64,000 nt of DNA, taken from assembly GCA_900473685.1 (NCBI GenBank), contig UCNE01000023.1, positions 124,001 through 188,000 of the forward strand, written 5' to 3'. Within the stretch, counting starts at the first letter, position 1. Every line of letters begins with the position of its first letter. Source of the stretch: Hyphomicrobiales bacterium. GTDB lineage: Bacteria; Pseudomonadota; Alphaproteobacteria; Rhizobiales; Rhizobiaceae. Of the stretch, positions 1-64,000 are shown piece by piece. Made by a program: the position numbers and the translations under genes. A model generated the notes under the pieces. That model was not told the origin of the DNA, made no database searches, and was given only the letters and a program-made list of their open reading frames with translations.

Positions 1-2528
1 TGATCGATCATATCCGGGTGGAACTCGGCCTCTTCCAGCAGGCAATCCCATTCCGAAACATTGATATCAACCGGCCGCACAGTGACCCCATGTTCCCGCG
101 CGTCCCGAACCAGTTGCGACGGCGCATAAAAGCCCATCGGCTGCGAATTCAACAAGGCTGCGCAGAAGACGTCGGGGTAATAGGCCTTAACCCAGGAGGA
201 CGCATAGACGAGCAGGGCAAAGGAAGCGGCATGGCTTTCCGGAAAACCATATTCACCAAAGCCCTCGATCTGCCTGAAACAACGCTCGGCAAAGTCACGC
301 GTATATCCGTTAGCGACCATGCCGTTGACCATATCGTCCCTGAACGAATTGACCTGCCCGGAACGTTTGAACGTTGCCATGGAGCGCCGGAGGCGGTCGG
401 CTTTCGCGGGCGAAAACTTCGCGGCGGTAATGGCAATCTGCATGGCCTGTTCCTGGAAAAGCGGCACACCAAACGTCCGCTCCAGAATAGGCCTCATCTC
501 CTCCTTGGGATAATCGATCCTGAACCCGGGAAGATGGGACTGCCCGCGGCTCTTCAGATAGGGGTGCACCATATCTCCCTGGATGGGGCCGGGCCGGACG
601 ATCGCCACCTCAATGACCAGATCATAAAATTTGCGCGGGCGAAGGCGGGGCAACATGCTCATCTGCGCCCGGCTTTCGATCTGAAAGACTCCGATCGTAT
701 CGGCCCGGCACATCATGTCGTAGACCGGCGCGCCATCCTCGTGATCCCTATTGCCGAGATCGGCCAGCGTCTTGCTGACACCATAGTGAGACCTCAGAAA
801 TTCAAAAGCTTTGCGCAGGCAGGTGAGCATTCCCAAAGCCAGGATATCGACCTTGAGAATGCGAAGATTGTCGAGATCGTCCTTGTCCCACTCAACCATG
901 TACCGGCCCGGCATGGCCGTGTTCATGATCGGAACGACCTCATCGAGCCGGTCCTTGGTGATGACAAAACCGCCGACATGCTGCGTGAGGTGACGGGGAA
1001 AGCTCATGATTTGTGTCGCGTAGTGAAGAACATTCCGGGTAACAGGATCGGAAAGATCGAGACCCGCTGCCTTTGCCTCGCGTTCAGACAAATCCTCTGC
1101 CGACCAGCCCCACACCGTACTGGCAAGAGCCGATTGTACATCTTCCGACAGTCCGAACGCCTTGGCCACCTCGCGGCCAGCAGACCGGGCACGGTAGCTC
1201 GTCACCGCTGCGGTCAGGCCGGCGTGCTCCTTGCTATACGTGCTATAGATATACTGGATGACCTCTTCCCGCCTGCCATGTTCAAAATCGACATCGATAT
1301 CCGGCGGCTCATCCCTGTCCATCGACAGAAACCGGTCGAAGAGAAGCGTGCTTTTCTCCGGGTTGACCTCGGTAATCTCCAAGCAATAGCAGATGACAGA
1401 ATTTGCCGCTGAACCGCGTCCCTGACACAGGATCTTCAGTTCATAGCGGGCATGCTGGATGATCTTGTAAACCGTCAGGAAATAGGGGGCATAGTCCTTG
1501 TCGCGGATAAGCTTCAGCTCATAGCCAATCTGGGTTTTGACTTGATCCGGAATGCTTTCCGGGTAACGTTTCCGGGCACCCTCCCATGTCAGGCGTTCGA
1601 GCATGTCGGATGGTGCTTCTCCTTCATCGCCTTCATCCGGATAATTGTGTTTCAGTTCGTCCAGCGAAAAGGACAGGTTTTTGAAGAACGTTTGCGTGTT
1701 GGCGATGGCCTGCGGATAGGCGCGGAACAGCCGCGCCATTTCACGTGAATCCTTGAGATACCGTTCGGCATTGGGGGCGAGACGGAAACCCGCCTGCGTA
1801 ACCGGAACGTGTTCGCGAATGGCAGTAACGATATCCGACAGGGGGCGGCGGGATTTGTCGTGATAAAGTGGCTGGTTACTGGCGATCAGCGGCACGCGGT
1901 TGCGGGCGGCGAGCAGGGAGAGGGTCGCAAAAACCTCTGCGTCCTGTCCGTCATAGGCGGGCGACAAAGCCATAAAGAATGCCTGGCGGAACCGTTCTCT
2001 CAGGCGTGCGAGACAGCCTTCCAGCTTTTCCTGTGCCCCTGCATCGCCCACGAGAGAAGGATCTGGGATGAGGGCAAGCATCATCTCGTCACCCCATTCG
2101 ATGAGATCGTCCTCGTTGAGAACGCACGTTCCCTTTTGTGCCCTGAGATTTCCAGCACTCAGCAAACGGCAGAGATGCCCCCATCCCTTCCTCGTTCGCG
2201 GGTAGGCAAGAATATCCGGTGTACCATCGGAAAAGACCAGCCGGGCGCCCGGCTGAAAAGGAACAGCCTCGAGAAGAGGCTTCTGCTCCTCTCCCTTTTC
2301 GCAGAGCATCAGATTTTCCTGAACTGTCTTTGCGTGCTCCTCCCTAAGTGCCTTGATCTGAGCATGAGCGCGAACCACGCCTGCAACGGAATTGCGGTCG
2401 GCGATTCCGAGACCCGAAAGGCGCAGGATCGCGGCTTGCACCACCATCTCCTCCGGTTTCGATGCACCTTCGAGGAAGGAAAAATTCGATCGAGCGCCAA
2501 TCTCGAAAAATTGGGGTTCCGCACTCAT
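1..2528 (-). CDS. dnaE2: Error-prone DNA polymerase DnaE2 (partial, C-terminus beyond window)
   Basis: This is the alpha-subunit-like polymerase of the SOS mutasome, which synthesises across damaged templates together with ImuA and ImuB. The reverse frame stays open for 842 codons from the ATG at 2528 to the window edge; the family is about 1,080 residues, so the C-terminal OB-fold part is missing. An N-terminal PHP segment reads [12 protein letters not shown] near residue 12, and the catalytic acidic motif PDIDVDF lies in the middle, encoded near 1290-1310. The start overlaps the imuB stop as ATGA, indicating translational coupling in the order imuA-imuB-dnaE2. Control is probably by LexA through the box upstream of imuA. 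A long ORF on the opposite strand is an in-register antisense shadow. The family call is firm. Confidence 0.93.
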
Positions 2529-4138
2529 GCGAAAATTCCGTGCATGAACCAGCGCGGTGACGGCAACTGGCCGTAGAGCCCCTCGCGGTAGAGCCAGAAG
2601 CGATGACCGGCATCGTCCTCAAGGCGGAAATAATCCCGCGGCTGCGCCTCCGCGCCATCGATCCACCATTCCATGGCAAGCCGTTCCGGCCCCTGGCTGC
2701 GGGAGACACGATGCGTCACGCGGCGCCAATGAAAGCTTTGCGGCGGCCCCTCCGGCACTTCGGCCAGGGAGACTTCTACCAGCTCCGGCCGCCGGAAAAG
2801 CCTGAGAGGGCGTTCGCTGCGGGACCAGGGGGAAACACTTGCGGCCGGTTTCTTGCCCGGCGTGAGCGCATGGATGGCCGGGTTCGTGGCCACCGCCCGT
2901 TCCGGCACATGGCTTTCGCACAATTGAAAACTCTGCAGGCAATCCGCGCCGAGGCGGGCTGACACGCGATCGACAAACCCCGCGAGAGAGATATCCTTTT
3001 GCCGGGTACCGTCAAAATCCTCCTGCGGTGTATCGAAAGCTTCATACCGCATGACGTTCAGCCGCAGGATTTCAAACCCATAGCCGGCATCGAGATCATC
3101 ATGAACCGCCTGGAGGCGTTCGGAAAATAGCGCGGCGATCCGCTTCGGATCCCGCAATGGCTGCGAAGCACCGGCGGCGATGCGAAAGACCCGGCCGTCG
3201 ACCCTAAACAGCATGAGTTCGAAAGCCCGCCCGCCGGCACCCCGCTCTTCCAGACTTGTTTTCAACGACAGGGCGATCTGCCCGGTCAGATAGAGGATAT
3301 CCTCCTCCGCTTGTATGGGCTCGATCAGGCGGCGCTCGGCAGAAAGACTGGCGACGGGGCGGCGTGGAGACACCGGCTCTTCATCACGGCCAAGCGCCTG
3401 ATCAAGCCGCAGCAGCAGTTTTGCTCCGAAACGCCGCGCCAAGGGCGCCCGCGGTGCTAGGATGAGATCACCAATCTGCTTCAATCCAAGCTTCTGGAGT
3501 GCGACGACCGTCTGCTCCTCCAGCCGGAGAGACGCGACCGGCAAGGGTGCCAGCACGAGCTCCATGTTTTCCTCGGCGATGACGCCTCCACCCCCGAAGC
3601 GGGAGGCCGCCCAGGAAAGACCCGGCGCCGAAGAGATGGCGCCCCGCGCATCGATGCCCATCTGGAAGAGGCGCAAGAGAATATCCTTGAGCAGCGCCTG
3701 CTCGCCGCCGAAGAGATGAGAGCTGCCGGTGATATCGAGGAACAATCCATCTGAACCGTCAAGCGCCACCAGCGGCGTGTAGCGGTCGCACCAGTCGGCG
3801 ATACCATCAAGAAGGCGGCGGTCGGCGGTCAGGTCTTCCTCGATGACATCGAGCTTGGGATACATGGCCCGTGCTTCCGCCACGCCCTGGCCTTTCCTGA
3901 GGCCGATTGTTTCAGCCGTCTCGTCAAGCGCCGTCAGCCGCATGGCATTGTTGATCCGCCCCGAGCAGACGACGGGTGGGGCGTCAGGACGCCCGGTCAA
4001 GCGCCAGGACAGACCCCACTTCTTGCGGGCGATCCGGTCGGTTGGCAGGTGCGGGAAGGCGAGGGCCAGAATGCGCTGGGAGCTTGCGCGCAGACCGAGC
4101 ATGTTCTGGCTCGCAGGCGGGGAGAAACTGACGGTCAT
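2525..4138 (-). CDS. imuB: ImuB, Y-family polymerase-like mutasome protein
   Basis: ImuB is a catalytically inactive Y-family (DinB-like) protein that bridges the beta clamp, ImuA and DnaE2 in induced mutagenesis. The chosen ATG at 4138 gives 537 residues, close to the usual length of about 500, and has GGAG about 10 bases upstream. The frame is open further, to 4333, but that extension has no homologous look. Recognisable parts are the N-terminal [13 protein letters not shown], the helix-hairpin-helix-like stretch [13 protein letters not shown], and a little-finger-like C-terminal half. The start lies inside imuA, giving a 155-bp overlap, and the end overlaps dnaE2 by 4 bp. The next in-frame ATG at 4102 is possible but has no Shine-Dalgarno sequence. 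Confidence 0.9.
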
Positions 4139-4913
4139 GGGGGTTCCACTCCAGAAGCAGGGAGACGGGGGCCGGATTTCGGCTTTTCTCCAGGGTGAGA
4201 CGGAAAACCGGATTGCCGATGCTGCCGCCAAGCATCGATCGATCCGGCAAAAACCGGTTTGTTGCGGGCGCGGGTTCAACCAGAAAGCGGAAAGGTGCGC
4301 TGCTTGCCTCTTCCTCTCCGGACTGACGCACAATGAGGAGCGGGCGGCCTGCCGCCTTTGCCCGCAAACCCAGCCGCCGGCTTTCGGTCAGGCCGAAATG
4401 GGCCGGATTGCCTTTGACCTCCAATATGCTGACCGAAAAGGCACCACTTTCGACGGCGGTTTCAGCAAGCCAGAGTGCCTCTTCCAGCCTGCGCGGCACC
4501 GCATGCAGGAAACGCTCCGGCTTCAGCCCAAAATCCGCCAGGCCCAACGCATAGGGAATACCTGTTTCCATCGACGTGACCGTGTCGCTGATCCACAGAA
4601 CTGGCGATCGATCTTCCTCCGATTTACGCTGCAACAACGCGGCAAGTGCCAATGCAAAGCCGGTGGCTGCCGTCGCATTGCGCATCGCCTGCGAGCGGAT
4701 TTCGGACATACCATTGAGAGGCAATCCGCCTTCCAGAGCATGATCGAGCGCCGGTATCCCCAGCGGAAAACGCTGGTCTTCCGCCCTCCTTGAATGCCCG
4801 CTCTCAGCCGCCAAAGCCTCTTGCCTGGCGGCGGCAACAGAGCTGCCTTCCAACCTTGCGACCTCTTCGCGGAGCGCAAAAAGACGCTCGCGCGTCATGG
4901 GCGTCTGCACCAT
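3984..4913 (-). CDS. imuA: ImuA, SOS mutagenesis RecA-like protein
   Basis: ImuA is a RecA/SulA-related protein encoded first in the imuA-imuB-dnaE2 damage-tolerance operon. The product has 309 residues from the ATG at 4913, which has GGAG seven bases upstream; a TTG at 4931 would add six residues. Characteristic segments are FPLGIPALDHALEGGLP near residue 55 and VLWISDTVTSMETGIPYALGL in the core, where a RecA fold would be. The last 50 or so residues (after [12 protein letters not shown]) are proline- and arginine-rich and are read across the imuB start region in another frame, so this tail may be an overlap product rather than a conserved domain. A LexA box sits 22 bp upstream of the start. 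Confidence 0.88.
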   Translation of the reverse strand: MVQTPMTRERLFALREEVARLEGSSVAAARQEALAAESGHSRRAEDQRFPLGIPALDHALEGGLPLNGMSEIRSQAMRNATAATGFALALAALLQRKSEEDRSPVLWISDTVTSMETGIPYALGLADFGLKPERFLHAVPRRLEEALWLAETAVESGAFSVSILEVKGNPAHFGLTESRRLGLRAKAAGRPLLIVRQSGEEEASSAPFRFLVEPAPATNRFLPDRSMLGGSIGNPVFRLTLEKSRNPAPVSLLLEWNPHDRQFLPACEPEHARSARKLPAHSGPRLPAPANRPDRPQEVGSVLALDRAS

Positions 4914-4934
4914 GACGTCACTCCAATTCAAATT

Positions 4935-4949
4935 GTTCCTGTTATGTTC
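4935..4949 (-). promoter_or_regulatory. LexA (SOS) box upstream of imuA
   Basis: GTTC-CTGTTAT-GTTC is an exact match to the alphaproteobacterial LexA consensus GTTC-N7-GTTC. It lies just upstream of imuA and touches a -10-like TATAAG (4949-4954 on the minus strand), so bound LexA would block the promoter. The position fits known SOS control of imuA-imuB-dnaE2 cassettes. Confidence 0.85.
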
Positions 4950-5083
4950 TTATAGATTCCAGAGCTTCAAGAAAGAGTCAACGGGATTCTCTAAGAATTT
5001 ATTCCTTGACAGGGGGTGTTCAAATTCAACCCTCGAAAAACACTGGGGAAATGGCTATATCAGGGGGTAAGCAAGGAGTGCCC

Positions 5084-5518
5084 ATGGCCCGCATAAACCA
5101 GAGCGACGATTGGCGGGAACGCCACGCGCCGACAATCAGCACATTCGAATCCCTGGCGCTGGAGGCTTACAGCCATCTGCCGGAGGAATTCCGGGCGCTG
5201 GCAACCGATCTGACCATCGAGATCAACGACTTTCCGGATGAGGACGTCTTCGAGGACATGGCGCTGGAAACGCCGTTCGATCTGCTCGGACTGTTCGAAG
5301 GGCGCGGCATTGGTGAACGTTTCACCATGGAAACCGGCGAGATGCCGAACCGGATCATTCTCTACCGCCGGCCGATCCTCGACTATTGGGCCGAGAACGA
5401 GGAGACGCTGGGCGACATCGTCACCCATGTACTGATCCACGAGATCGGCCATCATTTCGGCCTGTCGGACGACGACATGGAGCGGATCGAGGAAAGTGTC
5501 GAGCATGTCGGTGGCTGA
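5084..5518 (+). CDS. Metallopeptidase family protein (minimal zincin-like domain)
   Basis: This is a 144-residue protein of the DUF1025/MMP-like metallopeptidase family. The signature is an HExxHxxGxxD-type zinc site near the C-terminus, reading HEIGHHFGLSDDDME, with histidines and glutamate placed to hold one zinc ion. No signal peptide or membrane segment is present, so it should be cytoplasmic. The start is the ATG at 5084 with AAGGAG five bases upstream; an upstream in-frame extension to 5006 lacks a ribosome site. It is transcribed divergently from imuA across about 170 bp and is convergent with the next gene. The substrate is unknown for the family. Confidence 0.85.
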   Translation: MARINQSDDWRERHAPTISTFESLALEAYSHLPEEFRALATDLTIEINDFPDEDVFEDMALETPFDLLGLFEGRGIGERFTMETGEMPNRIILYRRPILDYWAENEETLGDIVTHVLIHEIGHHFGLSDDDMERIEESVEHVGG

Positions 5519-5552
5519 GACGGGGTAAACCGTCCCAGCCGGCTTTGAAGCC

Positions 5553-5759
5553 TCAATGCTCGGAGAGCTTGGTGTCGGCGGTGTATTCCTTGCCCTCGAC
5601 ATCCTTGATTACGGCCTGGCCGCACATCATCACCTTGGCTTCCTTGTTCCAGGCATAGGTCGGCGAACCATAGAGGTCCCAGCCCTTGTTGAGGGCAGCG
5701 GTGACCTTGTGGCAGAAGGTGGCGTCGTCGACGGCGGTCAGCAAGCGGTAGAGTTTCAA
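5553..5759 (-). CDS. DUF1737 domain-containing protein
   Basis: This is a 68-residue protein matching the small DUF1737 family, with MKLYRLLTAVDDATFCHKV followed by the conserved NKGWDLYGSPTY. The start is a TTG that overlaps the stop of the CitE-like gene as TTGA; AAGGA lies eight bases upstream, so it is probably translationally coupled. It has no signal peptide and no membrane helix. The function of DUF1737 is not known to me. A frequent position at the end of metabolic operons fits what is seen here. Confidence 0.85.
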   Translation of the reverse strand: MKLYRLLTAVDDATFCHKVTAALNKGWDLYGSPTYAWNKEAKVMMCGQAVIKDVEGKEYTADTKLSEH

Positions 5760-6691
5760 GAGGTTTTTCCTTTTTCGGTGATGGCATCGGCCTTTGCGGC
5801 GAGCCGTAGGGCCTGATCCAGATGAAGGCGCTCGACCATCAAGCCGTTGAGATTGATGACGGCTTTATCCGTATTTTCGGGGAGCGCAAAGGCATCGATG
5901 ATGGATTTGGCTTCGGCAAGAGCGGCATCGGCAACACCGAAGGCGCTGTTGGCCGGACCGATCTGGGCCGGGTGGATCAGCATCTTGCCGTCGAAGCCCA
6001 TGTCGCGGCCCTGGGCGCATTCCGCCTCGAAACCTGAAACATCCCGAAAATCGTTGAAGACGGCATCGATGATGTCGAGGCCGCAGCTGCGGGCCGCAAG
6101 CAGGGTCTGCATCAGCCAGGCAATGAGGTAGGTGCGGCCGGGCAGGGCGGGAACGCCGGTTTCCTTGCGCAGATCGTTCAGCCCCGGCACGAAACAATCG
6201 AGCCTGCCGCCGGAGGTACGGCCGGTTTCGGCAATCGCCGCCGCATTCAGCACGCCGCGCGGCGTCTCGATCATTGCCCAGAGGCGGACACTATCCGGCG
6301 CATCGTTTTCCGACAGGAAGTCCACGACCGCCTGGATATCCTGCGGGCTTTCGACCTTCGGCAAAAGGATGGCATCGGGCGATAGAGTCAGAGCGAAGGC
6401 TAGGTCCTTTTCGCCGAACGGTGTCTTCAGATCGTTGATGCGGACGATGACTTCGATATCGCTGCGGCGCTGCCGCTGCAGATGATCGGCCAGTATCTGG
6501 CGGGCGGCGACCTTGTTGAAGATGGAGACCGCATCCTCAAGGTCGTAGATCACCGCATCGCAGGCAAGGCTGGCGATCTTGGCAAGGGCGCGGGCATTGT
6601 CGGCAGGCACGCAGAGCACCGAGCGGCGAAGGCGGGCAGGATGGCGATCGTTGAGCGAAATCATGCGGCTTTTGTGCCCGGCTTTCGCCAT
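5756..6691 (-). CDS. CitE-like CoA ester lyase (HpcH/HpaI aldolase family)
   Basis: This TIM-barrel protein of 311 residues belongs to the citrate lyase beta-subunit-like family, which cleaves or forms C-C bonds in malyl-, citramalyl- or related CoA esters using Mg2+. Visible features are the first strand RRSVLCVPADNARALAKI, the acidic motif DAVIYDLEDAVS, the arginine/glutamate segment LLPKVESPQDI and the GLNDLRKETGV loop. No citrate lyase alpha or gamma gene is nearby, so it is not part of a citrate lyase operon and more likely acts on a stand-alone CoA ester. The start is uncertain: ATGs at 6691 and 6664 are both possible and neither has a strong ribosome site. It is followed directly by the DUF1737 gene. 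Confidence 0.82.
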   Translation of the reverse strand: MAKAGHKSRMISLNDRHPARLRRSVLCVPADNARALAKIASLACDAVIYDLEDAVSIFNKVAARQILADHLQRQRRSDIEVIVRINDLKTPFGEKDLAFALTLSPDAILLPKVESPQDIQAVVDFLSENDAPDSVRLWAMIETPRGVLNAAAIAETGRTSGGRLDCFVPGLNDLRKETGVPALPGRTYLIAWLMQTLLAARSCGLDIIDAVFNDFRDVSGFEAECAQGRDMGFDGKMLIHPAQIGPANSAFGVADAALAEAKSIIDAFALPENTDKAVINLNGLMVERLHLDQALRLAAKADAITEKGKTS

Positions 6692-6778
6692 TTTCGCAAG
6701 GCAGACGTGTCATACGGAAGTAGGTCTTGCAACGCGGCGCGGGCGAACCCACATTCTGGGCAACGAAAGGTGACGACA

Positions 6779-7024
6779 ATGCAAAGCATACGCTCTCTCC
6801 TCCTGACAATCGCAGGCATCGCGTTCACGCTGATGGCCTTCGTGTTTACCGCATCGCTTGGCCTCGCCCTGATCGGTATCGCCTCGGTGGTGATGATCGG
6901 CACGACGATTGCAGCACGGCTGGCACCCAAGCCGGTGCATGCCACGGTGAACCGCAATTCGGCCCGCCCGCAGCGCGAACCGCGCATCTGGAACGACGGC
7001 CGCGGCACGATCATCGATCTCTAA
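6779..7024 (+). CDS. Small predicted membrane protein, function unknown
   Basis: This 81-residue ORF starts at an ATG with GAAAGG eight bases upstream. The N-terminal half is hydrophobic (LLLTIAGIAFTLMAFVFTAS, then LGLALIGIASVVMIGTTIAA), consistent with one long or two short membrane helices. The C-terminal half is polar and basic (PQREPRIWNDGRGTIIDL). I do not recognise a named family. It is divergent from the CitE-like gene and lies 118 bp before leuD on the same strand, so it could share a transcript with leuD. Confidence 0.7.
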   Translation: MQSIRSLLLTIAGIAFTLMAFVFTASLGLALIGIASVVMIGTTIAARLAPKPVHATVNRNSARPQREPRIWNDGRGTIIDL

Positions 7025-7142
7025 AGGCGGCTTTGCGGGCTTTCCGGCGACCCGGAATAAGATTCTCCTTCATTTCGGCATGAAATTGCTCTAAACGCTG
7101 GGCGGAAATTTTTCCGCCCCGTTGAAATCGAAGGCCATTGCC

Positions 7143-7748
7143 ATGGACAAGTTCGTCAAGCTCACCGGCGTTGCCGCGCCGCTCCCCGTCGTCAATATCG
7201 ACACGGACATGATCATTCCGAAGGATTACCTGAAGACGATCAAGCGCACCGGGCTCGGCACCGGCCTTTTCGCTGAAGCCCGCTATCACGAAGACGGCTC
7301 GGTCAACGAGGATTTCGTCCTCAACAAGCCCGCCTACCAGAATGCCAAGATCCTGGTTGCCGGCGACAATTTCGGTTGCGGCTCCTCGCGCGAGCATGCC
7401 CCGTGGGCGCTGCTCGATTTCGGCATCCGCTGCGTTATCTCGACCTCGTTTGCCGACATCTTCTACAACAACTGTTTCAAGAACGGCATCCTGCCGGTCG
7501 TGGTTTCGCCGGAAGACCTGGAAAAGCTGATGGATGACGCTTCGCGCGGCTCCAACGCCATCCTGACGGTCGACCTTGAAAGCCAGGAAATCACCGGTCC
7601 GGACGGCGGCAAGATCACTTTCGAACTTGACGCATTCCGCCGCCATTGCATGCTGAACGGCCTCGATGATATCGGCCTGACGCTGGAAAAGGTAACGGCG
7701 ATCGACACGTTCGAAAAGGCCAATGCCGCTTCGCATCCCTGGGCCTGA
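7143..7748 (+). CDS. leuD: 3-isopropylmalate dehydratase small subunit LeuD
   Basis: LeuD is the small (swivel-domain) subunit of the Fe-S isomerase that converts 2-isopropylmalate to 3-isopropylmalate in leucine synthesis; the cluster-bearing partner LeuC is not in this window. The product has 201 residues, the normal size. The signature [17 protein letters not shown] is near residue 75. The ATG at 7143 is preceded by AAGG at eight bases; a TTG at 7122 would add seven residues. The 5' region carries an 8-bp hairpin (GGGCGGAA/TTCCGCCC). leuB, which acts at the next step, lies 3.5 kb downstream rather than adjacent. Confidence 0.97.
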
Positions 7749-7754
7749 ACCCCG

Positions 7755-8141
7755 ATGCCAAGCCCGCGAAAACTGATCTCTTCCGGCTCGCCGTTTGAAA
7801 AGACGGCGGGTTATTCGCGGGCTGTCGTGCAGGGCGACTGGTGCTTCGTTTCCGGCACGACCGGCTACGATTACCAGACGATGACCATGCCGGAGACGGT
7901 GGAGGAGCAGACCCGCAACTGCCTGAAGACGATCGAGGCGGCTCTCGTTGATGCCGGATTTTCGCTCAAGGATGCGGTGCGCAATCACTACTATGTCACC
8001 GATGCCGCCTTTGCCGATATCGTCTTCCCGATCCTCGGCGAGGCTTTTGGCGATATCCGACCGGCTGCAACGATGGTGGTCTGTGACCTGATCCGCCCGG
8101 AAATGCTGATCGAGATCGAAGTCACCGCCTTCAAGGGCTGA
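7755..8141 (+). CDS. RidA family protein
   Basis: This is a 128-residue protein of the YjgF/YER057c/UK114 (RidA) family. Members are trimeric and deaminate reactive enamine/imine intermediates, for example those released by PLP enzymes. Supporting segments are the N-terminal FEKTAGYSRAVVQGDWCFVSGTTG, the ring-closing NCLKTIEAALVDAGFSLKDAV, and the C-terminal ATMVVCDLIRPEMLIEIEVTAF. The conserved arginine of the active site appears as IRPE near residue 117. It begins six bases after leuD, so cotranscription is likely, and protection of branched-chain amino acid metabolism is a reasonable inference. It is not the canonical RidA of the ilv operons by position. Confidence 0.88.
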   Translation: MPSPRKLISSGSPFEKTAGYSRAVVQGDWCFVSGTTGYDYQTMTMPETVEEQTRNCLKTIEAALVDAGFSLKDAVRNHYYVTDAAFADIVFPILGEAFGDIRPAATMVVCDLIRPEMLIEIEVTAFKG

Positions 8142-8147
8142 CACGGA

Positions 8148-8531
8148 TCAGCCTTCGACAAAGGGTGGCCCCAAAGGCTCTTCCAGCCCTGCCTTTGCCA
8201 GTTCCTGATGATAATAGAGAAACACGCGGCGCCGGAAGGTGATCATCTCGCGCTCCTCATCCGTTTTTGCCATTGCAAGACCCGCCGCGAACGCCTCCGG
8301 AGTAGCCAGCTCGACCGTATTGGTCGCAAAATCCAGCATCTCCCTGGTTTCTTCGGTTTTCATGGGGCGGATGCATAAAAGCAATCCGCTTGCCGCCACC
8401 TTGCCGAGACAATGGCCATCGCGCCGGCAGCGGCGGACACGGCAACGGAGATGATTGAGCCAGACCGTGGTCGCCACGCGCAGGAAGACCTCCGATGAAG
8501 GCGAGCGGGGCGGAGGTTTGATATAGGGCAT
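8148..8531 (-). CDS. Hypothetical protein with N-terminal cysteine cluster
   Basis: This 127-residue protein has no family I can name. The ATG at 8531 is supported by AGAGGA about nine bases upstream; the frame is open to 8615 but without a ribosome site. The N-terminal third is basic and carries a compact cysteine pattern (LRCRVRRCRRDGHCLG) with a further cysteine about ten residues on (LLLCI), suggesting a small metal-binding or knuckle-like unit. The C-terminal half is helical and acidic (EEREMITFRRRVFLYYHQEL). It is convergent with the RidA gene, seven bases apart. Confidence 0.7.
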   Translation of the reverse strand: MPYIKPPPRSPSSEVFLRVATTVWLNHLRCRVRRCRRDGHCLGKVAASGLLLCIRPMKTEETREMLDFATNTVELATPEAFAAGLAMAKTDEEREMITFRRRVFLYYHQELAKAGLEEPLGPPFVEG

Positions 8532-9121
8532 ACCGGTTTTCCTCTTATCGGCTGACCGGAACGGCAGCAGGAAACATCCCCGCGCGGTGTCCGCCGTGGT
8601 TTTGAAAACATGCACTCAATCGGACGGGGCACTGGAAACCGTCTCTAATGAGTAAATTTAATTGACGCCTTCCAGCGCCCCGTTTGGCGTTCTCTCGGGA
8701 GCTTTCCTCCCTACAGACCCCGACTGCGGATTCTCTGACCCGGGACGATCGTCGCGACATAGAGTTCCGGTTCCGGCGTTCAGCATCACGGTTCCGGTAC
8801 GTCACGCTTCTTGACCCGGCATGCGTGCCACACAGGCACACCCGCCCCAGAAGGACAGGGGGAATCCATTTTCCAGGGGCTCTCCTTCCGGTCCGCCTGA
8901 CGTTCGAGGCCTCCTTGCGGGAGACCACGAGGCTTTCCGTGGAGCGCCAGCCCCGCCTCGCCGCAAACGTCTTGCGGTGTATCCGTGACAGAACTCCATG
9001 ATCATGACACGGTTTTTCAGAGCGGGGATTTTGGAGGAAGACGATTCCGATAAAACTGTTCGATTTCAACGCGCAGACATGTAGCATCCCGTTTGAACGT
9101 CCACGCCAAAAGGGGAAAATC
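8532..9121. other. 590-bp stretch without a convincing gene; several hairpins
   Basis: No reading frame here has a ribosome site with plausible protein composition; the open frames are arginine-rich and look like antisense noise. The stretch contains a series of short perfect hairpins: GGGAG-CTTTC-CTCCC near 8699, GTGCC-ACACA-GGCAC near 8826, CCACG-N8-CGTGG near 8925 and CCGCAA-ACGTC-TTGCGG near 8960. It also has a repeated GTTCCGGT. It may hold a structured RNA or long leader for the DoxX gene downstream. I could not match it to tmRNA, RNase P RNA, SRP RNA or 6S RNA by eye. Confidence 0.4.
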
Positions 9122-9574
9122 ATGCTTTTGAGAATGGAAGCCAAACTCGCCGGCGTCTGCACGCCGGTTTTCACCAGTCATCCGGTTCGGTGGCTGGGGC
9201 TCGTGGCCTTGTGCTCGATCTTTATCCTGAGTGGCGTGACCAAGCTCATGGATTTCAACGCAGCCGTCGCCGAAATGGAACGATACGCGCTTTTACCGGC
9301 AAGACCGATCGCCGCCGTGGTCATCCTCTTCCAGCTGAGCGCTTCGGTCATGGTCATCAGCGGTTTCATGCGGTGGATCGGCGCTCTGTCTCTGGCGGTG
9401 TTTACAGTGGCTGCCACATTCATTGCGCTGCGCTTCTGGGAAATGCCGATGGGACAGGAGCGTTTCATGGCGATGAACTTCTTCTTTGAACATCTCGGGT
9501 TGGCCGGAGCCTTTCTTCTCGTCGCCTGGTACGATCTGCACAAATGGCGCCGGGGCGAGACGGACTGGAGCTGA
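9122..9574 (+). CDS. DoxX family membrane protein
   Basis: This 150-residue inner-membrane protein has the four-helix layout of the DoxX family: WLGLVALCSIFILSGVTKL, PIAAVVILFQLSASVMVISG, WIGALSLAVFTVAATFIAL and HLGLAGAFLLVAWYDL. The SGVTKLMDF turn after helix 1 and GFMRWIGA between helices 2 and 3 are typical. The ATG at 9122 follows AAGGGG. DoxX proteins are linked with thiol or quinone redox stress, but the specific role cannot be read here. It is followed by an alpha/beta hydrolase 109 bp downstream, a pairing that may reflect a shared detoxification role. Confidence 0.85.
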   Translation: MLLRMEAKLAGVCTPVFTSHPVRWLGLVALCSIFILSGVTKLMDFNAAVAEMERYALLPARPIAAVVILFQLSASVMVISGFMRWIGALSLAVFTVAATFIALRFWEMPMGQERFMAMNFFFEHLGLAGAFLLVAWYDLHKWRRGETDWS

Positions 9575-9683
9575 TCTGCAAATCCCTGCTCAATTGCCAA
9601 TTTAATGATGTTGCCGCCGGCGTAAACGGCAGGCATTCTGCCATCTTGCCTTTCACCCTGTCCTCTCAGAAGGAAACGAACGA

Positions 9684-10514
9684 ATGAGCAGCATCACCAC
9701 AAACGACGGAACGGAAATCTTCTACAAGGATTGGGGTCCCCGCGACGCGCAGCCGATCGTCTTCCATCACGGCTGGCCGCTCAGCGCCGACGACTGGGAC
9801 AACCAGATGCTCTATTTTCTGGCGCAAGGATTCCGCGTCATCGCCCATGACCGGCGCGGCCATGGGCGCTCGACGCAAACATCGGGCGGCCATGAAATGG
9901 ATACCTATGCCGCCGATGTCGCCGCTCTCACCGACGCGCTGGACCTCAAGAACGCTTTTCATGTCGGCCACTCCACCGGCGGCGGCGAGGTGGTTCACTA
10001 TGTGGCACGCGCCAAGCCGGGCAGGGTCGGCAAGGCCGTCATCGCCGGTGCCGTTCCGCCGGTCATGGTGAAATCCGACAAAAACCCCGGCGGATTGCCG
10101 ATCGACGTCTTCGACGGCCTGCGCAGCGCGCTGGTGGCAAATCGCGCCCAGTTCTTTATCGATGTGCCAACCGGCCCGTTCTACGGCTTCAACCGCCCGG
10201 GCGCCAAGATTTCGCAGGGGCTGATCGACAATTGGTGGCGGCAGGGCATGATGGGCGCCGCCAATGCCCATTACGAGTGCATCAAAGCCTTTTCCGAAAC
10301 CGATTTCACCGAGGACCTCAAGAAGATCGACGTTCCGGTGCTGGTCCTGCATGGAACCGACGACCAGATCGTTCCCTATGACGACTCCGCACCGCTTTCG
10401 GCAAAACTGCTGAAGAACGGAACGCTGAAGAGCTATGACGGACTACCCCACGGCATGCTCTCGACCCATCCGGAGATTCTCAATCCGGATATGCTGGCTT
10501 TTTTCAAGGGGTAA
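9684..10514 (+). CDS. Alpha/beta hydrolase (non-heme chloroperoxidase/arylesterase-like)
   Basis: This 276-residue protein has the complete catalytic triad of the cofactor-free haloperoxidase/arylesterase group. The nucleophile is Ser97 in GHSTGGGE, the acid is in HGTDDQIVP (Asp226 or Asp227), and the base is His256 in LPHGM. The oxyanion segment HHGWPLSADDWD and the GHGRS turn near residue 58 are also typical. No signal peptide is present, so it acts in the cytoplasm. Such enzymes hydrolyse aryl or alkyl esters and can make peracids; the physiological substrate is unknown. The start follows AGAAGGAAA at a suitable distance. It is probably monocistronic or linked to the DoxX gene. Confidence 0.9.
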   Translation: MSSITTNDGTEIFYKDWGPRDAQPIVFHHGWPLSADDWDNQMLYFLAQGFRVIAHDRRGHGRSTQTSGGHEMDTYAADVAALTDALDLKNAFHVGHSTGGGEVVHYVARAKPGRVGKAVIAGAVPPVMVKSDKNPGGLPIDVFDGLRSALVANRAQFFIDVPTGPFYGFNRPGAKISQGLIDNWWRQGMMGAANAHYECIKAFSETDFTEDLKKIDVPVLVLHGTDDQIVPYDDSAPLSAKLLKNGTLKSYDGLPHGMLSTHPEILNPDMLAFFKG

Positions 10515-10537
10515 GAGCACTGGCGGCATATCAGCAG

Positions 10538-10652
10538 CCCCTCATCCGCCCTGTTGGGCACCTTCTCCCCATTTTGACGGGGAGAAGGGACAAGCGGCAG
10601 CCTCCGTTATCCCCTCTCCCCGCTTGCGGGGGGAGAGGGTTAGGGTGAGGGG
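10538..10652. repeat. Palindromic intergenic repeat, two units
   Basis: Two palindromic units stand side by side. One runs from CCCCTCATCC through CACCTTCTCCCC...GGGGAGAAGG, the other from CCCCTCTCCCCGC to GGGGGGAGAGGGTTAGGGTGAGGGG. They match the style of dispersed intergenic mosaic repeats common in rhizobial genomes. A related copy is at 38374-38480. It lies between the hydrolase stop and the minus-strand terminator of the next gene. Confidence 0.8.
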
Positions 10653-10661
10653 CAAGCGGCC

Positions 10662-10690
10662 AAAAAAAATCCGGCTGCAGGGACAGCCGG
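10662..10690 (-). terminator. Rho-independent terminator of the small secreted protein gene
   Basis: On the minus strand the stem CCGGCTG-TCCCTG-CAGCCGG is followed by A and eight Ts. It begins 33 bp after the stop codon of the gene at 10723-10899. Confidence 0.9.
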
Positions 10691-10722
10691 GCTTTCGGGG
10701 AAGACGTCAGAAACAGTGGCAC

Positions 10723-10899
10723 CTATTCGCAGACCCGGACCTTCTTGATGATCAGGTTGCCGTCATAATCGTAGGCTCTGACCTTCTTGACGTGGCAATA
10801 GGGCCGGCAGTCGTCGTTGTAATAGCCGGCCTGCGACGGAGCGGCGAAAGAAGCGGCGGCAATGATGGCAACGGCGGCGGTCAGAACGAACTTGCGCAT
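10723..10899 (-). CDS. Small secreted cysteine-containing protein
   Basis: This 58-residue protein starts at an ATG with a strong AAGGAGAGA ribosome site and ends at a TAG followed by a good terminator, so it is a real transcription unit. The N-terminus is a clear Sec signal peptide (MRKFVLTAAVAIIAAASFAA, cleavage near PSQA). The mature part of about 35 residues is tyrosine- and lysine-rich with three cysteines (DDCRPYCHVKKVR and a final VCE). An odd number of cysteines leaves one free or allows dimer formation. I do not recognise a named family. Confidence 0.8.
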   Translation of the reverse strand: MRKFVLTAAVAIIAAASFAAPSQAGYYNDDCRPYCHVKKVRAYDYDGNLIIKKVRVCE

Positions 10900-11279
10900 G
10901 CGGGGTCTCTCCTTGAAGTCATTTGGATGAGCCTCCTCATCCCGTGATCGGACAATCCCACAGGCCGGATACCGGCGCTGTTCCGGATGGAACGGGACCC
11001 TTTATCGTCGCGGCCTGCCTGCAAACAGAAGCAAGTCCAGCGTGCGCCGCAGGATCACGGTCACGGAGCGGATGAGTTTGCGCATGGGTTGTTCCATCGG
11101 CTGGACCGGAGAGATGTCCGGCCGATGGAGAATCCCACAGGCGCACAAGCCCGCCCGTTCCGGCGGGAACTGACATTTCGCGCACAATTCTTTCCAAAAC
11201 TGCATTTTCCTTGAACGGAAGTTGCGTTAAGAACGCGCCAACACCTGACAAGCCCACCCTTCGATATGAGGAATGCCCC
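10900..11279. other. 380-bp intergenic region before leuB; hairpin and repeated motif
   Basis: No gene here is well supported. A minus-strand frame at 11002-11205 (67 codons), or its last 27 codons from an ATG at 11085 (starting [14 protein letters not shown]), could encode a small basic peptide, but neither start has a good ribosome site. A strong hairpin lies at 11094-11128 (CCATCGG...CCGGA...TCCGG-CCGATGG). The 12-mer AATCCCACAGGC occurs twice (near 10949 and 11130), each near TTCCGG, as if about 45 bp had been duplicated. The leuB promoter must lie in this region or upstream of it. Confidence 0.4.
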
Positions 11280-12392
11280 ATGACAGTGCGCAATCTTTTC
11301 CTTCTGCCCGGCGACGGCATCGGCCCGGAAGCCATGGCGGAAGTCCGCAAAATCATCGCCTACATGAACGCCGAAATGGCCGGCGGTTTCACGACGGACG
11401 AAGGTCTGGTCGGCGGATCGGCCTATGACGCACATGGCGCGGCGATTTCCGACGCCGACATGGCAAAGGCGATGGCGGCGGATGCCGTTCTGTTCGGTGC
11501 CGTCGGCGGCCCGAAATGGGATGACGTTCCCTACGAGGTGCGCCCGGAAGCAGGCCTTCTGCGCCTGCGCAAGGACATGCAGCTGTTTGCCAACCTGCGC
11601 CCGGCGATCTGCTATCCCGCACTTTCCGATGCCTCCTCGCTGAAGCCGGAACTGGTCGAAGGCCTCGATATCCTGATCGTGCGCGAACTGACCGGCGGCG
11701 TCTATTTCGGCGAGCCGAAGGAGATCATCGATCTCGGCAACGGCCAGAAGCGCGGCATCGACACGCAGGTTTATGACACCTACGAAATCGAGCGCATTGC
11801 CGGCGTCGCCTTCGAACTGGCCCGCACCCGCGGCAACCGCGTCTGCTCGATGGAAAAGCGCAATGTCATGAAGTCGGGCGTGTTGTGGAACCAGGTGGTG
11901 ACGGCAACGCACAAGGCAAAATATTCCGACGTCGCGCTTGATCACATGCTGGCCGATGCCGGCGGCATGCAGCTCGTTCGTGCGCCAAAGCAGTTCGATG
12001 TCATCGTCACCGACAACCTGTTCGGCGACATGCTGTCGGACGTTGCCGCCATGCTCACCGGTTCGCTCGGCATGCTGCCGTCCGCTTCGCTGGGCGCCCC
12101 CGATGCCACGACCGGCAAGCGCAAGGCGCTTTATGAGCCGGTCCACGGCTCGGCCCCGGACATTGCCGGCAAGGGCATTGCCAACCCGATCGCGATGATT
12201 GCCTCGTTTGCCATGTGCCTGCGCTACTCCTTCAACCTGGTGAAGGAAGCCGACAGCCTGGAAAAGGCGATCGCCAACGTTCTCGACAAGGGTGTGCGCA
12301 CCGGCGACATCATGGCCCATGGCGCGCGCCAGGTCGGCACCGTCGAAATGGGCGATGCGATCCTTGCGGAATTCAAGGCGCTTTCGGCTTAA
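11280..12392 (+). CDS. leuB: 3-isopropylmalate dehydrogenase LeuB
   Basis: LeuB oxidises and decarboxylates 3-isopropylmalate with NAD+ in leucine synthesis. The product has 370 residues, the normal length. Family marks are [14 protein letters not shown] at the N-terminus, the substrate arginines in [15 protein letters not shown], the catalytic lysine segment around KSGVLWNQV, the metal-binding aspartates in [15 protein letters not shown], and the NAD-binding [14 protein letters not shown]. The ATG at 11280 follows GAGGA at about eight bases; the frame runs to 11211 without a better start. A strong terminator follows the stop, so leuB is transcribed alone and apart from leuD. Confidence 0.97.
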
Positions 12393-12417
12393 ATTCTGCC
12401 GGGTTAACAGTATTGTG

Positions 12418-12454
12418 CGGCATCCGGGTCATAGCCTGGATGCCGTTTTTGTTT
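12418..12454 (+). terminator. Rho-independent terminator of leuB
   Basis: The stem CGGCATCC...GGATGCCG (8 bp) with a 12-base loop is followed by TTTTTGTTT, 25 bp after the leuB stop codon. Confidence 0.88.
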
Positions 12455-12513
12455 GGGTGGGGTTGATTCCGCTCCGCAGATTCACAAGTTTGGCCGGATA
12501 GCCGTTTTAGTCC

Positions 12514-12647
12514 CCGTCATTCCTGTCCTCGGGCTCGACCCGAGGGATGTCACAGGAATCCAGCGACGCGGCGTCTGCCGCGTCAAGGAGTCTCCTGCGG
12601 CGCAGACGCGCCGCAACTGGATCCCCGCCACAAGGGCAGGATGACGG
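12514..12647. repeat. Dispersed repeat with terminal inverted repeats
   Basis: A 134-bp element is bounded by CCGTCATTCCTGTCC and the near-complement GGGCAGGATGACGG. The interior has further small palindromes (CTCGGGCTCGACCCGAG and GACGCGGCGTCTGCCGCGTC). This is the layout of non-coding dispersed repeats known in rhizobial intergenic regions. It lies between the leuB terminator and the PAP2 gene and has no gene of its own. Confidence 0.7.
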
Positions 12648-12683
12648 AGGAAAGAAGGGGCGCCATGCCAAGAAAGCACCTCC

Positions 12684-13379
12684 ATGAACCGACCACTCTC
12701 CTCGTCTCTCTGGCTGCTGCTGGCGGCGGCCCTGCTGGTTGTGGCGCTGCTTCCCTTTGACGGCCTGATCTCACAATCGGCGCAGGCGCTGCCGGGCGGG
12801 GTGGTTGCCTTCAACAAGCGGATCACCGATTTCGGTACGTTCGCCTGGATGATCTACGGCTCCGGTTCGATCGTCATCGTCGCCTATATCCTCCACCGGA
12901 TATCGCGCAGCGACGGGTTTTCTTCGAAGACGAAGACCGGCTGGCGGCTGGCGCTATATTTCCTTGTAACGATCGGTAGCGCCAGTATCGTCGTACATCT
13001 GGCAAAGCTGGTGATCGGCCGGGCGCGGCCCGAACTGTTTGCCGAATATGGCGCGCACAGCATCTCGTTCTTCTCCGGCCATGACTGGGTATTCCAGAGT
13101 TTTCCGTCCGGCCATTCGGCGGCTGTCGGCTCGTTTTTCGGCGCATTCTCGATGCTTGCCCCCCGGCTGCGCATCCCGTTTGCGCTTGGCGCTTTGGCAA
13201 TCGGCATCAGCCGCATCATCGTTGGCGCGCATTATCCGAGCGATGTGGCGGCCGGGCTTTTGGTGGGATTGTGGACAGCACTGATGACCGCCTTCTTCTT
13301 TGCCCGGCAGGACTGGCTGTTCCGTCTGGATGAGGCCGGCTGGCCCCGGCCGAAGAACAGTTTTCAGCCTTCGAAGTGA
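12684..13379 (+). CDS. PAP2 superfamily membrane phosphatase
   Basis: This 231-residue integral membrane protein carries the complete three-part acid phosphatase signature: KLVIGRARP (K-x6-RP), FPSGHSAA (PSGH) and SRIIVGAHYPSD (SR-x5-H-x3-D). The second and third motifs hold the catalytic histidines. Hydrophobic helices flank them (LWLLLAAALLVVALLPF; ALYFLVTIGSASIVVHLA; FALGALAIGIS; AAGLLVGLWTALMTAFFF), placing the active site at the periplasmic face. Substrates could be undecaprenyl pyrophosphate, phosphatidylglycerophosphate or lipid A phosphate; the sequence does not decide between them. It is convergent with the MHS transporter, sharing a bidirectional terminator. Confidence 0.88.
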   Translation: MNRPLSSSLWLLLAAALLVVALLPFDGLISQSAQALPGGVVAFNKRITDFGTFAWMIYGSGSIVIVAYILHRISRSDGFSSKTKTGWRLALYFLVTIGSASIVVHLAKLVIGRARPELFAEYGAHSISFFSGHDWVFQSFPSGHSAAVGSFFGAFSMLAPRLRIPFALGALAIGISRIIVGAHYPSDVAAGLLVGLWTALMTAFFFARQDWLFRLDEAGWPRPKNSFQPSK

Positions 13380-13394
13380 CGACCCAAGCTCAAT

Positions 13395-13430
13395 GAAAAA
13401 GCCCGACGCAAGGGGCTGCGCCGGGCTTTT
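13395..13430. terminator. Bidirectional terminator between PAP2 gene and MHS transporter
   Basis: AAAAAGCCCGACGCA...TGCGCCGGGCTTTT forms a GC-rich stem with A-run and T-run at opposite ends, so it can stop transcription from both convergent genes. Confidence 0.85.
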
Positions 13431-13452
13431 CCTTGTCGATATCCGGTCTGGA

Positions 13453-15339
13453 TCAATCCATGGCGTGGATATCGCGATCCTTGGTTTCAGGCAGGAACAG
13501 CATGCCGATCACCAGCGTGATGCCTGCGAATATGATCGGGTACCAGAGACCATAGTAGATATCGCCCTGGGCAGCGCTCATCGCGAAGGCCGTTGCCGGC
13601 AGCAGGCCACCGAACCAGCCGTTGCCGATATGGTAGGGAAGGGACATGCCGGTGTAGCGGATGCGGGTCGGGAAGAGTTCGACCAGCAGCGCTGCGATCG
13701 GGCCGTAGACCATCGTCACGTAGATGACCAGCACGGTGAGCACGGCGATGACCATCAGCCAGCTGACGCGGGCCGGATCAGCGACCATGGCGAACGCGCC
13801 GCCCTTGTCGATGGTGTAAACAGGCATTTCGGCAACGCCGGCAGCTTCTTCAGCCGTCAGCAGCTTGGCCGCAACCAGCTGTTCGCCGGTCATGGATGCC
13901 TTGTCGCCGCCGCGAACGGCTGCGGCATCGAGCGCCAGTTCAGGATTGGCGGCAACGAAGCCGTCCAGCTTGCTTTCCGGAACCTTGGCCGCACCGCGAA
14001 CCAACGGATAACCGCCATTGTGGAGCGCGATGTTGATCTGCTTTTCAAAGGCTGCACCCGATGCCTTGGCCTTGTCGCCAGCGGCAATCGCGTCAAAGCT
14101 GGTGACCGTTTCTTCGCCGATCTTGACCGTTGCAGGCGAACCGGCAGTGCCTGGAACGACATCATACGGAACCGAGTTGCGGGTCAGGAACGAGGTGGCG
14201 ATATCGCAGGATGTCGTGAACTTTGCCGTGCCAGTCGGATTGAACTGGAACTTGCAATCGCCAGGGGCAGCCGTGACCGTTGCGCGGACCGTTTCCTGTG
14301 CTTCGGCCAGAGCCGGGTTACCGGCCCAGGTCAAAGCCTTGAACAGCGGGAAGTAGGTCAGCATGGCGAGAAGCAGGCCAGCCATGATGATCGGCTTGCG
14401 GCCGATCTTGTCGGACAGCCAGCCGAAAAACACGAAGAAGCCCGTGCCGATCAACAGCGAGCAGGCGACCATGATGTTTGCTGCCTGGCCATCGACCTTC
14501 AGAATGTTCTGCAGGAAGAACAGCGCGTAGAACTGGCCGGAATACCAGACGACGGCCTGGCCGACGACGGCACCGAACAGCGCCAGAAGCGCGATCTTGG
14601 CATTTCTCCACTGGCCGAAAGCTTCCGTCAGCGGTGCCTTGGAGCCCTTGCCTTCTTCCTTCATCTTCTTGAAGGCCGGCGATTCATTCATCTTCATGCG
14701 AATCCAGACGGATACGCCGAGCAGGAGGCAGGAGAGCAGGAACGGAATGCGCCAGCCCCAGGCTGCGAAGGCTTCCTTGCCGAGCAGCATCTGCACGCCG
14801 ACGATCACCACCAGCGACAGGAACAGACCGAGCGTCGCCGTCGTCTGGATCCACGAGGTGAAGTAACCGCGTTTACCCTGAGGCGCGTGTTCGGCCACGT
14901 AGGTGGCAGCACCGCCATATTCGCCGCCGAGCGCCAGGCCCTGCAGCATGCGCAGCGCGATCAGAAGGATCGGGGCGGCAATGCCGATCTGCGCGGCACC
15001 GGGCAGGACACCGACCAGGAAGGTCGACAGGCCCATGATGACGATGGTGACGAGGAAGGTATATTTGCGCCCGACGAGATCGCCGAGACGGCCGAATACC
15101 AGCGCGCCGAACGGACGCACGAGGAAGCCCGCCGCAAAAGCCAAAAGGGCGAAGATGTTGCGGGTGGTTTCCGGATACTGGGAAAAGAAGGTCGCGCCGA
15201 TATAGACGGCCAGCGAACCGTAGAGATAGAAATCGTACCACTCGAAGATCGTACCGAGCGAAGAGGCGAAAATCACCTTCTTCTGCTCGCCCGTCATCGG
15301 TGCAGCCTTTGCACCGGACGCTGCTGCGACATCTGCCAT
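13453..15339 (-). CDS. MHS-family MFS transporter with large periplasmic insertion
   Basis: This is a proton symporter of the metabolite:H+ symporter group (ProP/KgtP/ShiA type), 628 residues against the usual 430-450. The N-terminal half is standard: SSLGTIFEWYDFYLYGSLA in helix 1, GRLGDLVGRKYTF in loop 2-3 and LALGGEYGGAATYVAEHAP in helix 4-5. After helix 9 (near residue 340) comes an inserted hydrophilic domain of about 170 residues, with two cysteines (GDCKFQF and TTSCDIA), before helix 10 at VSWLMVIAVLTVLVIYVTM. By MFS topology this loop is periplasmic. The ATG at 15339 follows GGAGGA. The substrate is probably a carboxylate or compatible solute but cannot be named. Confidence 0.85.
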   Translation of the reverse strand: MADVAAASGAKAAPMTGEQKKVIFASSLGTIFEWYDFYLYGSLAVYIGATFFSQYPETTRNIFALLAFAAGFLVRPFGALVFGRLGDLVGRKYTFLVTIVIMGLSTFLVGVLPGAAQIGIAAPILLIALRMLQGLALGGEYGGAATYVAEHAPQGKRGYFTSWIQTTATLGLFLSLVVIVGVQMLLGKEAFAAWGWRIPFLLSCLLLGVSVWIRMKMNESPAFKKMKEEGKGSKAPLTEAFGQWRNAKIALLALFGAVVGQAVVWYSGQFYALFFLQNILKVDGQAANIMVACSLLIGTGFFVFFGWLSDKIGRKPIIMAGLLLAMLTYFPLFKALTWAGNPALAEAQETVRATVTAAPGDCKFQFNPTGTAKFTTSCDIATSFLTRNSVPYDVVPGTAGSPATVKIGEETVTSFDAIAAGDKAKASGAAFEKQINIALHNGGYPLVRGAAKVPESKLDGFVAANPELALDAAAVRGGDKASMTGEQLVAAKLLTAEEAAGVAEMPVYTIDKGGAFAMVADPARVSWLMVIAVLTVLVIYVTMVYGPIAALLVELFPTRIRYTGMSLPYHIGNGWFGGLLPATAFAMSAAQGDIYYGLWYPIIFAGITLVIGMLFLPETKDRDIHAMD

Positions 15340-15499
15340 TTCGTTTGTCCTCCACTCAAAAACGGCTTTGTGCGCACCCTTGAATGCTTCGGAATCCTCC
15401 CTGATACCGAAGCGGAATACGCCATGAAACCAAAATGGCAGAAAACACCCTGGGGTGGCAGAGCGGCTTTGGGATTATGACTTTAGTCGAATGCGGCGA

Positions 15500-16780
15500 T
15501 CAGGCGCGGAGGGCTGCGGCCGGGGACTGGCGATAGGCGAGAAGCGCCGGCGCAAGCGCCAACATGGCGGAAAACAGCACGATGGCTGCCACGCTATTCA
15601 GATCGTTACGGATGAAACCGACCGGCAGGACGATGCCGCTTTCTCCTGAAAACATCGCCGACAGCAGCATTGCAGCACCGTAGCCGATGGCAAAGCCTGA
15701 GAGAATGCCAAGCGCGATCAGGATGAAAAGCTCCAGCCAGACGATCGCAAGAACAGCCGATTGCGGCGCACCAAAGGCTCTGAGCGCACCGATCTGCCGG
15801 CGCCGCTGGCCGATATGCATGACTGTGACCATCAGGACGGCGGCGGCAACGAGGATTTGCGCACCGATGGCAACGGCCGACAGAACACGTTTGGCATCCC
15901 CAAGCGTCGCGTAGAGATTGGTCAGCACCTCACCCGGGAAAACCGCAAGGGTACCGTTGCCGCGATAATCCTGCCGCAACTTGTAAGCGTCGGCGATGGT
16001 TTTCGGCTTGACGAGAATGGCGGGAAGACCGGGTGCTTCCGCTGTCCAGTTTTCATCAAGGGGAGCATCCGGGTCGATATGGCCATGCGCGTGACTGCCG
16101 GCGTGATCCTCATGCCCGGGCTCTTCTGCGTCGTGAACCTCGGCCGCTTCGGCAGCGTGATCGTGCTCATCCGCGTGTCCGCCCATTCCGTGCAGGCTCC
16201 AGACGGACTGGATCGGCACCAGGATCGCGCGGTCCCATGACGTATTGGTCGGCGCCATCCGGCCGGTGATGCGGTAGGCGAGTCCGGTATGGGTTTCACC
16301 GCCGAGCGCGGCAAGCCCATGCGTCGGCTTGACCTCATAACCGAGCGGCAGCGTCACGGCGGCGCCGATGACGGCTTCGCCTGCCTTGGAGAACACCCGG
16401 CCTTCCTTCAGCGCCGACAAATTGCTGGTGAGTGCCGTGGACGTGCCGACGATCGGATAGCCGGAGAAGGAATCGCCGAAGCCGACGGGCGCTGCCCAGG
16501 AAACGCGCGGGTCGGCCGCAAGCTTGCCGAGCACATCTCCTGACATCAGGGGCAGGGGCGAGGGCTGCAGGAAGACGGAGGAGAGTAGCAGCTGTGTTTC
16601 GCTGCCGGGCGCACCGACCACAAGATCGAACCGGTCGGCGGCGCGGGCACTGCCGAGCCGGAGCGCCCTTTCCTGCAGCGTGACGGCAACACCAAGGGCG
16701 GTGGAAAAGGCGATCAGAAGCACGACGACCAGCGAGCCCGCCCAGAGACGGCGCAGATCGGCAAGGATGAAACGGGTCAT
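15500..16780 (-). CDS. FtsX-like ABC permease with histidine-rich loop
   Basis: This 426-residue protein has the MacB/LolE/FtsX-type permease layout: an N-terminal membrane helix (SLVVVLLIAFSTALGVAV), a large periplasmic domain and three C-terminal helices (AIGAQILVAAAVLMVTVMH; LFILIALGILSGFAIGYG; SVAAIVLFSAMLALAPALL). At residues about 195-240 the periplasmic domain contains an acidic stretch with about ten histidines (HADEHDHAAE, HEDHAGSHAHGH), a typical metal-binding composition. The start overlaps the ATPase stop as ATGA. With the ATPase and the Tat-exported protein it forms a three-gene unit resembling zinc-responsive ABC clusters such as Vibrio zrg. Zinc handling is inferred, not shown. 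Confidence 0.8.
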   Translation of the reverse strand: MTRFILADLRRLWAGSLVVVLLIAFSTALGVAVTLQERALRLGSARAADRFDLVVGAPGSETQLLLSSVFLQPSPLPLMSGDVLGKLAADPRVSWAAPVGFGDSFSGYPIVGTSTALTSNLSALKEGRVFSKAGEAVIGAAVTLPLGYEVKPTHGLAALGGETHTGLAYRITGRMAPTNTSWDRAILVPIQSVWSLHGMGGHADEHDHAAEAAEVHDAEEPGHEDHAGSHAHGHIDPDAPLDENWTAEAPGLPAILVKPKTIADAYKLRQDYRGNGTLAVFPGEVLTNLYATLGDAKRVLSAVAIGAQILVAAAVLMVTVMHIGQRRRQIGALRAFGAPQSAVLAIVWLELFILIALGILSGFAIGYGAAMLLSAMFSGESGIVLPVGFIRNDLNSVAAIVLFSAMLALAPALLAYRQSPAAALRA

Positions 16781-17469
16781 GCCGCTTTCTCCCGATGGGC
16801 GCGGTCCGACGCGATCCGCCCGGCCGACAACGTGATGCGGCGATCAAGCTGGCCTGTCAGGCGCGGATCGTGCGAGACGACAATCAGCGTACTCTCGTTG
16901 CTGACGGAAAGATCGATCAACAGGCGGGCAACCGCGTCGCCACTTTCACTGTCCAAGCTGGCCGTCGGCTCATCGGCGATCAGAACGCCGGGTTTGCGGA
17001 GCAGCGCCCGGGCAATCGCCACGCGCTGCATTTCACCCCGGGACATGGTCTCGATTTTCTGATCGGCGCGGCAAAGGCCGACGGCATAAAGCAACATCAG
17101 CGCCCGGTCGGGATCGCCGGGTTTCATCGCACGCGAGAGCCGGGCGGGCAAGAGGATGTTATCGACCGCGCTCAGGCCCGGGAAGAGATGGAAGTCCTGC
17201 ATGATCAGGCCGATATGTGCCCCGCGCCAGCGATCGCGGCCTCGCTCGGACATTCCGGCAATATCGGCATCACCCCAGTGGATAGAACCGCCCGCCGCAC
17301 AGCGCTCAAGCCCGGTGAGGATATTCACCAGCGTGCTCTTGCCCGAGCCCGAAGCGCCGGTGACAGCGACGCGGCTACCCGCTGCAATGGCCAGAGAGGG
17401 GATATCAAGGACGGGGGAAAGGAGGCCAGGATAAGAAACGGAAATCCGGCTAAGTTCTAGCGATAACAT
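16777..17469 (-). CDS. ABC transporter ATP-binding protein (LolD/MacB type)
   Basis: This 230-residue ATPase powers the adjacent FtsX-like permease. It has Walker A GASGSGKST near residue 36, Q-loop MQDFHLF, a signature in a slightly degenerate form (MSRGEMQRVAIARAL), Walker B VLIADEPT, and H-loop VVSHD. The ATG at 17469 lies five bases after the stop of the preceding gene. A longer frame reaches back to 17544 but would overlap that gene and adds no recognisable sequence. It is cotranscribed with both neighbours by spacing. Confidence 0.88.
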   Translation of the reverse strand: MLSLELSRISVSYPGLLSPVLDIPSLAIAAGSRVAVTGASGSGKSTLVNILTGLERCAAGGSIHWGDADIAGMSERGRDRWRGAHIGLIMQDFHLFPGLSAVDNILLPARLSRAMKPGDPDRALMLLYAVGLCRADQKIETMSRGEMQRVAIARALLRKPGVLIADEPTASLDSESGDAVARLLIDLSVSNESTLIVVSHDPRLTGQLDRRITLSAGRIASDRAHREKAA

Positions 17470-17474
17470 CAGGA

Positions 17475-17939
17475 CTATACCGAAGCGTATTCGGCGTTGC
17501 GTAGCCGCAGGAGGCTGACAAAGCCGGTTTCCGGATCGGTCCACGACCCGAATTCAAGAACACCGCTGGCCTCAATCGTCTGGGATGGCTGCACGAATGT
17601 CTGTTTCTCGCCGAGATAGACAACAACGATATTGTCCGGCCAGTCGGAATCCGTGGAGCAGAACGGGCAGATCGACATCGGAATTTCGGTCAGCACGAAG
17701 AAGGCAGCCTCAGCCTTCAGCGGCGGCGCCATGAAGCCCTTGATGGTTATCTGCTGACCGGCCAGCGATTTTACCTTTTCGGAGAACTCCAGTCCGAGAA
17801 CACCGAACTTGCTGTAAAGCTGATCGAAGGACAGGGATGGCGTGGCTGCTGCGGCTGGGCGCGCAGCCACCAGTAAAGGCAGACCCGCGAGCAGCGTCAT
17901 CAGGGTACGCCGGGTCACTTGGGGATCAGGATGGGTCAT
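17475..17939 (-). CDS. Tat-exported DUF3299-like protein of the ABC cluster
   Basis: This 154-residue protein has a twin-arginine type leader: TRRTLMTLLAG, then a hydrophobic stretch and AARPAAAA before the mature part. The mature domain begins around SLSFDQLYSKFG and contains IKGFMAPPLKAEAAFFVL, CPFCSTDSDWPDN with a CxxC pair, and a closing ASGVLEFGSW...FVSLLRL. This is the beta-rich plan of DUF3299-like periplasmic proteins found beside zinc-responsive ABC transporters. AGGAG stands about eight bases before the ATG. It lies 98 bp after alkaline phosphatase on the same strand, with a hairpin between, and immediately precedes the ATPase. Folded, cofactor-loaded export is suggested by the Tat signal. 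Confidence 0.72.
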   Translation of the reverse strand: MTHPDPQVTRRTLMTLLAGLPLLVAARPAAAATPSLSFDQLYSKFGVLGLEFSEKVKSLAGQQITIKGFMAPPLKAEAAFFVLTEIPMSICPFCSTDSDWPDNIVVVYLGEKQTFVQPSQTIEASGVLEFGSWTDPETGFVSLLRLRNAEYASV

Positions 17940-17997
17940 GGGACGATCTCCTCGCGGAGCGGCTGGGGCTCAAGCGCAGCCTGAACCGGAAACGGAA

Positions 17998-18025
17998 TCC
18001 GGCGGGCTGCAAGCAGCCCGCCGGA
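17998..18025 (-). terminator. Hairpin after alkaline phosphatase, possible terminator
   Basis: A perfect 13-bp inverted repeat TCCGGCGGGCTGC / GCAGCCCGCCGGA follows the stop codon. On the minus strand it is followed by ATTCCGTTTCC, a poor T-tract, so termination may be partial and some transcripts may continue into the ABC cluster. Confidence 0.55.
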
Positions 18026-18037
18026 CGCGATCATGGA

Positions 18038-19795
18038 TCAGTTGGTCTGTTTGACGCCCAGCGCCATGGTATCGACGAGGACACGATACACGTCGCTCTG
18101 CTCCATATAGCCCTTGAAGCCTTCCGAGCCGGGGCCGACAGCCTGCAGCACGACGTCGTCGACGGCGTGGACGCCCGAATCGCCTTCCTTCGGAATATTG
18201 CCGGGTACGAAGACTGCGCCGGGCACATCCTTGTAGGCCTCGTTGGCCACATATTCCTTCTTTTCGTTCTGGATCGCCGGAACGAACGGACCATCCAGCT
18301 TCGGGCGGAAGGTCTCGTAATGATCCGGGCCGTTGTTGGCGTTCAGGAACAGGCGGCGGGTCACATCCACCTTATCCGGATAACCGTCATTGTTTTCGTC
18401 GGTGTAGTTCGGGAAGCCGGCGCTAGCGTAGGTACCGACCTTTTCGCGCATTTCGGTGCCTGGCTTTTCGTCATCGACGGTGCCGATGATCGAAACGCCG
18501 TGTGTGTGGTCGCCGGTGACGACGATCAGCGTGTCCGGGTTTTTGGCTGCGAATTCGCGGGCAACGCCGATTGCCTTGTCGAACTCGATCGTATCGACGA
18601 CGGCACGATCCCAATCAAGCGGATGGGACATCTTGTCGACATTGGCAGCTTCAACCATCAGGAAGAAGCCTTCGGGGTTCTTCGACAGGCTGTCGAGCGC
18701 GACCTTGGTCATCTCGACGAGGCCTGGCTGGTTCGGAAACTTCTCGACTGTGCCCTTCTTGAGGAATTCGCGATCGAGCGTGGTGTCCATGTTGCCGGTG
18801 TGGAAGATGCCGAGGATCTTGCCGGTATTGGTACCGGCCGCAGCCGCCAGTTCGGTCTTGTCGGTTGCGAGCGTATAGCCGGCGTCCTGGAACAACTTGA
18901 CATAATCCTTGTCGTCCTTGCGCTTCGAGCCTGGCGTGGCCTGCGGCAGGAAGTAAGCCGAGCCACCGCCAAGCAGAACATCCGGCTTCACGTCGAACAG
19001 CATGCCGTTGATCTCTGCCTTGTCGCCACGCTTGCGGGTATGGGCGACGACGGCTGCCGGTGTCGCATCCTGCAGTTCAGCGGTCGAAATGATGCCGATC
19101 GACTTCTTGGTCTGGCGGCGGATGGCTTCCGCAATGTTTTCAACCTTCGGATCATCGAACGTGTCCGGCGTGCGGTCGGCATAGACGCCGATGGCGTTCA
19201 CGGCCGTCTTGTGACCGGTCATATAGGCGGACATGGTGTTGGCCGAGTCGGTGGCGACCGCATCGGTTGCCGAGGTGCCGATAAAGGCGGCCGGGGGAAC
19301 GTCGTCGAGGTTCAGGCGGCCATTCGCCTTGCCCTCTGTCATACCCTTGGACATAATGCGGGCGGCGGTGCGATGGGCGACCGAGAAACCGTCAGCGATA
19401 AGGAAGATGACGTTCTTGGCCTTGGCGGTTTCGCCGGTATTGTAGACATCCCAGGTGACAGACTTCGATTCCGAGCCGGCAGTTACTTCGATCGTATAGG
19501 CGCCCTCAGTCGGCAGGACGAGGTCGCGGGCGATCAATGCCGAGCCCAAAACCTTGTCTTCCTTGCCCTTTTCTTCGGCAACGAATTCGGCTTCCTTGCC
19601 GAGAACCGTCTTGTAATCCTGCCCGTTGACAGTGATCTTGACGTCTTCCGGCTTGACGACCGACTTGAATTCGACCTTGAAATCGAATGGCGAGCCGGCG
19701 AGGATCGTTGCACGATCGAGCGGATAAACGGTAGTGGCCTGTGCGGCCCCAGCGAGGAATGTCGTGGCGGCAAGCGCCGACAGAAGCATACGCAT
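18038..19795 (-). CDS. Alkaline phosphatase (PhoA-type fold)
   Basis: This is a secreted Zn/Mg phosphomonoesterase of 585 residues. A signal peptide (MLLSALAATTFLAGAAQA) is followed by an Ig-like N-terminal domain to about residue 110. The catalytic domain then begins with NVIFLIADGFS (metal aspartate). The nucleophile is the serine of ATDSANTMSAYMTGHKT, and the zinc histidines lie in MVEAANVDKMSH and GDHTHGV. The ATG at 19795 follows AAGGGGG; the open frame continues much further upstream without homologous sequence. A Pho box lies 57 bp upstream, so PhoB control is expected. Scavenging phosphate in the periplasm during starvation is the likely role. Confidence 0.92.
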   Translation of the reverse strand: MRMLLSALAATTFLAGAAQATTVYPLDRATILAGSPFDFKVEFKSVVKPEDVKITVNGQDYKTVLGKEAEFVAEEKGKEDKVLGSALIARDLVLPTEGAYTIEVTAGSESKSVTWDVYNTGETAKAKNVIFLIADGFSVAHRTAARIMSKGMTEGKANGRLNLDDVPPAAFIGTSATDAVATDSANTMSAYMTGHKTAVNAIGVYADRTPDTFDDPKVENIAEAIRRQTKKSIGIISTAELQDATPAAVVAHTRKRGDKAEINGMLFDVKPDVLLGGGSAYFLPQATPGSKRKDDKDYVKLFQDAGYTLATDKTELAAAAGTNTGKILGIFHTGNMDTTLDREFLKKGTVEKFPNQPGLVEMTKVALDSLSKNPEGFFLMVEAANVDKMSHPLDWDRAVVDTIEFDKAIGVAREFAAKNPDTLIVVTGDHTHGVSIIGTVDDEKPGTEMREKVGTYASAGFPNYTDENNDGYPDKVDVTRRLFLNANNGPDHYETFRPKLDGPFVPAIQNEKKEYVANEAYKDVPGAVFVPGNIPKEGDSGVHAVDDVVLQAVGPGSEGFKGYMEQSDVYRVLVDTMALGVKQTN

Positions 19796-19851
19796 GGAAA
19801 ACCCCCTTTTTGGTTTCGTCCGGTAATGACGGCCCGCAATAGTCACCCAGG

Positions 19852-19869
19852 GTGACAGCGGCATGACAC
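19852..19869 (-). promoter_or_regulatory. Pho box upstream of alkaline phosphatase
   Basis: On the minus strand GTGTCAT-GCCG-CTGTCAC is a pair of 7-mer direct repeats at 11-bp spacing, matching the PhoB box (CTGTCAT-N4-CTGTCAC). It sits 57 bp before the ATG. A further half-site CTGTCAA lies 19 bp upstream. Confidence 0.82.
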
Positions 19870-19983
19870 TTGCGTAACGTTTTGACAGCAGGGTGGCGGA
19901 CCCGTCTTCATGACGCGTATTCTCAGCTTTCTGTTGACTCTGCGCCAAAACCGCGTAAGAGCAGCAGCGGAAAAGGACCCACC

Positions 19984-20103
19984 ATGCACCGTTTTGGTTA
20001 CGCCATCGCTGCGCTGATCGCCCCGGCATTCGCTGCCGGGCGGGTTCGTTCTTTCTCGATATCTTCCAAAACAATGGCCAAAACGACGACGAAAACCGTC
20101 TGA
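19984..20103 (+). CDS. Probable regulatory leader peptide of asd (Lys/Thr/Met codons)
   Basis: This 39-codon ORF has a good ribosome site (AAAAGGA, six bases before the ATG) and a weak promoter-like TTGACT-N16-TAAGAG just upstream at 19934. Its last codons read Lys-Thr-Met-Ala-Lys-Thr-Thr-Thr-Lys-Thr-Val-stop (20068-20103): five Thr, three Lys and one Met in eleven codons. Lysine, threonine and methionine are the end products of the aspartate pathway in which Asd acts, and E. coli thrL is a known precedent for such a peptide. Strong hairpins follow before asd. The rest of the peptide is hydrophobic (YAIAALIAPAFAAG). An alternative nine-codon peptide starts at the internal ATG at 20074. The peptide itself probably has no other function. 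Confidence 0.62.
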   Translation: MHRFGYAIAALIAPAFAAGRVRSFSISSKTMAKTTTKTV

Positions 20104-20196
20104 CGTCTCTGGCCACCGCTCTCTCCCCGGCACGGCCGGGGACCTGAAACCCGCGCCTTTGGCCGGCGGGTTTCCCCCAAAGCCCCGCGGAGAGAC
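20022..20196 (+). promoter_or_regulatory. Candidate attenuator structures in the asd leader
   Basis: Three perfect hairpins surround the leader codons: CCCGGCA/TGCCGGG (20022-20040), CCCCGGC-ACG-GCCGGGG (20125-20141) and GAAACCCGC/GCGGGTTTC (20146-20174). The second arm of the first can also pair with the first arm of the second, so the folds can be mutually exclusive. GGAGAGAC (20189-20196), just before the asd ribosome site, is complementary to GTCTCT at 20105 and CTCTCTCC at 20119, right after the leader stop. A ribosome stalled on the Lys/Thr codons would cover GTCTCT and could free the asd start. The last hairpin lacks a long T-tract, so control could be translational. Confidence 0.5.
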
Positions 20197-20214
20197 AGAA
20201 AGAGAGCAAAGACA

Positions 20215-21249
20215 ATGGGTTTCAAGATTGCTATTGCCGGCGCGACCGGAAACGTCGGCCGCGAAATGCTGAACATTCTCGAAGAGCGCGGCTTCCCCGC
20301 GGACGAAGTCGTGGCGCTGGCCTCGGCCCGCAGCCAGGGCACCGAGGTTTCGTTCGGCGACAAGACGCTGAAGGTCAAGAACCTCGAGAACTACGATTTT
20401 TCCGACACCGATATTTGCCTGATGTCGGCCGGCGGCGCCGTATCGCTGAAGTGGTCGCCGAAGATCGGCGCACAGGGCTGCGTCGTCATCGATAACTCGT
20501 CGGCCTGGCGCTACGATCAGGACGTGCCGTTGATCGTGCCGGAAGTAAACCCGGACGCCATCACCCAGTTCACCAAGCGCAACATCATTGCCAACCCGAA
20601 TTGCTCGACCGCCCAGCTCGTTGTAGCGCTGAAGCCGCTGCATGACTTTGCCAAGATCAAGCGCGTCGTCGTTTCGACCTATCAGTCGGTTTCCGGTGCC
20701 GGCAAGGAAGGCATGGACGAACTGTTCAACCAGACCCGCGCCGTCTTCGTCGCCGATCCGGTCGAATCGAAGAAGTTCACCAAGCGCATCGCCTTCAACG
20801 TCATTCCGCACATCGATAGCTTCATGGAAGATGGCTATACGAAGGAAGAATGGAAGGTTCTGGCCGAAACCAAGAAGATGCTCGACCCGAAGATCAAGGT
20901 GACCTGCACCGCCGTGCGCGTTCCGGTCTTCATCGGCCATTCGGAAGCCGTCAACATCGAATTCGAAAACGAGATCAGCGCCGACCAGGCCCGCGACATC
21001 CTGCGCGAAGCTCCAGGCTGCATCGTCATCGACAAGCACGAGAACGGCGGCTACATCACGCCTTACGAATCGGCTGGCGAAGACGCCACCTATATTTCGC
21101 GCATCCGCGAAGACGCGACTGTCGAGAACGGCCTGAATATCTGGGTCGTTTCCGACAACCTGCGCAAGGGTGCCGCCTTGAACGCCATCCAGATTGCCGA
21201 ACTTCTCGTCAATCGCGGCCTGATCAAGGCGAAGAAACAGGCCGCCTGA
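20215..21249 (+). CDS. asd: Aspartate-semialdehyde dehydrogenase
   Basis: Asd reduces aspartyl phosphate to aspartate semialdehyde with NADPH, the branch point to lysine/diaminopimelate, threonine and methionine. The 344-residue product has the N-terminal nucleotide-binding FKIAIAGATGNVGREML, the catalytic Cys130 in ANPNCSTAQLVVAL, the substrate segment STYQSVSGAGKEGMDEL and the catalytic His242 in FIGHSEAVNIE. The length is typical of the USG-1/Asd family. The ribosome site is only moderate (AGAGAG eight bases before the ATG) and could be masked by upstream sequence. It is preceded by the probable leader peptide and followed by a strong terminator, so it is monocistronic. Confidence 0.97.
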   Translation: MGFKIAIAGATGNVGREMLNILEERGFPADEVVALASARSQGTEVSFGDKTLKVKNLENYDFSDTDICLMSAGGAVSLKWSPKIGAQGCVVIDNSSAWRYDQDVPLIVPEVNPDAITQFTKRNIIANPNCSTAQLVVALKPLHDFAKIKRVVVSTYQSVSGAGKEGMDELFNQTRAVFVADPVESKKFTKRIAFNVIPHIDSFMEDGYTKEEWKVLAETKKMLDPKIKVTCTAVRVPVFIGHSEAVNIEFENEISADQARDILREAPGCIVIDKHENGGYITPYESAGEDATYISRIREDATVENGLNIWVVSDNLRKGAALNAIQIAELLVNRGLIKAKKQAA

Positions 21250-21276
21250 TCAGGAAATATAAAGTTTTAACAAATA

Positions 21277-21319
21277 AAAGCCTCGCATGATCCGTCAAAC
21301 GGGATGCGGGGCTTCTTTG
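21277..21319 (+). terminator. Rho-independent terminator of asd
   Basis: AAGCCTCGCAT...ATGCGGGGCTT forms an 11-bp stem with one G-T pair and is followed by CTTTGT. It starts about 27 bp after the asd stop codon. Confidence 0.82.
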
Positions 21320-21359
21320 TAAAAAGGCAACTGCGACGATTTTTCATGGTCTAAAAGGA

Positions 21360-21375
21360 GGATTCACGTGAAACA
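21360..21375. promoter_or_regulatory. parS-like site
   Basis: GGATTCACGTGAAACA matches 14 of 16 positions of the parS consensus TGTTTCACGTGAAACA. It overlaps a strong ribosome site and a GTG upstream of the lytic transglycosylase. It lies about 29 kb from parAB, farther out than the other sites. Confidence 0.55.
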
Positions 21376-21469
21376 CGCCCTCCTGATACTGTGCCAACAT
21401 CGTGACAGACGCCGCAAAGACTGGCATTTTGCAGGCACAAATTTGGATTCGGGCAATACGGGGTTTTAC

Positions 21470-22291
21470 ATGCACAAGGCAAAGTGCGTACTGGCAGGTT
21501 TCACGGCGATGATGGCGGCGGCAATTCTGCCGTCGGTTGCATCGGCCGCACAGTGCAGCAACACATCGGCAGGCTTCGAGGCCTGGGTTGAAGACTTCAA
21601 GGGTGAGGCCGCAGGCCGCGGCATCAGCCCGGCTGTGCTGAACAAGGCGTTTGCCAACGTCACCTACAACAAGGCGACGATCCGCGCCGACCGTGGCCAG
21701 AAGAGCTTCAAGCTGTCGCTGAGCCAATTCATGCAGAAGCGCGGCGGCCAGACGATCATTTCGCGCGGCAAGAAGATGAAGGCGCAGAACGCGGCCCTCT
21801 TCAACTCCATCGAAAAACGCTATGGCGTTCCGGCCGGCCCAGTCATCGCGATCTGGGGCATGGAAACCGGTTTTGGTGGCTTCATGGGCAAGGAACATAC
21901 ACTTTCGGCCGTCTCGACCCTATCGTTTGACTGCCGCCGGTCCGACTTTTTCACCAACCAGCTCTATGCAGCGCTGACCCTGGTGCAGCGCGGCGACCTC
22001 AGCCCCGACGCGCGGGGCGCTGCCCATGGCGAAATCGGCCAGACACAGTTCCTGCCGGCCAATGTGCTGAAATTCGGCGTCGATGGCGACGGCAACGGCC
22101 ATATCGACATGGTCCGCTCCAAGGCGGACGCGCTTGCCTCGACCGCCAACTTCCTGCGCGGCCACGGCTGGAGCGCAGGCGCCGGCTATCAGCAGGGTCA
22201 AGCCAATTTCGGCGCGATCCAGGGCTGGAACGCTGCCAGCGTCTACCAGCAGGCAATCGCCATCATCGGCGCCGAGATCGACGGCGGCTGA
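21470..22291 (+). CDS. Lytic murein transglycosylase (MltB-like)
   Basis: This 273-residue exported enzyme cleaves the glycan strands of peptidoglycan to 1,6-anhydro products. A signal peptide (CVLAGFTAMMAAAILPSVASA) is followed by an N-terminal helical part and the SLT fold, with the catalytic glutamate in IWGMETGFGGFMGK and the supporting segments STLSFDCRRSDFF and GEIGQTQFLP. The mature start CSNT may hold a disulfide with the later cysteine. The start is uncertain: the ATG at 21470 gives a clean signal peptide but has a weak ribosome site. An in-frame GTG at 21368 has the excellent AAAAGGAGG but would add 34 residues ahead of the signal. Its terminator is at 22324. Confidence 0.85.
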   Translation: MHKAKCVLAGFTAMMAAAILPSVASAAQCSNTSAGFEAWVEDFKGEAAGRGISPAVLNKAFANVTYNKATIRADRGQKSFKLSLSQFMQKRGGQTIISRGKKMKAQNAALFNSIEKRYGVPAGPVIAIWGMETGFGGFMGKEHTLSAVSTLSFDCRRSDFFTNQLYAALTLVQRGDLSPDARGAAHGEIGQTQFLPANVLKFGVDGDGNGHIDMVRSKADALASTANFLRGHGWSAGAGYQQGQANFGAIQGWNAASVYQQAIAIIGAEIDGG

Positions 22292-22323
22292 TAGATAGCG
22301 CAGTTTTTGGAATGTTGAATGAT

Positions 22324-22356
22324 CCGCAGCCCGGGAAACCGGGCTGCGGATTTTTT
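22324..22356 (+). terminator. Rho-independent terminator of the transglycosylase gene
   Basis: CCGCAGCCCGG-GAAA-CCGGGCTGCGG is an 11-bp perfect stem with a GAAA tetraloop, followed by ATTTTTTAT. Confidence 0.93.
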
Positions 22357-22461
22357 ATCGCGCAGGATTAAAAACCAAATGGTCACGCGCGGTCACTGAA
22401 TTTTTGGCTCCAACAATCAGTGGAGCCAAGACCGCGTAGATGTCGCGCTCGCTTGTAGAAA

Positions 22462-22484
22462 CGGCGCGCATCTGAAGCGCGCCG
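22462..22484 (-). terminator. Possible terminator of carbonic anhydrase gene
   Basis: CGGCGCGC/GCGCGCCG is an 8-bp perfect stem. On the minus strand it lies 20 bp past the stop codon and is followed by TTTCT, a short T-tract. Confidence 0.5.
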
Positions 22485-22504
22485 CAACCGTCATGGCTGA
22501 AATA

Positions 22505-23146
22505 TCAAAGGCCGGGGCGGCCGAAATCGCCGCTCTTGTTATCCATCACCCAGAGCTCTCCGGTGGAGATGTCGAACCAGGCGCCATGCAGCTGCAGCTT
22601 ACCGCGCTGTTCGAGGATCTGGACGCAGGGGAACGTCCGCAGGTTGGCGATGGAATTGCGGATCGAGACGCGCTCCAGCGCCCGCTGCCGTTCGGCGGCG
22701 GTCATGACTTCGTTGCTTTGGATCTGCTCGGCAGCCGGCTTCAAAAGGTGCATCCAGCGGCCGATGAAATCCCCCGGCGAGAGCGGCTCGGCATTAACGT
22801 CGAGCGCAGCCTTGATGCCACCACAACGGCCATGGCCCATCACGACGATATCGCTCACCTTCAGAACCTGGACCGCAAATTCCAGTGCCGCCGATGTCGA
22901 ATGGTAGTGACCATCCGGCTCGTAGGGCGGCATCATGTTGGCAACATTGCGAACGACGAAAAGCTCGCCAGGACCGCTGTCGAAAATGGTTTCCGGCGCG
23001 GCGCGGCTGTCACAACAGGCGATGACGAGCGTTTTAGGCTGCTGTCCGGTTTCGGCCAAGACCTTGTAGCGCTGCTGTTGCTCGCTGTAGCGGCCGGTCA
23101 TGAAGTTGTTGTAGCCCTTCAGCAATTGGTCCGGGAAACGCTGCAT
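22505..23146 (-). CDS. Beta-class carbonic anhydrase
   Basis: This 213-residue zinc enzyme interconverts CO2 and bicarbonate. The beta-class zinc ligands are visible in VIACCDSRAAPE (Cys and the Asp-Arg dyad) and in MGHGRCGGIKAAL (His and Cys). GELFVVRNVANMMPP and ALEFAVQVLKVSDIVVMGH complete the signature. There is no signal peptide. I chose the ATG at 23146 because MQRFPDQLLKGYNNF is the family-like N-terminus and GGAG lies upstream at 11 bases; longer starts at 23182 and 23230 are possible. The bicarbonate would serve carboxylations in fatty acid, purine and arginine synthesis. Confidence 0.93.
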   Translation of the reverse strand: MQRFPDQLLKGYNNFMTGRYSEQQQRYKVLAETGQQPKTLVIACCDSRAAPETIFDSGPGELFVVRNVANMMPPYEPDGHYHSTSAALEFAVQVLKVSDIVVMGHGRCGGIKAALDVNAEPLSPGDFIGRWMHLLKPAAEQIQSNEVMTAAERQRALERVSIRNSIANLRTFPCVQILEQRGKLQLHGAWFDISTGELWVMDNKSGDFGRPGL

Positions 23147-23357
23147 GTGCTCGATCACTCCGCTATTCAAGTTAATTGACATGTATATGTGCAGACCATA
23201 CGCGGGGCATATCATTTTTGTGCGCTGCACACATGCAAATTTGCGGTAGCCCGCGCTACCGGCGATATCCGTGAAATTCTCCGTATCTTTTTGTAGGTTG
23301 GACCCGGTTTATCCGCTCAGGCCATCGCGTGGCAAGCAATAGATCGGCCGGACGCCA

Positions 23358-24233
23358 TCAAGAGCGCCGTTTCTGGCCGGGATGCAGCAGCCGGCGCATC
23401 TGAACCATCGCCATCGGCGTTGCAAGACTGGACGCATCCCGCTCGAGCGTCAGCTCGTCGGCGCCGCGTTTGCCGGTGCGGGCGATGATCTCGAAAACGC
23501 TGGCCGTTGCCAGTTGCAGCGCCCGCTCCTCTTTCAGGCCCTCCAGAAGCCGGGCAACAAACAGGGCCGCCAGAAGGTCGCCTGTCCCATTCGGCGGATT
23601 GTCGATCAGCCGATGCTCGGCCAGCAGCGCGTGATTGCCGGACAGATAGAGATTGCCGGTGCTGCCCTGCATCATCGGGATGGCCGAGGTGACAAGCATG
23701 CGCGGCGGCCCGAGCGACAGCGCCGCCTCAAGAATGGCCGCATTCGATTCAAGCTCCGCACCACAAAGCCACGACAATTCGAACCGGTTGGGTGTCGCAA
23801 GCGAGGCCAGCGGCAGCAACCGGTCGCGCATCGCGATCGCCGTTGCCTCCGGCACGTATAATCCGCCGGCATCGCCCATCACCGGATCGCAGGCATAGAA
23901 CAGGTCCGGATTCTTGGCCCGCAGCGCCTCGACCAGGCGCGCCACACCCTCTGCCTGGTGGGCGCCACCGAGATAGCCGGATAGGACGGCGCGGACTTCG
24001 CCTGTCCACGGCGCACGGATGAGATCGTCGATCAACCGGTCGAAATCCTCGGCACCGACCGTTATTCGCGTCGAGGGGCCATGACCGGGATGCCAGGGCA
24101 GGATAACCGTCGGCAAAGCCCAGACGGGGTAACCCAAAGTCTCTAGCGCAAAGACGGCAGCGCGATTGCCGACGGATCCGCGAATCACATGGCTGGAAAT
24201 GACGATGACGGCGCCGGGGGCAGGCTCGGACAT
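23358..24233 (-). CDS. pdxY: Pyridoxal kinase (PdxY-like)
   Basis: This 291-residue ribokinase-fold enzyme phosphorylates pyridoxal in the vitamin B6 salvage route. Marks are VIVISSHVIRGSVGNRAAVFAL at the N-terminus (substrate loop), PVWALPTVILPWHPGH, the conserved ACDPVMGDAGGLYV, and the anion-hole/catalytic GTGD in NPPNGTGDLLAALFVARLLEG near residue 220. The C-terminal arm is arginine-rich. It is transcribed away from the NAD-GDH gene, with a 283-bp intergenic region between them. That region holds the divergent promoters, and I see no clear operator in it. Confidence 0.9.
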   Translation of the reverse strand: MSEPAPGAVIVISSHVIRGSVGNRAAVFALETLGYPVWALPTVILPWHPGHGPSTRITVGAEDFDRLIDDLIRAPWTGEVRAVLSGYLGGAHQAEGVARLVEALRAKNPDLFYACDPVMGDAGGLYVPEATAIAMRDRLLPLASLATPNRFELSWLCGAELESNAAILEAALSLGPPRMLVTSAIPMMQGSTGNLYLSGNHALLAEHRLIDNPPNGTGDLLAALFVARLLEGLKEERALQLATASVFEIIARTGKRGADELTLERDASSLATPMAMVQMRRLLHPGQKRRS

Positions 24234-24516
24234 TTCTGATTTTCCGCTATTTCGACCTGCCCAGATCGCCCGACAGTCATGCCGCTGTCAACTGCGGCTG
24301 CCAAAAGATCGAAAGGGTCTATTTGGGCGCGTTCATGAGAACAACGAAATATGCAGATACAACCGATTGAATTCGAGAAGCGGCGAATTCTTGCCGAAAA
24401 TTTCATAAAACCATTCCGAATTGGATCAATCTGACCGAAAAATAGCCACAAAAACAATCGCCATGAACAAATCTTCTGTTAGGTTCGGCCAAATGGTGAT
24501 TGCAGGGAGTACTGTC

Positions 24517-27500
24517 GTGGGCGCCAAATATAATCCGAAAAAAGACCGTCATTTCGAAGCGGTGAGCGAAGCTGGCAAGGCTCTGGGGGTGAAAATACTC
24601 GCCCCGGAGATCCTGTTTCGCCGGGCCAGCCATGACGATCTGGATGCCTATACACCGGACATGCTGGCGCTGACGGCTGCCCATGCGCTGACTGCCATCA
24701 ACCGCAAGGAAAGCGACCGCCCGGTCATCTCCGTCGAAACCGTCGAAGGCATTGCCCCCAACGGCGACGATGTTTCGGTTCTCTCCGTGACCGACCGCAA
24801 CATGCCATTCCTCTATGACTCGATCATGGGGGAGGTGACCAGCACGCATCGCGACATTCTTCTCGCGGTACATCCCATTCTGATTCTCGAAGCTGGCAAG
24901 CCGGCTAAGATCTTCGATCCGGAAGAAAAGAGCGATCCAGCCAGCAGGATCAGCCATATCCAGATTCATCTGTCCCGGCTGACCGGCGCCGAAGCCGAAG
25001 ACCTGAAGGAGCGGATCGTCAACGTACTGTCGCAGGTCCATCAGGCGGTTGGCGACTGGACCCCGATGACGGCCCTGCTCGACCAGGCGATGAACGAGCT
25101 GGAGAACCACGCACCGAGCCGCAAAAAGGGCGATCGCGACGAGGCTCTGGCCTTCCTGCGCTGGCTGCGCGGCAACAATTTCACCTTCCTCGGCATGCGC
25201 GAGTATACCTATTCCGGCAAGGGCGAAAACGCTGTTGTCGAGCGCGGCGAGGGCCGTGGGCTCGGCATTCTGTCCAATCCGGATGTGCGCGTGCTGCGCC
25301 AGGGCAAGGATGCCGTGCTGACGACGCCGGAAATCCTCGCCTTCCTCGACGGCCCGGATTTCCTCATCGTCACCAAGGCCAATGTCAAATCGGTGGTCCA
25401 TCGCCGCGCCTATATGGACTATATCGGCGTCAAGCGCTTCGATGAGGCGGGCAACGTCACCGGCGAGCTGCGCATTGTCGGCCTGTTCACCTCCAGCGCC
25501 TACACAAGGCCGGCGGCGGATATCCCGCTGTTGCGCTTCAAGGTCGAAAAGATCGTCGATCACTTCGGTTTCGATCCGCAAAGCCATTCCGGCAAGATGC
25601 TGACCAACACGCTGGAATCCTATCCGCGCGACGATCTGTTCCAGATCGATGTCAGCCTGCTGGCCAGCTTCTGCGAGCAGATCAACGAACTGGCCGACCG
25701 GCCACGCATCCGGGTCTTGCCGCGCATCGACCATTTCGATCGTTTCGTATCCGTTATCGTCTACGTGCCGCGTGAACAGTACGATTCCGACGTGCGCGAA
25801 AAAATCGGGCTATATTTGAAGACCGTCTATGACGGCCGCGTTTCGGCCTATTACCCAGCTTTCCCGGAAGGCGGCCTGGCGCGCGTGCATTTCATCATCG
25901 GACGTTCCGGCGGCAAGACGCCGCGCGTCGCGCAGGCCAAGCTTGAGGATGCTGTTCGCGATATCGTCACCCGCTGGATCGACCGGTTCAACCTGCTGGC
26001 CCGTCATGACGGGGTGTCGATCTCCGTCGATGCGGCCTATCAGGCAGCCTTTACACCGGCCGAAGCCCATAGCGACCTTGCCGATATCGCTGCATGCTCC
26101 CCGGATGATCCGATCCGCATCGCCTTCTACCAAAAACGCGGCAAGGGTCCGGAATCGCTGGAACTGAAGATTTTCCATGCCGGCGAGCCGGTCTCGCTCT
26201 CACATCGCGTCCCGCTGCTTGAAAACCTCGGCTTCCGGGTTATCAGCGAGCAGACCCATGATATCACCGTCTCCTGCGCCAAGGGCGGCGAGCGGCTTGT
26301 CGTCCTGCACGATATGGAACTGATCCACCGCGATGGGCATCTGCTCAATCTCGACAAGACTGGTCCGATGCTGGAGGAAGCCTATCTTTCCGCCTGGAAT
26401 GGCGTGATCGAGGACGACAGCTTCAACCGGCTGATCCTGCTTTCGGGCCTCAGCGCCCGCGAAGTGACGGTGCTGCGCGCCTATGCCCGCTATCTGCGCC
26501 AGACCGGCATCACCTATTCGCAAGGGTACCTCGCCGACACGCTGAACAAGTATCCCTCTATCGCTTCGGACATTTTCAAGCTTTTCATCACCCGCATGGA
26601 CCCTACGCTGGAAGACAAGCCGAAAACGAAGCGCATGACGGCGCTGAAAGCCGCGATCGAGGAGGCCTTGAACGCCGTTCCGAGCCTGGACGAAGACCAG
26701 ATCCTGCGCCGCTACGTCAACGTCGTCGAGGCGACGCTGCGCACCAACTATTTCCAGCGCGATGCCAGCGGCAATCCGAAGGTTATGCTGGCCTTCAAGC
26801 TCGATCCGAAGATCCTCGACGGGCTGCCGGAGCCGCGCCCGTTCCGCGAAATCTTTGTCTACGGCACCGAGGTCGAAGGCGTGCACCTGCGCTTTGGCAA
26901 GGTGGCCCGCGGCGGACTGCGCTGGTCGGACCGGTCGCAGGATTACCGCACCGAGGTGCTCGGCCTCGTCAAGGCGCAGCAGGTCAAGAATGCCGTTATC
27001 GTGCCCGTCGGCGCCAAGGGCGGCTTCTATCCGAAGCAGCTGCCGGCCGGCGGCACACGCGACGAGATCTTCAAAGCCGGTACGGAAGCCTACAAGACCT
27101 ATATCCGCACCATGCTGTCGATTACCGACAACATTGTCGGTCAGGATATCGTGGCTCCGGCCGATACACTGCGGCTGGATGGTGACGATCCCTATTTCGT
27201 CGTTGCCGCCGACAAGGGCACGGCGACCTTCTCCGACACTGCCAATGGCCTGGCGCAGGAAGCCGGCTTCTGGCTGGACGACGCCTTTGCCTCCGGCGGT
27301 TCGGCCGGCTACGACCACAAGAAGATGGGCATCACCGCACGTGGCGCCTGGGAAACCGTCAAGCGGCATTTCCGCGAGATGAACATCGATATCCAGACGA
27401 CGCCGTTCAGCGTCGCCGGTGTCGGCGACATGTCGGGCGACGTCTTTGGCAACGGCATGCTTCTGTCGGAGAAAATCCGCCTGATTGCCGCCTTTGACCA

Positions 27501-29304
27501 TCGCGACATCATCATCGATCCTGATCCGGATATCGAAAAATCCTTCGCCGAGCGCAAGCGTATGTTCAACCTGTCGCGTTCGAGCTGGCAGGACTACGAC
27601 CGCTCGACGCTTTCTGCCGGCGCCATGATCATTCCGCGCACCGAAAAGTCAGTGACACTGACGCCGCAGGCAATGGCAGCGATCGGCCTGGAGAAAAGCC
27701 AGGCAACGCCGTTCGAAATCATGACGGCGATCCTGAAAAGCCAGGTCGACCTGCTCTGGTTCGGCGGCATCGGCACCTATGTGCGCGGCCCGACTGAGAC
27801 CGACGCCGATGTCGGTGACCGCGCCAACGATCCGATCCGCATCACCGCCGACGATGTCGGCGCCAAGGTGATCGGCGAGGGCGCCAATCTGGGCGTTACC
27901 CAGCGCGGCCGCATCGGCTTCGGCCTCAAGGGCGGACGCTGCAACTCCGACGCCATCGACAACTCGGCCGGCGTCAACTCGTCCGACTTCGAGGTCAATA
28001 TCAAGATCGCGCTTGCCTCTGCCATGCGTGACGAGCGGCTGACGCGCGCCAAGCGCAACACGCTGCTCGCTTCGATGACCGATGAAGTGGCGGCGCTGGT
28101 GCTGCGCAACAACTACGAGCAGTCTCTCTCGATCTCGCTGACGGAGATGCTGGGTGCCGGCAACCGGACGGCTCTTGCCCGGCTCATGACCCGGCTTGAG
28201 GCCGATGGCCATCTGAACCGCAAGGTCGAGGTGCTGCCGAACGATCTGGCACTGAGCGAGCGCTACCAAAGCGGCAAGGCCCTGACACGTGCCGAAATCG
28301 CCGTGCTGTTGTCCTATGCCAAGATCGTGCTGTTTGACGAGATCGTCGCCAGCGGCCTGCCGGATGATGATTATCTGGCAACGACGCTGCGCGATTATTT
28401 CCCGGCCAAGATGCACAAGGCGCATGCCAGCGATATCAACGAGCACCGCCTGCGCCGCGAAATCATCGCGACGGTTCTCGCCAACGACGTCATCAATCGC
28501 GGCGGACCGGCCTTTGTCAGCACGCTGATCGACCAGACGGGCTTCATGCCGGCCGATGTGGTGAAGGCCGCGGTGCTGACCCGTGACGGCTACGACCTGA
28601 AGCGCATCTATGGCGAGATCGACGCACTCGACAACGTCATCAGCGGCGCGGTGCAGAACGAGCTCTACCTGGAGACGGCGCGGATCTTTGCGATCGTTAC
28701 CGAGCGGACGCTACGGACCAAGGCAATGCAGGCGCCACTCGGCGAAGCAATCGAACAGCTACGTGACGCATTGCAGAAGCTCAAATCTGCCCTGCAAAGC
28801 TCGCTTCCCGAGGATGCGACGGCGGACGTGCAGCAGAGGGCTGCCTATTTCATCGAGCGCGGCGTACCGCCGGCACTCGCTGAAGAGATTGCCGCTCTTG
28901 CCGTGATGACCTTCGTGCCGGAAATCATCCAGATCGCCGCCGATACCGGCGTGACGCTCGCACGCACTGCGCAGAGCTATTTTGGCGTGACGCAAAACCT
29001 GCGGATCGCCCGGCTGCTGGCGGCTGCCGAGCGGGTTTCGGCAACCGAGCAGTACGAAGCCATGGCCCTTTCGCGCAGCATCAACGACATTGCCACCGCG
29101 CGCAAGGAAATCACCATCGCGGCGCTCACCGACAAGAAGAACGAGCGCAATCCGGTTGCGGCCTGGCGCGACAGCGACCACAGCCGCATCTCCCGGGTCA
29201 CCGACCAGCTGACACAGCTGACGGAAAAAGGCGAAACCACGCTCGCCAAGATAACCGTCGCCGCTGGCCTCTTGAGCGATCTTGCGCAGAACAGGATGAG
29301 GTGA
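24517..29304 (+). CDS. NAD-specific glutamate dehydrogenase, large (180-kDa) type
   Basis: This very large enzyme of 1,595 residues deaminates glutamate to 2-oxoglutarate and ammonium, a catabolic role; Caulobacter GdhZ is of this family. The N-terminal 700 residues carry regulatory, ACT-like parts. The catalytic core starts near residue 790 with LRFGKVARGGLRWSDRSQDYR, followed by VPVGAKGGFYPKQLPAGG with the active-site lysine and SVAGVGDMSGDVFGNGML in the nucleotide-binding domain. A GTG at 24517 with GGGAG seven bases upstream gives the N-terminus MGAKYNPKKDR expected for rhizobial homologues; the frame is open to 24421 but with no better start. It is followed 43 bp later by a UMF1-type transporter. 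Confidence 0.93.
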   Translation: MGAKYNPKKDRHFEAVSEAGKALGVKILAPEILFRRASHDDLDAYTPDMLALTAAHALTAINRKESDRPVISVETVEGIAPNGDDVSVLSVTDRNMPFLYDSIMGEVTSTHRDILLAVHPILILEAGKPAKIFDPEEKSDPASRISHIQIHLSRLTGAEAEDLKERIVNVLSQVHQAVGDWTPMTALLDQAMNELENHAPSRKKGDRDEALAFLRWLRGNNFTFLGMREYTYSGKGENAVVERGEGRGLGILSNPDVRVLRQGKDAVLTTPEILAFLDGPDFLIVTKANVKSVVHRRAYMDYIGVKRFDEAGNVTGELRIVGLFTSSAYTRPAADIPLLRFKVEKIVDHFGFDPQSHSGKMLTNTLESYPRDDLFQIDVSLLASFCEQINELADRPRIRVLPRIDHFDRFVSVIVYVPREQYDSDVREKIGLYLKTVYDGRVSAYYPAFPEGGLARVHFIIGRSGGKTPRVAQAKLEDAVRDIVTRWIDRFNLLARHDGVSISVDAAYQAAFTPAEAHSDLADIAACSPDDPIRIAFYQKRGKGPESLELKIFHAGEPVSLSHRVPLLENLGFRVISEQTHDITVSCAKGGERLVVLHDMELIHRDGHLLNLDKTGPMLEEAYLSAWNGVIEDDSFNRLILLSGLSAREVTVLRAYARYLRQTGITYSQGYLADTLNKYPSIASDIFKLFITRMDPTLEDKPKTKRMTALKAAIEEALNAVPSLDEDQILRRYVNVVEATLRTNYFQRDASGNPKVMLAFKLDPKILDGLPEPRPFREIFVYGTEVEGVHLRFGKVARGGLRWSDRSQDYRTEVLGLVKAQQVKNAVIVPVGAKGGFYPKQLPAGGTRDEIFKAGTEAYKTYIRTMLSITDNIVGQDIVAPADTLRLDGDDPYFVVAADKGTATFSDTANGLAQEAGFWLDDAFASGGSAGYDHKKMGITARGAWETVKRHFREMNIDIQTTPFSVAGVGDMSGDVFGNGMLLSEKIRLIAAFDHRDIIIDPDPDIEKSFAERKRMFNLSRSSWQDYDRSTLSAGAMIIPRTEKSVTLTPQAMAAIGLEKSQATPFEIMTAILKSQVDLLWFGGIGTYVRGPTETDADVGDRANDPIRITADDVGAKVIGEGANLGVTQRGRIGFGLKGGRCNSDAIDNSAGVNSSDFEVNIKIALASAMRDERLTRAKRNTLLASMTDEVAALVLRNNYEQSLSISLTEMLGAGNRTALARLMTRLEADGHLNRKVEVLPNDLALSERYQSGKALTRAEIAVLLSYAKIVLFDEIVASGLPDDDYLATTLRDYFPAKMHKAHASDINEHRLRREIIATVLANDVINRGGPAFVSTLIDQTGFMPADVVKAAVLTRDGYDLKRIYGEIDALDNVISGAVQNELYLETARIFAIVTERTLRTKAMQAPLGEAIEQLRDALQKLKSALQSSLPEDATADVQQRAAYFIERGVPPALAEEIAALAVMTFVPEIIQIAADTGVTLARTAQSYFGVTQNLRIARLLAAAERVSATEQYEAMALSRSINDIATARKEITIAALTDKKNERNPVAAWRDSDHSRISRVTDQLTQLTEKGETTLAKITVAAGLLSDLAQNRMR

Positions 29305-29347
29305 CACTGTCCGCCCGAAACGGGGCGGACAAGCGGTGGAGAATCAG

Positions 29348-30739
29348 GTGAGCAGCATCTCGCAAGGGGCTGGCGTCGAGCCAAAGGTATCGCGCGCCGG
29401 CCTCGGGGGCTGGATGCTGTTCGACTGGGCGGCACAGCCGTTCTTCACCGTGATCATCACCTTCATCTTCGGTCCCTATTTCGTGTCCCGCCTCACCGAT
29501 GATCCGGCGCACGGCCAGGCGATGTGGGGTTACACACTGACCATTTCCGGCATCGTTATCGCGGTGCTGTCGCCGGTGCTCGGCTCGATCGCCGACCAGA
29601 CCGGAGCGCGAAAACCCTGGATCGCCTTTTTCGCCGTCATCAAGATCGTCTCGCTGGCGCTCCTGTGGTTTGCCGTGCCGGGCTCTTCGCTGGTCTATCC
29701 GTTCATCTTCATCATTCTGGCGTCGATCGCGGCGGAATTCTCCATCGTTTTCAACGATTCGATGATGCCGCGCCTGGTCGGTGAAAAAGAGATAGGCCGG
29801 ATTTCCAACATGGCATGGGGGCTCGGTTATCTCGGTGGCATGATCGTCTTGATCGCTGTCGTGACATTGCTTGCCGGAAGCCCGGAATCCGGCAAAACAA
29901 TTCTCGGAATAGATCCGTTGTTCGGCCTTGATCCAGCGACCGGCGCCGATGCGCGGGTCACGGGACCGATCTCAGCCATCTGGTATCTGGTCTTTATCCT
30001 GCCGATGTTCCTGTTCACACCGGATGCCCAGAAGGCCGCGATGCCGGCAATGACGGCGGTGCGAAGCGGACTGACCGAACTGCGCCACACGATCGGCGAA
30101 CTGCGCCACCGCCCTGGCATCCTGCGCTTCCTGATCGCCCGGATGATCTTCCAGGACGGGGTCAACGGCCTTCTGGCGCTGGGCGGCACGTTTGCGGCCA
30201 GCATGTTTGCCTGGCAAACCGTCGAGCTTGGCGTCTATGGCATTATTCTGAATGTCGTGGCGATCGGCGGCTGCCTCTATGCCAGCCGGCTGGACGCGAA
30301 GCTCGGATCGAAGGTGATCGTTACTGTCAGCCTGATCTGCCTGACCATTGCCACGCTCGGCATCGTCTCGACCGGACCCGGCTACACATTGTTTGGGCTG
30401 CTGCCGCTGCCAACTGCCGATTCCGGCGGGATGTTCGGCACGGCCGCTGAAAAGGCCTACATTGTCTTTGGCCTTCTGGTCGGGATCGCCTTCGGCCCGG
30501 TCCAGGCCTCGTCCCGCTCCTACATGGCGCGCAGCGTCAGCGCCGATGAGGCAGGGCGCTATTTTGGCATTTACGCGCTCTCCGGACGCGCCACGACCTT
30601 TCTCGCGCCCGCGGCCGTCGCGACTGTTACCCTGATGACCGGATCGGCCCGCATCGGCATGATGGCGCTGGTGGTCTTCTTGGGTGTTGGCCTGCTGATC
30701 CTCATCCGCACGCCTTATCCGGCGAACAAAGTGAGATGA
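29348..30739 (+). CDS. UMF1/Atg22-type MFS transporter
   Basis: This 463-residue membrane protein has about 12 helices and belongs to the UMF1 (Atg22-like) branch of the major facilitator superfamily. The N-terminal WMLFDWAAQPFFTVIITFIF is diagnostic of the branch, and SPVLGSIADQTGARKPWI is the loop 2-3 motif. FNDSMMPRLVGEKEIGRISN and SRSYMARSVSADEAGRYFG are further family segments. The GTG at 29348 with GGAG six bases upstream is the best start; a GTG at 29336 adds four residues. Its close spacing to NAD-GDH suggests cotranscription. In fungi Atg22 exports amino acids from the vacuole, so amino acid efflux would fit, but this is inference. Confidence 0.85.
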   Translation: MSSISQGAGVEPKVSRAGLGGWMLFDWAAQPFFTVIITFIFGPYFVSRLTDDPAHGQAMWGYTLTISGIVIAVLSPVLGSIADQTGARKPWIAFFAVIKIVSLALLWFAVPGSSLVYPFIFIILASIAAEFSIVFNDSMMPRLVGEKEIGRISNMAWGLGYLGGMIVLIAVVTLLAGSPESGKTILGIDPLFGLDPATGADARVTGPISAIWYLVFILPMFLFTPDAQKAAMPAMTAVRSGLTELRHTIGELRHRPGILRFLIARMIFQDGVNGLLALGGTFAASMFAWQTVELGVYGIILNVVAIGGCLYASRLDAKLGSKVIVTVSLICLTIATLGIVSTGPGYTLFGLLPLPTADSGGMFGTAAEKAYIVFGLLVGIAFGPVQASSRSYMARSVSADEAGRYFGIYALSGRATTFLAPAAVATVTLMTGSARIGMMALVVFLGVGLLILIRTPYPANKVR

Positions 30740-30761
30740 GCCCTAGAAAAGGTGGTCAGCG

Positions 30762-31175
30762 TCAGAAATCCCACGGGGAAATGAGCGTCAGCCCAGTGGT
30801 TCGAAAATCGGCAAGATTGCGGGTGGCCAAGCGACCACCATTGACGCGGGCGATGGCCGCGATCATCCCATCCGGGGCCGACATGCCAAGGCCCTGACGG
30901 GATGCAGTGCCCATGATCTCGCCATAGGCCATGGCGGCCTCCTCGGTCAGACCATATATCCGATCTGAAAAACGCCGCCGCCAGTCGCTTAAACCTTGTT
31001 CCAGCGACACGGCGCGCCGATCGGGCGAGATTTTCCGGATACCGAAAGCAATTTCCGCAATCGTCACGGTTGGGAGCGCGAGCTCCGCATCATGACGCAC
31101 CAGCCATGCGATCACCGCTTCTGACGGCGATTTTCGCAGGGTTTCAGAGATGACATTGGTATCGAGGAATATCAA
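30762..31175 (-). CDS. vapC: VapC-type PIN-domain toxin (FitB-like)
   Basis: This 137-residue ribonuclease toxin has a PIN domain with the full set of acidic residues: FLDTNVISE at the N-terminus, the glutamate in TIAEIAFGI, SAPDGMIAAIA, and the terminal region TRNLADF. The length and the ISPWDF end are typical of the FitB-like group. The ATG overlaps the antitoxin stop as ATGA, the usual coupling of the pair. It would cleave RNA, often initiator tRNA, when freed from VapB. The gene order antitoxin-toxin and the intact motifs suggest an active module. Confidence 0.92.
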   Translation of the reverse strand: MIFLDTNVISETLRKSPSEAVIAWLVRHDAELALPTVTIAEIAFGIRKISPDRRAVSLEQGLSDWRRRFSDRIYGLTEEAAMAYGEIMGTASRQGLGMSAPDGMIAAIARVNGGRLATRNLADFRTTGLTLISPWDF

Positions 31176-31420
31176 AGCTCTGGTCCAGCGTTGATCATCC
31201 GGCTTTCCTTGATCACCGAATCGAGGTCGATATCCGTACCAAAATCCCTCGATAGGCGCAGATAGAAGGCCACTGCTGGCTCACGGCCCGTCTCGCGGCT
31301 CTCGTAAGATTCCAACGCCCGCTCGACAATATCTGCAATCGAACGGTTCTCGCGCCGTGCAAGACGGTGGGCGAGATCGCGCGCTCTTGCGCTACGCACG
31401 GAGAGTTGCGGTTCTGCCAT
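31172..31420 (-). CDS. vapB: VapB-type antitoxin
   Basis: This 82-residue antitoxin belongs to the Rv0623-like (PSK_trans_fac) group. The N-terminal part is a ribbon-helix-helix-like DNA-binding segment (LSVRSARARDLAHRLARR, then SIADIVERALESYE), and the C-terminal tail that binds the toxin is more disordered (DFGTDIDLDSVIKESR). The ATG at 31420 has AAAGGAG seven bases upstream, better than the upstream start at 31459. An inverted repeat just upstream is the likely operator for autorepression by the VapBC complex. The module sits between purH and the UMF1-type gene and is absent from neighbouring functions, so it may be an insertion. Confidence 0.88.
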   Translation of the reverse strand: MAEPQLSVRSARARDLAHRLARRENRSIADIVERALESYESRETGREPAVAFYLRLSRDFGTDIDLDSVIKESRMINAGPEL

Positions 31421-31455
31421 ATTGAGGCTCCTTTGCCACAAATATAGGTCAGAAC

Positions 31456-31497
31456 ACACCTGCCATCAAGATGGCAGGTGTTGGCTTGATGGCAGGC
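31456..31497 (-). promoter_or_regulatory. Candidate VapBC operator (inverted repeat plus third half-site)
   Basis: ACACCTGCCAT-CAAG-ATGGCAGGTGT is an 11-bp perfect inverted repeat, and a third half-site CTTGATGGCAGG follows at 31485. It lies 36-80 bp upstream of the antitoxin ATG, inside the short gap to purH. No T-tract follows on the minus strand, so an operator is favoured over a purH terminator. Confidence 0.62.
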
Positions 31498-31503
31498 TGA
31501 GCC

Positions 31504-33117
31504 TTAATGCCGGAAATGGCGCATGCCGGTAAACACCATGGCGACGCCAGCCTCATCGGCGGCGGCGATGACTTCCGGATCGCGCATCGAGCCACCCGGC
31601 TGGATGACGGCGGTGGCGCCGGCTGCAATCATCGACAGCAGGCCATCGGCAAACGGCAGGAAGGCTTCCGATGCCACCGCCGACCCATGTGTCAGCGGCG
31701 CAGGCAGGCCGAGCGCCCGGGCAGCTTCCTCGGCCTTCAGACCGGCGATACGGGCGGAATCGACCCGGCTCATCTGGCCCGCACCGATACCGACGGTCTG
31801 GCCGTCCTTGGCATAGACGACGGCGTTGGATTTGACGTGTTTCGCCACCTTGAAGGCGAACTTCATGTCTTCCAGCTCCTGGGCGGTCGGCGCGCGCTTG
31901 GTGACGACCTTGAGATCGAGATCTTCGACCATGCCATTGTCGCGCGTCTGCACCAAAAGGCCGCCGGCAACCGTCTTAGCCGTCAGGCCCGGTATACGCG
32001 GATCGGGCAGGGCACCTGTGATCAAGAGACGCAGGTTCGGCTTGGCGGCGATGACCACCTTGGCGATATCACTGACCGACGGGGCGATGATGACTTCGGT
32101 GAACAGCTTGACGATTTCTTCGGCCGTGGCGCCATCCAACTCCTGGTTCAGGGCGATGATGCCGCCGAATGCGGAGGTCGAATCGCAGGCGAGCGCCCGC
32201 TCATAGGCTTCGAGCAGGGTCGCGCCGGTGGCGACGCCGCAGGGGTTGGCATGCTTGATGATGGCGACTGCCGGGGATTTTGCAGCCGGGAACTCGGCAA
32301 CCAGCTCGAAGGCCGCATCGGTATCGTTGATATTGTTGTAGGAGAGCTGCTTGCCCTGCAGGAGGGTTGCCGTCGCGACACCCGGGCGGTTTTCGCCGGT
32401 GATGTAGAATCCGGCTTTCTGATGCGGGTTTTCGCCGTAGCGCATCTCTTCCTTCAAGATACCACCGACGGTGCGATGAAGCGGCATTGGCGTATCCAGC
32501 ACCTCGGCGAACCAGCCGGAAATAGCGGTGTCATAGGCGGCGGTGCGGGCGTAGGCCTTGGCAGCCATCTTCTGGCGGAAGGCGAAGGATGTGGCGGCAC
32601 CGGCGCCAAGTTCGGCCAGAAGCCCCGAATAATCGGACGCGTCGGTGATGACGGTGACATAGGCGTGGTTCTTGGCGGAAGCGCGGATCATCGCCGGGCC
32701 GCCGATATCGATATTTTCGACCGTCGTCGGGTAATCGCCGCCCTTGGCGCGAACATCCTCGAACGGATAGAGGTTGATCACGGCCAGATCGATGCCGGTA
32801 ATGCCGTGCGTCGTCATCGCCTGGACATGGTCTTCATCGTCGCGGATCGCCAGAAGGCCGCCATGCACACCCGGATGCAGCGTCTTCACCCGGCCATCCA
32901 TCACTTCCGGAAAACCGGTGAGTTCGGACACGTCGGTAACCGGCAGGCCGGCATCGGCAAGGGCCTTGTGCGTACCGCCGGTCGAAACCAGATGAACGCC
33001 CTTCTGGTGCAGCGCGCGCGCCAGATCGACGATACCGGTCTTGTCGGAGACGGAGAGCAGGGCGGTGCGGACAGTGACCTGATCCGGGGCGGGAATCTTC
33101 TTGGAGGCGACAGCCAT
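31504..33117 (-). CDS. purH: Bifunctional AICAR transformylase/IMP cyclohydrolase PurH
   Basis: PurH carries out the last two steps of IMP synthesis. The 537-residue protein has the N-terminal MGS-like cyclohydrolase domain ([51 protein letters not shown]). The C-terminal transformylase domain includes [18 protein letters not shown], the catalytic Lys-His of [10 protein letters not shown] and [10 protein letters not shown]. The ATG at 33117 has AAGGAG seven bases upstream; an ATG at 33120 is also possible. A 120-bp gap separates it from the heparinase-like gene on the same strand, leaving room for its own promoter; a rhizobial purH is commonly next to this heparinase and rsmB. Confidence 0.97.
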
Positions 33118-33245
33118 CATCAAGCTCCTTGGCTTAGGCGCCGGATATCGGGAGGGTCTTCCGGCAAATGTCCGCCTGCCGTTAACACAGCTTTTGGCCT
33201 GAAGAAACCGCAGTCACGGCAATGAGCGCTCTACCAAGGATATTG

Positions 33246-34931
33246 TCACCCTTCGCGCGAAAAAATCCACTGGATTTCCGGCTGCGAACCCACCGCGAAG
33301 GTGACGGTCAACTGCGACGACTTCCGAACGCCGGAGGGATCGGCAAAGAAGATATCTTCCTCGACCAGAACCTCGCCATCGCGACACGTGAACAGCCAGA
33401 CTTCGCCGTCCGGCGCGCTCAGATAGACCTCATGAGCGCTGTGCTGGCGGATATTGATCGACGGATGAACATGAAAGCGGGCAACCGCGACAGCGGTATT
33501 GCTTTCCGGCGGCTCCGAACCATCCGATTGAAACAGCCGGTCCCGGCCCCGGACCGCATTTGCCTGGCCGTTGATGCTGATATCACGCTCATGCACGAGG
33601 CCGAAGGCCTGGAGATAGCCGTCATGACTGGCGATAACCGCATCGGGCTGGCCATCACGCTCGGCGCGGCGAACGGCGACCTTGGAGACGCCGCCGGTAA
33701 CGATGGGGCCGAGAAAGCCGGATTGCGACAGGCGCGACGAGGAACGATCGTTGATCGTCACGGTCGAGTGCGCGGCGGTCGATCGCGCCAGCTGGCGGAA
33801 TCGTTCGCCGGCAAACTTCGGCGATCCGGAATTGATGATGAACCGGTGGCGGCCAGACGACATTTCGAACGACAGGCAGCCGGCATGGGCTGTGCGCGAC
33901 AATTCCGGCGACAACGGCTTGCCGGTGTCCATGATGACGACGACATTGTTATGCGCCAGCCGCTCATATTGAAGATGCGGCAGGGCCTTGAAAGGCGCAC
34001 CAGCCGTTTCGTCGTAGCGCAGCACCGCCATCAGTTCGTTGGCAAGGGTCGAGGTGGCGCCATTGAACAAAGCCAGTTCGCCGCCCTCATGCCGGAAGAA
34101 CCGCAGAGCCGGATACATCCGGTCGATGCAGGGGATCAGCTTAGCCGGCACTTCGTGACCGAGATTGACATAGGTCTGGCGCAGCGGCAGCAGGTCGATC
34201 AGCAATTCAAGGCCCGTACGCGGATTGCGCGAGCTGTGACCGCCATCCGGCAGGATCTGCCGGTCGAGTTCCACATCGAGATTGCGGGCGGCCTTGCGGA
34301 TCGTCGCTTCGGACGCGGGCATGGCCACGGACGCCATGGCCAGCGCGATCCGGGCTCGCAGCCGCGCCTCACCATCGCAAGTGGTATCGGTGATATGGCG
34401 CAGATAGCGGACCTGGAAGGCGAGGCTTTTGAGGAACCGCCGATAGAAGGTATGCTCGGCGTTGCGCAGGATGATCGGCGAATGCGAAAGCCAGGCAATC
34501 AACCGCTGAGAAATGATATCCGCATCCCAGGCAATGCCACCAATGTAGCGCCCATGCGTCACGATCCAATCATTGACGATATGACGCAGATGCGCCAAGG
34601 CATCATCTTCCTTGGCAGCACGCATATGGCGCACCCAGCCGAATGAATGCAATCTTACCGCGAACTCATGCGATGGCAGGTCCATCTCGAAGGGTGATTC
34701 GCCCTCGGCTTCGAGCACGCGACCAGCCAGCGGAAACCGCCCCTGAAGAATTTCCTGCGCGACGAAAGGATCGACTGCCCTGAGATCGGTCGGGGCGACG
34801 ATCAGCCGGTCAGGCGCCGTTCCAGTGAAACGGAACGCGGTATTGCGGCCCAAGGCAAGGCGGCGCGAGAAACGGCGCCAGCCCTCGCGTGCATACAGAT
34901 AAAGTAGCCTTTGCCGGTCTGAAATCTGCAT
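33246..34931 (-). CDS. Heparinase II/III family protein
   Basis: This 561-residue protein has the heparinase II/III plan: an N-terminal alpha/alpha toroid to about residue 320 and a C-terminal beta-sandwich beginning near GGELALFNGAT. Family-like segments are GIAWDADIISQRLIAWLSHSP, LPDGGHSSRNPRTGLELLIDLL, RFIINSGSPKFAGERFRQLA and STAAHSTVTINDRSSS. The H-S-S-R and A-H-S segments include candidate catalytic tyrosine/histidine-region residues, although a cytoplasmic or periplasmic site is unclear because no obvious signal peptide is present. Substrates are acidic polysaccharides; in rhizobia this conserved gene is more likely tied to the cell envelope than to heparin. Confidence 0.85.
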   Translation of the reverse strand: MQISDRQRLLYLYAREGWRRFSRRLALGRNTAFRFTGTAPDRLIVAPTDLRAVDPFVAQEILQGRFPLAGRVLEAEGESPFEMDLPSHEFAVRLHSFGWVRHMRAAKEDDALAHLRHIVNDWIVTHGRYIGGIAWDADIISQRLIAWLSHSPIILRNAEHTFYRRFLKSLAFQVRYLRHITDTTCDGEARLRARIALAMASVAMPASEATIRKAARNLDVELDRQILPDGGHSSRNPRTGLELLIDLLPLRQTYVNLGHEVPAKLIPCIDRMYPALRFFRHEGGELALFNGATSTLANELMAVLRYDETAGAPFKALPHLQYERLAHNNVVVIMDTGKPLSPELSRTAHAGCLSFEMSSGRHRFIINSGSPKFAGERFRQLARSTAAHSTVTINDRSSSRLSQSGFLGPIVTGGVSKVAVRRAERDGQPDAVIASHDGYLQAFGLVHERDISINGQANAVRGRDRLFQSDGSEPPESNTAVAVARFHVHPSINIRQHSAHEVYLSAPDGEVWLFTCRDGEVLVEEDIFFADPSGVRKSSQLTVTFAVGSQPEIQWIFSREG

Positions 34932-35138
34932 TTTCGACGCTTGCGCGTCTCCCTACTTCCCGGACAGGCCTCACGCGGCATCGAAACCGGAATGACTGCT
35001 ATCCGCACCAGATACTACCAGGACACGATCGTGCCGGAAAAACCGTTAAACTTTTATGGAACGGCACCCGTATTGTTTAGGCAAACGCACATGGAGCGTC
35101 AATTGACGCCAGCCATGTGCCTGTTGACAGAGGTGTCG

Positions 35139-36557
35139 CTAAATCTTGCGGCGCAGGATGACGGCATAGAACCCGTCCAGTCCGCCAGAGAATCCGTCCT
35201 GCGGATCAATCATCGCCGGTGTGGTGCGGAATTCGCCGAGCGAAGTCACCGCATTTTCCAGCCCAGGCCAATCCGCCGGGTTGATCGCCACCCGTTCGCA
35301 ATTGCCATCGGTCAGGACGCGCTCCGTGACGGCTTCACCTTCCCGCGTATCGAGCGAGCAGTTGGAAAAGACCACCAGGCCACCGGGTTTCACCAGCGTC
35401 AATGCGTGCCGCAGCAGCTTTTCCTGAAGCAAGGCCAGCTTTTCAATATCCTCCGGCCCCTTGGTCCACAGAACGTCCGGGTGACGGCGGATCGTGCCAG
35501 TCGAGGAGCAGGGCGCATCAAGCAGGGCAGCATCGAACAGCTCTTCGGTGCGGAAATCGGCCATGTTGATTTCTTGCGTGGCTGCTTCCAGCCCGAGCCG
35601 GGCGAGATTGCCCTGCAGGCGCTTGAGGCGGCTGGCCGACTGATCGAGCGCCGTGACCTCGGCGCCGGCGAGAACAAGCTGTGCCGTCTTACCGCCAGGA
35701 GCAGCGCAAAGATCGATCACCCGCTTGCCTGCGAGGGAGCCGAAAAGCTTGGCCGGCAGGGCTGCGGCGGCGTCCTGCACCCACCATTCGCCGTCTTCAA
35801 ATCCTGCAAGCGAGGGTACCGCGCCGGAAAACCCGGCAAGACGGACCGACCCCGTGGGCAGCAGGCGGCCATTCAGCTTTTCAGCCCAGCCCTCGGCATC
35901 CGATTTGACCGTCAGGTCGATCGCAGCAGGCGTAAGAAGCGCGCTGGCAATACGGGCGGCTTCGTCGGCGCCGTAATAGGCGACCAGACGCTTATGAAAC
36001 CATGCCGGGATTGCCGGGATTTTTTCGCCGACATTTTCAAGCAGATCCCGCTTTTCGCGGGACATGCGGCGCAGCACGGCGTTGACGAGGCTGGCAAACC
36101 GCTTGTTGCGTGGATCGATCTGCGCCTGCTCGACCGCGAGGTCGACGGCCGAGTGATCTGGAATATCGAGATAGAGGATCTGCGCCGCAGCGACCGTCAA
36201 CACGTGATCAAGCGCGCGGGCACCTTCCGGCAGCGGGTTTTGCAGCAAGGAGCCAATCATCGCCTCGATGCGCGGCAATTGCCGCAGTGCCGAGTTGAGG
36301 ATGGCTCGGACCAGGGCACGGTCGGCTTCGTTCAGTTCGCGATAGACGGGATTGCCGTTGCCAGCGTCCAGCATGCCATCCAGCGACGTCTTGCGATCGA
36401 CGACGGCGGCCAGCATCTTGGCGGCAGCCTGCCTGGCCCGGATTCCGGGCTTATCGCTGCGTTCGAAGGCCGGATTGTCCGAACCTTCGGCGCGCGAACG
36501 GGCAGGGCGTTTATTTCGTTTCGGATTCGAATCAGTTTTATTATCGTCAGACGTCAA
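35139..36557 (-). CDS. RsmB-family rRNA (cytosine-C5) methyltransferase
   Basis: This 472-residue enzyme methylates a cytosine of 16S rRNA (C967 in E. coli RsmB). After a basic N-terminal tail, a NusB-like RNA-binding domain covers about residues 40-165 ([37 protein letters not shown]). The methyltransferase domain has SAM motif [11 protein letters not shown], catalytic-region [15 protein letters not shown] and the second cysteine in [11 protein letters not shown]. The ATG overlaps the htpX stop as ATGA, so htpX and this gene are coupled. It is unlikely to be a pseudogene: all key residues are intact. Confidence 0.92.
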
Positions 36558-37516
36558 GACCAGGGACCTTTTTTCGGTGGTTCGGAACCACCGCGACCCC
36601 AGCCTGTCGGCGGCACGGAGCGCGATTTGCGCACGGGATTATCAGCCCTGACCGGCGACGTCGAGACCGGCTGCATTTCTTGCGCCATCTGCTGCAGGGC
36701 AGCGATGCGGTTTTCCGTCGCCGGATGGGTCGAAAACAGATTGTCCATGCGCTCGCCCGACAGCGGATTGATGATGAACATATGCGCGGTGGCAGGATTG
36801 CGCTCAGCCTCGGCATTCGGCACCTGGTGGGCAAAATTCGAAATTTTCGCCAGTGCCGATGCCAATGCCAGCGGCTTGCCGCAGATCTCGGCACCGCGGC
36901 GGTCGGCCGAATATTCACGCGTCCGGCTGACGGCCATCTGCACGATCATTGCAGCGAACGGTGCGACAATCATCGCCACCAGCACGCCGATGAAGCCGAG
37001 CGGATTGTTGTTTTCGCGATTGCCACCGAAGAAGAAGGCGAAGTTGCCGAGCATGGATATCGCACCCGCAAGCGTCGCCGTTAGTGTCATGGTCAGCGTG
37101 TCACGGTTCTGCACATGGGCGAGCTCATGCGCCATGACGCCAGCGACTTCATCATAGGACAGCGCGTTCAAAAGCCCGGTGGATGCTGCCACCGCGGCAT
37201 TCTCAGGATTGCGGCCGGTGGCGAAGGCGTTCGGCTGGGGGTTGTCGATGACATAGACCTTGGGCATTGGCAGACCGGCATTCCCCGCCAGATCACGGAC
37301 AATGCCGTAATATTCCGGAGCCGAACGCGCATCGACCTCCTGGGCGCGATACATGCGCAGCACCATGCTGTCGGAATTCCAGTAGGAAAAGAAGTTCATG
37401 CCCGCGGCGATAACGAGGGCGATCATCATGCCGCCCCGGCCGCCGATGAGGAAGCCGACCGCCATGAACAACGCGGTCATAAAGGCCAGAAGCATGGCGG
37501 TGCGCATCAGGTTCAT
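36554..37516 (-). CDS. htpX: Membrane zinc metalloprotease HtpX
   Basis: HtpX degrades misfolded membrane proteins with FtsH. The 320-residue protein has two N-terminal membrane helices ([35 protein letters not shown]), the zinc motif HELAH in [18 protein letters not shown] near residue 130, two further helices and the third ligand glutamate in [15 protein letters not shown]. The C-terminal tail after residue 285 is extended, proline- and arginine-rich. The ATG follows GGAG. A parS-like site lies 27 bp upstream of the start, between this gene and the divergent DUF1674 gene. Confidence 0.95.
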
Positions 37517-37542
37517 AAGGTCAGGTCTCCAAAGTTTGCCGA

Positions 37543-37558
37543 TGTTTCACGTGAATCA
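37543..37558. promoter_or_regulatory. parS-like site
   Basis: TGTTTCACGTGAATCA matches 15 of 16 positions of the parS consensus TGTTTCACGTGAAACA. It lies in the htpX/DUF1674 intergenic region, about 12 kb from parB. Confidence 0.75.
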
Positions 37559-37634
37559 TGGTTTCGCTTCAACAAAGGTTTCCTATATGATGGGAACGCT
37601 AGTCGCATTCTTCAACTTTTTCGCGGAAATTCGC

Positions 37635-37835
37635 ATGCAGAACGATAACGACAATTTGCCGGTAGAGCCACGCAAGCCACTGCCGCCAGCCGCAAAACGC
37701 GCACTGGCTGAAGCCGAGGAGCGCCGCAAGGCTCAAAAGCCAGTCGAGCTGCCGGAAGAATTGGGCGGGCGTGGCGGCGCCGAGCCGTCGCGTTTTGGTG
37801 ACTGGGAGATCAATGGCCGGGCGATCGATTTCTAA
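37635..37835 (+). CDS. DUF1674 (SDHAF4-like) protein
   Basis: This 66-residue protein ends in the DUF1674 signature (RFGDWEINGRAIDF) after a charged linker (KRALAEAEERRKAQ) and GGRGGAEPSRFGD. Eukaryotic SDHAF4 of this family binds flavinated SdhA during succinate dehydrogenase assembly, so a role in complex II assembly is a reasonable inference. The start is the ATG at 37635; an ATG at 37587 with AAAGG eight bases upstream would give 82 residues with a hydrophobic N-terminus (VAFFNFFAEI), which is not typical of the family. The divergent htpX start is about 120 bp away. Confidence 0.82.
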   Translation: MQNDNDNLPVEPRKPLPPAAKRALAEAEERRKAQKPVELPEELGGRGGAEPSRFGDWEINGRAIDF

Positions 37836-37885
37836 GGAAATAATTCCTGTTGAAATTGCATTGTGATCGGTATATTTTCCTATTC

Positions 37886-38356
37886 ATGATGCTGCACCCG
37901 TCTTCACTCCTCATTTCCGCATTAATCGTGCTGTCCCTGGCCGCACCTTTGCATGCCGCCGAATCCGGCAAACGAATTGAGATTGCCGGTCCGGTCGCGG
38001 CAGAAGTCATCCGCGTCATCGATGGGGATACAATCCTGGTGGCGGCGAAACCCTGGCCGCAACAGACCATGGAAGTCTATGTGCGGCTGCGCGGCATTGA
38101 TGCGCCGGAACTGAAATCGGCCTGCTCAACCACACGCGATGCCGGTCAGCAGGCACGCGCAGCGCTTACAAGCCTGACCAGCGATCAAGGGGAAATCCAG
38201 CTGACACATATTTCCGGCGACAAGTATTTTGGCCGGGTCGTTGCCGATATCAGTCTTTCGGACGGGAGGAATCCGGCTCAGGAAATGCTGTTGGCCGGTT
38301 ATGTCTCACCTTATGACGGCGGACGAAAATCAAAGGCCTGTGCGTCGTTTTGGTGA
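37886..38356 (+). CDS. Secreted thermonuclease-like protein
   Basis: This protein of about 156 residues has a signal peptide (LLISALIVLSLAAPLHA) and a staphylococcal nuclease-like domain: VIRVIDGDTILV, VRLRGIDAPELKS with the catalytic arginine and aspartate, and GDKYFGRVVADISLSDG with the second arginine position. AQEMLLAGYVSPYDGG closes the fold. Two cysteines (SACSTT and KACASF) could form a disulfide in the periplasm. The ATG at 37886 or 37889 fits the signal peptide. A TTG at 37850 with AAGGA is an alternative that would add a basic N-terminus. It would cleave DNA or RNA outside the cytoplasm, but activity is not certain. Confidence 0.82.
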   Translation: MMLHPSSLLISALIVLSLAAPLHAAESGKRIEIAGPVAAEVIRVIDGDTILVAAKPWPQQTMEVYVRLRGIDAPELKSACSTTRDAGQQARAALTSLTSDQGEIQLTHISGDKYFGRVVADISLSDGRNPAQEMLLAGYVSPYDGGRKSKACASFW

Positions 38357-38373
38357 ATCAGCCGGTTTATCTT

Positions 38374-38480
38374 CTTCTCCCCAGTGGGGAGAAGTGCCGA
38401 GCGATGCGAGGCCGGCGCATTAGGAGTGCTTGGCCCCCTCATCCGGCGCTTCGCACCACCTTCTCCCCGATGGGGAGAAG
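38374..38480. repeat. Palindromic intergenic repeat
   Basis: CTTCTCCCCAGTGGGGAGAAG at one end and CACCTTCTCCCCGATGGGGAGAAG at the other flank CCCCCTCATCCGGCGCTTCG. The element shares its core sequence (CCCCTCATCCG, CACCTTCTCCCC) with the repeat at 10538-10652. It lies between the nuclease gene and the convergent acs gene. Confidence 0.8.
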
Positions 38481-38498
38481 AGGGAACATGCTGGCCTT

Positions 38499-40454
38499 TC
38501 AGCTGTATTTCTTGTTCTGCCGGTTGGCAATCAGGTCATCGACAACAGCGGGATCGGCGAGCGTCGAGGTGTCACCGAGTGAGCCGAAATCGTCTTCGGC
38601 GATCTTGCGCAGAATGCGGCGCATGATCTTGCCGGAACGGGTTTTCGGCAGGCCGGGCGCGAACTGGATCTTATCCGGCGAAGCGATGGCCCCGATTTCC
38701 TTGCGGACATGGGTGATCAGCGCCTTGCGCAGCTCGTCCGAGCCCGTTTCTCCGACCATCAGCGTTACATAGCAATAAATGCCCTGTCCCTTGATATCGT
38801 GCGGATAACCGACGACAGCGGCTTCCGACACCGAATCATGGCTGACCAGCGCCGATTCGACTTCCGCCGTGCCCATGCGATGGCCGGAGACATTCAAAAC
38901 GTCATCGACGCGGCCAGTGATCCAGTAATAGCCATCGTCATCGCGGCGGCAGCCGTCACCGGTGAAATACTTGCCCTTGTAGGTGGCAAAATAGGTCTGG
39001 ATGAAACGCTCGTGATCGCCATAGACGGTGCGCATCTGGCCCGGCCAGCTGTCGGTGATGCAGAGATTGCCGTCGGCCGCCCCGTCGATCACCGTGCCTT
39101 CGCCATCGACCAGCTGCGGCTGAACGCCGAAGAACGGGCGAGTGGCCGAGCCGGGCTTCAACGCCGTGGCGCCGGGCAGGGGGGTGATCAGGATGCCGCC
39201 CGTCTCCGTCTGCCACCAGGTATCGACCACCGGGCAGCGGCCCTCGCCGACCACGTGATAGTACCATTCCCAGGCTTCCGGATTGATCGGCTCGCCGACC
39301 GAGCCAAGCGTGCGCAGCGATGTGCGCTTCGAGCGGGTGACGAAAGCGTCGCCCTGCCCCATCAGCGCCCGGATGGCGGTCGGTGCGGTGTAGAAGATGT
39401 TGACCTGATGTTTGTCGACCACGTCCCACAGACGGCCGGCATCCGGATAGGTGGGTACGCCCTCGAACATCAGCGTCGTGGCGCCATTCGCAAGCGGACC
39501 ATAGACGATATAGGAATGGCCGGTGACCCAGCCGACATCGGCCGTGCACCAGTAGATATCGCCCTCGTGATAATCGAAAACATATTGATGCGTCATCGAG
39601 GCATAGACGAGGTAGCCACCCGTCGTGTGCAGCACGCCCTTGGGCTTTCCGGTCGAACCCGACGTGTAGAGGATGAACAGCGGATCTTCGGCATTCATCT
39701 GCGCCGGCGGACAAACCGCATCGACGTTGGCGACAGCCTGATGGTACCAGATGTCACGCTCGGGGAACCAGGCGATCTTGCCGGCCGTACGGCGAACGAC
39801 GATCACCGATTTGACCTCGACGCCGCCGCGCGCAGCGATCTCAATAGCCTGGTCCGTATTGGCCTTCAACGGGATCGGCTTGCCGCCGCGCAGGCCTTCA
39901 TCGGCTGTGATGACGACGGTGGATTCGCAGTCAACGATACGGCCGGCCAGGGCATCCGGCGAAAAGCCGCCGAAAACGATCGAATGCACCGCACCGATGC
40001 GCGTGCAGGCGAGCATCGCATAGGCGGCTTCCGGAATCATCGGCATGTAGATGGTGACGCGGTCGCCCTGTTTGACGCCGTTGGCCTTCAGCACATTGGC
40101 GAGGCGGCAGACGTGCTCATGCAGCTCGCGATAGGTGATCTTCTTGTCGTCATAGGGATTGTCGCCCTCCCAGATGATCGCCACCTGATCGCCGCGCTTT
40201 TCCAGGTGACGGTCGATGCAGTTATAGGAAACGTTGGTGACGCCATCCTCGAACCACTTGATCGAAACATCGCCCTCGAATGAGGTATTCTTGACCTTCG
40301 TATAGGGCGTGAACCAATCAATACGCTTGCCATGCTCGCCCCAGAACGCTTCCGGATTCGTGACACTTTGCGTGTACCAGGCCTGATAGGTCGCGTCGTC
40401 GATCAGGGCACGTTTCCCAGCGGATTCCAGGATCGGATAGGTTTTGGCAGACAT
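38499..40454 (-). CDS. acs: Acetyl-CoA synthetase
   Basis: Acs activates acetate to acetyl-CoA through acetyl-AMP. The 651 residues match the family length. Motifs in order: [37 protein letters not shown] (AMP-binding P-loop), [30 protein letters not shown] in the hinge/C-domain and [17 protein letters not shown], whose lysine is the site of inactivating acetylation in homologues. GGGAGGAAA stands before the ATG. The gene is convergent with the nuclease gene and divergent from trcR. A second acyl-CoA synthetase (PrpE-like) is only 4 kb away. Confidence 0.97.
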
Positions 40455-40690
40455 CGTGATTTCCTCCCTGCGCAGGCAGTTTCAGGCGGCACATCTCCTC
40501 GTGCTCGCCCGCTTCGGGCGCCATACATATCAGGTCAAAGCACGGCGTCCATTAGACAAAAGGTCATTTCTTCAAGAAGAATTGCATTTCTGAGAGGACG
40601 AGGGTATAGAGGCGCTAATTTCCCGGAAATTAAGTGGTTACACCCCCACGGCCCGCGACACCGGCGCGGACGGACAGAAGGACTATATCC

Positions 40691-41392
40691 ATGGCTCAAC
40701 AACTGCTTATGCCCAAAGCGACGGCCGTATGGCTTGTTGACAACACTGCCCTGTCGTTCGAACAGATCGCCACGTTCTGCAAGCTGCACCCGCTTGAAGT
40801 CAAGGCAATCGCCGACGGTGAATCCGCGCAGGGCATCAAGGGTCTCGATCCGATCGCCACCGGTCAGCTGTCCCGCGACGAGATCGCCCGCGCCGAAGGA
40901 AATCCGAACCACAAGCTGAAGATTTCCGAACCAAAGGTTCGCGTCCCCGACAACAAGCGCAAGGGCCCGCGCTACACGCCGGTTTCCAAGCGCCAGGATC
41001 GCCCGAACGCCATTTTGTGGCTGGTCCGCAACCATCCTGAACTGAAAGACGCCCAGATCTCGCGTCTCGTTGGCACCACCAAGTCGACGATCGAGCAGAT
41101 CCGCGAGCGCACCCACTGGAATTCGACCAACCTGACGGCGATGGACCCGGTAACGCTGGGCCTGTGCACGCAGATCGATCTGGACCTTGAAGTCGAACGC
41201 GCCAACAAGGGCCGTCCGCTGCCGACCGCCGCCGAACTCGGCGCGACGCTGGAAGCCTCGAAGGAAACGGAAAAGCTGCCGTTCTCCTACGAGCGCGAGG
41301 AAGAAAAAGAAATCGACGCCGACGCCGTTTTCTCCAAGCTCAAGGCCCTCAAGTCCGACCGCAAGGACGAAGACGAAGACGACGCCTTCTGA
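40691..41392 (+). CDS. trcR: Cell cycle transcriptional regulator TrcR (DUF1013)
   Basis: This 233-residue alphaproteobacterial protein is of the DUF1013 family, named TrcR for its cell-cycle role in Brucella and Caulobacter. N-terminal MPKATAVWLVDNTALSFEQI and the following helix pair (FCKLHPLEVKAIADGE) form one helix-turn-helix-like unit. A second is RPNAILWLVRNHPELKD with IGRL-like LVGTTKSTIEQIRER. The C-terminus is acidic (DRKDEDEDDAF). The ATG at 40691 has AAGGA about nine bases upstream; the open frame back to 40634 has none. A strong terminator follows, so it is monocistronic. In relatives it works together with RNA polymerase. Confidence 0.93.
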   Translation: MAQQLLMPKATAVWLVDNTALSFEQIATFCKLHPLEVKAIADGESAQGIKGLDPIATGQLSRDEIARAEGNPNHKLKISEPKVRVPDNKRKGPRYTPVSKRQDRPNAILWLVRNHPELKDAQISRLVGTTKSTIEQIRERTHWNSTNLTAMDPVTLGLCTQIDLDLEVERANKGRPLPTAAELGATLEASKETEKLPFSYEREEEKEIDADAVFSKLKALKSDRKDEDEDDAF

Positions 41393-41416
41393 TTGGAGCA
41401 CATCGCTTCCAACTGC

Positions 41417-41447
41417 AAAACCCGGATCGGCTGATCCGGGTTTTTTG
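41417..41447 (+). terminator. Rho-independent terminator of trcR
   Basis: AAAACCCGGATC-GGCT-GATCCGGGTTTTTTG: a 12-bp stem with a 4-base loop and a T-run, 25 bp past the stop codon. Confidence 0.93.
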
Positions 41448-41677
41448 TTTTCAGCGGGCATGTTCTGCCGGTTAAAGCGGCAATCTGCCTTGGGAAGGCG
41501 CAAACGACGAATGCGGCAACAATCTCCGGAGCGGCTCAGCGCTGACCGCATACATGGGCTTGCGATCAATCCGGCGATCGGGAAGGATAGTGAGCACGAA
41601 TCTTGCTTCGCTCGCAGCATCGGTCTGACCCGCATTGGGGCAAATCGTTTCCCTTAACGTCAAATCCAGGATCCCGC

Positions 41678-42709
41678 ATGCCCCGTCTCCTTTCCATTCT
41701 CGCCCCGATCGCGGCGGCAGCCTCCGCCGTTCTTTCCACGGCCACGATCGCCTCCGCCGCAGATGCCATTGCGCCAAAAGTTCTCGTCGTCACCATGTTC
41801 GGTGAAGAAGCGAAACCCTGGATCGAAGCGCGCAAGCTGGACACGAAGATAAAGGTTCCGGGCCTGTCGAAGGAATATCCGGACGTTGCCTGCGACGCCG
41901 ATGGCCTGTGCGTCATGACCACAGCCATGGGCTTCGCCAATGCCGCAAGTTCCGTATCGGCCGTGGTCTACAGCGGTCTTTTCGACCTCAAGCAGACCTA
42001 CGTCCTGATCGCCGGCATTGCCGGCGTCGATCCGAATGACGCAACACTCGGCTCCGCACTCTGGGCTCGCTATGCCATCGATGGCGGCTTGCGGCACGAC
42101 ATCGACCCGCGCCAAATTCCTTCCGACTGGCCAAACGGCATGGTGGCGCTGGGCGCCAAACATCCGGGCGAGAAACCCAAATGGGGTTCGGGAACCGAAG
42201 TCTACAAGCTCGACGAAGCATTGCTCGAAAAAGCGTTTGCGTTGACAAAGACCATCGAACTCGCCGACGGCGACAAGGCGAAAGCCTACCGCGCCACCTA
42301 CCCGGCAGGCCCGGGCAGCAGCGCCCCTATCGTCGCGATCTGCGACACGGTCTCGATCGACACCTACTGGCATGGCTCGAAGATTGCAGAGGGCATGCAG
42401 GAATGGGCATCCCTGGTGACCGACGGCAAGGCGAACTATTGCACCACCCAGATGGAAGACAACGCGTCACTGACCGCACTGCGCCGAGGCGCCGATGCCG
42501 GGCTCGTCGATTTCAACCGGATTGCCCTGCTGCGCACGGCCTCCAATTTCGACCGCGAAGCACCGGGACAGACAGCTGCCAAATCCCTGTCGGCGGAATC
42601 CGGCGGCTTCCTGCCTTCCACCGCCAACGCCTACCGTGTCGGCTCGACATTTGCGAACGCCGTCATCGCTGATTGGGCGGCATGGTCGAAGGGCGTGCCC
42701 GGCAAATAA
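41678..42709 (+). CDS. Purine nucleoside permease (NUP) family protein, secreted
   Basis: This 343-residue protein has a signal peptide (LLSILAPIAAAASAVLSTAT) and the NUP family domain: PKVLVVTMFGEEAKPWIEA, FANAASSVSAVVYSGLFDLK, YVLIAGIAGVDPNDATLGSALWARY and SDTYWHG-like SIDTYWHGSKIAEGMQEW. The name comes from a yeast nucleoside permease, but the fold resembles nucleoside phosphorylases, and a periplasmic enzyme or binding role is more likely. DGKANYCTTQMEDNASLTAL is the most conserved part. The ATG at 41678 follows AGGA; the frame is open to 41603. The convergent prpE-like gene ends 69 bp away across a hairpin. Confidence 0.85.
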   Translation: MPRLLSILAPIAAAASAVLSTATIASAADAIAPKVLVVTMFGEEAKPWIEARKLDTKIKVPGLSKEYPDVACDADGLCVMTTAMGFANAASSVSAVVYSGLFDLKQTYVLIAGIAGVDPNDATLGSALWARYAIDGGLRHDIDPRQIPSDWPNGMVALGAKHPGEKPKWGSGTEVYKLDEALLEKAFALTKTIELADGDKAKAYRATYPAGPGSSAPIVAICDTVSIDTYWHGSKIAEGMQEWASLVTDGKANYCTTQMEDNASLTALRRGADAGLVDFNRIALLRTASNFDREAPGQTAAKSLSAESGGFLPSTANAYRVGSTFANAVIADWAAWSKGVPGK

Positions 42710-42720
42710 ACGCGGCAATA

Positions 42721-42754
42721 GCGTACCCGATCGCCCGTGAGCGGCCGGGTACGC
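42721..42754. terminator. Hairpin between convergent genes, possible terminator
   Basis: GCGTACCCG / CGGGTACGC is a 9-bp perfect inverted repeat between the nup and prpE-like stop codons. There is no T-run on either strand, so termination is uncertain. Confidence 0.42.
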
Positions 42755-42777
42755 CAAACTGCCACCCTAGACTCCGG

Positions 42778-44706
42778 CTAAGGATTATTGCTTGCGTGCG
42801 GGAAGCCGATGCCGCGCATCTCCAACATCGCAGCAATTTCATCAAGTACGGCCGGATCATCGATCGTCGCCGGCATCTTCCAGTCCTCGTGATCGGCGAT
42901 CTTCTGCATCGTGCCGCGCAAGATCTTGCCCGACCGCGTTTTCGGAAGGCGCTTGACGCAAATTGCCGTCTTGAAGGCAGCCACCGGGCCGATACGCTCT
43001 CGAACGAGGCCGACAACTTCCCTCTCGATATCGGCTGTTTCACGGGAAACATTGGCATTGATCACCAGGAAACCAGCGGGCACCTGGCCCTTGATCGGAT
43101 CGGCAATGCCGATAACAGCGCATTCCGCCACGTCGGCGTGGCTGGCGCAGATTTCCTCCATCGCGCCGGTGGACAGGCGATGACCGGCGACATTGATGAT
43201 ATCGTCAGTACGCGACATGATGAAAATATAACCGTCCGCATCGATATAGCCGGCGTCGGCCGTGCGATAGTAACCCGGAAATTCGGCAAGGCAGGTGTCG
43301 CGAAACCGCTGATCGGCATTCCAGAATGTCGGCAGGCAACCCGGCGGCATGGGAAGCTTGATGACGATATTGCCCAGCGTTCCCGTTTCAACGGGATGAC
43401 CGGCATCGTCGAGCACCTGGACGTCATATCCCGGTAACGGCACGGCCGCGGATCCATATTTGACCGGCAGCAACCCCAGACCGATCGGATTTCCGGCAAC
43501 CGGCCAGCCCGTCTCCGTTTGCCACCAGTTATCAATGACCGGAACCTCAAGTTTCGCTTCCGCCCATGCCACGGTGTCGGGATCGGCACGCTCGCCCGCG
43601 AGGAACAGGGCCCGGAAATTTGACAGATCATGACGGCGGATCAGATCACCCTGCGGGTCTTCCTTGCGTATGGCGCGAAATGCCGTGGGCGCGGTGAACA
43701 ATGCTGCCACGCGGTGCTGTTCGATCACCCGCCAATAGGCACCGGCATCGGGCGTTCCGACAGGCTTTCCTTCATAAAGGATCGCCGTACTGCCATTCAG
43801 CAGCGGTCCATAGACGACGTAACAATGACCAACGACCCAGCCGATATCGGAGGCAGCCCAGAAGACCTCGCCTGGCTTGATGCCGAAGAAATGCTGCATC
43901 GACCATTTGAGGGCCACCATATGGCCGCCATTGTCGCGCACGACGCCTTTCGGCTGCCCTGTGGTTCCCGACGTATAGAGAATGTAGAGCGGATCCGTGG
44001 CCAGAACCGGCGTGCAAGGGACGTCGGCTCCGCGCTGTTTTGCAGAAGTGGCCGACACGGCAAAATCGATATCCCGGTCGGCCTGCAGCTCTGCCTGAAG
44101 CATCTTGCGTTGAAAAACGAGGCAATGCGCCGGCTTATGCTGGCTGATCTCGATAGCCGCATCAAGCAGCGGCTTGTATGCAATCGTTCGTCCAGCCTCG
44201 ATGCCACAACTGGCAGAGACAACCAGCTTCGCCTCGCAGTCGGTGATCCGCGTTGCAAGCTCGCTTGCCGCAAACCCGCCAAAGACGACGGAGTGGACGG
44301 CGCCGATACGGGCCGCCGCCAGCATCGCAAACACTGCCTGCGGGATCATCGGCATATAGATGATAATCCGGTCACCCTTGGTAACACCGAGATCACGATA
44401 GACCGACGCCAGCGCCACCACTTCGTCGAGCATGGCGCGATAGGTCCAGTGTTCCACTGTGCCGGTAACAGGGCTGTCGTAGATCAGGGCGTTCTGATCG
44501 CCGAGACCAGCTGCAACCTGACGATCGAGGCAATTGAAACAGGTATTGGTTTCACCGCCGGGGAACCAGCGTCCGTAGACACCTTGGTTCGAATCAAAAA
44601 CCCGCTCAAAAGGCACAAACCAGTCGATCTCTCCGGCCGCATCGGCCCAAAAGGTTTCGGGATCCCGTTTCCACGCGCCATAAACGCCGGAATAGCTGCT
44701 CGCCAT
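42778..44706 (-). CDS. prpE: Propionyl-CoA synthetase (PrpE-like)
   Basis: This 642-residue acyl-CoA synthetase of the Acs/PrpE group activates propionate or a similar short acid. Motifs: ILYTSGTTGQPKGVVRDNGG (P-loop; VRDNGG is PrpE-like rather than Acs-like), VIDNWWQTETGWPVAGNP (also PrpE-like), SRTDDIINVAGHRLSTGAME and [18 protein letters not shown] with the acetylatable lysine. The ATG at 44706 has GGAGGA seven bases upstream; a GTG at 44721 would add five residues. No methylcitrate genes are nearby, so the call rests on sequence alone. A near-parS palindrome (TGTTTCACGGGAAACA) lies inside it at 43036. Confidence 0.86.
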   Translation of the reverse strand: MASSYSGVYGAWKRDPETFWADAAGEIDWFVPFERVFDSNQGVYGRWFPGGETNTCFNCLDRQVAAGLGDQNALIYDSPVTGTVEHWTYRAMLDEVVALASVYRDLGVTKGDRIIIYMPMIPQAVFAMLAAARIGAVHSVVFGGFAASELATRITDCEAKLVVSASCGIEAGRTIAYKPLLDAAIEISQHKPAHCLVFQRKMLQAELQADRDIDFAVSATSAKQRGADVPCTPVLATDPLYILYTSGTTGQPKGVVRDNGGHMVALKWSMQHFFGIKPGEVFWAASDIGWVVGHCYVVYGPLLNGSTAILYEGKPVGTPDAGAYWRVIEQHRVAALFTAPTAFRAIRKEDPQGDLIRRHDLSNFRALFLAGERADPDTVAWAEAKLEVPVIDNWWQTETGWPVAGNPIGLGLLPVKYGSAAVPLPGYDVQVLDDAGHPVETGTLGNIVIKLPMPPGCLPTFWNADQRFRDTCLAEFPGYYRTADAGYIDADGYIFIMSRTDDIINVAGHRLSTGAMEEICASHADVAECAVIGIADPIKGQVPAGFLVINANVSRETADIEREVVGLVRERIGPVAAFKTAICVKRLPKTRSGKILRGTMQKIADHEDWKMPATIDDPAVLDEIAAMLEMRGIGFPHASNNP

Positions 44707-44820
44707 TGCCGTCTCCTCCACTCCATACCGGGCGAACCCGGCCTCCGGAGCGGAGCATAGGAGATTGGCTGGGGACAGAGAAGCCAGACGAAAGCGTTAG
44801 ACCCGCAGCTCCTCCCGGAA

Positions 44821-45480
44821 TCAGCGGGTTCCGAAGATCGCCGAGCCGACACGCACGCTTGTGGCGCCAAACTGCACCGCGACATCGAAATCGCCGGACA
44901 TGCCCATCGAGAGCTTTTCCAGGCCGCACCGTTCGGCAAGCTTGGCAAGCAGGGCGAAATGCGGGCCGGGGTTTTCATCTGCTGGCGGAATGCACATCAG
45001 TCCTTCCACCGGAATACCGATCGTTTCGCGGCAAAGCGTCACGAAGGCGACGGTATCATCGGGCGCGATGCCGGCCTTTTGCGGCTCAAGCCCGGTATTG
45101 ACCTGAACATAGAGGCGGACGGGCTTGTTCTGCCGGGTGATTTCCGCAGCGATGGCCCGGGCAATCTTTTCGCGGTCGATGGTCTCGATCACATCAAACA
45201 GGGACACGGCGTCTGCCGCCTTGTTCGATTGCAGCGGTCCAATCAGATGAAGCTCGATGCCGGTGTTTTCCGACTTCAGCTCCGACCACTTGCCTTGCGC
45301 TTCCTGCACCCGGTTTTCACCGAAGATCCGCTGCCCTGTTGCAATCACGGGGCGGATCGCATCGGCGTCAAAGGTCTTGGAGACTGCAACGAGCGCGGCG
45401 GAACCCGCAGGGCGGCCAGCGGCCTCCTCTGCGTCGCGAATCCGGCTCAGGACATCGTTCAACCGTTCTTCTACGCTCAT
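44821..45480 (-). CDS. YggS family pyridoxal phosphate homeostasis protein
   Basis: This 219-residue single-domain fold-III PLP protein is of the YggS/PROSC family, which buffers PLP levels and affects amino acid pools. The PLP lysine is in LVAVSKTFDADAIRPVI. Further marks are GQRIFGENRVQEAQGKW, LHLIGPLQSNKA, LYVQVNTGLEPQKAGI, MSMGMSGDFDVAVQFG and VRVGSAIFGTR at the end. The ATG at 45480 has GGAG at a suitable distance; ATGs at 45486 and earlier are weaker. It lies divergent from leuS across 213 bp, the usual arrangement in rhizobia, and precedes the prpE-like gene on the same strand. Confidence 0.92.
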   Translation of the reverse strand: MSVEERLNDVLSRIRDAEEAAGRPAGSAALVAVSKTFDADAIRPVIATGQRIFGENRVQEAQGKWSELKSENTGIELHLIGPLQSNKAADAVSLFDVIETIDREKIARAIAAEITRQNKPVRLYVQVNTGLEPQKAGIAPDDTVAFVTLCRETIGIPVEGLMCIPPADENPGPHFALLAKLAERCGLEKLSMGMSGDFDVAVQFGATSVRVGSAIFGTR

Positions 45481-45693
45481 CGCCATCGTCTCCATCACTG
45501 TCCGGCACACATGGCGCAATAATCAAACTGAACGGGACTGCCAAGCCGTAATCGCCGGATGCCGGCCTAAAGCTTCAAAGTTTTGCCTCAAAGCCTTCCA
45601 AAACTTGACGCTACGCTTGTTTCATGGTGAAGGTCACGCCAAATATTGCAGGGGTTGATTTCCCCCCGCCCCAATTTCCGGAACATGAATCCT

Positions 45694-48321
45694 ATGGCTA
45701 CCGAACGTTACAATCCGCGCGATGCTGAACCCCGCTGGCAACAGGAATGGGATCAGAAGAACGTCTTCACCACAGACAACAACGACCCGCGCGAAAAATA
45801 TTACGTGCTCGAGATGTTCCCCTATCCGTCGGGCCGGATCCATATGGGTCATGTCCGCAACTATGCCATGGGCGACGTGGTGGCGCGCTACAAGCGCGCA
45901 CGCGGCTACAATGTCCTGCATCCGATGGGCTGGGACGCATTCGGCATGCCGGCTGAAAATGCCGCCATGGAGCGCGGCGTGCACCCGGCTGCCTGGACCT
46001 ACCAGAATATTGCCTCGATGAAGGCACAGCTGAAGGTGATGGGCCTGTCGCTCGACTGGTCACGCGAGTTCGCCACCTGCGACGTCGAATATTATCAGCA
46101 CCAGCAGCACCTGTTCGTGGATTTCCTCGAAAAAGGCCTTGTCTACCGCAAGCAGTCGAAGGTTAACTGGGATCCGGTCGATAACACGGTTCTCGCCAAC
46201 GAACAGGTGATCGATGGCCGCGGCTGGCGTTCCGGCGCCCTGGTCGAACAGCGCGAACTGACGCAGTGGTTCTTCCGCATCACCGATTTCAATCAGGACC
46301 TGCTCGATTCGCTCGACACGCTGGATCAATGGCCGGAAAAAGTCCGGCTGATGCAGAAGAACTGGATCGGCCGTTCCGAAGGCCTAACGATCCGTTGGGA
46401 AATCGTCCCGGGAACGGCACCCGGCGCGACCGAGGTTGCGGTTTATACGACACGGCCGGACACGCTGTTTGGCGCGTCCTTCCTGGCAATCGCGGCCGAT
46501 CATCCGTTGGCGCGCCAGGCAGCCGCGGATAATCCCGAAATCGAAGCCTTCTGCGAGGAAACCCGCCGCGCCGGTACATCGCTCGCAGCGCTGGAAACGG
46601 CCGAGAAGAAGGGTATCGATACCGGCATCCGGGTAAAGCATCCGCTTGATCCGGATTGGGAACTGCCCGTCTACGTCGCCAATTTTGTGCTGATGGACTA
46701 TGGCACGGGCGCGATCTTCGGCTGCCCGTCGGGTGACCAGCGCGACCTCGATTTCGCCCGCAAGTACGGCCTGCCGGTTGTTGCCGTGGTGATGCCGAAG
46801 GACGGCGACGCTGCAAGCTTTGCGATTGGCGATGAAGCCTATGTCGGCGACGGCGTGATGATCAATTCACGCCATCTCGACGGCCTGACGATCGAAGAAG
46901 CCTTTGACAAGGTAGCTTCTGGCCTGGAGCAGGTCTCGCTCGGCAATGCACCGCAGGCTGAGCGCAAGGTCAATTTCCGCCTGCGCGACTGGGGCATTTC
47001 CCGCCAGCGCTACTGGGGCTGCCCGATCCCTGTCATCCATTGCGATGACTGCGGCGTCGTCCCCGTGCCAAAGGCTGATCTGCCGGTCAAGCTGCCTGAT
47101 GATGTGACATTCGACAAACCGGGCAATCCGCTCGACCGTCACCCGACATGGCGTCACGTAACCTGCCCGCAATGCGGCAAGGATGCGCGCCGCGAAACCG
47201 ACACGATGGATACCTTTGTCGATTCCTCCTGGTATTTTGCCCGTTTCACGGCACCATGGGAAAGCAAACCGACGGATCCGACCGCTGTCGATCACTGGCT
47301 GCCTGTCGACCAGTATATCGGCGGCATCGAGCATGCGATCCTGCACCTGCTCTATTCGCGCTTCTTTACCCGGGCAATGAAAGCCACGGGACATGCCGGT
47401 CTTGACGAGCCTTTCAAGGGCCTGTTCACCCAGGGCATGGTCGTGCACGAAACCTACAGCCGCGGCGAGGGCGCCCAGCGCGAATGGGTAACGCCGGCCG
47501 AAATCATCATCGTCGAAACCGACGGCAAACGGCAGGCAAGCCTGATCGAGACCGGCGAGCCGATCACCATCGGGTCGATCGAGAAGATGTCGAAGTCGAA
47601 GAAAAACGTTGTCGATCCCGACGATATCATCGCGTCCTATGGCGCCGATACCGCGCGCTTCTTCGTTCTTTCCGATTCACCACCCGATCGCGACGTGATC
47701 TGGTCGGAAGCCGGCGTCGAAGGTGCGCATCGCTTCGTCCAGCGCCTGTGGCGGCTGATCTCGGAAGCCGCCGATGCGCTGAAGGCGGTCGAGGCCAAGC
47801 CCGCGTCCAACGGCCCAGCCCTTGCGATCTCGCAGCTGGCTCACAAGACGCTGAAGGCCGTTCAGGCCGACTATGACAAGCTTGCCTTCAACAAGGCCGT
47901 GGCGCGGCTCTATGAGCTCGTCAACGCGCTTGCCAACCCGTTGACGCAGGTTGCCGCCGGAAGCGCAGATCAGGCAACCACGGCAGCGGTCAAGGAAGCA
48001 ACGGCAATCCTGATCAGCCTCGTTGCGCCGATGATGCCGCATCTGGCCGAACAGTGCTGGCAGGAGATCGGCGGAACAGGCCTGATCGCCCAGACGGCAT
48101 GGCCGGTCTATAGCGAAACATTGGTAGCCGAGAACGAAGTGACCATGCCCGTGCAGATCAACGGCAAAAAGCGCGCCGATTTGACAATTGCGCGCGATGC
48201 AGATCAGACTGCGATCGAGAATGCCGTCCTGGCACTCGAGCCGGTCAAGACTGCGTTGAACGGACAAAGCCCGAAAAAGATCATCGTCGTGCCGCAGAGG
48301 ATCGTGAATGTTGTTGTCTGA
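45694..48321 (+). CDS. leuS: Leucyl-tRNA synthetase
   Basis: LeuS charges tRNA-Leu. The 875-residue class I enzyme has the HIGH motif as HMGH in [18 protein letters not shown], the CP1 editing domain near residues 230-420, a zinc-like cluster (CDDCGVVPV...CPQCGKD) and the KMSKS loop in [15 protein letters not shown]. The C-terminal anticodon-binding and leucine-specific parts follow. The ATG at 45694 ([15 protein letters not shown]) matches rhizobial N-termini; an ATG at 45685 adds three residues, and neither has a strong ribosome site. The stop overlaps lptE by 14 bp, so leuS-lptE-holA form an operon. Confidence 0.98.
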
Positions 48322-48841
48322 AAAAGCTCAAAGATACCTGCGGCTTCTGGCTTTCAGCACGCTCGCGGCTCTCGCCGGTTGCCAGGTCAAGCCGCTTTAT
48401 TCGGACGGCCCGCAGGGCAAGCCTGCAAAGGCGCTCGCCTCGATCGAAATCTCCGAAGCTGATGATCGCGTCGAGCAGGACGTGCGCAATGCGCTGATCT
48501 TCCTGACCTCGGGCGGCGCTGGCGAGCCGGTGAACGCACAATACAAGCTGGCTCTGAATGTCACCAGCAAGATACAGGGCGTTCTGTACGACCAGAACAC
48601 CAAGGATGATAATACCGATACCGCGAGTGCGGCTCGTGTGGTCGTCATGGCCGATTATAATCTGACACGCGCCGATACGGGTGAAACCGTCCGCTCCGGC
48701 AACCGGACCGCTGTCTCGCTTGTCGATTTTCCGGGCCAGGAATTTGCCAAGGTTCGCGCCGCCCGCGATGGCGAAAAACGGGCTGCCAAGGAGCTGGCGG
48801 AGATCATCCGTGCCGACCTCGCAGCAGCGCTCGGCCGCTGA
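48308..48841 (+). CDS. lptE: LPS-assembly lipoprotein LptE
   Basis: LptE plugs the outer-membrane LptD barrel that inserts lipopolysaccharide. The 177-residue protein has a lipoprotein signal ending in the lipobox LAGC (STLAALAGC, Cys about 25) and a mature domain of alternating beta strands and helices ([58 protein letters not shown]). The C-terminal helix is [18 protein letters not shown]. The position directly after leuS and before holA is the conserved leuS-lptE-holA order seen in many proteobacteria, which supports the name. Sequence identity in this family is low. Confidence 0.92.
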
Positions 48842-48865
48842 TCAATCAGCGCGTAAGGTGGCGGT

Positions 48866-49900
48866 ATGACCGAGATCAAATCGCACGAATTCGATCAGTT
48901 CCTGCAGCGTTCGTTGCGGGACAACCGTATCTATCTGATCTACGGTCCTGACCGCGGCCTCGTTTCCGAGCGCGCCGGCCAGATCGCGGCGAAAAGCGGC
49001 GTCGCACTCGACGACCCGTTCTCGTTGATCCGGCTTGATGGCTCCGATTTGCAGCAAAGCCCTGGGCGACTGCTGGACGAGGTCAATACGATCGGCCTGT
49101 TTGGCGGTGAAAAACTCGTCTGGATTCGCGCGTCGGGAACAGAGAAAACGCTGGTAGACGGCCTGACCGCGCTTGCAAGCCAGCCGCCGGACGCGAGCTA
49201 TGTCATTATCGAGGCTGGTGATCTCAAAAAGGGAACCGGCATTCGCAAGATCGGCGAGACCAGCCGGTCGGTGGTATCGGTTGCCTGTTACAGCGATGAT
49301 GCGCGGGCGGTGAATGGCTTGATCGACCAGGAGCTCGGGCTGGAAGGCCTGCGCATATCGCCTGCGGCGCGGGAGCGGCTGAACGAAGCTCTTGGCGGCG
49401 ACCGGATCGCCTCACGCAACGAAATCCGCAAGCTGGCCCTGTATTGCCGCGGCATGGCCGTGATTGAAGAAGAACATGTGCTGGAGATCGTCGGAGACGC
49501 CAGCGCAGTTTCCGTCGATGATGCGATAGATGCCGTTCTCAAGGGCGATGTGGACGGTCTTCAACACGCGATCCGCAAGATCGTTGCATCGAAGACTGCG
49601 ATCTTTCTCGTCCTGCAGGCCTGCCTCAAGCAGTTTCAACTGCTTGATCTGATGCGCTCTGAGATGGACGATAAGCGGCAGCAACCGGCTCAGGTCGTTG
49701 CCACACTCGGCCGTCATCTGCATTTTCGCCGCAAGCCGTTAATCGAGGCTGCATTGAAGACCTGGACCCTTCCGGCAATCCGGCGGGAACTGGGCCGGCT
49801 GCAAACGGCAATTTTTCAGAGCCGCACCCGCCAGAGCCTGGAAGACAGCATTGCCATGCAGACATTGCTGGCGATTACGCTGCAATCAGCCCGTAGATAG
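48866..49900 (+). CDS. holA: DNA polymerase III delta subunit HolA
   Basis: HolA opens the beta clamp as part of the clamp loader. The 344-residue product has the family features: RIYLIYGPDRGLVSERAGQIA at the N-terminus, a helical middle and a C-terminal collar domain with FLVLQACLKQFQLLDLM and RQSLEDSIAMQTLLAIT. The GGLVSERA and LFGGEKLVWIRASG segments are typical. The ATG at 48866 is 24 bp after lptE, in the leuS-lptE-holA operon. It is convergent with parB across 55 AT-rich bp with only a short weak stem (TATCTG/CAGATA). Confidence 0.93.
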   Translation: MTEIKSHEFDQFLQRSLRDNRIYLIYGPDRGLVSERAGQIAAKSGVALDDPFSLIRLDGSDLQQSPGRLLDEVNTIGLFGGEKLVWIRASGTEKTLVDGLTALASQPPDASYVIIEAGDLKKGTGIRKIGETSRSVVSVACYSDDARAVNGLIDQELGLEGLRISPAARERLNEALGGDRIASRNEIRKLALYCRGMAVIEEEHVLEIVGDASAVSVDDAIDAVLKGDVDGLQHAIRKIVASKTAIFLVLQACLKQFQLLDLMRSEMDDKRQQPAQVVATLGRHLHFRRKPLIEAALKTWTLPAIRRELGRLQTAIFQSRTRQSLEDSIAMQTLLAITLQSARR

Positions 49901-49955
49901 ACTATCTATCTGATATTATTGTATATTCGCAGATAATTTCGTATCCGAATCGATA

Positions 49956-50843
49956 TCAGCGCCGCTCCAGCAATCGGCAGATCTCTTCCAGCTGGTCGAG
50001 CGTCTTGTAGGAGATCCGCAGCTGCCCGCCGGACGCCTTGTGATTGACGGTCACGTCAAGTCCCAGGCTGTCGGACAGTGTGCGCTCCAGCGCCAGCGTG
50101 TCGGCGTCCTTTTCCTCCTTGGGGGAGGGCTTGCCGTAGCTCGGGTCACTCTGGGCGCGGATATCGTTTTGCGCCAGCCGCTCGGTATCGCGGACGGAAA
50201 GACCCTTGGCAATGATCGAGCGGGCCAGTGTCACCGGATCGGACGTCGGGATCAGAGCACGAGCATGGCCGGCGGACAATGTCCCCGACGACAGCATGTC
50301 CCGAACCGGCTCCGGCAGCTTCAGCAGCCGCAGGCTGTTGGCCACATGACTGCGGCTCTTGCCGATGATTTCACCGAGATCGTTCTGCGTGTACCCGTGT
50401 TCGGCGATCAACTGATCGTATCCCAGCGCTTCTTCAAGCGGGTTGAGATCGGATCGCTGGACATTCTCAACAATGGCGATTTCCAGAGCCGTGCGATCAT
50501 CGACGTCCCGAACGATGACGGGAATATCGGTAAACCCTGCCAGCTGGGCTGCACGCCAGCGGCGCTCGCCAGCAATGATTTCATAGCGTTCATCAGCGAT
50601 GGTACGCACGACGACGGGCTGGACGATACCGTGTTGCCGGATCGAGCTTGCCAGGTCCTGCAGTTCGGCCTCATCAAAGGTTCGCCGTGGATTGCGCGGG
50701 TTGCGGGCGACAAACTCGATCGGAATGCGCCGGTCAGCATTGACGGGCGCAACAGGGCCGCTCGTTTGCAAGGGCTGGTCCATTTCACCGATCAGCGCCG
50801 CAAGACCGCGTCCAAGTCTACGTCTCGAATTGTCGTCATTCAT
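49956..50843 (-). CDS. parB: Chromosome partitioning protein ParB
   Basis: ParB binds parS, spreads as a CTP-dependent clamp and directs segregation of the origin with ParA. The 295 residues include the N-terminal ParA-interacting motif (RRLGRGLAALIGE), the ParB/Srx CTPase domain with the GERR box (IIAGERRWRAAQLAG) and ENVQRSDLNPLEEALGY, the helix-turn-helix KSRSHVANSLRLLKLP, and a C-terminal dimerisation domain. parA lies 45 bp upstream in the same operon. Several parS-like palindromes are seen within 12 kb on either side. Confidence 0.97.
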   Translation of the reverse strand: MNDDNSRRRLGRGLAALIGEMDQPLQTSGPVAPVNADRRIPIEFVARNPRNPRRTFDEAELQDLASSIRQHGIVQPVVVRTIADERYEIIAGERRWRAAQLAGFTDIPVIVRDVDDRTALEIAIVENVQRSDLNPLEEALGYDQLIAEHGYTQNDLGEIIGKSRSHVANSLRLLKLPEPVRDMLSSGTLSAGHARALIPTSDPVTLARSIIAKGLSVRDTERLAQNDIRAQSDPSYGKPSPKEEKDADTLALERTLSDSLGLDVTVNHKASGGQLRISYKTLDQLEEICRLLERR

Positions 50844-50888
50844 GATCAGTACTCACACTTATCGTTACGATATCGAATCAATTGCCGC

Positions 50889-51683
50889 TCAAGCCGCCTT
50901 CCGCAGCCGTTCGCGTTGAATCACTTCCGATGCCAGTTGAAGGTAGGCCTGGCTACCCGCACATTTCAGGTCATAGAGGATCGCCGGCTTGCCATAAGAC
51001 GGCGCCTCGGAAACGCGCACGTTGCGAGGGATCAGCGTATGATAGACCTTTTCGCCGAGATGGGTCCGTACATCGTTGACCACCTGCTGGGCGAGATTAT
51101 TGCGGGAATCAAACATGGTGAGGACGATACCCTGAATATCCAGCGCTGGATTGACCGTCCTGCGCACCTGGTCGACGGTTTCCAGCAGCTGGCTCAGGCC
51201 TTCCAACGCGAAAAACTCGCATTGCAACGGCACCAGCACGGAATGGGCGGCGGCCATGGCATTCATCGTCAGCAGGTTGAAGGACGGCGGGCAATCCACC
51301 AGAACGTAGGAATACGCGAGCGCTTCGGGGGAGGCGAGCGCCCTGCGCAACCGGAAAACCCGATCGCTGGCCGCTGAAATTTCCATCTCGACGCCGAGAA
51401 GATCCATCGTCGACGGAACGATTGAAAGGTTGGGGACCACGGTATCCTGCACGACTTCGGCGATACCATGGGATCCAACCATCAACTCATAGGATGACAG
51501 CTTGCGGTCGCGCCGCTGAATGCCAAGCCCGGTGCTGGCATTACCCTGCGGATCGAGATCAACGATCAGGACTTTTTCACCGATGGCAGCCAAAGCGGTT
51601 GCGAGGTTGATGGCCGTCGTGGTTTTCCCAACGCCGCCCTTCTGGTTGGCAATCGTGATGATCCTGTTTTTCTCGCCTATCAT
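50889..51683 (-). CDS. parA: Chromosome partitioning ATPase ParA
   Basis: ParA is the Walker-type ATPase that moves ParB-parS complexes. The 264 residues start with [21 protein letters not shown] (deviant Walker A with the signature lysine), then [17 protein letters not shown] (Walker A'), [20 protein letters not shown] (Walker B) and [19 protein letters not shown]. The length and lack of an N-terminal helix-turn-helix mark it as chromosomal type Ib-like ParA/Soj rather than plasmid RepA. It follows rsmG by 14 bp, giving mnmG-rsmG-parA-parB in one operon. Confidence 0.98.
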
Positions 51684-51697
51684 GCCGCATTCCGCCG

Positions 51698-52336
51698 TTA
51701 TTGAGTTTTGCGCAAAAGATTTGCGATTTCGAGAACCACGGAGTCTGGCTCGACGACGCTCTGATATTTTACCAGATCAAATTGAAAGCGGCTAACAGCT
51801 TTGTCGACTTCCTGCTGATAATCCCGGCCTTTGTGGAAGAAAGCCCGTGGTTTGTTGTCTGCGGTCATCCATGGAGCGCAGTAATCGAAGAGTTGGCTGA
51901 GGTCTGCAAGCGCCCGCGCCGAAATCGCATCGCATTGCGGAATGACATTAACGGCATCCTCGATGCGAATCGGGTGCACAGAGCCGCGTCCGCCGGTTTC
52001 ATTCAACGCCACACGAAGGAATGCCGCCTTCTTGTTATTGCTCTCGACGAGATGAACCCAGCCGTCTCCGAGTTCGGCCAGGAAGATGGCGGTGATAATA
52101 CCGGGGAAGCCGCCACCACTGCCGAGATCGACCCATCGTTTCGGCCCCGGAAACAGCTGAAATATTTGGGCGCTATCAGCAATATGCCTCTGCCAAAGAT
52201 CCGCCAACGTCGATGGCGCTACTAAGTTGATCGACTTTGCCCATTTCTGGAAAAGGCTGGAAAAATGTTCGAGCCTTTCGGACGTTTCACGTGAAACACG
52301 TAATCCGTTTAGCTCACGGGAAGGACTCGCAATCAT
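51698..52336 (-). CDS. rsmG: 16S rRNA (guanine-N7) methyltransferase RsmG
   Basis: RsmG (GidB) makes m7G527 in 16S rRNA. The 212-residue protein has the SAM-binding motif [17 protein letters not shown] and [18 protein letters not shown], with the catalytic-site-like [15 protein letters not shown]. The N-terminus [25 protein letters not shown] is the family head. The ATG overlaps the mnmG stop as ATGA. Codons 13-18 form part of the parS site at 52283 (sequence LRVSRETSE), a known rhizobial placement of a parS-like palindrome inside gidB. Confidence 0.96.
52283..52298. promoter_or_regulatory. parS-like site inside rsmG
   Basis: CGTTTCACGTGAAACA matches 15 of 16 positions of parS. It is 1.5 kb from parB and overlaps the rsmG coding sequence. 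Confidence 0.85.
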
Positions 52337-54216
52337 TGAATCGCCTGTTTCAAATACGCCGCTGAAGTGTGGTTTGCCTTGCGCATATGCGCCAGGATCA
52401 ACGATATAGCAGACGGCGTAATGCCGTCTACCTTCATGGCCTGAGCCAAATTGCGCGGCTTTGCAGCCTTCAGTTTCTGTTTCAGTTCATTCGAGAGACC
52501 CGAAAGTAACTGGAAATCGAAGTCGTCTGGGATGACGCGATCTTCTTCGCTGCGGACACCGGCAATGTCTGATGCCTGACGCTCCATGTAAACGGCATAG
52601 GTCGCATCGATCTCAAGGGCCTCCGCAAGTTTGCTATCAATCGTAGATAGTTCCGACCAGACGGTGCTCAAGGATTGGATCGAGTGATCGGCATAGGAGA
52701 GAAGCTCAAACGCTGACCGGCGCTGTCCATCCAGATTCAGTTTCAGTCCGTGCATACGACCTTCGGTCGGGGTTACCGTCAAAGACTGAAGCAATTGTTT
52801 ATTGCGGTCGATATCTGAGACCCATGTGTCAAATTTTGCCGCTCGCTCCGCCGAAACACAGCCGAGTGAAATCGCTTCCGGTGTGAGCCGAACATCTGCA
52901 TTGTCTGCTCGCAACGACAGGCGATATTCTGCCCGGGATGTAAACATCCTGTATGGCTCTGCCACACCCCGCGACGTGAGGTCGTCGATCATTACGCCGA
53001 TATAGGAATTGGTGCGGCTGAACAGATGGGGTGCGCTACCGGCACACAGCAAAGCAGCGTTTAACCCGGCAACCAAGCCTTGCGCGCCGGCCTCCTCATA
53101 TCCTGTCGTGCCATTGATTTGACCGGCCAAGAACAGTCCAGGGATCTTCATGACTTCCAGTGACAAGGAGAGCTCACGCGGATCGACGTGATCATACTCG
53201 ATGGCGTAGCCCGGTAGCAGGATGGAGACATGCTCCAATCCTGGTATCGTTCTGATAAATGCTTGCTGTACGTCTTCCGGCAGCGAGGTCGAAATTCCGT
53301 TTGGATAAACGGTATCGTCATCAAGGCCTTCCGGTTCCAGGAAAATCTGATGACCGTCACGCTCGCCAAACTTGACAATCTTGTCTTCGATGGAAGGGCA
53401 GTATCTCGGACCAACGCCTTCAATCTGTCCCGAATACATTGCCGATTTCAGCAGATTGTCCGAGATGATCTTGTGTGTTGCATCCGTCGTTCGCGTCACA
53501 CCACAGTCGATCTGGCGGTTGAGGATGCGGTCGGTCATGAAAGAGAAGGGCACCGGATCTTCGTCTGCACCCTGGCGGCCAACCGATTGCCAATCAATCG
53601 TCTTGCCGTCCAAACGCGCCGGCGTTCCCGTCTTCAGGCGCCCAAGCCGCAAACCGAAGCGTTCCAGAGTAGCGGACAATCCGAGTGAAGGATCTTCACC
53701 AACCCGCCCGGCAGGAATTTTACGATTGCCGATATGAATGAGGCCACGCAGAAACGTACCCGTGGTCAGTACCGCAGCGCCGCCGGAGATATGACGGCCG
53801 TCAGCAAGAACGACACCGCAGACACGGCCATTCTGCAGTTGCAGATCAAAGGCATCACCTTCGACAATATCGAGGTTTTCGATCGCCTGGATTTCGGCCT
53901 GCATGGCCAGCCGATAAAGCTTTCGATCGGCCTGTGTGCGTGGACCGCGAACTGCCGGGCCTTTACGGCGATTCAGCAAACGGAACTGGATACCGGCGGC
54001 ATCGGCGACACGGCCCATGAGACCATCCATCGCGTCAATCTCGCGCACCAGATGTCCTTTGCCCAGACCACCGATCGCGGGGTTGCAGGACATCACGCCG
54101 ATCGTATCCCGCTTATGCGTGATCAAGGCAGTTTTGGCGCCCATACGTGCCGCAGCACTGGCCGCTTCGCAACCCGCATGGCCACCGCCGATGACAATAA
54201 CATCATAATCGTACAT
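52333..54216 (-). CDS. mnmG: tRNA uridine 5-carboxymethylaminomethyl modification enzyme MnmG
   Basis: MnmG (GidA) works with MnmE to modify the wobble uridine of several tRNAs, using FAD, NADH and folate. The 627-residue product begins with the FAD motif [22 protein letters not shown], continues with [23 protein letters not shown] and the family stretch [21 protein letters not shown], and has [16 protein letters not shown] near residue 385. The C-terminal helical domain ends with [14 protein letters not shown] parS-like site lies 38 bp upstream of the start. mnmE is next to it upstream on the same strand. Confidence 0.98.
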
Positions 54217-54253
54217 TCTAAACCGTCTCCATCACGGTATTTCGGTAGCGAAT

Positions 54254-54269
54254 CGTTTCACGTGAAACA
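54254..54269. promoter_or_regulatory. parS-like site between mnmE and mnmG
   Basis: CGTTTCACGTGAAACA matches 15 of 16 positions of parS and is identical to the copy at 52283. It is intergenic, between the mnmG start and the mnmE stop. Confidence 0.85.
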
Positions 54270-54308
54270 TGCGCCGAGACTCGCCAACGTTGCATACGCG
54301 ATTGCATC

Positions 54309-55649
54309 TCACTTTCCGATGCAAAACTCTGAAAAGATGACACCGAGCAGATCTTCAACATCCACGCGGCCCGTTATTCGACCGAGGGCATCACCGGCCT
54401 GGCGCAGATACTCGGCTTGAATATCAAGTCCACGATTTGATTGTACCAAACTCATCTCGATAGCTGAGTGAGCTTGTTGCAGGCAACTCACGTGCCTCTT
54501 ACGGGTCGGCAACGAAAGCGCGTTTTGACCAGAGAGCTCCGGCAGAAAACCTGTAACGACCTCGATAAGCCGATCAATGCCAGCGCCCGTCACCGTCGAG
54601 ATCAGCACGTCGGCGCTGGCGTTATCCCATAAAAGAGGCGTTCGATCAATCTTCGTGCCAATGCGGATGACCGGCTTTGCCGTACCAAGTTCCTCCAGTG
54701 GAACAAACCCTTCGGGTGTGTCCGCGAGCAACAGGATAACATCTGCCTGATCGATCGTCAGATAGGCGCGCCGAATGCCTTCCTGTTCAACACGATCGGC
54801 AGTCTCCCGTAACCCGGCTGTATCGAACAGTTGAACACGGAATCCGGCTAAGGAAAGATCAACTGAAAGAATGTCGCGTGTGGTTCCGGCGACATCGGTG
54901 ACGATTGCCACATCCCGGCGTGCCAGACAATTGAGCAAACTGGACTTTCCGGCATTCGGCTCGCCGGCAATGACGATCTTCAGACCATCGCGAATGATCT
55001 CCGCAAGCCCAGCGCCCTCCAGATGCGCTCCAATCTCTGCCTTCAGATCGCGCATGTCTGCCCAGATTCTGTCTGCAACGGAACCTGGAACATCATCTTC
55101 ATCGGCGAAGTCCAGTTCCGCCTCGATCATCGCTCTCGCATGGGTCAGTCTACGCGCCCATCCATCGTAGGTCGTCGAGAGCTTGCCGCTTGAATGCTCC
55201 TGCGCAAGCCGCCGCTGCATCTCCGTCTCTGCTGAAATCAGATCGGCCAGGCCCTCTATCTCGACCAGGTCGAGTTTGCCATTGTGAAACGCGCGCCGTG
55301 AAAATTCGCCGGCCTCCGCGTGCCGCAGTCCGGGTTGTGCTTCGAGTTCCGCAAGGATGGCGTTCACGACTGCCCGGCCACCGTGCACCTGCAACTCTGC
55401 GCAGTCTTCCCCGGTAAAGGATGAGGGAGCGGCAAAGTAGAGAACGAGACCCTGGTCGAGCACTTCACCATTTCGAGTCCGAATCGATCGCAACGCAGCC
55501 TGCCGCGGTGCGGGGAGGGAACCGCACACTTCAGCCAAAACCCGTGATGTCTGCGGTCCGCTGATACGAATGACAGCGACACCCGACGGCAGGGCGCCGG
55601 AGGACAAGGCATAGATCGTATCTGACATCATCTGTGTCGGCTGGTTCAA
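54309..55649 (-). CDS. mnmE: tRNA modification GTPase MnmE
   Basis: MnmE (TrmE) is the potassium-dependent GTPase partner of MnmG. The 446-residue protein has the folate-binding N-domain (DTIYALSSGALPSGVAVIRISG; FTGEDCAELQVHGG). The G domain follows with G1 GEPNAGKSSLL near residue 225, G3 DTAGLRET and a G4-like GTKIDR. The C-terminal catalytic cysteine is in FCIGK at the end. A TTG at 55649 with AAGGGA nine bases upstream is the chosen start; ATGs at 55631 and 55628 lack ribosome sites but would start closer to the family N-terminus. The rho terminator lies upstream. Confidence 0.95.
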   Translation of the reverse strand: MNQPTQMMSDTIYALSSGALPSGVAVIRISGPQTSRVLAEVCGSLPAPRQAALRSIRTRNGEVLDQGLVLYFAAPSSFTGEDCAELQVHGGRAVVNAILAELEAQPGLRHAEAGEFSRRAFHNGKLDLVEIEGLADLISAETEMQRRLAQEHSSGKLSTTYDGWARRLTHARAMIEAELDFADEDDVPGSVADRIWADMRDLKAEIGAHLEGAGLAEIIRDGLKIVIAGEPNAGKSSLLNCLARRDVAIVTDVAGTTRDILSVDLSLAGFRVQLFDTAGLRETADRVEQEGIRRAYLTIDQADVILLLADTPEGFVPLEELGTAKPVIRIGTKIDRTPLLWDNASADVLISTVTGAGIDRLIEVVTGFLPELSGQNALSLPTRKRHVSCLQQAHSAIEMSLVQSNRGLDIQAEYLRQAGDALGRITGRVDVEDLLGVIFSEFCIGK

Positions 55650-55742
55650 CGCGTAATCCCTTATCGCCGTCGCAACATCATGACAGCGCTATTTCCAAAT
55701 AGTGAATCCGGCAAAAGAATCCGGCTAGGCAGTTTTCAGTAG

Positions 55743-55773
55743 AAACACAAAAGCCCAGGCTCAGCCTGGGCTT
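55743..55773 (-). terminator. Rho-independent terminator after rho
   Basis: On the minus strand AAGCCCAGGC-TGA-GCCTGGGCTT is a 10-bp perfect stem followed by TTGTGTTT, 23 bp past the rho stop. Confidence 0.9.
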
Positions 55774-55795
55774 CGTGCAAAATTGTGACCACGGA

Positions 55796-57061
55796 TCAGG
55801 TGTTCATCGAATCGAAGAAATCACCGTTGGTCTTCGTCTGCTTCAGCTTGTCAATCAGGAACTCGATCGCATCGGTTGTTCCCATCGGGGCAAGGATGCG
55901 GCGCAGAACAAAGATCTTCTGCAGATCCTGGCGCGGCACCAGCAGGTCTTCCTTACGGGTACCCGACTTGAGGATATCCATCGACGGGAAGATACGCTTG
56001 TCGGCGACCTTGCGGTCGAGCACGATTTCCGAGTTACCCGTACCTTTGAATTCTTCGAAGATGACTTCGTCCATGCGGCTGCCGGTATCGATCAGGGCCG
56101 TCGCGATGATCGTCAGCGAGCCGCCTTCCTCGATATTGCGGGCGGCACCAAAGAAGCGCTTCGGGCGCTGCAGGGCGTTGGCGTCGACACCACCGGTCAA
56201 GACCTTGCCCGATGACGGAACAACCGTGTTGTAAGCGCGGCCAAGTCGGGTGATCGAATCGAGCAGGATGACGACATCGCGGCCATGTTCGACAAGACGC
56301 TTGGCCTTCTCGATGACCATTTCAGCAACCTGGACGTGGCGTGTTGCCGGCTCATCGAAGGTCGAGGAAACGACTTCGCCCTTCACCGAGCGCTGCATGT
56401 CCGTCACTTCTTCCGGCCGCTCGTCGATCAGAAGAACGATCAGATAGCATTCCGGATGATTGGCAGTAATCGAATGGGCAATGTTCTGCAGCAGAACGGT
56501 CTTACCGGTGCGTGGCGGTGCGACGATCAGGCCACGCTGGCCTTTGCCGAGCGGTGCAATCAAGTCGATGACGCGGGCGGACAGATCCTTCGAGGTCGGG
56601 ACTTCGAGTTCCATCTTGAAACGCTCGTTCGGGTAGAGCGGCGTCAGATTGTCGAAATGAACCTTGTGGCGAATCTTTTCGGGATCTTCGAAATTGATTG
56701 TGTTGACCTTGAGAAGCGCGAAATAGCGTTCGCCTTCCTTCGGACCACGGATCGGGCCTTCGACCGTATCGCCAGTCTTCAGCGAGAAGCGGCGGATCTG
56801 TGAGGGCGAGATATAGATATCGTCGGGACCAGGCAGATAGTTGGCGTTCGCCGAGCGCAGGAAGCCGAAGCCGTCCTGCAGCACTTCGACGACGCCTTCG
56901 CCGATGATTTCGACGTCCTGGCTTGCCAGCATTTTCAGGATCGCAAACATCAGTTCCTGCTTGCGCATGACACTGGCGTTTTCGACCTCGACCGATTCGG
57001 CAAATGCCAGGAGATCGGTTGCAGTTTTGTTTTTAAGTTCTTGTAGCTTCATTTCAGCCAT
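55796..57061 (-). CDS. rho: Transcription termination factor Rho
   Basis: Rho is the hexameric RNA helicase that ends transcription. The 421-residue product has the N-terminal Rho domain ([20 protein letters not shown]), the cold-shock-like RNA-binding RNP1 [19 protein letters not shown], the P-loop [17 protein letters not shown], Walker [17 protein letters not shown] and the R-loop/Q-loop region [23 protein letters not shown]. The ATG at 57061 gives the usual rhizobial length; a start at 57073 adds four residues. The 194-bp gap to hemJ upstream would hold its promoter and, often, autoregulatory sequence. It precedes mnmE in a conserved order. Confidence 0.98.
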
Positions 57062-57255
57062 GAAGGGGACCACACTTGGAATTCGGAAAGGAAAGTCGGC
57101 GTGCTTGATGTAAGGGGAGCTGCAGCGGAAGGGGCAGGCTCGTAACGTTTACACATGCCACGAAAGAGGAGATGGCGGGAAAATAGCGACTCACTCGTTG
57201 CACCGCAAGGGGGCAACGAAAATTACCGGAAGTTTCCTTCTCCAACGTTCAAAGC

Positions 57256-57795
57256 TCAAAAAGGTTTCACCACCGCCATGATGACGATCAGGATCATCAG
57301 CAGCGTCGGCGCTTCGTTCATCAGCCGCCAGTAACGGGCGCTATGGGTATTTTCATCGCGCGCAAAAGCTCTCACCGCACGGCTGAACATCACGTGGACG
57401 CCGGTCAGGAGAACGACCAACAGAAGCTTGGCATGCAGCCAGCCGCCCTGAAAACCATAAATGCTCCAGGCAAGATAAAGACCGAGTACCCAGGTGATCA
57501 TCATCGCCGGGTTCATGATGACCTTCAAGAGCCGCTGTTCCATCATCTTGAAGGTTTCCGACTGCTCGGAACCGGCAGCAGCGTCGGTGTGGTAGATGAA
57601 CAGCCGCGGCATGTAGAGCAGGGCTGCCATCCACGACATCACCGCAATGATGTGCAGCGCCTTGATCCAGAGATAGAGATTATCCGGCTGCCAGATGAAC
57701 AGCCCGGCCAGCAGCGCGACGAACAGGCCGATCGCGATAAAAGCGCGGGTGCGGGCCCTTTTTCCTGGCCGGATATCCGTCTGGCGCTCGATCAT
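57256..57795 (-). CDS. hemJ: Protoporphyrinogen oxidase HemJ
   Basis: HemJ converts protoporphyrinogen IX to protoporphyrin IX in haem synthesis. The 179-residue membrane protein has four or five helices ([92 protein letters not shown]). The conserved histidine is in [13 protein letters not shown], and WLHAKLLLV carries the second. The ATG overlaps the hemE stop as ATGA, and hemE is an earlier gene of the same pathway. It has an extra N-terminal helix compared with short cyanobacterial forms. Confidence 0.92.
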
Positions 57796-58826
57796 CGTGC
57801 CGCTCCGCGAACACGGGCAACCAGCTGCGTAACGTGGTCTGGATCGGCCTGTGGCGTAATGCCATGGCCGAGATTGAAGATCAGCGGACCATTTCCAAGC
57901 TTTTGCAGGATCGCGTCGATCCCGTCATCCAGCGACTTTCCGCCGGCCACCACCCGCATCGGGTCGAGATTGCCCTGAACCGGACCATCCTTCTGGAGAT
58001 CGGCGGCAAAAGACAAAGGCACGGACCAGTCGAGGCCGATCGCATCCGCGCCGGTTGCCTGGCGGTAATCCTTGAGCAGAATTCCCGCGCCCTTGGCAAA
58101 GGCAATGATCTTCGCCTGAGGGCGACGGGCTCGAACGCTGTCGACCATCCGGCGAACCGGCTGGACGGCATAACGAAGAAATTCCTCTTCGCCGAGCACG
58201 CCCGCCCACGAATCAAATATCTGAACTGCATCCGCGCCCGCATCGATCTGTTCGACCAGATAATCCGCAGAGACCTCAGCGAGCACCGCCAGCAGCCGAT
58301 CGAAATCTTCGGGGTTCTGGTATGCAAAAAGCCGTGCCGGCGCCTGGTCAGGCGTTCCTTGCCCGGCAATCATGTACGTGGCGACGGTCCAGGGGGCGCC
58401 ACAGAAGCCGAGCAGCGTCGTTTCATCCGGCAGTTCGCGGCGCAAACGGCGAACCGTCTCCATGACCGGCTGCAAATGGGCGGATACGGGCTTAACATCG
58501 AGTGAAGCAATTTCCGAAACGTCGATCGGATCCATACGTGGTCCATGCCCTTCCTCGAAGCGAACATTGCGCTTCAGGGCATCGGGAATGACGAGAATGT
58601 CGGAAAACAGGATGGCTGCGTCAAACGCATAACGCCGGATTGGCTGCAGCGTCACCTCAACAGCCATATCGGGCGAATAACAGAGATCGAGGAAGCTTCC
58701 GGCCTTGGCCCGGGTCTGCCGGTATTCCGGAAGATATCGACCGGCCTGCCGCATCAGCCAGATTGGGGGAGGTGAGAGTGTTTCACCCTTCAACACCTGT
58801 AGGACCTTACGGCTTTGCGCAGTCAC
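57792..58826 (-). CDS. hemE: Uroporphyrinogen decarboxylase HemE
   Basis: HemE decarboxylates uroporphyrinogen III to coproporphyrinogen III in haem synthesis. The 344 residues include the N-terminal signature [20 protein letters not shown], the active-site aspartate and tyrosine region [15 protein letters not shown], the second signature [20 protein letters not shown] and [10 protein letters not shown]. The C-terminal [21 protein letters not shown] is typical. The start marks the left edge of the origin region. The hemE-hemJ-rho order beside oriC is conserved across alphaproteobacteria. Confidence 0.98.
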
Positions 58827-59230
58827 CGGACACGTTCTCCCATTCTAAAAGATATCTATATCTAAGGATTCTATTTCTTAGAGTCTGTGACTATCAAGGA
58901 TTAAACCCCGTCCGACACTTTTCCACATGCTGGAGCGTTCAATAGAATCCTTTGCATAGTTTTGCCATGCGACAGATAGGAGCGGGGACAATTTCGAAAA
59001 ACGGTGAAGAGTCATCAGCTTGGTTTGGATTTCGAAATGGTGCCGGAATGTGGACGGCTTGTGGATAACGTTGAAGATTTGCAGATCGATGAGTCTTCTC
59101 CACATGCCGGCGGAATCCAGCTCCCCAGAATCCAGATTGTGAATAACTCGCAGGTTTTCCCCTTGCCTTCGAACCCGCCCGGTCCTTAGCTATCGCTGTC
59201 CCGGTTTATCAACAGCCCACGGAGAATAGC
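58827..59230. other. Chromosomal replication origin oriC (hemE/ppsR intergenic region)
   Basis: This 404-bp intergenic region lies between hemE and the DUF299 gene ppsR, the position of the mapped Caulobacter origin. It contains a perfect DnaA box TGTGGATAA (59060-59068) and four one-mismatch boxes: TTTTCCACA (58919-58927), TTCTCCACA (59096-59104), TGTGAATAA (59138-59146) and TTATCAACA (59206-59214). Next to the first is an AT-rich stretch (58842-58905) suited to duplex unwinding. parAB, mnmG-rsmG and several parS-like sites lie within 9 kb on one side. The box density and context together make this the best origin candidate in the window. Confidence 0.82.
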
Positions 59231-60055
59231 GTGGAGAACCAGAAAAACTATTTCCACCTGCACTTGATCTCCGATTCGACCGGCGAAACGCTGATCGCCG
59301 CGGGCAGAGCGGCCGCCTCGCAATTCCAGTCGGCGCATGCGCTCGAGCATGTCTATCCACTGATCCGTAACCGCAAGCAGCTGATGCAGGTGATGGAGGC
59401 GGTCGATGGCGCGCCGGGGATCGTGCTCTATACGATCGTCGATCGCGAACTTGCCGATATCATCGACGTGACCTGCAAGGAGATGGGCTTGCCCTGCGTT
59501 TCGGTGCTGGAGCCGATCATCGACCTTTTCCAGTCCTATCTTGGCGCGACGTCGCGGCGGCGGTCCGGTGCGCAGCATGTCATGGACGCAGATTATTTCG
59601 CCCGCATCGACGCGCTGAATTTCACCATGGATCACGATGATGGGCAATTGCCGGCAGATTTCAACGACGCGGATGTCGTGCTGATCGGTATCAGCCGGAC
59701 ATCGAAAACCCCGACCAGCATCTATCTCGCCAATCGCGGTATCAAAACCGCCAATATTCCGATCGTGCCGGGCGTATCTCTACCGGACCGGTTGATGGAA
59801 GCAACCAAGCCGCTGGTCGTCGGGTTGATCGCGACGGCGGACCGGATCTCGCAGGTTCGGCAGAACCGCGTTCTGGGTACGGCGGCACACAGCTATCATG
59901 CCGAAGAATATGTCGACCGCGCCTCGATTGCCGAGGAACTCAAATATGCGCGCTCGATTTGTGCCCGCAACAACTGGCCGATGATTGATGTGACGCGCCG
60001 GTCGATCGAGGAAACGGCTGCCGCGATCGTTGCCCTCCGGCCCCGGCTGCGCTAA
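59231..60055 (+). CDS. ppsR: Pyruvate, water dikinase/PPDK regulatory protein (DUF299)
   Basis: This 274-residue kinase/pyrophosphorylase of the DUF299 family reversibly phosphorylates pyruvate phosphate dikinase or PEP synthase. The N-terminal [20 protein letters not shown] is the family head. The P-loop-like [18 protein letters not shown] near residue 155 binds nucleotide, and [19 protein letters not shown] closes the protein. The GTG start at 59231 has GGAG six bases upstream. It is the right-hand neighbour of oriC, matching RP001 next to the Caulobacter origin. maf and aroE follow in the same direction. Confidence 0.93.
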
Positions 60056-60085
60056 GGCGAATCCGGTCAAACAGGATATATGACA

Positions 60086-60685
60086 ATGGCAGGCTCTCTT
60101 GTCCTCGCTTCGGCGAGCCCGTTCCGGCGTATGTTGCTCGAGAACGCCGGCATACCTTTCCAGGCAAAGGCGGCCGATATTGACGAGCGGGCGATTGAAA
60201 GCCAGGTCGAGCAGCAGGGGTCTTCCCCCGAAGAGGTCGCGCTCATCCTTGCCGAAGCCAAGGCCCGCAATGTCGGGCAGCATTTTCCGGGCGACATCAT
60301 TATCGGGTCGGACCAGACCATGTCGCTGGGTTCGCGGGTCTATCACAAACCGGGAGATATGAATGAGGCGCGCGACCATCTGTTGTCGCTGTCCGGTCAG
60401 GTCCATCAGCTGAACAGCGCTATCGTGCTGACCCGGGGAAATGACGTGCTCTGGAAACACGTTTCCTCCGCCCGGATGTCGGTACGGGTTTTGACCCCCG
60501 CCTTCATCGAGGCCCATCTTGGGAGGGTCGGAAACAAGGCCCTGGCCAGCGTCGGTGCCTATCAGCTGGAAGGCGAGGGCATCCAGCTGTTCGATAAAAT
60601 CGACGGCGACTATTTCACAATTCTCGGGCTGCCCATGCTGCCGCTGCTCGCAAAACTCAGGAATCTACGGGTGATCGATGCGTGA
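60086..60685 (+). CDS. maf: Maf family nucleotide pyrophosphatase
   Basis: This 199-residue Maf/Ham1-like enzyme hydrolyses non-canonical or excess nucleoside triphosphates. The N-terminal [21 protein letters not shown] is the family signature, followed by [13 protein letters not shown] and [19 protein letters not shown], with the catalytic aspartate in [26 protein letters not shown] ends the fold. ATGs at 60080 and 60086 are both possible; I chose the second because AGGA lies nine bases before it and only three before the first. The 3' end overlaps aroE by 8 bp. Confidence 0.92.
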
Positions 60686-61538
60686 TTCACGTGAAACATT
60701 TGTTAACCACGCCTTTGTCACGGGCTATCCGATCAAGCATTCCCGCTCGCCGCTGATCCATGGATATTGGCTGAAACAGCTTGGATTGCCGGGAAGCTAC
60801 AAGGCCCACGCCGTATCTCCGGAAGAATTTCCTGATTTCATCGCTTCGCTGAAAAATGGCCAATCCGGCTTCACGGGCGGCAATGTGACGATCCCGCACA
60901 AGGAGCTGGCTTATGCCTTGTCCGACCGGCCAGATGCGTTGAGCACCGAGCTTGGTGCATCCAACACCCTGTGGGTCGAGGACGGACTTGTGCATGCGAC
61001 CAACACGGATGGTTATGGTTTCAGCGCCAATCTCGACGCGCGCGCGCCCGGATGGGATAACTGTCGGACAGCCGTCATCCTTGGGGCTGGCGGTGCCAGC
61101 CGGGCGGTGATCCAGGCGGTCCGCGATCGCGGCGTCAAGACGATCCATGTCATCAACCGCACGGCAGCCCGCGCCCAGGAACTGGCTGACCGGTTCGGGC
61201 CGGCGGTGCATGCGCAGCCGATGGCGGCGTTGTCCGAGGTCATGACCGGCGCCGGCCTTTTCATCAACACCACGTCGCTCGGGATGGATGGGACGGAAGT
61301 GCCGCAGATCGATTTTACCGTCATGGCGTCCGGCAGTATCGTGACGGATATCGTCTATGTCCCCTTGAAAACGCCGATCCTGGCGCAAGCCGAGGCGCAG
61401 GGTTTTGCGACGGTCGACGGGCTTGGCATGCTGCTGCACCAGGCCGCACCCGGTTTCGAAAAGTGGTTCGGCAAGAGGCCGACGGTCGATGCAGCCCTGC
61501 GCCAGATTATCATCGACGACATGGCGAGCCACGCATGA
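60678..61538 (+). CDS. aroE: Shikimate dehydrogenase AroE
   Basis: AroE reduces 3-dehydroshikimate with NADPH in aromatic amino acid synthesis. The 286-residue protein has the substrate site [14 protein letters not shown], the catalytic lysine in [17 protein letters not shown] with the second catalytic aspartate, the dinucleotide-binding [18 protein letters not shown] and the closing [11 protein letters not shown]. It overlaps maf and is followed by coaE, whose start overlaps the aroE stop. A parS-like palindrome (60683) lies across its first codons. Confidence 0.97.
60683..60698. promoter_or_regulatory. parS-like site at the aroE start
   Basis: TGATTCACGTGAAACA matches 15 of 16 positions of parS. 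It spans the maf/aroE overlap, about 1.5 kb from the nearest DnaA box on the right side of the origin. Confidence 0.75.
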
Positions 61539-62128
61539 TCATCCTCGGGCTCACCGGATCGATCGGCATGGGCAAATCGACCACCGCGGCGATGTTTGCG
61601 GAGATGGGTGTGCCGGTCAACGATGCCGATGCCGTCGTGCATGCGCTCTATCAGGGCGAAGCGGTCGCGCCGATCGAGGCGGCCTTTCCCGGAGCCACGA
61701 CGGCGGGCTCGGTCGACAGGGCAGAACTCTCCCGGCAGCTGGCGACCGATCCGGCCCTGTTCAAGACGCTGGAAGCGATCGTCCATCCGCTGGTGCGGGA
61801 AAAGGAACGGGCATTTCTCGATCATCATCGAGCAGCAGGCGCCGCCCTCGTCGTCCTCGATATCCCGCTTCTGTTTGAGACAAAGGGCGAAAACCGTGTC
61901 GGTGCCGTCGCCGTCGTCACCTGCGATCCGGAGATCCAAAGGCAGCGGGTATTGAAAAGGCCGGGGATGACGGAAGAAAAATTCGCCCTCATCCTGTCAC
62001 GTCAGGTCCCGGACCGGGAAAAACGTGCGAAAGCGGATTACATCATCGATACGGGCCATGGACTTGATTCGGCCCGCGACCAGGTGGCGGCGATCGTCCA
62101 GCGGCTGACAAGCCAGAAGAGGCCATGA
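61535..62128 (+). CDS. coaE: Dephospho-CoA kinase CoaE
   Basis: CoaE phosphorylates dephospho-CoA in the last step of coenzyme A synthesis. The 197-residue product begins with [20 protein letters not shown] (P-loop), then [27 protein letters not shown] and [13 protein letters not shown] (Walker B/substrate region), all typical. The ATG at 61535 overlaps the aroE stop, and the stop overlaps the dnaQ start, so maf-aroE-coaE-dnaQ are one operon. A longer in-frame start at 61463 has no ribosome site. Confidence 0.97.
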
Positions 62129-62832
62129 TGCGCGAAATCATTTTCGATACGGAAACGACAGGTCTCGACAACAAGCTCGACCGCGTCATCGAAATCGGCG
62201 GTGTCGAACTCGACAATCATTTCCCGACGGGCCGGACATTTCACGTCTATATCAATCCCGGCGACCGCAAGGTGCATCCGGATGCCTTGGCGATCCACGG
62301 CATCTCGGACGAATCGCTGAAGGATAAGCCGAACTTTGCCGGCATTGTCGAGGAACTGCTCGAATTTTTCGGCGATGCGCGCTGGGTCGCGCACAATGCG
62401 ACCTTCGACATGGGGTTCATGAACGCCGAATTTGCCCGGCTCGGTCTGCCGGCGATCACCAATGATGTGGTTACCGACACGCTGGCATTGGCCCGCCGCA
62501 AACATCCGATGGGTCCAAATTCGCTCGATGCACTATGCCGGCGTTATGGCGTGGACAACTCGCACCGCGCCAAGCACGGCGCATTGCTCGACTCCGAACT
62601 TCTCGCGGAAGTCTATATCGAGCTGATCGGCGGCCGCCAGACGACATTCGGTCTGCATTCCAGCGACGGCAACGGCCAGACGTCGGATGTGGATGATGTC
62701 ATCGTGGTCGCAGGCCAAAGGCCGCATCCACTCGGCTCCCGGCTGACTTCGGAAGAGGCGGAAGCGCACACTGCGCTGGTCGCCAAGATGGGCGCGAAAG
62801 CCATCTGGGCCAAATACGACGGCGCCAAATAA
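62125..62832 (+). CDS. dnaQ: DNA polymerase III epsilon subunit DnaQ
   Basis: DnaQ is the 3'-5' proofreading exonuclease of the replicative polymerase. The 235-residue protein has ExoI FDTETTGLDNKLDRVIEIGGVEL with the metal acids, ExoII VAHNATFDMGFMNAEF and ExoIII RAKHGALLDSELLAEVYIEL, of the DEDDh class. The C-terminal part with a polar linker should bind the alpha subunit. The ATGATG start at 62125/62128 follows AGAAGAGG. A hairpin terminator lies past the stop, shared with convergent secB. Its place next to coaE is conserved in rhizobia. Confidence 0.97.
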   Translation: MMREIIFDTETTGLDNKLDRVIEIGGVELDNHFPTGRTFHVYINPGDRKVHPDALAIHGISDESLKDKPNFAGIVEELLEFFGDARWVAHNATFDMGFMNAEFARLGLPAITNDVVTDTLALARRKHPMGPNSLDALCRRYGVDNSHRAKHGALLDSELLAEVYIELIGGRQTTFGLHSSDGNGQTSDVDDVIVVAGQRPHPLGSRLTSEEAEAHTALVAKMGAKAIWAKYDGAK

Positions 62833-62857
62833 AAATGCCCGGTCGATGACCGGGCAT
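62829..62857 (-). terminator. Terminator between dnaQ and secB
   Basis: ATGCCCGGTC-GAT-GACCGGGCAT is a 10-bp perfect stem. On the minus strand it is followed by TTTTATTT, so it mainly serves secB. It also overlaps the end of dnaQ. Confidence 0.88.
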
Positions 62858-62888
62858 TGATGCAGTGTATCTGGCGGTAGCTGCCGGA

Positions 62889-63380
62889 TCAGTTCGCGGT
62901 CGTGGAAACCTGCGAACGAACTTTTTCTTCAGCCATGCGCTGAGTGAACATCTGGGCAAAATCGATCGGGTCGATCATCAACGGCGGGAAGCCGCCGTTG
63001 CGCGTCGCGTCGGAAACGATCTGGCGGGCAAACGGGAAGAGCAGGCGCGGGCACTCGATGAAGAGCAGCGGCAGCATGTGTTCCTGCGGAAAGCCTGTAA
63101 CGCGGAAAACGCCGCCATAGGACAGTTCGACATTGAACAGCATCTTGTCGCCGTCCTTGGCTTCAGCGTTCAGCGTCAGGATGACGTCGAATTCCGCATC
63201 CGACAACGGATTGGCATTGACGTTGACATTGATGTTGATCGCCGGTGCCTTTTCGCGCGCCTGAAGCGAACGCGGTGCGCCCGGGTTCTCGAACGAAAGG
63301 TCCTTGATGTACTGGGCCAGGATATTCAGGGACGGGCTCTCAGCAGCGCCGCCGTTGGCAGTGGATGCAGTATCGGTCAT
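62889..63380 (-). CDS. secB: Protein-export chaperone SecB
   Basis: SecB keeps preproteins unfolded and hands them to SecA. The 163-residue protein contains the family core: [19 protein letters not shown] (first helix/strand), [36 protein letters not shown], and [20 protein letters not shown] with [15 protein letters not shown]. The ATG at 63380 has AAGG at a suitable distance; a start at 63401 would add seven residues. The secB terminator overlaps the dnaQ end. fxsA lies upstream on the same strand 79 bp away. Confidence 0.96.
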
Positions 63381-63458
63381 AAGGCCTTTTCCTTCGGACA
63401 TGAAATTTGGTGACGCATCTAGCATTTCGCACCAGGGCTTACAACCCGGTGCCGCCGT

Positions 63459-63986
63459 TCACTTGAGGCGGTCGCGCTCGTTCGGATCGGTGCGGCCCCG
63501 GCCATAGGTGCGCGAAAATTCGTCGTCATCAAGATCGATGACATTCGGACCGGCACGGTGTCCTGTGTCCTGACCTGCCGCCGGTCCCCGGGAAAATCCG
63601 CGAGGCCCGGCCGCCATTCCGGTGGTGACGATCGTCAACCGGTTCTTGATCAGCGACCAGCCCAGATCCCTGACGGCCGGTATGAAGAGAAGCAGTCCGA
63701 TGATGTCGCTGATGAAGCCGGGAATGATCAGCAGGAAAGCCGCGACGACGATCATCACGCCATGAACGAGTTGCCGCCCCGGATCGGTCCCGGTCTGCGA
63801 GGCCTGCTGGATCTTCCTGAGGACGCCGAAACCCTGGATGCGCAACAGCACTGCGCCGGCGATAATACTGGCCAGAACCAGAAGCAGCGTCATGCCGACG
63901 CCGATTTCGCGGCCGACAAAAATGAACGCTGCGATCTCAGCCAGCGGCATGAAAAGAAAGAGGATCGGTATTATCAGGGAACGCAT
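63459..63986 (-). CDS. fxsA: FxsA family membrane protein
   Basis: This 175-residue membrane protein has the FxsA layout: LIIPILFLFMPLAEIAAFIF, VGMTLLLVLASIIAGAVLL, RIQG (family-typical), VMIVVAAFLLIIPGFISD and IIGLLLFIPAVRDLGWSLI. The C-terminal 55 residues are polar (DLDDDEFSRTYGRGRTDP). FxsA of E. coli suppresses phage F exclusion when overproduced; the native role is unclear. The start is not settled because the upstream region runs off the window: an ATG at 63986 and a GTG at 63995 are both possible. Confidence 0.88.
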   Translation of the reverse strand: MRSLIIPILFLFMPLAEIAAFIFVGREIGVGMTLLLVLASIIAGAVLLRIQGFGVLRKIQQASQTGTDPGRQLVHGVMIVVAAFLLIIPGFISDIIGLLLFIPAVRDLGWSLIKNRLTIVTTGMAAGPRGFSRGPAAGQDTGHRAGPNVIDLDDDEFSRTYGRGRTDPNERDRLK

Positions 63987-64000
63987 TGTGCTCACTCAGA

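Follow-up and report, generated by a model that had tools for sequence, protein, structure and literature searches.

A Lys/Thr-ending leader ORF and covarying RNA helices upstream of asd suggest leader-peptide attenuation in Rhizobiaceae and related families

Comparison of the region upstream of asd, the aspartate-semialdehyde dehydrogenase gene, reveals a short ORF ending in Lys and Thr codons and conserved across many families, a promoter-like site 5' of it, and three predicted helices with covarying arms (s2:s4, s3:s4, and s3:s5) between its stop codon and asd. We propose, with a probability of about 0.6, that this region is a leader-peptide attenuator that would match asd to the availability of charged Lys- and Thr-tRNA, with a pseudoknot in the stalled state leaving the asd ribosome site free and translation initiation as the probable output. 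The product of asd is the last precursor that lysine, threonine, methionine, isoleucine, and diaminopimelate have in common. The analysis started from a 64,000-nt stretch of a Rhizobiaceae genome (contig UCNE01000023.1), here called the window, and its features are listed in Table 1.

Table 1. Features of the asd leader region, in window coordinates.
Feature	Position	Strand	Basis or remark
Promoter-like pair TTGACT 19934-19939, TAAGAG 19956-19961	19934..19961	+	Conservation; -10 hexamer by eye
Leader ribosome site AAAAGGA	19971..19977	+	
Leader ORF, 39 codons + TGA	19984..20103	+	5' of asd
Hairpin H1, CCCGGCA/TGCCGGG, within leader ORF	20022..20040	+	Perfect 7 bp inverted repeat (arms 20022-20028/20034-20040); possible pause hairpin
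Control codons K-T-M-A-K-T-T-T-K-T-V	20068..20100	+	Residue enrichment, 45 representatives
P1, control-codon region with post-stop segment; outer pairs TGGCCA 20075-20080/TGGCCA 20110-20115	20075..20115	+	MFE; weak order-wide
s2, GTCTCTGGCC	20105..20114	+	Pairs with s4 (S1) or joins P1
s3, TCTCTCC	20120..20126	+	Complementary to GGAGAGA 20189-20195 (s5; helix S2); overlapping arm 20124-20131 pairs with s4 (P2)
s4, GGCCGGGGAC	20134..20143	+	With s2 (S1, GTCTCTGGCC/GGCCGGGGAC, 10 bp), or as GCCGGGGA with P2 arm 20124-20131 (P2: perfect 8 bp inverted repeat, 20124-20131/20135-20142)
P3, variable hairpin between s4 and s5	20146..20174	+	Perfect 9 bp inverted repeat (arms 20146-20154/20166-20174); no U-run after
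s5, GGAGAGA	20189..20195	+	3' arm of long-range S2, directly 5' of asd ribosome site
asd ribosome site AGAAAGAGAGC	20197..20207	+	Contains AGAGAGC (20201-20207), complementary to GCTCTCT 20118-20124
asd, aspartate-semialdehyde dehydrogenase	20215..21249	+	TIGR01296, 471.4 bits, cut-off 324.2

The leader ORF and its Lys/Thr tail

The initial annotation of the window described a 39-codon ORF with an AAAAGGA ribosome site and the tail KTMAKTTTKTV, as well as three perfect hairpins. The ORF is present as claimed, and the hairpins were all located as inverted repeats of 7, 8, and 9 bp. Among 94 relatives, 89 have a leader ATG 33 to 44 codons 5' of the stop together with an SD-like motif. The upstream neighbor, on the minus strand at 18038-19795, matches alkaline phosphatase with 154 bits, short of the 540 bits required for NF007810, and is divergent, so that the leader sits between two divergent genes. 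On the other side, 3' of asd, a GC-rich inverted repeat followed by TTCTTT (21280-21318) was identified by eye as a likely terminator.

To follow the leader among relatives, it was scored as present when at least 6 of the last 14 codons encode Lys or Thr (K+T ≥6). All 80 named relatives carry a Lys/Thr-rich leader before asd, although these are the best 80 of at least 587 confirmed stretches and the set is therefore tilted to near relatives. For the order as a whole, asd was detected in 193 of 199 genomes, and 60 upstream regions were chosen by hand to spread over 36 families. The leader was scored in 38 of these 60 genomes and not scored in 22; at the stricter K+T ≥8 it is found in 28. The conservation check called for at the outset thus shows the Lys/Thr tail maintained well beyond rhizobia, in 23 of the 36 families. 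Three families, f18 (0/4), f35 (0/2), and f50 (0/2), have no Lys/Thr leader scored before asd, which may reflect loss or another kind of control. Outside the order, 4 of 40 genomes have one (L216, L236, L240, and L249); these 40 come from a class sample in which asd was found in 78 of 86 genomes, better matches being used first.

Besides the named relatives and the order genomes, asd regions were drawn from 30 loci obtained by DNA search of the window's own genome and 60 relatives. A K+T ≥6 tail is present in 173 of 198 asd upstream regions, a redundant set that includes near-duplicates (L111 to L140 repeat genomes of L141 to L160 and others). The same richness is reached in 14 of 3960 dinucleotide shuffles and at 2 of 1242 other real anchor positions, one of which is this very leader seen from another anchor. 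Two loci need separate mention: L145, with 138 nt upstream, was unscored and counted as a miss although it shows MRTMIKKTTTI, and L172, whose asd start is placed too far downstream, lies outside the representatives used below.

The N-terminal part of the leader peptide varies among genera, while the tail is maintained. In 24 leaders compared to that of the window, synonymous changes make up 36% of codon changes (27% among random single changes), indicating weak constraint on the peptide body. In 25 of 29 Rhizobiaceae-group loci, the H1 region within the body forms a stronger hairpin than the mean of its shuffles (mean z, -1.31). H1 is possibly an RNA polymerase pause hairpin, and it may explain the recurring PA..AG of the peptide. 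A CCGGC...GCCGG hairpin is retained in the leader body across the Rhizobiaceae group with bases altered, as in L107 and L020.

Residue composition was analyzed in 45 representatives, selected by an alignment score below 0.72 per base in the post-stop region. Thr makes up 47.2% of the last 12 codons versus 11.2% of the leader body, and Lys makes up 19.1% versus 3.2%. Neither Met (2.0% in the tail versus 4.3% in the body) nor Ile (2.0% versus 3.7%) is enriched. Hence, the Lys/Thr/Met codon run first described holds for Lys and Thr, whereas Met is neither enriched nor conserved, and we have dropped it as a candidate sensed amino acid. The position of the window's Met, x in T-x-AKTTT, is occupied by K in 39 cases, T in 32, M in 13, and A in 1 (redundant set).

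Codon usage in the tail differs from that of asd. Tail Lys codons are AAA in 338 cases and AAG in 54, whereas the first 300 asd codons have 126 AAA and 2611 AAG (redundant set of 135 loci); we draw no conclusion on tRNA charging from this AAA bias. Tail Thr favors ACG (428, versus 272 ACC), and asd favors ACC. A Thr-to-Ile replacement in the tail (AKTTIKTV) occurs in 7 of 94 Rhizobiaceae-group loci (L025, L033, L044, L046, L050, L053, and L056), mostly Agrobacterium records, several with a TTG leader start. In the genome of the window the codon-run pattern occurs once. There, no Lys/Thr leader is found before hom, the aspartokinase gene, or the best dapA match (K+T, 3/14).

A transcription start 3' of the leader had been named as the finding that would count against its role. 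Within 75 nt before the leader ATG, however, 105 of 109 loci (redundant set) have TTGAC, TTGGA, or TTGAA, and in 84 of these 105 the box lies 50 to 53 nt before the ATG; the chance level is 303 of 1600 random 75-mers from the same loci. A sigma-70 consensus scan of the window returned no sigma-70-like site, and the promoter-like pair therefore rests on conservation. This near-fixed box supports, short of proof, a transcription start upstream of the leader.

Covarying helices between the leader stop and asd

Pairing between segments was analyzed in 42 of the 45 representatives, L063, L158, and L167 being dropped for an insertion before asd. Insertions between the s5 arm and the asd start were seen in L063, L078, L158, and L167. 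Two controls were used, a swap of partners between species and a shuffle of each sequence's own 3' arm. The long-range helix S2 (s3:s5) is the best-supported helix, with z scores of -4.45 for partner swap and -7.4 for shuffle. It is followed by P2 (s3:s4; -3.76 and -4.3) and S1 (s2:s4; -3.12 and -3.2), while the P3 region gives -2.57 and -3.6. Pairing of the control codons with s2 (P1) is weak (-2.65 and -1.6). Of two pairings run as controls, codons with s4 and codons with s5, the former reaches -1.53 and -1.6. Neither pairing of the control codons with s5 (-0.09 and -1.2) nor that of s2 with the asd ribosome site (-1.59 and -1.2) is significant in these 42. The latter was considered as an OFF helix, as it can be drawn by eye in L143, L146, and L148, and was rejected on the overall result. 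The windows were narrowed between successive contiguous-helix tests, so the tests are not blind with respect to position.

The initial annotation had suggested that a pyrimidine arm just after the leader stop can pair with the segment before the asd ribosome site. Its GTCTCT/AGAGAC pairing is readable in the window, and across the 42 representatives the arm and the segment beside the ribosome site behave as a covarying helix. Compensatory changes in the arms, which it had advised looking for, can be read directly: CCCTCACC/GGTGAGGG in L065 corresponds to CCCTCTCC/GGAGAGGG in L077 for S2, and CGTCCC/GGGACG in L064 corresponds to CATCCC/GGGATG in L068 for S1, the latter two both Roseibium records. 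More distant arms are still complementary, TGCTTCCC/GGGAAGCG in L072 and CTGCCC/GGGCAG in L196. A same-genus S2 comparison, L152 with L156, revealed a shifted register in place of a clean compensatory change and was set aside. Duplex energies of long segments discriminated poorly, with 494 of 20000 permutations equally good, and the contiguous-helix tests were used instead. RNAalifold, applied to MAFFT alignments and to a 13-sequence alignment, yielded no pair counts because the arms are misaligned between families.

As for position, in 33 of 45 representatives the best helix between the post-stop region and the asd upstream region begins at stop+16 to stop+25 and has its other end 15 to 33 nt upstream of the asd ATG; in 12 it lies away from this usual place. 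In the window itself, the single best post-stop helix is not S2, which is the runner-up by 0.1 kcal/mol. S1 and P2 appear to be of near-equal energy there, since a 68-nt post-stop stretch has S1 with s3 in a 9-nt apical loop as its minimum free energy (MFE) fold and a 62-nt stretch prefers P2.

Because S1 encloses s3 and s3 pairs with s5, S1 and S2 cross; together they would make a pseudoknot, to which s3:s4 is the alternative. In the 42 representatives the median energy advantage of the crossing state is 6.0 kcal/mol with no pseudoknot penalty applied, and this state stays favorable in 17 after an assumed penalty of 7 kcal. With s3 and s5 held unpaired, s3 is enclosed in 38 of 42. In a 43-row folding set, which leaves out L158 and L167, s3 is cheaper to expose than the segment's average stretch in 32 cases, and S1 with s3 in the apical loop is the MFE fold in only 14.

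Proposed control of asd and alternatives

These elements can be arranged into a switch, for which we infer the stalling, the assignment of ON and OFF states, and the level of control. On shortage of Lys- or Thr-tRNA, a ribosome would stall in the codon run and leave s2 free. Free s2 would pair with s4, keeping s3 in the hairpin loop, and the looped s3 would pair with s5 beside the asd ribosome site, forming a pseudoknot that leaves the site free, so that asd would be translated. With good supply, the ribosome would reach the stop and mask the start of s2, s3:s4 would form instead, and the asd start region would adopt a less accessible alternative fold. A ribosome at a stop codon covers about 10 nt. 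The direction, from starvation to ON, is taken from physiology.

On whether S2 frees or blocks the ribosome site, the evidence divides. The same leader and sensing could operate with S2 as an inhibitory helix that blocks the 30S subunit, in which case stalling would let s2:s4 trap s3, exclude S2, and open asd. S2 is, after all, the best-supported helix and lies near the ribosome site, which in L143 is covered by the best helix; the ribosome site of the window itself contains AGAGAGC, with which GCTCTCT can pair. Moreover, the S1 apical loop of L146 and L149 consists of exactly the 8 nt of s3, which would make S1 and S2 together sterically difficult and argues that they are mutually exclusive. 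Loops 3 to 7 nt longer than s3, enough for a pseudoknot, are found in L064, L066, L178, L181, L184, L192, and L197, however. In a search that stopped 12 nt before the ATG, the 3' arm selected for S2 runs into the ribosome site in just 1 of 42, and its end lies a median of 6 nt 5' of the site; the helix chosen automatically is probably not S2 in L073, L075, L080, L143, and L153 (gap ≥20 nt). Extending the search up to 6 nt from the ATG still left 15 nt or more between the end of the best helix and the ATG in 44 of 45, all but L143. Such a position is mild evidence that S2 lies beside the site without hiding it. Both arrangements fit; we slightly favor the active pseudoknot and consider an inhibitory S2 possible but unlikely.

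Folding calculations were also made with the RNA under the ribosome masked. In pseudoknot-free folding of the 45 representatives, opening the asd ribosome site costs on average 6.06 to 6.35 kcal/mol when the ribosome reaches no farther than stop+3 and 5.15 to 5.55 kcal/mol when its edge is at stop+6 or farther; no stall-to-ON effect is seen in these calculations, and the trend is if anything opposite. The asd ribosome site is paired to nearly the same mean extent in the nested (fraction 0.42) and pseudoknot (0.38) states. In several families, s2 starts near or beyond the masking edge, at stop+9 in L064 and stop+11 in L149, for example. Such loci are a difficulty for both the active pseudoknot and the inhibitory S2.

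Control might instead be exerted on transcription, with s3:s4 or P3 stopping RNA polymerase in a U-less or Rho-dependent manner and s2:s4 as the antiterminator, much as in thrL/trpL. The order of the elements and the competing s2:s4 and s3:s4 hairpins fit this classical scheme, and a short T-run follows P3 in some loci (five T in L076). Between leader and asd, however, a search for an intrinsic terminator, a hairpin followed by a U-run, showed that 1 of 45 representatives has a T-run of five or longer and 3 have a T-run of four, and terminator-like matches around the window leader number 2 against a shuffle mean of 1.0. The missing U-runs make a thrL-type terminator unlikely and point to translation initiation as the probable output. 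Transcriptional attenuation would also not explain why s3 covaries with the distant s5 next to the ribosome site, and we judge it improbable.

Finally, the leader could be an ordinary short gene or an ORF that arose by chance, with the RNA serving as a riboswitch or protein site that has nothing to do with the Lys/Thr codons. SAM-II riboswitches, known in Sinorhizobium meliloti, are described as likewise placing pseudoknots beside ribosome sites (PMC9373788). Against this, Lys/Thr richness is far above chance in 23 families while the remaining peptide is variable, loop sequences vary between families, and Rfam gives no match at gathering score, so that this explanation appears very improbable.

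Relation to known leaders

A possible leader role has precedent in Sinorhizobium. Hadjeras et al. (2023) describe SEP5, an sORF of S. meliloti, as a possible leader peptide with six Thr and three Lys codons near its 3' end, located in the 5'-UTR of a gene called aspartate dehydrogenase, translated according to Ribo-seq signal and Western blotting of a tagged fusion, and conserved only in Sinorhizobium (PMC10117765). Sinorhizobium tails in our set (KTTAKTTTKTV, e.g., L048 and L049) have exactly six T and three K. These codon counts suggest that SEP5 is the counterpart of the window leader ORF, and we infer that it lies before asd in S. meliloti. If so, the many-family tail contradicts Sinorhizobium-only conservation for the 3' end of SEP5. 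The passages on SEP5 give no RNA structure and confine it to Sinorhizobium, whereas the asd leader has its tail in many families. The notion that control of asd in rhizobia might be undescribed is thus only partly correct: a leader role had been suggested for Sinorhizobium (PMC10117765), and the breadth, the pairings, and the promoter-like site are added here.

The RNA part of the leader was not found in the open-licence literature searched. Term searches for asd found it neither among the alphaproteobacterial motifs of Corbino et al. (2005) (PMC1273637) nor in Naville and Gautheret (2010) (PMC2965389). Rfam 15 gave 0 matches at gathering score for the window and relatives L065, L069, L161, L172, L178, and L181; with a loose E-value, three sub-threshold matches were obtained.

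The nearest architecture is the LEU element before actinobacterial leuA, described by Seliverstov et al. (2005) (PMC1262725). As described there, it too has a leader ORF with a run of codons for the product, and a candidate pseudoknot together with an alternative hairpin, the ribosome site of the gene being included in the structure; the passages on LEU describe no conserved attenuator terminator (PMC1262725). In the asd leader, S1 and S2 covary and cross and might form at the same time. The base stem of LEU pairs leucine codons with the ribosome site (PMC1262725), whereas in the asd leader a post-stop arm pairs with a segment beside the site. Codon-mutation results for LEU are given as inconsistent with classical attenuation (PMC1262725). 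Phylum, gene, and amino acid all differ, with a leucine run before leuA and a Lys/Thr run before asd.

The thrL/trpL attenuators have a leader peptide with end-product codons and competing hairpins after it. The asd leader likewise is a short ORF with its own ribosome site before a biosynthetic gene, with end-product codons over-represented for Lys and Thr, though not Met or Ile, and competing hairpins downstream. Of the candidate mutually exclusive pairings, s2:s4 and s3:s4 are supported and codons:s2 is weak, and masked folding gives no clear switch. The asd leader differs in its gene, in having no terminator U-run, and in its long-range helix beside the ribosome site. A theory paper treats transcription attenuators of the thrL/trpL type (PMC1183508).

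The asd proposal also resembles repY-repZ of IncI plasmids, although kinship is not proposed. There, the pseudoknot adjoining the main gene's ribosome site is under the control of a leader ORF; that gene is a plasmid replication gene under antisense RNA, and its leader is not known to have an amino-acid codon run.

A broader reading is that two amino acids from the branch point of the aspartate pathway are sensed across much of the order, with ribosome position selecting between a nested fold and an active pseudoknot at the asd site, in an independent, translational, and terminator-free alphaproteobacterial counterpart of LEU. We offer this tentatively and at somewhat less than even odds. The covarying arms provide ready compensatory mutations, making the mechanism directly testable. 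If the proposal is true, one RNA element unmatched in Rfam would control the asd step across much of the order, including plant symbionts, and would join dual Lys/Thr sensing to an architecture held in common with the poorly understood LEU element.
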